Below the pieces are notes generated by a model. It saw nothing but the letters and a program-made list of their open reading frames with translations, had not been told where the DNA came from and did no database searches. DNA of 37,064 bases, taken from Planctomycetota bacterium. Lineage in GTDB: Bacteria; Planctomycetota; Phycisphaerae; Phycisphaerales; SM1A02. The stretch lies in the NCBI GenBank assembly GCA_014381305.1, contig JACNLW010000091.1:1-37064 (forward strand), written 5' to 3'. Every line of letters begins with the position of its first letter. The first letter of the stretch is position 1. Shown one piece after another: positions 1 through 37,064 of the stretch. Position numbers and translations under genes: made by a program.

Positions 1-649
1 GAAGCGGTAAACCGATGCTAAATATATTGAGCTGCGGCATTGATCTTGCGACAATTGCAAGTGCTGCTGTTTGTAGTAATAACACTGCAAGAATTGGAAG
101 TGCCATCCGGAGTGCAAACTCAAATGCCGTGTTGAGCATTGCACCCAAGGATTGCAAAAGTCCTTGCTCAAGAAGTGCAGATGCCTGCAAGTGTGAAAAA
201 CTAGCGACGACTGCTGAAAATGCTTGCTCTACTCCGCCGATCACAACGAAACAGACTACTGCAAGCATCATGAATCCCTGCCCGAGCACATCTGTTTGCG
301 AACCTGAAGAAGGATCGAGCATAGATGGCAGAGCAAGGCTCATCTGTTGCCCCATTAGTGTTCCACCCATTTGACAAGCTACAAGCGGAATACTCATCAG
401 AAAACCAATCGTAGCGCCAAGTGCAAATTCAACAGCAAGAAGTACGAGGAATCCAATCCCACCCTGCGCAATCACAGGAAGTGGAGGAATGAGCGACCAG
501 ACTGCAAAGCCAAGCGTCAATGCGATTGCAAGACGAATAAGTTTTGGAATTGCGGGAGATGCAAGGACCGGTGCAGTTGCAACAAGACCGCCAACTCTGG
601 CAATCACAACCAACAACGTAAGCAATGATCCAAAAATCGGCGCTGTCAT
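1..649 (-). CDS. fliR: Flagellar export gate protein FliR (C-terminus off the left edge)
   Basis: FliR is an integral membrane component of the FliPQR gate, through which flagellar subunits cross the inner membrane. Reading the minus strand from the ATG at 649-647 gives an uninterrupted 216-codon frame to the window edge. It begins MTAPIFGSLLTLLVVIARVG and continues through several hydrophobic spans and a Gln-Met-rich segment around residues 95-105 (CQMGGTLMGQQMSLALPSM), which is typical of FliR. The family is usually about 250-260 residues, so the last 40 or so are missing. The start overlaps the fliQ stop as ATGA, implying translational coupling. The order fliO-P-Q-R is the standard flagellar order, which favours flagellar FliR over the injectisome homologue SctT. 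An flhB gene would be expected next, outside the window. Confidence 0.93.
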   Translation of the reverse strand, partial: MTAPIFGSLLTLLVVIARVGGLVATAPVLASPAIPKLIRLAIALTLGFAVWSLIPPLPVIAQGGIGFLVLLAVEFALGATIGFLMSIPLVACQMGGTLMGQQMSLALPSMLDPSSGSQTDVLGQGFMMLAVVCFVVIGGVEQAFSAVVASFSHLQASALLEQGLLQSLGAMLNTAFEFALRMALPILAVLLLQTAALAIVARSMPQLNIFSIGLPL

Positions 650-900
650 GGAGTCATCCTAAACATCTCGGTTGCAAAGTCTGTGATCTGCCCAAACATC
701 CAACTCATTAACATTAAAATTGCCACGAGCATGGCGAGCATGCGAGGAATCAAACTGATTGTTTGTTCCTGCACTTGCGTCATAGCCTGCATCAAACTGA
801 TGACAAGGCTAACAACTAATCCAATCAACAATACAGGTGAGGCGACGACCAAAACGACTGTCAATGCCGAACGCAATGTTTCTATAAGAACATCGGTCAT
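646..900 (-). CDS. fliQ: Flagellar export gate protein FliQ
   Basis: FliQ is a small two-helix membrane protein of the flagellar type III export gate. The 84-residue product starts MTDVLIETLRSALTVVLVVA and has two long hydrophobic helices (about residues 13-38 and 50-75) separated by a short polar stretch containing TQVQEQTISLIPRM, a well conserved FliQ signature. The family is about 85-90 residues long. The frame is open 28 codons further upstream, but that extension lies within fliP. The ATG at 900 overlaps the fliP stop as ATGA and gives the normal length, so I chose it. Its own stop overlaps the fliR start in the same way. Confidence 0.95.
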   Translation of the reverse strand: MTDVLIETLRSALTVVLVVASPVLLIGLVVSLVISLMQAMTQVQEQTISLIPRMLAMLVAILMLMSWMFGQITDFATEMFRMTP

Positions 901-1679
901 CCGAAACCTCCCGCAGACATGAGCAAGGCGACACCTTCGGGTGCTGCGACACTTTGCAATAAGTTCCCTACAACAAGTTCCCAACCATCAACGAGGACGA
1001 AGAGTAATATTTTAAACGGCAATGAAACTAAAACTGGCGGCAACATCAACATACCCATTGAAACTAGCAAACCAGAGACGAGAAGATCGATTACGAGAAG
1101 TGGTAAATAAATTCGAAAGCCGATTAAAAACGCAGTTTTTAATTCACTCAACACATACGCTGGAATGAGACTCAACGTATCAACGTCATCCGTTGTTAAG
1201 TTCCGGGGATCCGACGTATCAACGCCACGGTAATCGAGCATCATGTAGACAGTTGACCAATTATCTGCCGCTTCGATTTGTGCAAACATAAACTCGCGGA
1301 TTGGCTTTTTGGTTTTCTCCCACGCCTCCTCGGAGTTTGTAATTTTTCCATCAATCATTGGCTTGATGCCATCGTCGTACATTCGCTCGATGGTTGGGGC
1401 CATGACAACGACCGAAAGGAGGAGGCTCAACCCAACAAGAATTTGCGTTGGGGGAAGTGATGGCGAACCTAGGGCTTGACGGAGAACTGCAAGAACGACA
1501 ACAAATCGTGTAAAGCAGGTACAAAGAACAAGAATTGAAGGCACCAACGCGAGAACGGTCAACAAAAGAAGCACGTTGATCGTAGATCCGATCGAACCAT
1601 CGCTCCCAGGGAGCAATGCGCCTGCTTGCTCAAGCGCAGCAATCGGGTTATCTGGAATTGCAGCTGCGAGGAAATTCAT
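897..1679 (-). CDS. fliP: Flagellar export gate protein FliP
   Basis: FliP forms the pentameric core of the flagellar export gate. The 260-residue product has an N-terminal hydrophobic span at about residues 34-58, then the conserved RFVVVLAVLRQALG region near residue 58. After it come a second hydrophobic span, a periplasmic domain at about 95-165, and two C-terminal membrane helices with SELKTAFLIGFRIYLPLLVIDL and a PPVLVSLPFKILLFVLVDGW-type ending. Length and motif order match the family. The start overlaps the fliO stop as ATGA, and the stop overlaps fliQ. No long signal sequence precedes the first membrane span, although residues 1-20 are mildly hydrophobic. Confidence 0.97.
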   Translation of the reverse strand: MNFLAAAIPDNPIAALEQAGALLPGSDGSIGSTINVLLLLTVLALVPSILVLCTCFTRFVVVLAVLRQALGSPSLPPTQILVGLSLLLSVVVMAPTIERMYDDGIKPMIDGKITNSEEAWEKTKKPIREFMFAQIEAADNWSTVYMMLDYRGVDTSDPRNLTTDDVDTLSLIPAYVLSELKTAFLIGFRIYLPLLVIDLLVSGLLVSMGMLMLPPVLVSLPFKILLFVLVDGWELVVGNLLQSVAAPEGVALLMSAGGFG

Positions 1680-2083
1680 GGCGCTTCCTTCGCATTTTCA
1701 GCATCGACCACACAAAGCGTCGTCAATCGTCCCTTTGATTGATGAAGTAGGACCTCGGTATCACGGCAACGCACCAGCAAGAGCGATTGACGCCCTCCGA
1801 GAGGTTTTCGTTCGATAATTTGGATATTTCGCTGTTTTGAGGCAATAAGAGGCGTTTTTCCGCCATTCATCCGACCAAAAACCCAGCGAATTGCAAAAAT
1901 CATTCCAGCGATGACCAATAGTGCAAAACAGACTTCCCAGAGCCCAAGCCACTGCGTGACCTGATCTGTTTTTGGAGTTGGTAATGGCAGCGGCTGCGAC
2001 CCAATAAAACCACCGAAAGATGGACGCACCAACAGCGCACATACAATATATATACAACGATTGATCGCTTGTTTGCGAATCAT
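1676..2083 (-). CDS. fliO: FliO-like flagellar biosynthesis protein
   Basis: FliO is a small, poorly conserved membrane protein that assists FliP assembly. The product (135 residues from the ATG at 2083) has a hydrophobic N-terminus (about residues 9-20), a Pro-rich linker, one clear membrane helix (WLGLWEVCFALLVIAGMIFA, about 46-65) and a cytoplasmic tail with IQIIERKPLGGRQSLLLVRC. The IERKPLGGRQSLLLVR segment is the FliO/MopB hallmark. The assignment rests on that motif plus position immediately before fliP with an ATGA overlap. The start is uncertain: the frame stays open to a Met at 2137, and an AGGAAGG stretch sits too close to 2083 to be an ideal ribosome site. I prefer 2083 because it puts the signal-like helix at the N-terminus. 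It is divergent from the BamD-like gene. Confidence 0.8.
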   Translation of the reverse strand: MIRKQAINRCIYIVCALLVRPSFGGFIGSQPLPLPTPKTDQVTQWLGLWEVCFALLVIAGMIFAIRWVFGRMNGGKTPLIASKQRNIQIIERKPLGGRQSLLLVRCRDTEVLLHQSKGRLTTLCVVDAENAKEAP

Positions 2084-2189
2084 GGCCTTCCTGGCTCGTT
2101 CAGCGGGCATCCTGCCCATTTCGCGTTTGCCGCACAACGCGGGAAACTATTGTGCTCATCGGCTACTTTTATCTTCCGGCGTGATTATC

Positions 2190-3239
2190 ATGCCCTATAT
2201 GCACCGCATTACAGCCACTTTGATTTGCATCATCCTCACCCCACTTGCGTATGGACAAGAACATTACGTACTCGACCAAAACGATGATTGGGAACTTCAA
2301 AATGTAGCTGAAGAGGGTTCACCAGAAGCGCAACTTGCACAAGCAAGAAAACAACTTGCTCAAGGAAACGCAGCAGAGTCACAACGCCTTGCAACAATCT
2401 GGCTTGATAGAAATAAACGCAATCCACTTGCATCTGAAGCGTACCTTATCCGCGGCGATGCCCTCTTTAATCAAAAAGAATATTACGAAGCCCTCTTTGA
2501 TTATGAAATGATCGCCCGTAGTTTTTATGAAAGCGAAGCATTTCAAATTGCATTGCAGCGAGAGTTCAAAATCGCACAAATGTTCGCAAACGGCACGTTG
2601 CGAAAAAAATGGGGCATGCGCTTTTTAGATGCTACGGATGAAGCCGAAGAAATTTTCTTTCTCATTCAAGAAAGATCTGACGCAAGTATTCTTGCTGAAA
2701 GTGCTGGTATTGAGTTAGCAGATTTATATTTCAGACGTGCACAAATGAAACTCGCATCAGAAGCATATCAGTTATTTCTTGAGAATTATCCTATGTCAAC
2801 GCTCGTTGGCAAAGCGAAACAACGACTTGTTTATGCACGCCTTGCAACATATCGAGGCCCTGCATTTGATGACAAGGGCTTGATCGATGCACGAGACGAG
2901 TTGATTCAATTAGAAACACTAAATCCGCGTCACGCAAATAAAATTAATTCCTCTGCGATCATCGTTCGAATAGACGAATCGGTTGCACAAAAATTGCTTC
3001 GTACTGCGAAGTGGTACATGATCGTAAACAACCCAGTTTCGGCGGAATACACGGTGCGAAGATTGGTAGAGAATCATCTTCACACACAAGCTGCCGTCGA
3101 AGCCTTGGAGCACCTCGTTCCTGCATTTATGCACCAACTTCCTCCAGTGATATTGAGAGAAATTGGCGACAAGTATCAAATCTTGCAAGAAGAAATGCTA
3201 GGCGATACTTTTGCTGCCCAAGTTGAGATTGTCCAATGA
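2190..3239 (+). CDS. BamD-like TPR outer-membrane assembly protein
   Basis: The 349-residue product begins with a signal peptide (MPYMHRITATLICIILTPLAYGQ), so it is predicted to be exported. The body is made of helical TPR-like pairs: EAQLAQARKQLAQGNAAESQRLATIWL, then SEAYLIRGDALFNQKEYYEALFDYEMIARSF, and further on YFRRAQMKLASEAYQLFLENYPMS. That architecture matches BamD/YfiO, which scaffolds beta-barrel insertion into the outer membrane. Unlike BamD of proteobacteria, the signal peptide has no lipobox cysteine, and the protein is about 100 residues longer, so a generic periplasmic TPR protein remains possible. The stop overlaps the next gene (LptE-like) as ATGA, which supports an outer-membrane biogenesis unit. 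The frame is open upstream to 2061, but the signal peptide fixes the start at 2190 or 2199. I see no clear ribosome site. Confidence 0.7.
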   Translation: MPYMHRITATLICIILTPLAYGQEHYVLDQNDDWELQNVAEEGSPEAQLAQARKQLAQGNAAESQRLATIWLDRNKRNPLASEAYLIRGDALFNQKEYYEALFDYEMIARSFYESEAFQIALQREFKIAQMFANGTLRKKWGMRFLDATDEAEEIFFLIQERSDASILAESAGIELADLYFRRAQMKLASEAYQLFLENYPMSTLVGKAKQRLVYARLATYRGPAFDDKGLIDARDELIQLETLNPRHANKINSSAIIVRIDESVAQKLLRTAKWYMIVNNPVSAEYTVRRLVENHLHTQAAVEALEHLVPAFMHQLPPVILREIGDKYQILQEEMLGDTFAAQVEIVQ

Positions 3240-3748
3240 TAAAAATTTGTTTCTGCATTTCGTTCATGCTTTTCGCTCTTGGATGTTCTTCGAATCCAAC
3301 CTCGGGATATTCAGCTGTTTCTTTGTATGACCAACAATTCCAAAGTGTTTGCGTACCTATTTTTGAAAATGAAACGATGTCAAGAAACATGGAGTTCATG
3401 CTCACAGATGCTATCGTGAAGCAAATCCAAGCAAGAACACCATACCGCGTTCTCGACGATACACATGCAGACACAATGTTGACGGGTACGATCACCGACA
3501 TCAAGTTGAGAGCGATTTCCCAGTCAAGAACAACAGGCCTTGACAATGAAATGCTCATCACCGCCACGATCAATTTTGAGTGGCTCAATCTTCGGACAGG
3601 CAAGCGCATTCTCGGGCGAGAAAGATTCTCCTCCACCGCGCTGTTTATTCCGTCTCAGCCATCTTCTGAACCAATAGAAATGGGACAATTTGCACTCGTA
3701 CAACAGTTGTCCGCTGATATTGTCGATCAACTACAAGCCGCGTGGTGA
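3236..3748 (+). CDS. LptE-like lipoprotein
   Basis: The 170-residue product has a lipoprotein signal peptide ending in ALGC (Cys17). The mature part follows the LptE pattern: a short linker, then VCVPIFENETMSRNMEFMLTDAIVKQIQ, followed by TPYRVLDDTHADTMLTGTITDIKLRA with alternating strands and a C-terminal helix rich in Gln and Asp. LptE plugs the LptD barrel that inserts lipopolysaccharide into the outer membrane, and the NETxxxxxEFxLTDAIV...ADxxLxGTI arrangement is what annotation pipelines call the LptE family in planctomycetes. The gene is translationally coupled to the BamD-like gene upstream (ATGA overlap). No lptD is in the window, so the function is inferred from family resemblance. 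Confidence 0.7.
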   Translation: MIKICFCISFMLFALGCSSNPTSGYSAVSLYDQQFQSVCVPIFENETMSRNMEFMLTDAIVKQIQARTPYRVLDDTHADTMLTGTITDIKLRAISQSRTTGLDNEMLITATINFEWLNLRTGKRILGRERFSSTALFIPSQPSSEPIEMGQFALVQQLSADIVDQLQAAW

Positions 3749-3835
3749 TCTTCATTGAACATATTGCGGTCATTCATCGTATGTCCGATACAATTCCATA
3801 CAATATCTCTAAATAATTGAACAACGGATTCCCCT

Positions 3836-5839
3836 ATGGCAAACCCAACCGGCGACAAAAACGACAAAAAAACTCCCCCACAACCTCGCATGAGCAGAGG
3901 CATTCTGAGTTGGATGCTGATTTGCTTTGTGCTGATCATGGTGTGGTCCATGATGAATAGTGCTGGCAGTGGAAATGAAATTTCCAGTTGGAACGATTTC
4001 ATGACTCGCGCGAAGGCTGGTCAATTCGAAGACAACCGCGTCACCGTTAAAGATTCAGAAATCACAGCAGTCATTGGCAAAGATGTCAAAGGAGATTCCA
4101 AAGCAACTGATTTCAAGGTTGGTGAAAACGTCTACTTCAATGTTGATGGCCAAAACCGCCAGTTCTACTTAGAAGAATTAAAAGCGGCTGGAATCGACCA
4201 TCGCACTGATACCGGCACTGGTCTTTTCATGACGATGCTTATCAGTTGGGCACCAATGATTTTCTTGTTGCTCCTCATCTTTTTCTTTATCTCTCGTTCA
4301 GCGAGAGCTGGCGGTGGCCCAGGGGGCATGCTCGGGAGCTTTGGCAAATCAAAACACCGCCTTGCGGGGAAGGATTCCATCAAGGTTACTTTTGACGATG
4401 TAGCTGGCATACAAGAGGCGAAAGATGAAGTCCATGAAATTATTGAATTTCTAAAGAACCCAAAAAAGTTCGCAAAAATTGGTGGCAGAATCCCACGGGG
4501 CGTGCTCCTCGTAGGTGCTCCCGGCTGCGGCAAGACGCTTCTTGCAAAAGCAATTGCTGGCGAAGCAGACGTTCCTTTCTTTTCAATTTCAGGTTCTGAC
4601 TTTGTTGAAATGTTTGTTGGCGTTGGCGCAAGCCGCGTCCGCGATCTCTTTAAGCAAGCCAAAGAAGCTTCGCCATGCATCATTTTCCTTGATGAAATTG
4701 ACGCAGTTGGTAGAAAACGGGGCAGTGGTTTTTCTAGCGGCGGACACGACGAACGTGAACAAACACTCAATGCCATTCTTGTTGAAATGGATGGTTTTGA
4801 AGCGAGTGATCAAGTCATTATGATTGCTGCGACAAACCGCGCCGATGTTCTTGATCCAGCACTTCTACGTCCTGGAAGATTCGACCGTCAAGTCAATGTT
4901 TCACTTCCAGATCTTGAAGGGCGACAAGCAATTCTGGCTGTGCATGCAAAGAAAATTAAAACTTCGCCCAACCTTGATCTTGCACGGGTTGCACGCGGAA
5001 CACCAATGTTCTCAGGCGCAGATCTTGAAGCACTTATTAATGAAGCAGCCATCATTGCAACGCTTGCAGACAAGGAGTTTGTTGACCAACTAGATATGGA
5101 CGAAGCGCGTGACAAGATTCGTTGGGGACGTGCAAACAAAAGCCGTAAGATTGAAGAACTTGAACGTGTTGCAACTGCGTACCACGAAGCTGGACATGCA
5201 GTTGTGCAACATCTCCTTCCACATGCAGATCCAATTCATAAGGTCACGATCATTCCACGCGGGGAATCGGGTGGCGCAACTTTTAGTTTACCTGAGAAGG
5301 ATAGGTATTTTTATAACCGTCGATTCATTGAAGCAAGTTTGCGTGTCCTTTGTGGTGGGCGGATCGCTGAAAAAAGGAAAACGGGCGACATCTCAAGCGG
5401 TGCGAGCATGGATATTCGAATGGCGACTGATTATGCTCGACACATGGTGCTCGAATGGGGCATGAGCGACCGCCTTGGGTTCATCAATTACACGCCCGAC
5501 CCAAACCGAGAAGCAATCATTTCCGAACGTGATTACTCACAAGACACTGCCAGAATCATCGATGAAGAGATCAAACGGCTCATCGATATGGCATTTGCTG
5601 AAACGGAACGACTACTTGACGAAAATTGGGAATTTGTTGTTGGTATTGCTGAAAATTTGTTGAAATACGAAACTTTACAAAGTGATGAAATCGATGCAAT
5701 TATGCGAGGTGAGTCCATTGACCGCGCTTCGATTGGAGATTTACTTGCTGAAGAAAGTGCAACAACCAACGCTCCAGACCCAAAATCAAATGCAGGCGAT
5801 GATGAACCCGCTGGCGGTTCTATCCCCTCCCCAGCATAA
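3836..5839 (+). CDS. ftsH: ATP-dependent zinc metalloprotease FtsH
   Basis: FtsH is the membrane-anchored AAA+ protease that degrades damaged or short-lived membrane and cytosolic proteins. The 667-residue product has membrane helix 1 at about 22-40, a periplasmic domain at about 45-125 and membrane helix 2 at about 131-153. The AAA module follows: Walker A GAPGCGKT 227-234, Walker B IIFLDE 282-287, and the second region of homology [20 protein letters not shown] 332-351. The zinc protease motif HEAGH is at 450-454, with the likely third ligand Asp526 in SSGASMDI. Walker A carries Cys in place of the more usual Thr/Ser (GPPGTGKT), which some FtsH proteins tolerate. The last 40 residues are low-complexity Asp/Ser/Pro. 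The gene follows the LptE-like gene after 87 bp and ends at a convergent junction filled by two palindromes. Confidence 0.98.
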
Positions 5840-5872
5840 TTTGACCCGCGGTCAAATTGACCGCGGGTCAAA
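5838..5872. repeat. Two palindromes filling the ftsH / minus-strand convergent junction
   Basis: Seen directly: TTTGACC-CGC-GGTCAAA-type unit (AATTTGACC / GGTCAAATT arms, 5838-5858) followed at once by TTGACC-GCG-GGTCAA (5857-5871). The two units are reverse complements of each other, so the whole also folds as one 15-bp stem with a 3-nt loop. It starts at the ftsH stop TAA (5837-5839) and ends a few bases before the stop of the minus-strand gene (5876-5878). It may act as a bidirectional transcription terminator. It belongs to the GAC/GTC repeat type found at every convergent junction here. Confidence 0.85.
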
Positions 5873-5875
5873 ATT

Positions 5876-6514
5876 TTAGTCTCGTCTTCTGCGTATACGG
5901 AATCCAAGTAAACTCAAAGCAACTAGTGCACTTGGTGCTGGAACATTTCCAGCAAATACATCAACGGTCACTGCATCAAGCACATTGTGCGCTTCGGTTC
6001 CCTGAAAAAAGAACGCCCACTCAGTAATCTCACCATCATACGTGGATATATCCCATGTATATGACGTATTCGTGATTGCACCCATACCTTCAACTGGCTC
6101 GTAATAATTCATACTCCAGTTATCTGCGGAAAACATCATGCCATCTGTACCATCACTGACCCACAAAGAAACTGAAGCGTAATCAAACTCTGAACCCTGT
6201 GAAGAAATATTAAGCACAGCTTGCTCAACTTCGCTGTATCCATACACATGAATATTGAGTCCACCTGCTTGGTTATAAATATTACCTGTGCTTGTTATAA
6301 AAGCACCTTCGGCAAAATTAAACAACATCCCTCCAGGAGTTCCGCTATCACTCATGTTTGGGCCACCCACCGCTTCTGAGAATGATTCCCAGCCGTAGTA
6401 ACTACTCCCAGCATCACCACGCCACGCTGGCGTATCTGTTTCAACAAAACCACAATATCCCGAAGTTGCAACCAGCATCACTGTTGCCACCATAGTCACA
6501 TTTCTAACTTGCAT
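5876..6514 (-). CDS. Secreted protein with PEP-CTERM-like tail
   Basis: The product is 212 residues from the ATG at 6514, preceded by AGGAGT with a 6-nt gap; this Shine-Dalgarno site is why I prefer it to the upstream Met at 6541. A signal peptide (MQVRNVTMVATVMLVATSGYCG) is followed by a Tyr/Trp/Gly-rich beta-type domain: FVETDTPAWRG, YYGWESFSEAVGGPN, then FDYASVSLWVSDGTDG. The region resembles extracellular domains of the DUF4465 kind, but I am not sure of that name. The C-terminus is VPAPSALVALSLLGF followed by RIRRRRD: a short Pro motif, a hydrophobic helix and an Arg cluster, as in PEP-CTERM sorting signals of planctomycetes. It is therefore probably cell-surface or exopolysaccharide associated. 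The ligand is unknown. Confidence 0.8.
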   Translation of the reverse strand: MQVRNVTMVATVMLVATSGYCGFVETDTPAWRGDAGSSYYGWESFSEAVGGPNMSDSGTPGGMLFNFAEGAFITSTGNIYNQAGGLNIHVYGYSEVEQAVLNISSQGSEFDYASVSLWVSDGTDGMMFSADNWSMNYYEPVEGMGAITNTSYTWDISTYDGEITEWAFFFQGTEAHNVLDAVTVDVFAGNVPAPSALVALSLLGFRIRRRRD

Positions 6515-6556
6515 AACCTTACTCCTACTCATTAGATACATGCATTAAGAACGTTC

Positions 6557-7579
6557 TTAACCCCACGCACCAATAATTGCTAATAAATCATTAATTCCGA
6601 CTTCACCATCACTGTCTACATCACTTTGGCAACAAGAACATAATCCCCAATCAGAAAGCGCGATGAGCAAGTCCTCTACATTCACCACTCCGTTTTGATC
6701 GAGATCTTCTGGAATTGTGTTGTCTACAATTTCGACAAGCATTGAAAGTTGCGCGGCATTTGCAATGCCATAATAAACAAGCCAACTTTCTTTCATGTGA
6801 AATGCGGGTTGAAGTAGTCCTCGCACTCCGGGCTGTTGCGCTTCATGCAATGAACTAACAACTAAACTCACAAGTCCCTGATCTAGCGCATTTCGCAAAT
6901 AACACTGAATATCAGGATTACTCACATCAATATCAAAAAGCATCACAGTTTCAGATGGCATTGGCTGCCCCTCTGCAATTTCCTGAGCCATGCCAATTGC
7001 GAATGGTACAGGATTAAACTCATCCAACACATTGTTAGAAGCATCAACACCACCAAATCCCTGTGCAAATGAGAGGGGATATGCATTTCGTTCTCTACGA
7101 ACAGCACCAAAGGGAAACGGTCCAGTTTCTCCAAACGTCCACCCGTCAAATCCACCGCGAAACCCCGCCCCAAACAATTCCATTGGTCTGCCTAAGTCAA
7201 CATCTTCTTCCCCGCCTTCAGGCAAATATGTTTCCCAGGAATCACTTGTTGCATCAAAAATAAGATCGTTATTGCTCAACGTGATTTCTAACGAAGCCTC
7301 AATTACAGAATATTGTTGCGCACCTAGTTGTGCATCGATTTGACCACCGGTATCGAATCCTAAAAGAATCTGCCCATCACGATCATCAAATTGTTCGTAC
7401 CCACCACCAACTGATGAAAACGTCGTGGCATTTTCTCTAGAACCTACAGAAGCGTTATATGGATACATCCACCTATCAAATTCAGGGGTGGGTACGTCTA
7501 CCACGTAGACATCACCAGACAATGCAGAAGCCAGGTACATGAAGGGAACAGAGGCTAACTTTAAAAATTGATGATACAT
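6557..7579 (-). CDS. Secreted protein with C-terminal dockerin-like repeats
   Basis: The 340-residue product starts at 7579 behind AAGGAG with a 9-nt gap. An N-terminal hydrophobic stretch (about residues 7-22) looks like a signal peptide. The central region (about 25-275) is acidic and beta-rich; it contains QYSVIEASLEITLSNND and resembles DNRLRE-type secreted domains, but I cannot name it. The last 55 residues hold two calcium-loop repeats, DLDQNGVVNVEDLLIALSDWG and DVDSDGEVGINDLLAIIGAWG, with a CSCC cluster between them. The protein ends exactly at the second Trp-Gly. The same module is in three other genes of this window. It lies 42 bp upstream of the PEP-CTERM-like gene on the same strand, possibly co-transcribed. 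Confidence 0.8.
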   Translation of the reverse strand: MYHQFLKLASVPFMYLASALSGDVYVVDVPTPEFDRWMYPYNASVGSRENATTFSSVGGGYEQFDDRDGQILLGFDTGGQIDAQLGAQQYSVIEASLEITLSNNDLIFDATSDSWETYLPEGGEEDVDLGRPMELFGAGFRGGFDGWTFGETGPFPFGAVRRERNAYPLSFAQGFGGVDASNNVLDEFNPVPFAIGMAQEIAEGQPMPSETVMLFDIDVSNPDIQCYLRNALDQGLVSLVVSSLHEAQQPGVRGLLQPAFHMKESWLVYYGIANAAQLSMLVEIVDNTIPEDLDQNGVVNVEDLLIALSDWGLCSCCQSDVDSDGEVGINDLLAIIGAWG

Positions 7580-7716
7580 TCGGCCCTCTCCTTGTAATCG
7601 CGACTGGGTCTCAGTTGCATGGTTCGAGTAGTATAATTAGAAAATACTAGATCACAGTAGAGAGTATACACATTTTGTGATATATTTCACATATAAAACA
7701 GCTGAAACAAGAAAAA

Positions 7717-8601
7717 ATGTTAACACCATCAAAGCAACCCTGCCGTGCCTTCACGCTCATTGAATTACTCGTCGTAATCGCGATCATCAGTATCCTTGTC
7801 GGACTGACGAGTATTGGGGCGAGCAACATCATTGCCGCTTCCAAACAGTCGAGCGAAATGGCAGCCATGCGGGAAGTCCTCCACGCTTATAGTTCCGCAG
7901 CCATGGATCGGAATGGCAAGTTGCTCGCGGGGTATCCCTCAGAAGAAGATTTGGGAATTGTGAGGGGGCCCGACGGTGAAGTGCTTGCTGCAAACATGCC
8001 GCACAGTAAACGGTATGTGTGGAGATTGCTCCCCTACCTAGACGACGCGATGAACGCGCTTTATGTGAATGAACAAAAGCCAGTACTTTCACGCCTCATG
8101 GGAACTGAGTGTTATGCGTACATTGCAAGTGCATATCCTTCATTCGGATTGAACGAAGTTTGGATGGGTGGACACAAGGATACAACGCTCAGCGAAAACC
8201 CAGTGATGCAATCGATATTTCGTGGCAAATTCGCACGTTCTCTTTCTGATGTTCGCAATCCTTCAACACAACTTGTCTTTGCATCAGCGCAAGCACCACT
8301 AGAATCTAATTATGGGTTTGAATGTCTTGCCGGAGAAAGCGGTGAAAAGATGCAGGGATTTTGGAAAATTGAATGCCCACAGGGTCCTGCGGGGTGGCAA
8401 TGGAATACCGAAGGAACAGAAGAGAATCCAATTTCATCGCTTGATTCAGCAGACCAAGGTTGGATCTCAACTCGCCATGGGGATAAAGCAATAACCGGTC
8501 AACTTGATGGTTCTGTAGAAAGGCTCACATTGGGCGAGCTCACCGACATGCGCCGGTGGTCGATCGGAGCACGAACACACGATTGGTCACCTTCACCTTA
8601 A
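7717..8601 (+). CDS. Type II secretion / type IV pilin-like protein with prepilin N-terminus
   Basis: The 294-residue product carries a textbook prepilin leader: CRAFTLIELLVVIAIISILVG at residues 9-29, with predicted cleavage before Phe12 and Glu at position 5 of the mature helix. The residue before the cut is Ala, where Gly is commonest. The C-terminal part has ISTRHGDKAITGQLDGSVERLTLGEL, the H-x-G...DGSV pattern of the H-X9-DG pseudopilin-like proteins that are abundant in planctomycetes. Such proteins are processed by a prepilin peptidase and held in the membrane or a pseudopilus. This copy stands alone with no secretion genes nearby. The start has only a weak purine run upstream. It faces uvrC across a repeat-containing junction. 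Confidence 0.88.
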   Translation: MLTPSKQPCRAFTLIELLVVIAIISILVGLTSIGASNIIAASKQSSEMAAMREVLHAYSSAAMDRNGKLLAGYPSEEDLGIVRGPDGEVLAANMPHSKRYVWRLLPYLDDAMNALYVNEQKPVLSRLMGTECYAYIASAYPSFGLNEVWMGGHKDTTLSENPVMQSIFRGKFARSLSDVRNPSTQLVFASAQAPLESNYGFECLAGESGEKMQGFWKIECPQGPAGWQWNTEGTEENPISSLDSADQGWISTRHGDKAITGQLDGSVERLTLGELTDMRRWSIGARTHDWSPSP

Positions 8602-8677
8602 TGAGAGCTCAATTTGTTTGAAGAAAGCAAATCACGAAACACGCAGCAATACTTTCCCTGGGTTTCGGCTTGCCCCC

Positions 8678-8750
8678 GGAATAAACTCACCCCCGGTGAG
8701 TTTATTCCTCAGGATTTGACCTCGGGTGAAAAATTTAGACCCCGAGTCTT
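8678..8750. repeat. Palindrome cluster in the prepilin / uvrC convergent junction
   Basis: Seen directly: a perfect 14-bp inverted repeat, GGAATAAACTCACC, loop CCC, GGTGAGTTTATTCC (8678-8708). A near-palindrome TTTGACC-TCG-GGTGAA follows (8715-8730), then a degenerate unit AGACC-CCG-AGTCT (8737-8749). The last two have the same GAC...GTC layout with a 3-nt centre as the other convergent junctions. The uvrC stop TGA (8761-8759) lies in a TTGAC string just beyond. No gene is evident between 8602 and 8758. A bidirectional terminator role is possible. Confidence 0.75.
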
Positions 8751-8758
8751 TAAGAATG

Positions 8759-10123
8759 TCAATCCCCAAGCACTCGCTTCTTCCGAAGCAGATGATGATA
8801 GTGTTGCGCAAAACGATGCGCCTCATCTCGAATTGCCTGCACAAGTTTCAACCCAAGATTGTTTCGTCCAAGCTTCATCGGATCATCTTGCGTCGTCAGA
8901 TAAATGAGTTCTTCCTTCTTCGCAAGACTGATGACTAGTGGTGGTTTTTTGTCCAACACTGACAAGCCTTCCATTGCTGCATTTAGTTGACCTCTGCCAC
9001 CATCAATCACAATCAAATCTGGGTACAACTCCAAACCATCACCAGCATCGCGGTACCGACGAGAAATCACTTCCCGCATCGACATATAATCATCGTTCTT
9101 GGCAGTGTTAATCTTAAATCTTCTATACCCCTCTTTGTGCGGTCTTCCATCTACAAAACAAACCTTTGATGCAACGGTTTCAGTTCCCTGTAAATGCGCA
9201 ATATCAAATGCCTCAATGCAACGAAGATCTTCTGAAACAGCGAGAGCTTTTTTCAGCGCATGAATAGAATCCTCAGGATTCGAAGCAAAAATCGTTACTT
9301 CAGACTGCCATTCTTCTTGATGGTTTGTTTTGTCGCTTAACTTTTCGATCGCGTGCATTTGATCACGAATTCGACCCGCCTCTTCGTACTCTTTATTCTC
9401 AGATGCACGAACCATTTTCTTTTTTAGATCACGAAGCATAACGCTTCGTTTTGATTGCATAAATTTCAAAAACTGATCAATTTCCGATTTGTATTCGTCT
9501 CGGCTAATACGATTTGCACAAGGCGCAGAACACCGTTTAATTGCGTGCAACAAACACGGTCGAAAAAAACGGTTGGTCTTATCGTCTTCACGTATTGTTA
9601 ATGTACACGTTCGAAACTTATAAATAGTTTGCAACATGTGTACTGCATTATTCAGCGCCCACGAAGAAGCAAACGGACCAAACAATTTCGCACCTCGAAA
9701 TTCATCATCGCCGGGAGAGCGAGTCACGAACACGCCGGGAAACTCATCTTTCACGGTGACTGCGATGTACGGATACGTCTTCCCGTCGAGCTGCATCGAG
9801 TTGTACTTTGGCCGGTGATCCTTGATCAGTCTCGATTCAAGCAAGAGTGCTTCCCAGTCATCTTCGCACTCGATTGTCTCGACATACTCGATCTCAGCGA
9901 GCATTCCCTGCTTCCAAGGACCAACATCTGTTGATTTTCGAAAATATGACCCCACTCTTTTTTTCAGTGACCCCGCCTTCCCTATATATAGAATTTTCCC
10001 CGCATTATTGTGCATTAAATACACACCTGCAGAATCTGGTAATAAAACGGCAAAATCAGCCAATTTTTTTCGCTGTTTTTCCCATTTTAATGCAATAATT
10101 TCCTTCTCCATACGACTACCCAT
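8759..10123 (-). CDS. uvrC: UvrC-family excinuclease subunit lacking the C-terminal HhH domain
   Basis: UvrC makes the two incisions in UvrABC nucleotide excision repair. The 454-residue product has the GIY-YIG nuclease domain (GVYLM at 33-37, ILYIGKAGSLKKRV at 44-57). Four cysteines follow in the pattern RTC...RPCLLHAIKRCSAPC, expected to bind the [4Fe-4S] cluster. Next come a UVR helix pair (ENKEYEEAGRIRDQM) and the RNase-H-like nuclease domain (IEAFDIAHLQGTETVAS, DDYMSMREVISRRY, PDLIVIDGGRGQLNAA), ending at IRDEAHRFAQHYHHLLRKKRVLGD. Typical UvrC proteins run on to about 600 residues with two helix-hairpin-helix motifs; these are absent. The stop follows the last conserved block cleanly, so this looks like a genuine short form or a C-terminal loss. 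A second start is possible at 10111. Confidence 0.92.
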   Translation of the reverse strand: MGSRMEKEIIALKWEKQRKKLADFAVLLPDSAGVYLMHNNAGKILYIGKAGSLKKRVGSYFRKSTDVGPWKQGMLAEIEYVETIECEDDWEALLLESRLIKDHRPKYNSMQLDGKTYPYIAVTVKDEFPGVFVTRSPGDDEFRGAKLFGPFASSWALNNAVHMLQTIYKFRTCTLTIREDDKTNRFFRPCLLHAIKRCSAPCANRISRDEYKSEIDQFLKFMQSKRSVMLRDLKKKMVRASENKEYEEAGRIRDQMHAIEKLSDKTNHQEEWQSEVTIFASNPEDSIHALKKALAVSEDLRCIEAFDIAHLQGTETVASKVCFVDGRPHKEGYRRFKINTAKNDDYMSMREVISRRYRDAGDGLELYPDLIVIDGGRGQLNAAMEGLSVLDKKPPLVISLAKKEELIYLTTQDDPMKLGRNNLGLKLVQAIRDEAHRFAQHYHHLLRKKRVLGD

Positions 10124-10152
10124 TCTACCCTTTGATTTATCGAAATATAGCC

Positions 10153-10181
10153 TTGTTTTGGACTTTCGATCCTTGTATAAT
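10153..10181 (+). promoter_or_regulatory. Sigma-70-type promoter of the Cys-rich lipoprotein gene
   Basis: TTGTTT (10153-10158) and TATAAT (10176-10181) are separated by 17 bp. Transcription would start near 10188, about 40 nt before the start codon at 10229. This is the best -35/-10 match I noticed in the window. Confidence 0.65.
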
Positions 10182-10228
10182 CAATAATTCAACCCGTAAC
10201 CCCCTAACCCCCCTTTATGGAGAAACAA

Positions 10229-10669
10229 ATGAAACAACTACTTACCCTTACCCTCGTAGCCATGCTCGGCTTCGCAATTCTCGGCTGTAATAAGACCGAA
10301 AAAGTGAACGCTAGCGCGACTGCTGCTCAATGCGATCCAGCAAACTGCGATCCAGCAGACTGCGACCCTTCAAAATGTGCAAGCAAGAAAGCTTCTTGTG
10401 ACAAAATGGGAACAGAAGGATGCCCAATGGCGGCTGCCGCTGCTGCGAAAGCAAAGCCAGCTGCAACCGGATCAGAAGCTGGTGCAAAAAGTTGCTGCTC
10501 AAGCAAAGCAAAAGCTAAACCAGCTGCTGCTGGCGCTTGTGACCCAGCAGAATGTGGCGATATGAAAGATTGCGATCCAGCAAAATGCTCTTCAATGAAA
10601 AAAGGCAACAAAGCGAACTGCGATAAAATGAAAAAAGCAGGCGGTTGCCCAATGTCTGGTGATAAGTAA
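10229..10669 (+). CDS. Cysteine-rich lipoprotein with Cys-Asp-Pro repeats
   Basis: The product is 146 residues from the ATG at 10229, chosen because GGAG sits 6 nt upstream; an in-frame ATG at 10217 overlaps that site. The lipoprotein signal ends AILGC (Cys20). The mature part is low-complexity with repeated CDPAxC units (CDPANCDPADCDPSKC, then CDPAEC and CDPAKC), two CDKM blocks, two GCPM blocks and a CCSSK, separated by Ala/Lys/Pro linkers. Cysteine is far above normal frequency, which suggests metal binding or a disulfide-linked envelope protein. I recognise no named family. It has its own promoter and a strong terminator, so it is probably a single-gene, well expressed unit. Function unknown. 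Confidence 0.85.
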   Translation: MKQLLTLTLVAMLGFAILGCNKTEKVNASATAAQCDPANCDPADCDPSKCASKKASCDKMGTEGCPMAAAAAAKAKPAATGSEAGAKSCCSSKAKAKPAAAGACDPAECGDMKDCDPAKCSSMKKGNKANCDKMKKAGGCPMSGDK

Positions 10670-10692
10670 ACCACCGTTCAAATGATTTCACA

Positions 10693-10726
10693 ACAGGCCT
10701 CGCTTTTTAGCGAGGTCTGTTTTTTT
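10693..10726 (+). terminator. Rho-independent terminator after the Cys-rich lipoprotein gene
   Basis: A 12-bp stem (ACAGGCCTCGCT / AGCGAGGTCTGT, one G-U type pair) with a TTTT loop is followed by a run of seven T. It lies between the lipoprotein stop (10669) and pyrC (10745). Confidence 0.92.
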
Positions 10727-10744
10727 ATGGGTACAATACCCACC

Positions 10745-12049
10745 ATGACTTCGATCTTACTCCAGCACGGCCGAATCATCGACCCACATTCGGAATTTGA
10801 TGCTGTAGGTGATTTGCTGATCACTGACAATCGAATTGTTGCGATAGGAACTGTTGAAAATATACCCGCGGAAACCGAGACCATCGACTGTACCGATTGC
10901 ATAGTTTCGCCTGGTCTCATCGACATCCATGTGCACTTCCGCGAACCAAGCAGCGGACAACATGAAGAAACAATTGCTACTGGCGCAGCAGCTGCGGCTG
11001 CTGGAGGGTTCACAACTGTTTGCACAATGCCAAACACAACTCCCGCAACTGACACCCCAGAGATAATTACAAATGCAATCAAAATTGCAAAAAATGTAGG
11101 AAAATGCCGTGTTTTACCTACGGGGTGTGCGACTATTGGGCGACAGGGAAAAGAACTCGCACCAATTTCTGAAATGACGAAGGCTGGTGCCATCGCAATC
11201 ACAGACGACGGTGACGTTGTTGAAGACGATGCCATGATGGCGAGTGTGTTGCACGCTGCTTGCGAAGCTGACCGTTGTTTCATGCAACATTGCCAAAATC
11301 CCAAACTGACCATCGGGGGTGTGATGCATGCAGGTGAAGTACAAGAAGCACTTGGATACGGACCTTGGCCTCGGGAAGCAGAAGAGTCGGTCATTGCACG
11401 CGATCTTGCACTGAATAAAAACATCGGTTGTGCGTGGCACGCCCAACATCTCAGTAGTGGCGGCAGCGTTGCGATCATTGAAGCAGCGCAACAAGCAGGC
11501 CAGCGAGCAACCGGTGAGGCATCTCCGCATCACTTGTTACTCACAGACGAAGCATGCAAAACTCTTGGCACGATGGCGAAGATGAACCCGCCACTCCGTT
11601 CGCAGAAAGACATTGAAACGATCAAGGATGGCATTAAACGAAATGTAATTACGATTCTTGCAACTGATCATGCGCCCCATACACAAGAGTCCAAAGACCT
11701 CCCATTCCCCGATGCCTCTTTTGGTATCGTTGGTATCGAATGTGCATTGGCGCTCTATATCAAAGCACTCATTGATGATGACATCATTGATTGGCCTGAG
11801 ATGCTTGCGATGATGACTTCAAATCCAGCCAACTTGATTGGTCGATCTGACCTTGGTCGCCTCTCAATCGGCGGCAAAGCAGATGTAACTGTGATCAATC
11901 CACGGGAAGAATGGACCATCATGGCTTCCGATTTTCTCTCACCTGCGAGAAACTGCCCATTTAATGGCTGGAAAGTTCACGGAAGAGCAATCTTGACCGT
12001 GCTCGGTGGCAAAATCACCTTCTCACAAGCAAAAACAACCTCCTGTTAA
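10745..12049 (+). CDS. pyrC: Dihydroorotase
   Basis: Dihydroorotase closes carbamoyl-aspartate to dihydroorotate, the third step of de novo pyrimidine synthesis, in the cytoplasm. The 434-residue product is a class I enzyme. It has the zinc-binding DIHVHFREP motif (His62 and His64), GFTTVCTMPNTTP, the HAQHLS segment, ATDHAPHT with the catalytic Asp, and the IGGKADVTVINP closing segment. Length is normal. The frame is open upstream through the preceding terminator, so the real start must be at 10727 or 10745. I prefer 10745 because the protein then begins directly with the family-typical MTSILLQHGRIIDP. TACAAT at 10732-10737 ends 7 nt before that ATG, so the message could be leaderless. No pyrB is adjacent. 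Confidence 0.95.
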   Translation: MTSILLQHGRIIDPHSEFDAVGDLLITDNRIVAIGTVENIPAETETIDCTDCIVSPGLIDIHVHFREPSSGQHEETIATGAAAAAAGGFTTVCTMPNTTPATDTPEIITNAIKIAKNVGKCRVLPTGCATIGRQGKELAPISEMTKAGAIAITDDGDVVEDDAMMASVLHAACEADRCFMQHCQNPKLTIGGVMHAGEVQEALGYGPWPREAEESVIARDLALNKNIGCAWHAQHLSSGGSVAIIEAAQQAGQRATGEASPHHLLLTDEACKTLGTMAKMNPPLRSQKDIETIKDGIKRNVITILATDHAPHTQESKDLPFPDASFGIVGIECALALYIKALIDDDIIDWPEMLAMMTSNPANLIGRSDLGRLSIGGKADVTVINPREEWTIMASDFLSPARNCPFNGWKVHGRAILTVLGGKITFSQAKTTSC

Positions 12050-12062
12050 ACTCGCCAAACCA

Positions 12063-12090
12063 TTGCATTTCGCCGAGTTTCGTGTAAAAT
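12063..12090 (+). promoter_or_regulatory. Candidate promoter of rpsB-tsf
   Basis: TTGCAT (12063-12068) and TAAAAT (12085-12090) are spaced by 16 bp. Transcription from about 12097 would give a leader of roughly 155 nt before rpsB. Confidence 0.5.
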
Positions 12091-12096
12091 CTCCAA

Positions 12097-12251
12097 TTCG
12101 ACTCAGTTTCTGAGCGATGGGCATAGCCGGTGGGCGGCAATGCTCAATTACCTCTAGGCGGCAATGCTGCAATGGCATGCCAAAAATCGTGAAGCGCCCT
12201 TGTGCAGAACTTCGCCCACAAGTCTGCCGGTGTCGCTGATAGGAAATATAA
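12097..12251 (+). promoter_or_regulatory. Structured 5' leader of rpsB
   Basis: No gene fits here. The 12-mer GGCGGCAATGCT occurs twice (12133-12144 and 12157-12168), and CTTGTG (12199-12204) can pair with CACAAG (12217-12222). Ribosomal protein S2 operons in other bacteria carry autoregulatory leaders, so this may be one. The particular structure is not one I recognise. AGGA just before the rpsB ATG (8-nt gap) is the ribosome site. Confidence 0.4.
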
Positions 12252-13154
12252 ATGACCGAAGAAAAAAAGACTGATGTCGTAAGTCGATTGCTTGAAGCGG
12301 GAATCCACTTTGGACAACGCAGAAGTAAGTGGAACCCAAAAATGAAACCCTACATTTGGGGTGTTCGAAATGGTTTGCACATTATTGATATTCGCGAAAC
12401 CGTCAAAGGTTTGATGCGAGCAAAACTTTACATTCAAAATACAGTTGCCAGTGGCAAGGACGTTGTCTTTGTTGGTACAAAACGGCAAGCTCAAGCTGCA
12501 GTACAAAAGTACGCTGGCGATGCTGGTATGCCATGGGTTACCGAACGATGGTTAGGTGGCACCCTCACAAATTTCCAAACAATTCGTTCCCGCCTCAAAC
12601 GATTGATCGAACTTGAAAAACTTGTTGACTCTGGCGAAATTGAAACGTATTCAAAGAAAATGACATCGCAGTTGATGCGTGAAAAAGCGAAGATCACCCG
12701 TAACCTCGACGGCATTCGTAACATGAGTAAACTGCCGGGTGCGATGGTTGTAATCGACGCGAATAACGAGGTGAATGCACTTCGCGAAGCAACTGCACTC
12801 CGAATTCCAACGATCGGTTTGATCGATAGTGATGGCGATCCGCAACTTGTAGATATTCCAATTCCCGGAAACGATGACTCGCTTCGTTCCATCGAAGTCG
12901 TGATCGCTGAATTAATGTCAGCAGTCACTGATGGACTCGCTGGTCGCCGTGCAAAGGAAGCAGAAGCACAACGAAAAGCTGAAGAAAAAGCGAAGTCTGA
13001 AGCGCAAGAAGCTGCTGCACACGAAGAAGCGAAATCGCGATCCGCACGTACTTCTTTCAAAGCTGATGATTCAAAGACAGCGCCAAAAGATGACCAAGGT
13101 GGTGCCGCAACAGCTACTGCTGAAGCACCAAAAACTGAAACCGACAAATCATGA
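12252..13154 (+). CDS. rpsB: 30S ribosomal protein S2
   Basis: S2 joins the 30S head/platform late in assembly. The 300-residue product matches the family: LLEAGIHFGQRRSKWNPKMKPYIWGVRNGLHIIDI near the N-terminus, VFVGTKRQAQAAV, WLGGTLTNFQTI, LPGAMVVIDANNEVNALREA, and IPTIGLIDSDGDPQLVDIPIPGNDDSLRSI. The conserved core ends near residue 228. The remaining 70 or so residues form a charged Ala/Lys/Glu-rich tail (RRAKEAEAQRKAEEKAKSEA, then acidic and Thr-rich). This tail is longer than in E. coli S2 and probably disordered. tsf follows in the usual order, 29 bp downstream. Confidence 0.98.
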   Translation: MTEEKKTDVVSRLLEAGIHFGQRRSKWNPKMKPYIWGVRNGLHIIDIRETVKGLMRAKLYIQNTVASGKDVVFVGTKRQAQAAVQKYAGDAGMPWVTERWLGGTLTNFQTIRSRLKRLIELEKLVDSGEIETYSKKMTSQLMREKAKITRNLDGIRNMSKLPGAMVVIDANNEVNALREATALRIPTIGLIDSDGDPQLVDIPIPGNDDSLRSIEVVIAELMSAVTDGLAGRRAKEAEAQRKAEEKAKSEAQEAAAHEEAKSRSARTSFKADDSKTAPKDDQGGAATATAEAPKTETDKS

Positions 13155-13183
13155 CAACGCAAACTACTACAGGAGAAGCAACA

Positions 13184-13972
13184 ATGAGTTTCACTGCAAA
13201 AGATGTCATGCAACTTCGCCAAAAAACTGGCTTAGGCATGATGGATTGTAAAAAAGCCCTCACTGAAAATAACGGTGACGCGGAAGCCGCAGAAGCGTGG
13301 ATTCGCGAAAAGAAAAAGGGTAAAATGGACACACGAACTGAACGCACAACAGGCGAAGGTCGCATCGGTGTTGCGTATGGCGATAACTGTGCAGTCATCG
13401 TTGAACTGCAGACTGAAACTGACTTCACAGCAAAAAACGAAGCGTTCTCAGAAATGGTTGCTGAAGTTGCAAACTTTGCACTCGCTTCAGGCGATGGCAA
13501 TGTTTCGTGTTCAGATGATATGACAAAAGTGATTGATGAAATCCGCATCACAACTGGCGAAAACACAAACTTCGCTCGTGGCCAACATTACAGTGGGGGT
13601 CATTTTGGTCATTACATTCATCACGATGGCAAACGCGCTTGCCTTCTTCAAACAGACGGTGAGGTCGATGGCGAAATCCTCAAAGGAATTTGCCAACACA
13701 TCGTATTCCACGACCCTCTTGGGATCAGTGCAGACGACGTACCTGCTGACGTGATTGAAAAAATTAAAGCAGATGCAATTCAACAAGCCAAAGATACTGG
13801 TAAAAATGACGAAATTGCACAAAAAATGGCTGATGGCAAAGTTCGAAAGCACCTTGAGGAAAACACCCTTCTTGCTCAAAAATTCGTTCTTGATGAATCA
13901 AAAACTGTGACAGAGTTGTTGCCTGAGGGTACAACTGTGACCGCTTTCATCCGCTACACACTTGGAGGCTAA
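13184..13972 (+). CDS. tsf: Translation elongation factor Ts
   Basis: EF-Ts recharges EF-Tu by exchanging GDP for GTP. The 262-residue product has the N-terminal UBA-like domain (MSFTAKDVMQLRQKTGLGMMDCKKALTE) and the conserved core motif TETDF (77-81) that contacts EF-Tu. It ends in LAQKFVLDESKTVTELL, as is usual for the family. I placed the start at 13184 because AGGAG lies 8 nt upstream and the protein then begins at the family start; the open frame reaches back to 13151. It is transcribed with rpsB and followed by a strong terminator. A His/Gly-rich loop around residues 130-147 (QHYSGGHFGHYIHHDGK) is slightly unusual. Confidence 0.97.
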   Translation: MSFTAKDVMQLRQKTGLGMMDCKKALTENNGDAEAAEAWIREKKKGKMDTRTERTTGEGRIGVAYGDNCAVIVELQTETDFTAKNEAFSEMVAEVANFALASGDGNVSCSDDMTKVIDEIRITTGENTNFARGQHYSGGHFGHYIHHDGKRACLLQTDGEVDGEILKGICQHIVFHDPLGISADDVPADVIEKIKADAIQQAKDTGKNDEIAQKMADGKVRKHLEENTLLAQKFVLDESKTVTELLPEGTTVTAFIRYTLGG

Positions 13973-14010
13973 CTCCCAAGTACCGATAGTTCTGAAACAC
14001 ACTTTCCCAA

Positions 14011-14041
14011 ACACCCCAGCCTCCGGCTGGGGTGTTTTTTT
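14011..14041 (+). terminator. Rho-independent terminator of rpsB-tsf
   Basis: A perfect 11-bp stem ACACCCCAGCC / GGCTGGGGTGT with loop TCC is followed by a T run (14034-14041). Confidence 0.96.
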
Positions 14042-14052
14042 ACCCACACCTT

Positions 14053-14226
14053 AATTGACTCCGAGTGAATTATCTCCTCATTTCATTAATTGACTCCGAG
14101 TCAATTAATCTCTCGTCTTTTTAATTGACTCGGAGTGAATTTATCTCTTTTGTTTCCAATGGTTTACAATCGTCATTTTTTTTGAAATATTACTGACACC
14201 GAAATTTAATTGACTCGGAGTCAATT
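14053..14226. repeat. Four dispersed 19-bp palindromic units between tsf and ggt
   Basis: Units seen: AATTGACTCCGAGTGAATT (14053-14071), AATTGACTCCGAGTCAATT (14088-14106), AATTGACTCGGAGTGAATT (14123-14141) and AATTGACTCGGAGTCAATT (14208-14226). Units 2 and 4 are perfect palindromes: 8-nt arms with a 3-nt centre. The ggt stop TGA (14223-14221) lies inside unit 4, so the repeat encodes the last residue and stop. The same unit recurs at 28070-28316. The rest of this 248-bp junction is AT-rich, with no other signal. Confidence 0.93.
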
Positions 14227-15855
14227 AAATCCGGCGGCGAGGCCGCCTTTGCGGTGGTCGCTCGCTGGTTTGAGCACATCACCGTCGATGGCGATCGCCT
14301 GGACAACACCAACAGTTTTTCGGGTCGTTGTTTCATGCCCTTTGCGCAAAAGCGAATCGACAATGGCTTGGTCATCCCATGCCTCTTCGAAGTACACTTT
14401 GTCAGGCATCCATTGATGATGTAATCGTTGACGTGATACCGCGTCAATAGGTTCATCGCCAAACCACACACTATTCAAAATCACCTGCACTACACCAGAA
14501 ATAATACGAGGACCTCCAGAAGCACCGACAACAAAGACCGGTTCACCACCCCGCAACACAATCGTAGGTGACATACTCGACAGCGGTCGCTTCCCCGCTT
14601 CTGGTAAATTCTTATCCGACTGTTGCAATCCATACACGTTCGTACCAGAGGGTGGAGAAAAGTCATCCATCTCATTATTCAGCACAAAATCATAGGGTTT
14701 CACCAATACTTGCGAACCAAATGATGTGTTAATCGTCTCCGTCGCTGCAACAACCATCCCTTCTCCATCTACCACACACAAATGACTTGTACCTGAATCA
14801 TCAGGAAGTTGAACTGTTGCACCATACGATGAAGAATCTGCTGTCTTCTCGTTTGAAACTTCTGATACGAGTGCGTCGAAATACATCGAATCTGTCAAAG
14901 CAGAAACTGGCACATCGACAAACGCGGGATCGGCCAAATATTCTGCTCGATCTGCAAATGCGTGTTTCATCGACTCAACAAGTAAGTGTGAATACAATGG
15001 ATCATTACGATTCAGTTCCGTAGCACCCAATCGTTGCATCAATGACAAAATTTGAACAAGAGCTATACCACCGCTACTTGGGGGTGGCATTGCAACAATT
15101 GTAAAACCACCACCAATATCAACAACAAGCGGCGTTTCCCATCGCGGTGTATATGTTGCAAGATCACGAAGCGAAATATGCTCACCTGTACTTGCAACGA
15201 TCGCCCTCGCTACATCCCCTTCATAAAAAGCTACCCGTCCGTATTTTGCAATTCCTTCAAGAACGAGTGCTTGCCCACGCAGTAGAAGTTTCTCGTCTAC
15301 CCCAAAACGACTCATCGCCAGAGATTGATCTTGCAATTCCACTGAACTTTTTCCAAGTGCATTTCTAGCGCTCTTTACACTCGCTCGGTACGCGGTGTCG
15401 AGTGCAAAACCATTGTGTGCAATCTCAATTGCTGGCGCGAGCACTTGTGCAATGGGCAACCGCCCAAACTTTTCATGTGCAGCCAACAACCCAGCAACTG
15501 TGCCGGGCACACCAACAGCTTCGGGGCCAACACGGCTGTTGTGATTTTTGTAGTACATGGTGTCCATTAATCCGGGGGCTGTCTCTCGATAATTCAGCGC
15601 AACAGGATCACCATCATGTGGATCAATAATCATAAAACCACCTCCACCAATCCCACATGAAAACGGCCTAACAATACTCAACGTAAAACTCGTTGCAACC
15701 GCAGCATCAACTGCATTCCCACCTTCTTTTAAAATCCGCACACCTGCTTCCGATGCAAGTCGATGGTCGGCCGCAACTGCACCACCAGAATACACCACTT
15801 GCTTCGAGGAGCACCCGCTAAGAATCAGAACCAATAAAAACAGGCGTTTTAACAT
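14221..15855 (-). CDS. ggt: Gamma-glutamyltransferase lipoprotein
   Basis: GGT cleaves the gamma-glutamyl bond of glutathione and related peptides outside the cytoplasm. The 544-residue product has a lipoprotein signal ending LSGC (Cys15), so it should be membrane anchored rather than soluble as in E. coli. Family motifs are AAVATSFTLSIVRPFSCGIGGGGFMII, NYRETAP, GVPGTVAGL and SSGGIAL. The autoprocessing site is DSGTSHLCVVD, with Thr356 as the expected nucleophile. Further motifs are KRPLSSMSPTIV and GASGGPRI. The final residues and stop codon fall in a 19-bp repeat. The start overlaps the end of the epimerase gene by 7 bp, implying co-translation. Confidence 0.95.
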   Translation of the reverse strand: MLKRLFLLVLILSGCSSKQVVYSGGAVAADHRLASEAGVRILKEGGNAVDAAVATSFTLSIVRPFSCGIGGGGFMIIDPHDGDPVALNYRETAPGLMDTMYYKNHNSRVGPEAVGVPGTVAGLLAAHEKFGRLPIAQVLAPAIEIAHNGFALDTAYRASVKSARNALGKSSVELQDQSLAMSRFGVDEKLLLRGQALVLEGIAKYGRVAFYEGDVARAIVASTGEHISLRDLATYTPRWETPLVVDIGGGFTIVAMPPPSSGGIALVQILSLMQRLGATELNRNDPLYSHLLVESMKHAFADRAEYLADPAFVDVPVSALTDSMYFDALVSEVSNEKTADSSSYGATVQLPDDSGTSHLCVVDGEGMVVAATETINTSFGSQVLVKPYDFVLNNEMDDFSPPSGTNVYGLQQSDKNLPEAGKRPLSSMSPTIVLRGGEPVFVVGASGGPRIISGVVQVILNSVWFGDEPIDAVSRQRLHHQWMPDKVYFEEAWDDQAIVDSLLRKGHETTTRKTVGVVQAIAIDGDVLKPASDHRKGGLAAGFN

Positions 15856-16658
15856 CCTTTCCCCTTTAAGAAAGTAATTGCACGTTGTATGTCTTTTACT
15901 CTGTTTTCACCCGCTTCGCGTTCAATGACAAGGTTCACGCCACTTGGAATAACAGGAATAAACGCATCCCAAACTACATCCCCATTTCCAACTACAACTT
16001 CTGTCCCCCAAGTGCCTTCAACTTCTGTTGCAATCGCATCTTTAATATGTACTTGCCGAACCCATGGTGTTAACTGATTGATTGCAGTAACTGGATCACC
16101 TTGCCCATATAAAATCATATTCGCTGGATCAAAATTCACACCAATGTTTGGATGTGACATTTCTTCAAGAACTCCCAACAGAACCTCTGCGCTCTCTTGT
16201 CCCGTTTCAAACGCAATTGCAATTTTATTACTCGCAAAAATATCTGCAATCTGAACAAGCCGATCTAACATTTTTGTTCGCTCTTCCGAAACAGCGTGCG
16301 GAAGAAACCCCGCGTGAAACGTAACAAGTGACAAACCAAGATCACTTGCGATGCCAGCGCTTGCTTTCACACGTCCCAACGTCTCAAACCAAGTTGCATC
16401 TTGTCGAACACCGCCCGTTTTAGCGATCGTTTCAAGCGATGTGTAATCTTCACCAGCAGGTTCAAACATACCACTTACAATCGTGATCCCTGCATCAAGC
16501 AGCATTTGCTTGCAATGTGACCAACTTTCATCTTCAGCAAGCGGTACAAGCGCCAACTGCACCCTGGTAATTGCACATTTTTGCAGGTCAGAAACCAACA
16601 TTTCAGGATTTCTAGGACGAAGGCTCCAACTACAAATACTAATTTGATGACTTTGCAT
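15849..16658 (-). CDS. Sugar phosphate isomerase/epimerase-like TIM-barrel protein
   Basis: The 269-residue product belongs to the xylose-isomerase-like TIM-barrel (AP endonuclease 2) superfamily. It begins ISICSWSLRPRNPEMLVSDLQ and has VTFHAGF (about 110-117), IAFETGQE with the Glu typical of a metal ligand, NIGVNFDPANMILYG, VRQVHIKDA, and a closing VIEREAGENRV. The Glu/Asp/His/Glu ligand set of the family can therefore be followed. Enzymes of this type isomerise or epimerise sugars and inositols; the substrate cannot be told from sequence. It overlaps ggt, and the partnership is not an obvious pathway. It diverges from the hotdog gene with 42 bp between starts. Confidence 0.85.
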   Translation of the reverse strand: MQSHQISICSWSLRPRNPEMLVSDLQKCAITRVQLALVPLAEDESWSHCKQMLLDAGITIVSGMFEPAGEDYTSLETIAKTGGVRQDATWFETLGRVKASAGIASDLGLSLVTFHAGFLPHAVSEERTKMLDRLVQIADIFASNKIAIAFETGQESAEVLLGVLEEMSHPNIGVNFDPANMILYGQGDPVTAINQLTPWVRQVHIKDAIATEVEGTWGTEVVVGNGDVVWDAFIPVIPSGVNLVIEREAGENRVKDIQRAITFLKGKGC

Positions 16659-16700
16659 GAGGTATAGCCTACAATACTCAGGATTATCTAGGTAGAAATC

Positions 16701-17375
16701 ATGACCACGCCATCTCTACAACCAAAATGTGACTCTGCTCCTCCTGAAACTAATAAGAGAGAGGGAAGCAATGATTTTGAGAGTTCTGAAGTCTCAATCG
16801 AGGTCATTCAAACGCCACCCGAGAACCTCACATTCTGGGAAAAAACAGAGGCGTTCCTGACTCGTCTGAGCACAAAAAATAACTTTTGGCACCGAGTCTG
16901 TTCTTTAATTTGGCTTCCATTTGCGTTTCGAAGTGGAATCTCAATGCGGAGAATCACCCACGACCGTTTTACTGCCGTTCTTCCTTTTAAACGATCAAAC
17001 CGTAACTTTTACAACGCCATGGCAGGTGCAGCACTGCTCGGAAATAGCGAAGTTGCTGCAGGCATGTTTCTGTTTAAGCATTGCGGAAGTGATTACGCAG
17101 TAGTGTGTAAGAACATGTCATACAGATTTCTTCGCCCTTGTTATGGACCTGCGATTTACAACGTGAAAGATGCCGAAGAAGTGCGAAATCATTTAATTGA
17201 TCAGATGAAAAATGGCAAGGAATTTAATATCGAGTTTACGATGAACGTGACGCAAACATTGCAAAAGCGAGATAAAGAAATTCGCGTTGGACGGTGCATC
17301 ATCACATTCCATTGCACGCCCAAATCAATGGTCCGCCAACGATTCCGTCGTAAAAAACAAGAAGCAACAAAGTGA
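16701..17375 (+). CDS. DUF4442-like hotdog-fold protein
   Basis: The 224-residue product has a polar, probably disordered N-terminus (1-50). A domain follows containing FAFRSGISMRRITHDRFTAVLPFKRSNRNFYNAMAGAALLGNSEVAAGMFLF. The layout of a conserved Asn near the central helix (NRNFYNAMAGAALLGNSE) and a strand-rich second half ending RVGRCIITFHC resembles the DUF4442 / PaaI-like thioesterase fold. No substrate is evident. It overlaps the following membrane-protein gene as GTGA, so the two are translated together. An AGGT stretch before the ATG is a weak ribosome site. Confidence 0.6.
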   Translation: MTTPSLQPKCDSAPPETNKREGSNDFESSEVSIEVIQTPPENLTFWEKTEAFLTRLSTKNNFWHRVCSLIWLPFAFRSGISMRRITHDRFTAVLPFKRSNRNFYNAMAGAALLGNSEVAAGMFLFKHCGSDYAVVCKNMSYRFLRPCYGPAIYNVKDAEEVRNHLIDQMKNGKEFNIEFTMNVTQTLQKRDKEIRVGRCIITFHCTPKSMVRQRFRRKKQEATK

Positions 17376-18460
17376 ACGCACTTAAAACAATCGGCTGGGG
17401 TCTGTACCTTGCGTGCAGTTGGACGTGGTGTATCGGCATGTTCCTTCCTATTGTTTTGATCGATCGATATGGCTGGGCTGGTTTTTATATGTTCGCAGTT
17501 CCAAACATCATTGGATGCACTGCGTTTGGTTATGTACTGCGAACACCAGAAAGATCAAAAGCAATTGTTGAAAAATATCGTGGGGCGCTTTCTAGTTTCG
17601 CTGTCATCACGATTGCATTTCACGCTTTTTTTCTTGCAATAGTTGCACGGTATTTCATTCCTGACATTCCATCGTGGTGGATGGTTGCGCTTCCTGCACT
17701 GGTAGTACTTACAAGCGCTGTCATAAGTGTGTTGCCAAATCGACTCTGGCCAATACTCGCAACTGCTCTGTGGCTTCTCTCTGTAGGCATTGGCTTCTCG
17801 TTTTGGCCCGGCGCGCTTGATCTCGAAGCAACGCAGACACACCCTTGGCAAGAGGTTGTTTGGTTGCTACCAATTACATCATTTGGTTTTTTTCTCTGCC
17901 CATATCTTGACCCAACATTTCACCGAGCGTTGCAATCTTCACCATCCAAACATTCGTTTGGTGTTTTTGGATTAACTTTTGCATTGATGATTGGACTCAC
18001 TTGTTTGTACCGCGATGCATTGGTTGCGGGACTTGCAGTAGTCATTCTAGTTCACATTATTTCGCAAGCAGTATTCACTGTTGGCGTGCACCTTCGGGAA
18101 GGCTGGTTATGCGAAGTAAAAACTCGTAGAGTGTACTTTGCCCTCGGGACTGTTCTTGCGTGTGCAATTGCAATTGCTGTTGCACACCGCGAGCATGAGA
18201 ATATTCAAGCCATGGCAGATGACTACTTACGGTTCTTTGTTTTTTATGGGCTCGTCTTCCCAGGGCTCGTCGCCGCATTTGTCTGGACAAAAAAACGGTT
18301 GACGCCGCTACGCATCGCACTCTTTACGCTCGTCGCCATTGTTTCACTCCCGCTCCTTGAAGCGGGCTACATCGGAGGCAGCGCCTGGCTTTCTGTCTTG
18401 CCCGTCGTTGTTTTCGCGACATGGGCTTTTGCCGATCAATGTAACTCACGGTCAACTTGA
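17372..18460 (+). CDS. Polytopic membrane protein of unknown function (GTG start)
   Basis: The 362-residue product is almost entirely hydrophobic, with roughly ten to twelve predicted membrane helices and short loops. The first helix is in LYLACSWTWCIGMFLPIVLI, and DRYGWAGFYMFAVPNIIGCTAFGYVL and LDPTFHRALQSS are recognisable loops. The combination of GW-F-MF--PN and a DPTFHRAL loop is faintly reminiscent of solute-symporter-like proteins, but I do not assign a family. The start is GTG, overlapping the stop of the hotdog gene. Its stop TGA (18458-18460) lies inside the 16-bp repeat of the convergent junction with secA. Confidence 0.8.
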   Translation: MNALKTIGWGLYLACSWTWCIGMFLPIVLIDRYGWAGFYMFAVPNIIGCTAFGYVLRTPERSKAIVEKYRGALSSFAVITIAFHAFFLAIVARYFIPDIPSWWMVALPALVVLTSAVISVLPNRLWPILATALWLLSVGIGFSFWPGALDLEATQTHPWQEVVWLLPITSFGFFLCPYLDPTFHRALQSSPSKHSFGVFGLTFALMIGLTCLYRDALVAGLAVVILVHIISQAVFTVGVHLREGWLCEVKTRRVYFALGTVLACAIAIAVAHREHENIQAMADDYLRFFVFYGLVFPGLVAAFVWTKKRLTPLRIALFTLVAIVSLPLLEAGYIGGSAWLSVLPVVVFATWAFADQCNSRST

Positions 18461-18491
18461 GAGTTGGTCAACTTAAGAGTTGGTCAATTTA
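18450..18491. repeat. 16-bp tandem repeat spanning both stop codons at the membrane gene / secA junction
   Basis: Seen: GGTCAACTTGAGAGTT (18450-18465), GGTCAACTTAAGAGTT (18466-18481), then a partial GGTCAATTTA (18482-18491). Each copy contains CAACT-4 nt-AGTTG, a small inverted repeat. The plus-gene stop (18458-18460) and the secA stop (18491-18489) are both inside the array, so the 28-bp gap between the genes is entirely repeat. Confidence 0.85.
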
Positions 18492-21400
18492 ACGTCCGCC
18501 ACAGCATTTTTTATACTTCTTGCCACTTCCACAAGGACATGGTTCGTTGCGACCAACGGTCATTGCACCGCCAGAAGCAGGGTCATCTTTTGATGCAGCA
18601 GCTGATGCTGCACGGACAGATTGCTCCGAAGCTTTAAGTTTCGGTCTTTGTTGCGGTTGTTGCGGAGCTTTTGCACTTTCTTTGGGTGGTTCCTGTTTCT
18701 GTTGCGGTTGTTGAGGCATTCGCACTTGCATTTTTGCCTTAAACACCAAATCAGTTACACGGTCTTGTATGTTTCCAAACATCTCGTCAAAGTTACGAGC
18801 ACCTTCACGCTTGAATTCAATCCGTGGGTCAAGTTGACTAAACGATCTGAACCCAATTGATTCACGTACTTGGTCCATTTGATGTAAATGATCTTTCCAT
18901 GCCGCGTCAAAAATTTGCAGAAGAACATTGCGTTCAAGTTGTGCAAGCTCCGCACGCTGCATTTGTTTGATTTTCCTCGTTGCAATCATTAATGGCTCTT
19001 CTTCAACCTGTTCTTTTTCATCATCGGTCAATGCGAAATTCCAATTTGTACGAAGCCAACCATCGATGTCGCCGTCACTTTCATCAACAAGTCGCTGAGC
19101 ACGCCGCTCTATCCGCTCATCATCCCAGCGTAGTGCTTCTTCAAGCAAAAACTTTTTTAACTCCTCTGGACTATTCGACGGTAAGGTTTGTGGTGTCCAA
19201 TCTAGTTCATACTTCAACTTCACCCATTGACAAAACGCTTCGATTGCTTTGGCTGGATCTTGCTGCAACCGCATAGATGTCATGTCAATCATAAAATCGA
19301 CAGGGTATATTTGTTCTCGCGTACGGTATGCATCTAGGGCACGATCCATGATAAGTTCAACCGCTTCCTCTGGCTCGATGTCAACAAGATCAGCCGCTTC
19401 AAACGGGATTTCAAACTTTGCTTTTACCCACGTTGCCAATTCTTGTTGGGCATGTTGTTCAACAAGGTAGATGTCCAACGGAGATAAATCGGTGGCATGA
19501 ATCTTTGCAGCTGCAGATTCTTCAATTCTCTCAACTATTTCTTCACGGCTAAGTTCTGTTGCTTCAGCAATCGAGAGATCACTGTCCCATGCAACCGACG
19601 CCCAGTCAACGGCGCCTTTGTAATCCCACGTTGTTTCATCTCGTTCAGCAATTTTGCCTTCACCAAGATCAATGGTGTCAGGCAAATATTCACCAATCGT
19701 CACGCGTATGATTTCCGCTGATTCGCCAAGGGCATCGCGGATTATTAATTTATGTAAATCCTCACGATCCTTGCCAATCATCCGTTCGGCATCGATCGTT
19801 ACAGAGAGATTTTCTCTCAACCATTCCTCAATACAGTTCGCTGAATAAGAGATGTCTAGATAATTAAACACTGAATCTTCAACTGCTTGTTCGATATATT
19901 CAAAAATCAACTCTCGTATTTCAATTCCTTCCAACACACGTTGACGTAAATCATAAAAGACATGGCGTTGATGGTCCATCACCTCGTCATATTCGAGAAT
20001 ATTTTTACGAACAAGGAAATTTCGTTCTTCAACTTTGCGTTGGGCCTTTGTAATTGCTTTTGTGAGCATGTTGTGCTCAATCGCAACACCTTCCTTCATT
20101 CCCATTTTGCTCAAGAGTTGAAGCGTGCGAGGACCTGCAAACATTTTCATCAGATCATCTTCAAGACTTAAGAAAAATCGTGTTGAGCCGTTGTCACCTT
20201 GACGTCCAGAACGGCCACGAAGCTGATTATCAATACGCCGAGCTTCATGCCGTTCAGTTGCAACAACATGTAAGCCGCCCATGTCTTCAATATTTTTGTA
20301 GAACCGAAGACTGTGCAACATGCACGCGCCGCTTCGATCAAGATCCTCGATCATCTTCTTTTCACTTGTAGATGATGCTTTATCGCCATCAACCCACCAG
20401 CAATAAGTGCTCCACCAATGCGATAGTAATCGTTTGTAAACATCTGCATCGTCCATTGCTTCTACATCTGTTTTTTTCAAACCAAGTTCTTTGGGTGCGA
20501 CATGTCGCCAAATTTTCTTTACGACTTCTTCTTCTCCAATATCAGCAGAAACATCTCGTGGACAAAGATCGCGGCGTTTCCAATGTTCGATCAAATCTTC
20601 TGGTGACAGAGGACTTAATTTAATGTCCGTACCCCGACCAGCCATATTGGTTGCAACCGTTACAGCACCAAGGTTGCCTGCAAATTTAATAATTTCAGAT
20701 TCACGTTCATGCTGTTCAGCGTTGAGTACTTCATGTGGAACTTTAAAACGCCTTGTCAAAATATCACTCAACTCTTTTGATTTTTCAACACTTGTCGTGC
20801 CAACCAAGGTCGGTCTGCCAACGTCATGCATAGCGTGAATTTCATTCACTGCTGCGTTTACCTTGTCTTTTTCTGATGTAAATACCAAGTCGTTGTGATC
20901 TATTCGTGTGATCGGAACGTTCGTTGGGATCACAATAACATCAAGTGAGTAAATTTCATAAAACTCAGTTGCTTCAGTGTCCGCTGTTCCCGTCATGCCA
21001 GCGAGTTTGTCGTACAACTTAAAGAAGTTTTGAATTGTAATCGTAGCCATGGTTTGCGTCTCTTGCTTGATCGGAACGCCTTCCTTCGATTCAATCGCTT
21101 GGTGCAATCCATCTGACCACTGTCGACCAACCATTTTACGACCGGTGTTTTGATCAATAATGACAATCGTTTGCTCGCCTTTGTCATCTGGCGCAACAAT
21201 GTAATCACCGTCGCGTTTATACACTGCATGCGCACGAATGGATTGTTCCAAAAGGTGCGGCACGTCCATATTTTGCCCTACGTAGAAAGAACCGATTCCA
21301 GCTTCGTTTTGTGCTTCAGCGATGCCTTCGTGCGTGAGTGTTGCTCGTTTTTTATCAAGTTCTAATTCGTAAAACTGTGTGTATGCATCCCGATTCGATT

Positions 21401-22556
21401 CAAGTTCGGGGAGCATGCCTTTTGCTGCATCCATTTTTTGCTTCATCGCTGGAATCGTAGACTTGTCCATTGCATTTCGAATGTCGCCCTCAAGTCCACT
21501 AATCGTGACAAGACACGTTTGCACTGCTTGTTCTGCATCATCCCACGGCTTTTGCTTTGTCATTAAATGTCTTGCCAAACGATCTGCAAGGTCGTACCTT
21601 GGCTGTTCGTTGTGTGCTTGCCCAGAAATAATCAACGGAGTTCTCGCTTCATCGATCAAAGTTGAGTCAACTTCGTCAACAATTGCTATTTGCCGATGTT
21701 TTTGCACTTGCTCAGCAGTCGACATCTTCATGTTATCCCGAAGATAGTCAAATCCAAACTCCGCAGTTGTGCCATAGAGAACATCGCATTGGTATGCAAC
21801 TTGTTTCAGTTGCGGAGGCTGCATGTGATGCGGGTGAATCGCACCAACTGTTAACCCCAACATGCGGAAAAATGGAAACGTCCAGTCACGGTCACGTTGC
21901 ACAAGATAATCATTCACCGTGACAACGTGCACTTGTTTCCCGACAAGCGCTGCGAGGTAGCAAGCGAGTGGCGCAACAATCGTTTTGCCTTCGCCTGTTT
22001 TCATTTCTGCAATACGACCTTCATAAAGAACTACGGCCCCAATCAACTGCACATCAAATGGACGAGCGCGAAACGGAGGTTTCGATTTTGGATACACTTT
22101 TCGCACTGCTGCATAAAGTTCGTGTGGAATATCGACAAATTTCCATGATGGGACTGGCTCACTAGAACCTAAAAACTCCCCAGTGGGTGGATGCGATTCC
22201 GTTGCATCCATTTTCGCTTTGGTTTCTTCATAGAGTTTTCTTGCTCCATCATCAAGAAGCGATGGATCGAACTCGTGGATTGGATCAAAAATATTTCGAA
22301 TACCAACTGCTCTGTCCATTGATTCTCTTGCAACAGCAAATGCTTCTGGAATCAAATCTGTTTCAGTTTCTTTTCCGTTTGCGATTCGATCACGAAATGC
22401 ATCTGTTTTTGCGCGTAATTCTTGGTCTGTAAGCACTACTGTTTCGGATTCAAGCGCTGAAACTTGATCCACTAATTTCATGTATCGTTTGACAAGCCTG
22501 TCATTACGGCTGCCAAAGAGTTTACGACCGATTGTGCCTACTACGGGAACGCCCAT
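18489..22556 (-). CDS. secA: Preprotein translocase ATPase SecA, greatly enlarged
   Basis: SecA drives secretory proteins through SecYEG. Numbering from the GTG at 22568 (1359 residues): Walker A MKTGEGKT 189-196, Walker B VDEVDS 297-302, preprotein/IRA1 signatures (GRQWSDGLHQAIESKEG 481-497), TGTADTE 526-532, AGRGTDIK 643-650, RRIDNQLRGRSGRQGD 777-792, and the zinc-binding tail CPCGSGKKYKKCC 1344-1356. I prefer the ATG at 22556 (1355 residues), which has GTGAGG 6 nt upstream. E. coli SecA has about 900 residues. The extra length is in three places: a coiled-coil-like stretch at about 340-408, about 113 residues between AGRGTDIK and GGLHVVATERHE, and a helical region of about 230 extra residues between the EYDEV segment (859) and WKDHLHQMD (1224-1232). 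Confidence 0.97.
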   Translation of the reverse strand: MGVPVVGTIGRKLFGSRNDRLVKRYMKLVDQVSALESETVVLTDQELRAKTDAFRDRIANGKETETDLIPEAFAVARESMDRAVGIRNIFDPIHEFDPSLLDDGARKLYEETKAKMDATESHPPTGEFLGSSEPVPSWKFVDIPHELYAAVRKVYPKSKPPFRARPFDVQLIGAVVLYEGRIAEMKTGEGKTIVAPLACYLAALVGKQVHVVTVNDYLVQRDRDWTFPFFRMLGLTVGAIHPHHMQPPQLKQVAYQCDVLYGTTAEFGFDYLRDNMKMSTAEQVQKHRQIAIVDEVDSTLIDEARTPLIISGQAHNEQPRYDLADRLARHLMTKQKPWDDAEQAVQTCLVTISGLEGDIRNAMDKSTIPAMKQKMDAAKGMLPELESNRDAYTQFYELELDKKRATLTHEGIAEAQNEAGIGSFYVGQNMDVPHLLEQSIRAHAVYKRDGDYIVAPDDKGEQTIVIIDQNTGRKMVGRQWSDGLHQAIESKEGVPIKQETQTMATITIQNFFKLYDKLAGMTGTADTEATEFYEIYSLDVIVIPTNVPITRIDHNDLVFTSEKDKVNAAVNEIHAMHDVGRPTLVGTTSVEKSKELSDILTRRFKVPHEVLNAEQHERESEIIKFAGNLGAVTVATNMAGRGTDIKLSPLSPEDLIEHWKRRDLCPRDVSADIGEEEVVKKIWRHVAPKELGLKKTDVEAMDDADVYKRLLSHWWSTYCWWVDGDKASSTSEKKMIEDLDRSGACMLHSLRFYKNIEDMGGLHVVATERHEARRIDNQLRGRSGRQGDNGSTRFFLSLEDDLMKMFAGPRTLQLLSKMGMKEGVAIEHNMLTKAITKAQRKVEERNFLVRKNILEYDEVMDHQRHVFYDLRQRVLEGIEIRELIFEYIEQAVEDSVFNYLDISYSANCIEEWLRENLSVTIDAERMIGKDREDLHKLIIRDALGESAEIIRVTIGEYLPDTIDLGEGKIAERDETTWDYKGAVDWASVAWDSDLSIAEATELSREEIVERIEESAAAKIHATDLSPLDIYLVEQHAQQELATWVKAKFEIPFEAADLVDIEPEEAVELIMDRALDAYRTREQIYPVDFMIDMTSMRLQQDPAKAIEAFCQWVKLKYELDWTPQTLPSNSPEELKKFLLEEALRWDDERIERRAQRLVDESDGDIDGWLRTNWNFALTDDEKEQVEEEPLMIATRKIKQMQRAELAQLERNVLLQIFDAAWKDHLHQMDQVRESIGFRSFSQLDPRIEFKREGARNFDEMFGNIQDRVTDLVFKAKMQVRMPQQPQQKQEPPKESAKAPQQPQQRPKLKASEQSVRAASAAASKDDPASGGAMTVGRNEPCPCGSGKKYKKCCGGR

Positions 22557-22637
22557 GCGTGACCTCACTTTTTATCTAAATTGAATGTTATAAATGGAAA
22601 CTTGCGATCTCATTGATTGATCGCCACAGAACAAAAT

Positions 22638-22907
22638 CTATCGGACCGATGGGGGCGGAAGATTTTGTAGTTCCATATTGAGCCCCGAAAGAATTGGGTT
22701 TTTATGCGTTACAAAAGAAGGAACCGTATTCCTATTCTGTGTTTGAAAGTCAAATGGCTCCAACTCATAGGCAATGTGCGAAGTTGTACCGCCAACCACG
22801 ACACTCAGAACGGTCTGCGAGGAAGCAGGCATCGCCATCGCTGTTGCGCCAAGGCAGCAAAAAACTACCAAGAGCATCGCGAGTCGATTTGTACGGTCAT
22901 TTCGCAT
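22638..22907 (-). CDS. Small secreted protein of unknown function
   Basis: The 89-residue product starts at 22907 and has a clear signal peptide: a charged MRNDRTNRL, a hydrophobic core AMLLVVFCCLGATAMA, and likely cleavage near AMA-MPASS. The mature part of about 60 residues (VLSVVVGGTTSHIAYELEPF through to the PPPS end) resembles nothing I recognise. Support for it being real is the signal peptide and a strong TATAAT promoter placed 6 nt before the ATG. The frame is open further upstream to 22952, but that would run through the promoter. It lies 81 bp upstream of secA on the same strand. Confidence 0.6.
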   Translation of the reverse strand: MRNDRTNRLAMLLVVFCCLGATAMAMPASSQTVLSVVVGGTTSHIAYELEPFDFQTQNRNTVPSFVTHKNPILSGLNMELQNLPPPSVR

Positions 22908-22913
22908 TCGTAG

Positions 22914-22941
22914 ATTATACCCTGCTTTTCGATTTTTCCAA
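22914..22941 (-). promoter_or_regulatory. Promoter of the small secreted-protein gene
   Basis: On the minus strand, TTGGAA (22941-22936) and TATAAT (22919-22914) are separated by 16 bp. Transcription would begin at about 22907, exactly at the ATG, which suggests a leaderless message. It could also serve secA downstream. Confidence 0.6.
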
Positions 22942-22962
22942 ATGCAGCTCATATTTTGGACT

Positions 22963-22977
22963 TGACCCCTTGGGTCA
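22963..22977. promoter_or_regulatory. Palindrome TGACCC-CTT-GGGTCA upstream of the P-type ATPase gene
   Basis: A perfect 6-bp inverted repeat with a 3-nt centre lies in the 104-bp divergent region. Its centre (22970) is 42 bp before 23012, the predicted transcription start of the ATPase gene. That is the usual place for an activator that substitutes for a poor -35 box. It also has the TTGACC...GGTCA look of the convergent-junction repeats. Both readings are inference. Confidence 0.45.
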
Positions 22978-22999
22978 GGTGCAGTGCAAATTTTCTAGA

Positions 23000-23005
23000 T
23001 ATGAT
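23000..23005 (+). promoter_or_regulatory. -10 box of the P-type ATPase gene
   Basis: TATGAT ends 6 nt before the GTG at 23012, and no good -35 hexamer lies 16-18 bp upstream. The geometry fits a leaderless, activator-dependent transcript. Confidence 0.4.
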
Positions 23006-23011
23006 GCCTGT

Positions 23012-25168
23012 GTGGATCAAATTGACCTCAAAATTACTGAAATGAATTGTGCCGCGTGCAGTTCTAGCGTGGAAAAAGCCCTTTCGTCTGTCGATGGAGT
23101 TGAATCAGTGACAGTAGCATTTGCAACTGGTAGAGGAACCGTCACAGGAACACATCTTGATGGTGAAGCACTCGCTCAAGTCGCAACTGCCGCGGGCTAT
23201 CCAACCACTGTCGAAGATGCGGGTATTGATCCTGCCAAAATGGCGACAGAAATTGAGCAACGTCAAAAGAAGAACGCGTCTGCTTGGAAACGCCGCGCGA
23301 TTCTTGGAGTCGCTATTTGGGCGCCTTTTGAAGCATTGCATTGGAGCGCGGGAGCGCTTGGCATAGAAGGTCCATGGATTCCGTGGGTTATGTTTGCAGC
23401 ATCAACCGTTTCGATGATTCTTGTTGGCAGTGGTTTTTTTACTTCTGCGTTTGCAGCTGCTAAAAGATTTCAAACAAACATGGATACGCTCATTTCCATC
23501 GGCGCGTCGTCTGCGTATTTCTTTTCGCTGTTTGTTTTCATCGCAAAGAACTACGGGTATGAAACTGGTCATCCAATGTACTTCATGGAAGCGGCCGCCT
23601 TACTCGCCATCATTAGTATTGGGCACTGGCTTGAAGCAACTTCGTCAGCGAAAGCCGGTTCAGCCATTCGCGAGTTGTTGCGGATGCAGCCAGATGTTGC
23701 TGAGTTAGTGCACGAAGACGGTTCGACAACCGATCTCCCAACTGGAGAAGTGGAAGAGGGTATGCGATTACTCGTACGTCCGGGAAGTCGGATTCCTGTT
23801 GATGGCAGTGTTGTCGAAGGTGTAAGCGAAGTCGATGAATCAATCGTCACCGGCGAGCCGCTTCCAATTGCAAAAACAATCGGCGACATTCTCATCGCTG
23901 GATCGATGAACACATCAGGACAACTCATTCTTGAAACAAATGTTGATGGGCGCCATACAACTGTGTCTCGAATTGCACAACTTGTCACGAACGCTCAATC
24001 AAGTAAAGCGGGAATGCAACGACTTGCTGACAAGGTTGCTGGCATTTTCGTACCCATCGTCCTTGCAATCGCCGCCTTAACCGTCACATGCTGGATAATT
24101 GCCGGTGATACTGAAACAGGAATTGTTTCTGCAGTCACTATTTTAGTCATTTCATGTCCGTGTGCGCTTGGTCTCGCAACACCAATGGCGGTTATGGTCG
24201 CAGCGGGAGAATCAAGTTTGCGTGGCATCTTAGTAAAAGATGCTGGATCACTTGAACTCGCTGGCAAAACCGTCACTTGTATTTTTGATAAAACCGGTAC
24301 ACTCACACTTGGCAAACCAATTGTTGAACAAGTTGCTCCCGAAAATGATTACAGTGAACTTGAACTTATCCGGCTTGCAGCTTCAGTCGAAACGCCGAGC
24401 GAACACCCGATTGCGACTGCTATTGTCAATGAAGCAAACAAACGAAACATAGAAGTTCCAACAGTCACAAACTTCTTCGCAACACCCGGCAGCGGAGTCT
24501 CTGGAGAGGTTGACGGAAGAAAGGTTGCTGTTCTCAGGGACGATGCTGCAACTTGCCGCGTTGAAGTAAATGGCACAGTTGTTGGTCGTATTTCTGTTAC
24601 CGATGAAATCCGCCAAGATGCCAAAGATACAATTGCAAGGTTACATACACTAGGTGTTGCAGTTCACATGCTCTCTGGAGATCGAACTGAAAACGCAATC
24701 GCCGTTGCAAAAGAAGTTGGTATCAACCAAGAACATGTCCACGCTGAAGCGTCGCCAAGTGAGAAAACTGAAATTGTTGCAAGCCTTCCACGACCTTCGA
24801 TGATGGTGGGCGATGGTATCAATGATGCTGCTGCCCTTGCTGCTTCCGATGTTGGTGTTGCGATCGCTTCGGGTACAAATGTCGCAATGGAATCCGCTTC
24901 AATTATCATTCCATCCGACTCTATTGAAGCAACCGCTGAAGCAGTTTCAATAGCCAGAGATACGCTCAAAACAATAAAACAAAATCTTGTTTTTGCCTTT
25001 ATGTATAACGTTGCAGCTATACCACTTGCAGCATTTGGAGTTCTCGGACCCCACGGTCCCCTGATTGCGGCCGCTGCAATGGGCTTCAGCGACATTACTG
25101 TTATTGGAAATGCAATTTTACTCAAACGAAAACTACGCCGGCGTCGTATCAACGAAATTATGCAATAG
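23012..25168 (+). CDS. Heavy-metal (probably copper) P1B-type ATPase
   Basis: This is an inner-membrane pump that exports Cu(I) or a similar metal using ATP. The 718-residue product has an N-terminal metal-binding HMA domain (MNCAAC, 11-16) and membrane helices from about 95. The actuator TGEP is at 280-283, the transmembrane CPC at 382-384, and the phosphorylation site DKTGT at 426-430. SEHP is at 463-466, GDGIND at 600-605, and the last helices carry YN (665-666) and MGFSD (690-694). CPC with YN and MxxS points to the copper subgroup, although CopA normally has MxxSS. The open frame extends to 22694, but the HMA domain begins just after the GTG at 23012, so I start there; starting at the next Met would cut its first strand. 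No regulator gene is adjacent. Confidence 0.93.
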   Translation: MDQIDLKITEMNCAACSSSVEKALSSVDGVESVTVAFATGRGTVTGTHLDGEALAQVATAAGYPTTVEDAGIDPAKMATEIEQRQKKNASAWKRRAILGVAIWAPFEALHWSAGALGIEGPWIPWVMFAASTVSMILVGSGFFTSAFAAAKRFQTNMDTLISIGASSAYFFSLFVFIAKNYGYETGHPMYFMEAAALLAIISIGHWLEATSSAKAGSAIRELLRMQPDVAELVHEDGSTTDLPTGEVEEGMRLLVRPGSRIPVDGSVVEGVSEVDESIVTGEPLPIAKTIGDILIAGSMNTSGQLILETNVDGRHTTVSRIAQLVTNAQSSKAGMQRLADKVAGIFVPIVLAIAALTVTCWIIAGDTETGIVSAVTILVISCPCALGLATPMAVMVAAGESSLRGILVKDAGSLELAGKTVTCIFDKTGTLTLGKPIVEQVAPENDYSELELIRLAASVETPSEHPIATAIVNEANKRNIEVPTVTNFFATPGSGVSGEVDGRKVAVLRDDAATCRVEVNGTVVGRISVTDEIRQDAKDTIARLHTLGVAVHMLSGDRTENAIAVAKEVGINQEHVHAEASPSEKTEIVASLPRPSMMVGDGINDAAALAASDVGVAIASGTNVAMESASIIIPSDSIEATAEAVSIARDTLKTIKQNLVFAFMYNVAAIPLAAFGVLGPHGPLIAAAAMGFSDITVIGNAILLKRKLRRRRINEIMQ

Positions 25169-25231
25169 TACCTGCAGCAATACCGTTGAACTGAGTACAA
25201 AAATCCTCAACTACCCATATGGAGTCTTTTT

Positions 25232-26728
25232 ATGGCCGGCAGCACGCTGAAAAAATTTGATCCAAAGAAGTTTGACGAATCAAAGGCGCAACACCTTCTC
25301 AATCGTGCGGGGTTTGGGGGAACAGAACGGCAAATTGCAATTCTTGCAAAAATGGGTCTCGACAAATCTGTTGAGTACATCATTGAATACAAAAGAATAA
25401 CCGACCCCTCCCCTGTCCAATCAGAAGATTTCGATAACGACATTATGCGGCCGCTTACAAACAGCGAAAGGCAAATTGTAAAAAAGGCACGACAAGGTGG
25501 TGATGAAGCAGCGCTTGAAACATTTCGGCAAGAGCGACAACGTCGGCAACGTGCAGACAGAAAACAAATTGCTGAAATGGAAGAGTGGTGGATCAAACGG
25601 TTAATCGAAACGCCAAGACCACTCGAAGAAAAACTCACTCTCTTTTGGCACGGACATTTTACAACGGGGTATCGAACAATTGAAAACAGTTTTCACATGT
25701 ATCAGCAAAATGCGTTCTTCCGAACGCATGCAATGGGGAACTTCAAAGAAGATTTAGTGCGAGGCATTGTGCATGATCCAGCGATGATTCAATACTTAAA
25801 TAATCATCAAAACCGAAAAGAATCGCCCAATGAAAATCTTGCTCGCGAACTCATGGAACTTTTTACCTTGGGCGAAGGCGAGGGATACACTGAGGATGAC
25901 ATCAAAGAAGGTGCACGAACGCTGACTGGATATACATTTAAAGACGACGCCTTTGCGTTTCAATCTAGGCAGCACGACGATGGTGTTAAAACAATTTTTG
26001 GTCGCCGCGGGCAATTTGATGGTGATGATTTTGTTAATCTAATTTTTACAAAACCAAGTGCTTCTACGTTTATTATTTGGAAACTCTACCGTTTCTTTAT
26101 CAATGATCTTCCCCATGGACCAACACCAGATGCAACAAAATTTGTTGGACAACTAGCAAGCGTATTCAAACGTTCGAACTGGAACATAAAGAGTGTGATA
26201 AAAGCAATGCTTCTATCTGAACATTTTTATGACGAAGAAAACATTCGTTCGATCATCAAGAGCCCGATTCAACTCATCGTACAAGCGATGAGGACGATCA
26301 ACCCGCCCGACCGCAAAAAATTACTCCGAACACTATCACTTGCTTCTAATTTGATGGGGCAAAAACTTTTTGCGCCTCCATCTGTGAAAGGTTGGGACGG
26401 CGGTCGATCATGGATTAGCACATCTACAATGTTTATGCGACAGAACACCCTTCTCTTTTTAATCACGGGTCAACGTCCCGATGGGTACGCGTGGGATGCT
26501 GACGGAAGCAAATACGATGCCATTTCCTTGCTCGGTGGTAGAACAAAATCTCCAAAACAAGCAGTCCGGTACTTGCTTACTAACGTACTTTGCAACCCTA
26601 GCGTTCAACAAGAGCGGGAAGATGCACTGCTTGATTATTTAAAAACACAACGCAATGTAATAGACAATAGAACAGTGACCGGTTTACTTACGTTGATCAC
26701 GGCAATGCCGGAATATCAACTCAGTTGA
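25232..26728 (+). CDS. DUF1800 domain protein
   Basis: The 498-residue product matches DUF1800 throughout: AQHLLNRAGFGGTERQIAILAKMG near the N-terminus, WWIKRLIETPRPLEEKLTLFWHGHFTTG, NPNENLARELMELFTLGEGEGYTEDDI-type core (here SPNENLARELMELFTLGEG), ARTLTGYTF, and SLLGGRTKSPKQAVRYLL near the end. Proteins of this family are usually encoded next to a DUF1501 protein, as here with 10 bp between them. Their biochemical role is unknown. No signal peptide is visible. TATGGAG before the ATG is the ribosome site. Confidence 0.93.
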   Translation: MAGSTLKKFDPKKFDESKAQHLLNRAGFGGTERQIAILAKMGLDKSVEYIIEYKRITDPSPVQSEDFDNDIMRPLTNSERQIVKKARQGGDEAALETFRQERQRRQRADRKQIAEMEEWWIKRLIETPRPLEEKLTLFWHGHFTTGYRTIENSFHMYQQNAFFRTHAMGNFKEDLVRGIVHDPAMIQYLNNHQNRKESPNENLARELMELFTLGEGEGYTEDDIKEGARTLTGYTFKDDAFAFQSRQHDDGVKTIFGRRGQFDGDDFVNLIFTKPSASTFIIWKLYRFFINDLPHGPTPDATKFVGQLASVFKRSNWNIKSVIKAMLLSEHFYDEENIRSIIKSPIQLIVQAMRTINPPDRKKLLRTLSLASNLMGQKLFAPPSVKGWDGGRSWISTSTMFMRQNTLLFLITGQRPDGYAWDADGSKYDAISLLGGRTKSPKQAVRYLLTNVLCNPSVQQEREDALLDYLKTQRNVIDNRTVTGLLTLITAMPEYQLS

Positions 26729-26738
26729 GGAAATACGC

Positions 26739-28070
26739 ATGACACATCACCATCACCATGAAGACGAAAACATGAGTACCGGAAATGAAAACGCCTACTC
26801 CAGACGCTTATTTATGCAGCAAGGCATGGTCTTCTTATCCATGGCCACAACTGTTCCATCTTTTTTACAAAATTCTGCGCATGGAATCATGCTTCCAGTG
26901 GGTTCGCTAGTTACATCCCAAGCGGGTGTTCCTGATGACCGAGTGTTGGTTGTTATCCAACTTGCTGGCGGGAATGACGGGCTCAACACTGTTGTGCCGT
27001 ACGGCTCAAGAGATTATTACAACAATCGCTCACAGTTAGCAATCGGAGCTCCCGGAAATTCTCGAAGTAATGCTGGTAGCGCCTTGTCTATTCCAGGTGC
27101 AGATGGAATAGGTCTCCATCCAAACTTAACAGGTCTTCGAGAACTTATTGATGGTGGCCAAGCAGCAATCGTGCAAGGTGTTGGGTATCCGAACCCAAAC
27201 CGCTCTCACTTTACTTCAACTGACATTTGGCAAACTGGTAACCATTCAGCACAAGGTTATGGCTGGTTAGGAAAATACTTCGACAACACATGTGCCGGAA
27301 AACCAAATCCAAAAGGATCAATTGCAATCGGCTCTAAAGCACCACTTGCACTGCATGGAAAAACACAGAAAGCAGTGAATTTTGAAACAGAAGAACTTTT
27401 CAGGTGGGCTGGAAAGAGTAGTGACGATTCGCTTGCTGCGACTTATGATGACATCAACCGCCTCGAAACGATGCAAGGTGTCTCCAAAGATAGTCAATTA
27501 GATTTTCTTGTTCGCACTTCGTTAGATGCACAAGTTTCTTCAGATCGGATTCGAAAAGCAGTGCAAAAGCAACCGCTCGTGAAATACCCAGATGGGCAAC
27601 TATCCCAACAATTGCAGATGATCGCATCAATGATTCGTGCAGATCTACCAACTCGTGTGTACTACGCCAGTCTAGGTGGATTTGACACCCATGCGAATCA
27701 GTTAAATTCTCACGCGAATCTCATGCGGCAAGTTGGTGATTCGCTAAACGCATTCCAAAAAGATGTTTCTGCGCAGGGCAATGGTGGAAAAGTATTGACG
27801 ATGATGTTTAGCGAGTTTGGAAGGCGAGTTGCACAAAACGGTTCTGCTGGAACGGATCATGGCACTGCTGCACCGATGTTCTTGATTGGCGACATGGTGA
27901 AACCAGGTTTGCTTGGGATGCACCCATCAGTTACAAAACTTGACGAAGGCGATTTGATATACAACACTGACTTCAGGCAAGTCTACGCAACGGTCCTCTC
28001 TGACTGGATGGGCGCTGATGACAAAGCAATCCTCGGAAAAACATACACCAAAGCCAACGTACTAAAATAA
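26739..28070 (+). CDS. DUF1501 domain protein with Tat-type signal
   Basis: The 443-residue product is a DUF1501 protein of the alkaline-phosphatase-like/sulfatase-like superfamily: VLVVIQLAGGNDGLNTVVPYG, LHPNLTGLRELIDGGQAAIVQGVGYPNPNRSHF, STDIWQTG, and later GGFDTHANQ, MMFSEFGRRVAQNGSAGTDHGTAAPMFLIGD. A twin-arginine motif SRRLFMQ precedes a hydrophobic stretch, so Tat export is likely. The extreme N-terminus MTHHHHHEDENM is a natural five-His run. The start is preceded by GAGG with an 8-nt gap; a second start at Met12 would remove the His run. It is coupled to the DUF1800 gene and ends immediately before the 19-bp repeat array. Confidence 0.93.
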   Translation: MTHHHHHEDENMSTGNENAYSRRLFMQQGMVFLSMATTVPSFLQNSAHGIMLPVGSLVTSQAGVPDDRVLVVIQLAGGNDGLNTVVPYGSRDYYNNRSQLAIGAPGNSRSNAGSALSIPGADGIGLHPNLTGLRELIDGGQAAIVQGVGYPNPNRSHFTSTDIWQTGNHSAQGYGWLGKYFDNTCAGKPNPKGSIAIGSKAPLALHGKTQKAVNFETEELFRWAGKSSDDSLAATYDDINRLETMQGVSKDSQLDFLVRTSLDAQVSSDRIRKAVQKQPLVKYPDGQLSQQLQMIASMIRADLPTRVYYASLGGFDTHANQLNSHANLMRQVGDSLNAFQKDVSAQGNGGKVLTMMFSEFGRRVAQNGSAGTDHGTAAPMFLIGDMVKPGLLGMHPSVTKLDEGDLIYNTDFRQVYATVLSDWMGADDKAILGKTYTKANVLK

Positions 28071-28316
28071 ATTGACTCCGAGTGAATTAATTGACTCCGA
28101 GTGAATTAATTGACTCCGAGTGAATTAAATTACTCCGAGTCATATAAAAAAATCAAATTCGCCGTTGCAAACACTTGGTATTAAAGAAGATAAATTGACT
28201 CCGAGTGAATTAATCGCAACTTGATTTAATTCACTCCGAGTCAATTTATCGCGTCAAAAATTAATTCTCTCCGAGTCAATTAATCTCAGGAAAAATTAAT
28301 TGACTCGGAGTCAATT
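28070..28316. repeat. Array of 19-bp palindromic units between the DUF1501 and CRTAC1 genes
   Basis: Three identical head-to-tail copies of AATTGACTCCGAGTGAATT (28070-28088, 28089-28107, 28108-28126) are followed by a degenerate fourth (28127-28145) and a spaced copy at 28193-28211. Three units in the opposite sense come next: AATTCACTCCGAGTCAATT (28228-28246), AATTCTCTCCGAGTCAATT (28263-28281) and the perfect palindrome AATTGACTCGGAGTCAATT (28298-28316). The array begins at the last base of the DUF1501 stop codon and ends over the stop TGA (28313-28311) of the facing gene. No gene lies in this 240-bp stretch. Confidence 0.95.
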
Positions 28317-29903
28317 TTTCTGGAGGAGTGTGAAATCGCCCTTGCGGGGGAGATTTCCAACAACTTGTCGATCGCCATCGCCCCATGTAATTTCTAATTT
28401 TTTGGGATATCGGCCTAGTGGGAACGTAAAGGTAGGATCCGTAAACGCGGAAGATTGAAAACCCCCTCCGCTGTGGTTCCATCTCGAAACAACAGATCCA
28501 TCATCAAGGGTAATTTTTAATCTAGCACCCATCGCTTGCCCTTCCAAATGAATGACCAATGGTCTTCGACCAACCACATCATTTCGCAACACACGAACAG
28601 GACCACTCCGCTGTGCAACAATAACATCCGTATCTCCATCGCCATCAAGATCGCCAAAAACAGCTGCGCGGTCTCGATAGTTTTTTTCGCCTAATGTCGT
28701 GCTCACTTTCCTGAACCTATCTCCAACTCTAGACATCCACAAGAGCGGCTGCGCACGTTCACTGTCCATTGATGCTAACGTCGCTTCTGGGTACACATGT
28801 CCATTGACTACAAGCAAGTCTTCATCGCCATCCAAATCAAAATCATGAAACCCACATGACCAACCAAGCAATGTTCGGCTCAGCAAACCCAAACCAAAAA
28901 GTTTTGTACGGTCTTCAAAATACGTACCGTCATTCAATTGCAACGTGTTCGTATCACTTGAAAAATTTGTCGTAAAAAAATCAGGCATTCCATTGTTATC
29001 AATATCCGCTACTGCAATTCCCATAGTCGCTTGCATTGACCCATCACCGTTCGCCGCTGCACCTGATCGAGTTGCAATATCTCTAAACGTAGTTTCTTTT
29101 TTCTGTTGATTCAAAAACAAATTGTTTGCCATCGAATCATTTCCAACGTACACATCTTGCCATCCATCATCATTCACATCAAGAATCACAACGTTGAGCG
29201 AAAATGCTGCAGTTGCATCGAGTTGCCACGATTCGGTAACATCTCTAAAAACTCCACCTCCTATATTTTCATAAACAATATCTTTTTCAGGAGTTAATCC
29301 ATGCGGTCCACCAAGCACCGACACGCCTTTGTATTTCGCTCTTGGCGGCGGATTTTGTGTATCAAACTGCAAATAATTGCAAACATACAAATCGAGGTCG
29401 CCATCATTGTCCAAATCGCCGAACGCTGCACTTGTTCCCCAGCGATCATCTCCAACACCTGCTTGCTTGGTGACATCTGTAAATGAATCGCCTTCATTAT
29501 TCAGCAACAATACATTTTCACCAAAACATGTTACATACAAATCTTCGAAACCATCACCATTGACATCTCCAACCGCTACACCATTTGCCCACCGCTTAAT
29601 ATCAATACCTTTTTCCTTTGTAACATCTTGAAATGCAATAGAGCCACTACTTATATTTTCATACAAACGACACGGTTGATCTGAGGCATTGACGACAAAC
29701 AAATCCAAATCGCCATCGTTGTCGTAATCAAACAAGCCAAGACCAGTGCCATTTACTTCAATAATTTGCGTTGGGTCTGCAGCGCCACATACAGTAGGCG
29801 CAATCACCGTTTCAACTTCAGTAAACAAAAACGGTGAGGCATTTTGATCCTGCGCAACATCGCTACATCCAACAAGACATAAAATAAACACTAAATACTT
29901 CAT
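28311..29903 (-). CDS. CRTAC1/ASPIC-UnbV family FG-GAP lipoprotein
   Basis: The 530-residue product has a lipoprotein signal ending LVGC (Cys13). It contains at least six FG-GAP/VCBS blades with calcium-type loops, such as GLFDYDNDGDLDLFVVN, VGDVNGDGFEDLYVT, FGDLDNDGDLDLYVCNY and FGDLDGDGDTDVIVAQRSG, consistent with a beta-propeller. The C-terminal 80 residues (ARLKITLDDGSVVSRW, YPKKLEITWGDG) match the ASPIC/UnbV domain. Such proteins sit on the cell surface or periplasmic membrane; their ligands are unknown. The start overlaps the TPR lipoprotein stop as ATGA, suggesting a shared function, a pairing common in planctomycetes. The last codons lie in the 19-bp repeat. Confidence 0.92.
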   Translation of the reverse strand: MKYLVFILCLVGCSDVAQDQNASPFLFTEVETVIAPTVCGAADPTQIIEVNGTGLGLFDYDNDGDLDLFVVNASDQPCRLYENISSGSIAFQDVTKEKGIDIKRWANGVAVGDVNGDGFEDLYVTCFGENVLLLNNEGDSFTDVTKQAGVGDDRWGTSAAFGDLDNDGDLDLYVCNYLQFDTQNPPPRAKYKGVSVLGGPHGLTPEKDIVYENIGGGVFRDVTESWQLDATAAFSLNVVILDVNDDGWQDVYVGNDSMANNLFLNQQKKETTFRDIATRSGAAANGDGSMQATMGIAVADIDNNGMPDFFTTNFSSDTNTLQLNDGTYFEDRTKLFGLGLLSRTLLGWSCGFHDFDLDGDEDLLVVNGHVYPEATLASMDSERAQPLLWMSRVGDRFRKVSTTLGEKNYRDRAAVFGDLDGDGDTDVIVAQRSGPVRVLRNDVVGRRPLVIHLEGQAMGARLKITLDDGSVVSRWNHSGGGFQSSAFTDPTFTFPLGRYPKKLEITWGDGDRQVVGNLPRKGDFTLLQKN

Positions 29904-30664
29904 TCAGGAAAACTCGTATTATGTTTTTTTTGAGTTACACGAAGTTTTGCTTCTTTCGATTTCTGCAAATATTTTTGAAACAGTTCTGCGTCATTCTGCT
30001 TGTATGTTTTTGCCAATCGATACCACGCTTCGTATAAATCTGGATCGAGTGAAAGGGATTGTAAATACATTTCTCTCGCAGCATTTGGATTATCTACAAC
30101 TAACACATCACCTAGTCGAGCCATTGCTTTGGCTTGCCCTTTTGGATTGTCTTGCTGGAACGCAATCGATTTTTTGTAATACTCTTTTGCCGCAATGCGG
30201 TCGCCAGAATCCATAGCAAGGAGTCCCAAAGCAAAAAAAGAATCGCCTTCATTCGGCTGAATCGATAGAAATGTTTCAAAAGCACGCGTAGATTTTTCTA
30301 TCTCACCGAGGTAGTAATACGACCAGCCTAAAAAATGCCATGTTGGTGGATATTGATCCTCTGGCAGATCAAACTTCGCAGCTCGCTCAAACCAATCAGC
30401 CGCTTTTGTATATTTCTTCTCTTTGTGATAACTCAACCCCATCAAAAATAACGGTTGAGCAGATTCACCTTTTTCTTCAATTCGTTGACGGATTCGAACT
30501 CGTGCTGAACCTGTTTTACCCTCTTGGATCAATGTGAAATGCGTTATCAACGCAGAATCAAGTTTCACTGTTGGTGAAACAGGTTCTTCGCACCCAATAA
30601 AAATGAGGATAATTACCCAAAAAAGGCACTTTGTTCTTCGAAATGGATGCTTGAAACAGTACAT
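29900..30664 (-). CDS. TPR-repeat lipoprotein
   Basis: The 254-residue product has a basic N-terminus, a hydrophobic core and lipobox IFIGC (Cys25). Five or so TPR units follow, among them PLFLMGLSYHKEKKYTKAADWFERAA, WHFLGWSYYYLGEIEKSTRAFETFLSIQP, SFFALGLLAMDSGDRIAAKEYYKKSI and EAWYRLAKTYKQNDAELFQKYLQKS. TPR proteins mediate protein contacts; the partner is probably the CRTAC1 protein encoded by the overlapping downstream gene. I start at the ATG at 30664 because the open frame only extends three codons further, to a TTG. It diverges from the di-haem gene with 59 bp between starts. Confidence 0.85.
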   Translation of the reverse strand: MYCFKHPFRRTKCLFWVIILIFIGCEEPVSPTVKLDSALITHFTLIQEGKTGSARVRIRQRIEEKGESAQPLFLMGLSYHKEKKYTKAADWFERAAKFDLPEDQYPPTWHFLGWSYYYLGEIEKSTRAFETFLSIQPNEGDSFFALGLLAMDSGDRIAAKEYYKKSIAFQQDNPKGQAKAMARLGDVLVVDNPNAAREMYLQSLSLDPDLYEAWYRLAKTYKQNDAELFQKYLQKSKEAKLRVTQKKHNTSFPE

Positions 30665-30723
30665 TGTATGCAACTAATAAGAGTAATCTATCGTATCTAC
30701 TTCTAGAGTAAGGAGAGTAATCT

Positions 30724-32391
30724 GTGAAACACATCAAAACAAAACCTGCATGTCTTATTATGGTTGGAATGTTTGTTACTGCATCTTATGCAGTAGATGT
30801 TCAACCACGCGCCGGAGAACCACTCAGAACGCTTACCGCATCTGAGCTTTCTCGGTTTGAGATTGGAAAAATTTCCTTCAATACTGATCTCACTGTAGAA
30901 GGTGGACTTGGACCAATTTTTAATCAAACAAGTTGTGGCAGTTGTCACAACAATCCTGTTGGGGGTGCTGGTTCACAAACAGTGACCCGTTTTGGTTTCA
31001 TCGGAAAAAAAGGTGGCTTCGACCCATTAGCAGATCTAGGAGGATCACTCCGCCAAGCCGAAGCGATCAGCGACGATTGTGCAGAATTCGTACCGCCCGA
31101 AGCAAACGTAGTTTCTCTTCGCGTTACAAACAGCGCTCTTGCGTTTGGACTCGTTGAAGCAATTAGCGACGCTGACCTTCTAGCAAACCGCGATGCCCAA
31201 CCAGAAGCACAACGCGGCAGCGCGCACATGGTGTCAAACTTTGAACATCCAACCGGAGAACTACACGTTGGTCGGTTCGGATGGAAAGCGCAAGTCGCAT
31301 CTGTACTTACATTCTCTTCTGACGCCGCGCAAAATGAAATGGGTTTGAGTAACCGCTTCCTTCCTTTTGACAACGCACCAAATGGCGACGAAGAACTACT
31401 CGCCAACTGCGACACTGTTGCAGACCCTGAAGATGGACCGGATGCGGAGGGGTTCGATTTTATTGATCGCGTTACAGATTTCCAGCGATTCCTCGCCCCG
31501 CCACCGCAAACTCCAAAATCTGGAATGCATGGAGAAACAGTTTTTAATAGTATTGGCTGCAATATCTGCCACTCATCTCAATTCACCACAGGAAGCAATC
31601 CTGAAACTGAAGAACCACTCCGCAACATTACAATTCGCCCATACGGTGACTTCCTTTTGCACGACATGGGCATCGCTGGCGACGGCATCGTGCAAGGTGA
31701 TGCAAACGGACAACAACTAAAAACGCCACCACTTTGGGGCGTTGCATACCGCGACCCACTCTGGCATGATGCTCGGTTTAGTGCAGGTACGTTTGACTCA
31801 CGAATCCGTGACGCCATTGCTGAACATGGTGTATTCGGGTCGCAAGGCGCGCCATCAGTAGATGCATTTGCCTCCCTCAGTGGCGATGATCAAAATTCAT
31901 TGATCGCATTCTTACATTCACTCGGACAAGTTGAATTTGACAGTGACTCCGATGGTGATGTTGAACGCAACGATTTCCATGGATATTCCGACACCATTGG
32001 TTTTAGAAACTGTTTCGGAAGCGCAGTAACTCCTAACGACCCATGTGCGATCCATGATGTCGACCAAGACGGCGATGTAGATCTTGATGATTTCGATGTA
32101 TTCTTACTTGCGTATGACGATGAACTTGCAGACTGCAATGAAAACGGAACAAACGATCTCCTTGACATTCTTCTCGGTGAAGCCGACGATGACAACAACG
32201 GAATTCTTGACGAATGCCAAACTTGTTTGGGCGATCTAAATGGTGACAACACTTTGGACGTAAGTGAAATACTTGCGATGATCGACGCTTGGGGACCTTG
32301 TGAAAATTGTGCTGCAGACATCGACAATGATGGCGTAGTAAACGTGAACGACCTCTTATACATCGTAGGAAATTGGGGACCATGCCCGTGA
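30724..32391 (+). CDS. Di-haem oxidoreductase-family secreted protein with dockerin-like tail
   Basis: The 555-residue product starts with GTG, preceded by AAGGAG and an 8-nt gap. A signal peptide (about 1-23) is followed by two c-type haem sites, CGSCH (71-75) and CNICH (279-283). The sequence around them (FNQTSCGSCHNNPVGGAG, GETVFNSIGCNICH, KTPPLWGVAYRDPLWHDARF, AIAEHG, LIAFLHSLG) matches the DUF1111 di-haem oxidoreductase family. From about residue 405 an acidic region follows with several calcium-type loops. It ends in the two repeats DLNGDNTLDVSEILAMIDAWG and DIDNDGVVNVNDLLYIVGNWG and a CP terminus. The substrate is unknown; the protein should be extracytoplasmic. The next gene overlaps it. 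Confidence 0.9.
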   Translation: MKHIKTKPACLIMVGMFVTASYAVDVQPRAGEPLRTLTASELSRFEIGKISFNTDLTVEGGLGPIFNQTSCGSCHNNPVGGAGSQTVTRFGFIGKKGGFDPLADLGGSLRQAEAISDDCAEFVPPEANVVSLRVTNSALAFGLVEAISDADLLANRDAQPEAQRGSAHMVSNFEHPTGELHVGRFGWKAQVASVLTFSSDAAQNEMGLSNRFLPFDNAPNGDEELLANCDTVADPEDGPDAEGFDFIDRVTDFQRFLAPPPQTPKSGMHGETVFNSIGCNICHSSQFTTGSNPETEEPLRNITIRPYGDFLLHDMGIAGDGIVQGDANGQQLKTPPLWGVAYRDPLWHDARFSAGTFDSRIRDAIAEHGVFGSQGAPSVDAFASLSGDDQNSLIAFLHSLGQVEFDSDSDGDVERNDFHGYSDTIGFRNCFGSAVTPNDPCAIHDVDQDGDVDLDDFDVFLLAYDDELADCNENGTNDLLDILLGEADDDNNGILDECQTCLGDLNGDNTLDVSEILAMIDAWGPCENCAADIDNDGVVNVNDLLYIVGNWGPCP

Positions 32392-34730
32392 TCATTACAA
32401 CAACCATACTTATTACTGAACTCGCACTTGCTGGTGGATTTGCAAACTTTACAAATCAATCAGATCGACTTGTCTGCGACCCAAGTGTTGGGATCAGTGA
32501 CAGCGAAGAAAAAGATTACGCTTGGGGCGATATTGATCTAGACGGCGACATTGATCTTGTATGTGTGCGTAAACAACCATTTACTTCTGAAGGCAGAAAC
32601 ATCAACATTCTGTTTATGAATGAGGGCGGTTCACTTGTGGATCGAACTGCAGAATACGCAATAGCAACTGATGTCTCGGGCGACAACGGTTTTCTCACAC
32701 CAACGAACGATCGTGACGTTGTGTTACATGACCTCGATCTAGATGGTTGGCTTGACATGGTGACGGTCACTACATTGACTGATAATTCCACGAAGGCTTT
32801 ATCTCATCCACGAGTGTATATGAACCTCGGTGAAGTAGACGGTATCTGGCAAGGGTTCCGTTTTGAAAATGCCCGCATTCCACAAATGCACGATACCGCT
32901 GGCCCTCGTTTTTGCAGCCTTGCAATTGACGACCTCACTGGTGATGGATACCCAGATTTATACTTTGGTGATTATGACAGTGGTTCAACACAAATTTTTG
33001 ACTTCAACAACCGACTACTCATAAATGACGGCAATGCATTTTTCACAGATGAAAGTACACAACGACTGAACAGTGAAATGCTAGAGTCTGCATTCGGCGC
33101 AGCAAGTTCAATTGCAGACATGAATGGTGATGGCGTACTAGATATTGTGAAACAAACTTCACTTAACGCCCCGCAACATGTCGCTATTACATACAACGAC
33201 CCCTTGAACGAAGGGTACTTCAACGGATATGACATTATTGACCAGCAAGCTCCTTACTTTGTTACTGTTGGAGATCTCAACGGTGACGGTAGGCAAGATC
33301 TTGTCGTTGTAGACGATGGTTCAGATACGTACTACATCAACACCGGAAACGGTGGGGATGGATTTGCAAATTTCGACGCCATTACTCTAGAAAATAGTAA
33401 CGGCTTTGGAGGCAACGCACTCATTCGGGACTTAAACAACGACGGGCACCAAGATGTAATTGTGACGGATGTGGATGTTGACATTTCAGGTTGCACTCGC
33501 ACTTCACTTATTTACAGAAATCTTGGCGACACACCAAACATTACCCTTGACGAACAATATGTCGGCATTAGCGACAGCGAACTTCAAGGCGTTCACGATG
33601 TTGCAGTCTTTGACATCAACGGAGATGGGTGGTTAGACATGGTGATGGGAAGATGCGATTCAACTGAAGTTTGGATTCAAGATGCGCCAACTGGTGTTAT
33701 CTTTTCTTACCCAAATGGGTTGCCTGGATTCATCCCTCCAAATCAAACAACAATATTTACAGTCAATGGAGAAGCTGTTGGAGGTGGTACGATCGATCCA
33801 ACGACAGCAACAATTACTGTTCGCGACAATGGTTCCCAAACAGAATATCCACTTACTTCTTTAGGCAATAATTTGTTTGAAGCAAATCTTCCTGCAGGTG
33901 AGTGCGCAAGTGAATTAGAATTTTTTATTACACTCACACTCACAAGTGGCGGTACTTTTACAGACCCACCCACTGGCTGGTTTGATGTAACAGTGGGTGA
34001 AGGCACCGACATCATTTTCCGAGATGATATGGAAGACGATGTAACTGCATGGTCAATCGTCAACAGTAATGGACTTACTACCGGTGCGTGGGAACGCGTA
34101 GACCCCAACGGAACTATTTACAACTCTCAGATGGCTGCTCCTGAAGATGATGCGACAGGTGGCACGCAAAATGTGCAATGTTTCATTACCGAAAATGGTG
34201 AGGTTGGTGGCTCAGCAGGAGCAGCAGACGTTGATGGTGGTTCTACAACGCTAGTCTCCCCCCTCCTTAATGTTGCAGGAACAGATGGGATTATTTCATA
34301 CGCACGTTGGTTCTTTGACAGCCAAACCCCTGACACACTCAAAACGTATGTCAGCAATGATGATGGGAATTCATGGACATTTGTGCATGAAACAGCTGGT
34401 ACAGATTCTGCTTGGGAAACAGTTAGTTTTTCAATTAGTTCATATACCCAACCTACAAATTTGATTCGAATTGCATTCATAGCAGAAGATACGAGCCCGC
34501 CAAGTATCGTCGAAGCTGGAATTGATAACTTCCAACTCGAGGTTGTTTCATGCGGAACGACATGCCTCGGAGACGTCAATTCCGATGGTGCTGTGGAGGT
34601 AAGTGATCTTCTCGCAGTCATAGATGCGTGGGGAAGTGATGATCAAGCTGCGGACATCAATGGTGACGGCGTTGTCGCTGTGGGTGATTTGCTCGCAGTT
34701 GTTGGAAATTGGGGATCCTGCACCCCATAA
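32382..34730 (+). CDS. Secreted FG-GAP repeat protein with dockerin-like tail
   Basis: The 782-residue product starts at an ATG 10 bp inside the previous gene; the frame reaches one TTG further (32373), but this ATG gives a clean signal peptide MPVIITTTILITELALAGG. FG-GAP/VCBS loops fill about residues 40-430 (WGDIDLDGDIDLVCVR, LHDLDLDGWLDMVTV, IADMNGDGVLDIVKQ, VGDLNGDGRQDLVVVDDG, IRDLNNDGHQDVIVTDVDVD). A beta-sandwich-like region follows with NVAGTDGIISYARWFFDS and SNDDGNSWTFVHETAG. The protein ends in two calcium-loop repeats (DVNSDGAVEVSDLLAVIDAWG, DINGDGVVAVGDLLAVVGNWG) plus CTP. It is probably translated together with the di-haem protein. Confidence 0.9.
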   Translation: MPVIITTTILITELALAGGFANFTNQSDRLVCDPSVGISDSEEKDYAWGDIDLDGDIDLVCVRKQPFTSEGRNINILFMNEGGSLVDRTAEYAIATDVSGDNGFLTPTNDRDVVLHDLDLDGWLDMVTVTTLTDNSTKALSHPRVYMNLGEVDGIWQGFRFENARIPQMHDTAGPRFCSLAIDDLTGDGYPDLYFGDYDSGSTQIFDFNNRLLINDGNAFFTDESTQRLNSEMLESAFGAASSIADMNGDGVLDIVKQTSLNAPQHVAITYNDPLNEGYFNGYDIIDQQAPYFVTVGDLNGDGRQDLVVVDDGSDTYYINTGNGGDGFANFDAITLENSNGFGGNALIRDLNNDGHQDVIVTDVDVDISGCTRTSLIYRNLGDTPNITLDEQYVGISDSELQGVHDVAVFDINGDGWLDMVMGRCDSTEVWIQDAPTGVIFSYPNGLPGFIPPNQTTIFTVNGEAVGGGTIDPTTATITVRDNGSQTEYPLTSLGNNLFEANLPAGECASELEFFITLTLTSGGTFTDPPTGWFDVTVGEGTDIIFRDDMEDDVTAWSIVNSNGLTTGAWERVDPNGTIYNSQMAAPEDDATGGTQNVQCFITENGEVGGSAGAADVDGGSTTLVSPLLNVAGTDGIISYARWFFDSQTPDTLKTYVSNDDGNSWTFVHETAGTDSAWETVSFSISSYTQPTNLIRIAFIAEDTSPPSIVEAGIDNFQLEVVSCGTTCLGDVNSDGAVEVSDLLAVIDAWGSDDQAADINGDGVVAVGDLLAVVGNWGSCTP

Positions 34731-34818
34731 AGCCCGTATATGTAAGAAATATCCCAGAATCTCCTAGCCCTACCCAGTTTATTGGGCTATTCTGAGGTGT
34801 CCAAGGAAAAGGAACACT

Positions 34819-36762
34819 ATGTTAAAACACCTTACAAAAATCACTGCTCTAGGAATCACCTCTATGGGTGCATTGGTGTTTGCTCACCAAGATGATCCGA
34901 AGATTAAAGATCGACAACCCGCCGTGATTGCAAACGCGTATCGTGCTGACAGTAATCAAGGTCAACAACGATCTCTTGGATTTAGTTCAGAAAATGTCCA
35001 ACTGAAATCATGGTTACCTTTAGGTTCACTTGACGGAGCTGATTCGGGCAATGATTGCTGGGGATACGTATCACCTTCTGGTCGTGAGTATGCACTCATG
35101 GGCACATCAAGTGGCACAGTCATTGTTGAAATTACAAACCCAGGCAATGCGCAAGTCGTTGCTTCCCTCTCTGGACCAAACAGTCTTTGGCGCGATATCA
35201 AAACATACGGAACGTACATGTACGCTGTGAGCGAAGGCGGTGGAGGAATCCAAGTCTTTAACCTTGCTGATATCGATAATGGAAATGTACAAACCCTCAA
35301 TTCTGCTGGATCAGGCTCTTCGCATAACGTTGCAATTGATACAGAAAGTGGTTTTCTCTATCGCACAGGTGCAAGCAACGATGGTCTTAAAATGTACAGC
35401 CTTGCAAATCCAGCATCGCCCGTTGAAGTTGGCCAATGGAGTGATCGTTACACACACGATGCGCAAATCGTCACGTACACGGATGGACCTTACGCAGGAC
35501 GACAAATTGCTTTTTGTTGCGGTGGTTTCAGCAGTGGGTGGAATGACACAGGACTAACGATCGTTGACGTTACAAATAAATCAAATCCGTCTGTTGTCGG
35601 TCAATCGTATTACAGTGGCGCACAATATTCACACCAAGGATGGCTTTCTGAAGATCGAACTTTGTTTTATCTCAACGATGAACTCGATGAACAATACAAC
35701 GGCACGCTAACAACTACTCGCGTTATTAATGTTGAAGATCTTTCAAACCCACATTTGGTAAGTACATTTACTAGCGGATCAACTTCTATTGACCATAACT
35801 TGTACACATATAATGGCTACATTTTTGAAGCGAACTACCGTTCTGGTCTTCGCGTCTTTGATGCCTCTAACCCAACGAATCCCGTGCAATACGGTTACTT
35901 TGACACGTATCCATCCAATGACAATGCAAGTTTCAATGGCTTGTGGAATGTCTACCCATACTTCCCAAGTGGAACAGTGATTGGCAGTGATCTCGAGAGC
36001 GGTTTGTTCGTATGGGAGCTTGGTATTCTTGACCCGTGCTCTTTACCAGTTGGAACATGTGCTACTGATGTTTCAGGTGATGGAAATGTCGATGTTGCAG
36101 ACATCCTCGCTGTGATTGACGGTTGGGGTGATTGTGGAGACGGAACATACCGACCAATTGGAGACGTTGATGGCAACTGCTGCGTTGACGTTTCAGATCT
36201 TCTAGCGATCGTCGATGGTTGGGGTTCGGAATGTGTGATTACTGGTGCATGTTGTGCAACCGATTTCACGTGCTCTGAACTTAGCGAAAACAATTGCTCA
36301 GAAATGGGTGGATCGTATTTTGGCGATGAAACAACTTGTGCGAATACCACTTGCCCCGGCGCAGGTGATGAATGCAACACTCCACTCGCGGCAAACCTCG
36401 GCGCAAATGCATACGAGACATTTACTGCGACACCTAGTAGCCCAGAACCAGATGATTCGCAATGCTCGGGCACCTACATGAACTGGAACAACTCGAAAGA
36501 CATCTGGTTTGCATGGACAGCAGAGTTCACAGGCAATGCACACTTTACAACGTGTGATTCCTCAAGCTATGACACATCGATGGCTGTGTACGCTGGATCC
36601 TGCTCAAACCAAGTCGCATGCAATGGTGACGCTAGTGGCGAATCTGGTTGCCAGTCTTATTACTCTGCAGTTGACGTAAACGTCACATTAGGTGAAACCT
36701 ACTACATTCGCATTGGCGGGTGGGAAGGCGACTCGGGTTCAGGTACGCTCACTATCGAGTAA
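34819..36762 (+). CDS. Choice-of-anchor B (LVIVD repeat) secreted protein with internal dockerin-like module
   Basis: The 647-residue product has AAGGA just before the ATG and a signal peptide (about 1-22). Residues 50-405 are LVIVD-type repeats (MGTSSGTVIVEITNPGNAQVV, LKMYSLANPASPVEVGQW, GLTIVDVTNKSNPSVVGQSYYSG, LRVFDASNPTNPVQYGYFDT) in the pattern annotated as choice-of-anchor B. The two calcium-loop repeats (DVSGDGNVDVADILAVIDGWG, DVDGNCCVDVSDLLAIVDGWG) are internal, at about 415-475. They are followed by a Cys-rich link (GACCATDFTCSELSENNCS) and a C-terminal beta domain of about 140 residues (DIWFAWTAEFTGNAHFTTCD, YYIRIGGWEG) resembling bacterial pre-peptidase C-terminal domains. The 88-bp gap upstream contains a hairpin (TAGCCC 34765-34770 / GGGCTA 34784-34789). 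Confidence 0.9.
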   Translation: MLKHLTKITALGITSMGALVFAHQDDPKIKDRQPAVIANAYRADSNQGQQRSLGFSSENVQLKSWLPLGSLDGADSGNDCWGYVSPSGREYALMGTSSGTVIVEITNPGNAQVVASLSGPNSLWRDIKTYGTYMYAVSEGGGGIQVFNLADIDNGNVQTLNSAGSGSSHNVAIDTESGFLYRTGASNDGLKMYSLANPASPVEVGQWSDRYTHDAQIVTYTDGPYAGRQIAFCCGGFSSGWNDTGLTIVDVTNKSNPSVVGQSYYSGAQYSHQGWLSEDRTLFYLNDELDEQYNGTLTTTRVINVEDLSNPHLVSTFTSGSTSIDHNLYTYNGYIFEANYRSGLRVFDASNPTNPVQYGYFDTYPSNDNASFNGLWNVYPYFPSGTVIGSDLESGLFVWELGILDPCSLPVGTCATDVSGDGNVDVADILAVIDGWGDCGDGTYRPIGDVDGNCCVDVSDLLAIVDGWGSECVITGACCATDFTCSELSENNCSEMGGSYFGDETTCANTTCPGAGDECNTPLAANLGANAYETFTATPSSPEPDDSQCSGTYMNWNNSKDIWFAWTAEFTGNAHFTTCDSSSYDTSMAVYAGSCSNQVACNGDASGESGCQSYYSAVDVNVTLGETYYIRIGGWEGDSGSGTLTIE

Positions 36763-36784
36763 AGATTTGCGAAATAGTTTCCTC

Positions 36785-36819
36785 CATAACGCCTTGCTAC
36801 GCAAGGTGTTATGTTTTTT
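36785..36819 (+). terminator. Rho-independent terminator after the choice-of-anchor B gene
   Basis: A 13-bp stem CATAACGCCTTGC / GCAAGGTGTTATG (one G-U) with loop TAC is followed by six T (36814-36819). Confidence 0.95.
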
Positions 36820-36832
36820 AGGCGAATAATTA

Positions 36833-37057
36833 TACAATTATCCTGCTATTTCAGCCAATTAAAACGCATATAGGGGTAGTAGGCGTCTATTTTCAAAGAG
36901 ATTCGTCTCATCGAGCCCCAACGGGATATTACGGGCAATATAGTTCTGGGCGGCGGGAGTTTTTTTCTGGGTGTTGTTATCCGGGGGACTATTCCGGGTT
37001 CGCGGGGCAACCAAAGTACGTCGAGGCTTTCTCTTCTCCCCTCGACGTGCTTTTTTT
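36833..37057 (+). ncRNA. Possible small RNA or leader: TACAAT box, no ORF, ends in a terminator
   Basis: From 36763 to the window end (302 bp) I see no credible gene. TACAAT at 36833-36838 could be a -10 box, and a strong terminator closes the stretch: GTACGTCGAGG (37016-37026) pairs with CCTCGACGTGC (37040-37050), then seven T (37051-37057). The interval is G-rich in its second half with small stems (ATATT-ACGGGC-AATAT near 36928-36943). A transcript of about 210 nt would result. I do not recognise it as 6S, tmRNA or a known riboswitch. It could equally be the leader of a gene beyond the window. Confidence 0.35.
37016..37057 (+). terminator. Rho-independent terminator near the right edge
   Basis: An 11-bp stem GTACGTCGAGG / CCTCGACGTGC (one G-U at the second pair from the base region) has a 13-nt pyrimidine-rich loop and is followed by TTTTTTT. 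No open reading frame ends just before it. Confidence 0.85.
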
Positions 37058-37064
37058 GTATGCG

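Follow-up and report, generated by a model that had tools for sequence, protein, structure and literature searches.

The window, by which we mean the whole 37,064-nt stretch of planctomycete DNA analyzed here, contains a short repeat array between two convergent genes, one for a DUF1501 protein, which adjoins a DUF1800 gene (Pfam), a pairing suggestive of a planctomycete, and one for an FG-GAP/UnbV_ASPIC protein (Table 1). A first-pass annotation, made from the letters of the window, had described this array as three abutting exact copies, a decayed fourth, a spaced fifth, and three units in the opposite sense (28228, 28263, and 28298), and this description proved correct. The unit nearest to the minus-strand gene (28298–28316) is indeed a perfect palindrome, and the array does run from stop codon to stop codon: the TAA of the left gene (28068–28070) has its last base in common with the first unit, and the minus-strand TGA (28311–28313) lies within the last. 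The same annotation held that the GTGAATT end is invariably directed away from whichever gene is closer. This rule fails at the unit at 28193–28211, for which the right gene, at 99 bp, is closer than the left one, at 122 bp. Scanning the window for the unit with up to three mismatches returned 22 matches, corresponding to 11 places found on both strands each (shuffle mean 0.04), and four of these 11 places form a second array.

Table 1. Repeat units, motifs, and neighboring genes at the two arrays of the window
Feature	Position	Strand	Basis
DUF1501 protein gene, left neighbor of array 28070–28316	26739..28070	+	Pfam
Exact unit, three copies, AATTGACTCCGAGTGAATT, abutting head-to-tail, C center, right arm variant (GTGAATT)	28070..28126	+	sequence
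Decayed unit AAATTACTCCGAGTCATAT, 4 mismatches vs consensus	28127..28145	+	sequence
Second-motif-like stretch (TATCTCGTTTGTTACCAATATGTTAC type)	28167..28192	-	by eye; >8 mismatches, below scan
Exact unit, C center, right arm variant	28193..28211	+	sequence
Unit AATTCACTCCGAGTCAATT, C center, left arm variant	28228..28246	+	sequence
Unit AATTCTCTCCGAGTCAATT, C center, left arm variant	28263..28281	+	sequence
Perfect palindrome, G center, holds right gene's stop codon	28298..28316	-	sequence
FG-GAP / UnbV_ASPIC protein gene, right neighbor of array 28070–28316	28311..29903	-	Pfam
Second array, units at 14053, 14088, 14123, 14208, centers C C G G	14053..14226	.	unit scan
Second motif right after G-centered unit, 5 mismatches vs motif consensus	14142..14167	+	motif scan

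The cluster at 28070–28316 is real but not local: it is one among about 25 sites in the genome of the window (G000, a 1.88-Mb draft in 114 contigs). The family unit, AATTGACTCSGAGTCAATT, is a palindrome about a single central C or G. The strict form TNACTCCGAGTNA has 112 matches in G000 and the reversed control none, and all 112 fall inside the loci that we examined. Allowing up to four mismatches, we counted 129 units in 26 multi-unit arrays of three to eight units, or 25 sites when the two arrays that flank a transposase gene count as one; these counts leave out loci L033 and L037, in which even the best unit had 3 mismatches, units with more than four mismatches, and two single units in genes. 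Most neighboring units (n = 103 spacings) follow each other at 35 bp (48) or 36 bp (19). Outside this genome the unit is scarce. The 12 congeners hold between zero and three matches per genome, 27 of 101 genomes, G000 included, have any match, and the exact 19-mer occurs at three places in 84,980 species genomes and at four in viral contigs, in a collection that may omit records near the window's own.

The units are mainly intergenic; the two single units sit within genes. A perfect 19-bp unit lies in a 703-aa reading frame on contig C73 (L043, 1175–1193), where it is translated as VIDSESI; among the relatives' sequences examined, the sole match to this frame is 26% identical and does not cover the unit region. 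In 6 of the 25 arrays with both neighbors called, a unit contributes a neighbor's stop codon (the edge array L042 has no called left neighbor). A crude gene caller placed these 25 arrays at 10 tandem, 9 divergent, and 6 convergent junctions; the corresponding numbers across every junction in these loci were 69, 29, and 24. This caller set both transposase-flanking arrays as divergent, the transposase gene and aroK having scored below its threshold. By eye these two arrays are convergent and tandem, which corrects the totals to 7 convergent, 7 divergent, and 11 tandem.

The arrays share a polarity that is visible in the center bases, which run from C to G. The 103 steps between neighbors comprise 39 CC, 39 GG, 21 CG, and 4 GC; shuffles contain on average 19.7 GC steps, and none of 10000 had as few as 4. 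An array starts with C and ends with G in 17 of 26 cases. We rejected transcript polarity as the cause of this order because divergent junctions have it as well. The outermost arms are also set apart from the rest: all 52 are intact vs 128 of 206 inner arms (P 1e-9, from counts that are not independent events, since the units are related copies), and genome-wide a variant arm never faces outward at any of the 26 left or 26 right ends. Within the unit, positions 5 and 15 are the most variable.

The 16–17 nt spacers have a mean inner identity of 0.58 within arrays vs 0.39 between arrays, a value reached in none of 200 label shuffles. A spacing of 19 bp occurs in 3 of the 103 neighbor spacings, and these abutting copies are found only in the array at 28070–28316 among the 26. 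Both observations support the local duplication that the first-pass annotation had proposed, which may well have lengthened this array. The spacers also led us to reject a CRISPR array, since they are alike within arrays rather than unrelated and unique. Folded as single-stranded DNA, the unit reaches -5.0 kcal/mol (z -6.4) and the GTGAATT variant -1.3. Co-variation of facing arms toward one long hairpin was considered and rejected: the 68 facing pairs (35–37 bp) fit independence, with right C/left G in 27 and right G/left C in 5 pairs, where 27 and 5.5 are predicted. A second motif (near TATCTCGTTTGTTACCAATATGTTAC) follows immediately after G-centered units in nine places, and 11 of its 12 scan matches lie within arrays, a count that leans upward because the consensus was built by eye from the same arrays; a shuffled consensus gave 0–3 matches. 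The four bases preceding the unit are most commonly ATTT, AATT, and TTTT.

G000 encodes three genes with a Y1_Tnp domain. One of them, on contig C87 (ORF of 254 aa), lies between two family arrays of three units each and is flanked by a shikimate kinase gene and an L34 gene. Judged by match positions, nowhere else do two arrays lie within less than 1 kb of each other on either side of a gene. The C87 protein scores 51.1 bits against Pfam Y1_Tnp (cutoff 23) and 56.6 bits against the RAYT model of NCBIfam, REP_Tyr_transpos (cutoff 80). It contains the motifs NHWH and Y-NP (YLAMNP), and its best match among solved structures is 4er8, a TnpA-REP (E 0.1). In the congener G009, a Y1 gene with 41% identity to that on C87 sits between the same shikimate kinase and L34 genes with other repeats alongside, and a second one, 51–52% identical, has AATAAACTCACC-CCC-GGTGAGTTTATT on both sides. 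In a tree of 21 Y1 proteins, C87, the two G009 proteins, and two from other genera cluster (98/95), and seven shorter Y1 proteins of the genus are set apart (100/100). Scans flagged tandem or palindromic repeats beside 8 of 10 Y1 genes of the genus; the unflagged ones are L122, which by eye has a long inverted repeat, and L123. The two remaining Y1 genes of G000 also have repeats alongside, namely a 13-bp tandem array with GGGGTC/TGACCCC on C110 (L117, 1950–2090) and an array of about 600 bp with a 12-bp period on C103 (L118, 2040–2660). No Y1_Tnp match was found in 9 of the 12 congeners, among them G002 and G005.

These two relatives allowed us to inspect the same junctions in other species. 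Thirteen of the 25 sites are visible with both flanks, 11 in G002 (607 kb) and 3 in G005 (456 kb), one site being seen in both; the flanking DNA of G002 is about 75–83% identical to that of G000. With thresholds chosen after the first four sites had been viewed (3 mismatches to TTGACCGCGGGTCAA, 4 to the unit), the scan detected related palindromes at 7 of the 11 G002 sites (L036, L039, L040, L051, L052, L054, L056), for the most part TTGACC-NCG-GGTCAA units with a spacing of about 16 bp. The 607 kb of G002 contain nine strong clusters of this type, defined by two units or at most 2 mismatches, and seven of the nine fall at array junctions, the gaps of which total about 1.1 kb (control matches 4 vs 21). 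Three of the G002 sites fold into long hairpins, with energies between -20.7 and -35.6 kcal/mol and z values between -6.4 and -13.5. At the other four sites (window 28070, L048, L050, L053) the scan found no related palindrome; the L053 site (L216 in G002) carries a different tandem repeat around GGGACAGGTCCAAGT, which by scan is unrelated. G005 has no strong TTGACC cluster in its 456 kb, and shows a unit-like palindrome at 2 of 3 sites: TTTTGACTCCGAGTCAAGT at L045, with 3 mismatches, and the weak relic AATTGACCCCACCTCAATT at the 28070 junction, with 4.

The ends of some arrays can be aligned letter by letter with the relatives. The left end of L056 reads TCTATCGGCAATTAATTGACTCCGAGTCAATTT here and TCTATCGGCAAATAATTGACTCGCAGTCAAATT in G002, the left end of L039 reads CATAATTGACTC and CATAATTGACCC, respectively, the right end of L040 is GTCAATTATGATGC in both genomes, and the right end of L045 aligns in place with G005 (by reading). 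Therefore, the outer arms are shared and the interiors differ. At L052 and on the right side of L039, the array of G000 is immediately adjoined on its outer side by an arm of the G002 type (by reading), as if the array had entered an older hairpin. The copy-number comparison that the first-pass annotation had recommended for the 28070 junction also shows a difference, here between species with one genome each: eight units in G000, one weak relic in G005, and none found in G002. Reading the same junction in G001, G003, G004, G006, and G007 revealed no array. The distance from stop codon to stop codon is 240 bp in G000 vs 22 bp in G005 (by reading), and the tips of the FG-GAP protein differ as well (...GDFTLLQKN here, ...GVFTIIQPNLN in G005, ...GDFIVTQID in G002).

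The explanation that we consider probable is a dispersed, REP/REPIN-like family that has no GTAG foot and is linked to a RAYT-like Y1 (HUH) transposase, with many sites older than the species and interiors rewritten in G000. Rewriting and expansion of these interiors were probably carried out by the transposase. On this explanation G002 would have kept, at the same junctions, similar outer arms (TTGAC...GTCAA) around another interior, several of them as long hairpins, and the interior in G000 would have been rewritten to GACTC-S-GAGTC units at 35–36 bp, homogenized between sites, and lengthened. The TnpA-REP of E. coli cuts single-stranded REPs and not the complement, according to the available part of PMC8266576. 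By analogy, the C87 transposase may act on single-stranded hairpins of one strand only. It would cut at the outer arms of an array, which could then be joined at a site already occupied by a related hairpin, with new copies inserting into the old ones or taking their place. Local duplication would subsequently add units and the inner arms would drift. The outer arms would be kept because movement needs them, and in this way interiors could grow alike as the sites stay. What the sequence itself shows is the family, the Y1 gene with an array on either side, palindromes at orthologous sites, intact outer arms, the C-to-G order, and similar spacers within arrays; we infer recognition, cutting, and transposition or conversion, with the C87 transposase as the agent.

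The state of G002, where the palindromes are few, short, and mixed and no Y1 gene was detected, fits this proposal in one comparison; G002 and G005, both devoid of a Y1_Tnp match, have short arrays only. Since G002 retains hairpins without a detected Y1 gene, such hairpins need no Y1 gene now. Besides these hairpins, further observations count against the probable explanation: there is no GT[AG]G foot, the score against the RAYT model is below its cutoff, 4 of 11 G002 sites, including the 28070 junction, show no related palindrome by the scan, and a second palindrome family of G000 (described below) has outer arms that are only weakly better kept and no detected transposase of its own. We saw no sign of excision, target duplication, or activity.

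REP families have been characterized as species-specific and fast-changing. In the present case, two sister species differ in the palindromes at shared sites, and a transposase gene was detected in one of them and not in the other. A bolder version of the rewriting proposal, which we offer tentatively and would not bet on, is that a RAYT-like transposase rewrites the interiors of inherited intergenic hairpin sites in concert across the genome, keyed to TTGAC...GTCAA with no guide tetranucleotide, and that the sister species differ for this reason. If this were true, REP turnover could be observed as it happens, in the form of sequence replacement at sites that stay put, and short oligonucleotides could be used to test both the moving unit and the rule of recognition (outer arms, central base).

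Among the other explanations, the best survivor is that the units are binding sites of a host protein or functional hairpins, phased at 35–36 bp and retained because the host requires them, with a sequence that changes in step with its reader protein and with the Y1 gene as a bystander. The dyad symmetry and even spacing of the palindromes would suit such sites, as would the positions shared with G002 at 7 of 11 junctions despite a different sequence, and the long hairpins that G002 keeps without a detected Y1 gene. This reading nevertheless seems unlikely to us, because it makes the transposase gene between two arrays a coincidence and has to accommodate three to eight units per array at tandem, divergent, and convergent junctions alike, a sequence missing from most congeners, and inner arms that drift. 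Less probable still is recent insertion, by which the arrays would have jumped as ordinary REPINs into empty junctions. We had initially read the sites as empty from gap lengths only, and withdrew this reading when related palindromes were found at most junctions in G002. This shifted our preference away from simple insertion and toward older sites whose interiors were rewritten. The unit is almost absent from congeners and no related palindrome was found at 4 of 11 G002 and 1 of 3 G005 junctions, so that single sites could still fit an insertion; the palindromes at 7 of 11 and 2 of 3 junctions, with 7 of 9 strong G002 clusters exactly there, refute it for the seven G002 sites.

Transcription terminators or 3'-end RNA hairpins are a very improbable explanation. 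The array at 28070–28316 does lie between convergent genes, and the units are foldable and in some cases overlap stop codons, but by the count of the crude caller given above 9 of 25 arrays are divergent and 10 tandem, and a distinct hairpin, rich in G+C and accompanied by a run of T (14017–14050, by eye), precedes the array at 14053–14226. An assembly artefact we regard as the least credible option: the draft has 114 contigs, six ends of which are no more than 100 bp away from a second-family unit, yet the 26 arrays have distinct flanks, several of them syntenic with relatives, and an artefact could affect only the copy number of the three abutting units.

Several known systems resemble this family in part. 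As far as the available portions of PMC8266576 (the REPtron of S. maltophilia) and PMC3116915 (the REPINs of P. fluorescens SBW25) describe them, REP/REPIN and TnpA-REP systems consist, as here, of dispersed short intergenic palindromes in inverted pairs and tandem clusters. The mark of a REPtron is a Y1 gene bordered on both sides by repeats of its own family, which is what we found at C87. The S. maltophilia REP has a perfect stem of 8 bp and a loop of 3 nt (PMC8266576), as does the present unit. The canonical REP has a GTAG/GTGG foot 0–2 nt 5' of the hairpin, compared with 0 of 128 units here on either strand; therefore, we do not file this family among canonical REPs. It also differs from REP/REPIN systems in that the strand is distinguished solely by the central C or G, in the arrays phased at 35–36 bp, and in sites common to sister species with a different palindrome. 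TIRYTs, in the passages available from PMC3733652, likewise comprise a Y1 gene with flanking repeats that are possibly self-complementary and clustered; their terminal inverted repeats have the consensus GGGGWSAS, which is absent from the unit consensus here. Other Y1 genes of this genus, such as that on C110 of G000 with its GGGGTCAGACCCC-like repeats, look closer to TIRYTs. TnpA-Y1 class 3 of Planctomycetes, Acidobacteria, and Proteobacteria, in the part of PMC6006769 available, similarly pairs a Y1 gene with atypical flanking hairpins of potentially high copy number, but is characterized by a Y----Q motif and a CnGA foot, whereas C87 has YLAMNP and other feet. Our literature searches turned up no paper dealing with arrays of this kind, or with shared-site turnover of REPs in planctomycetes.

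The second palindrome family mentioned above, ACTCACC-SSS-GGTGAGT, has 133 copies in G000 with a usual spacing of 46–47 bp (window 8680–8706; loci L163–L182) and 10 copies in G009, where they flank a Y1 gene; the 11 other congeners have none. No transposase for this family was found in G000. The gene for ThiG, which neighbors the corresponding Y1 gene in G009, was not found in the G000 assembly either, so an assembly gap is possible. The six contig ends within 100 bp of second-family units (C2, C4, C7, C10, C15, and C23 of G000) suggest that these repeats probably break the assembly. As a control for the orthologous-site analysis, second-family sites in the examined parts of the relatives yielded two cases with both flanks, neither with a related palindrome, a number too small to carry weight. 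The outer arms of this family are only weakly better kept than the inner ones (24/40 vs 17/48, P 0.03). Two further repeats of the window, for which the examined parts of the relatives gave no both-sided match, are a tandem repeat of 16 bp, GGTCAACTTAAGAGTT, which lies between convergent genes (18450–18492), and a stop-to-stop hairpin, TTGACCCGCGGTCAAATTGACCGCGGGTCAA (5841–5872), of the TTGACCGCGGGTCAA type seen at the G002 array sites.
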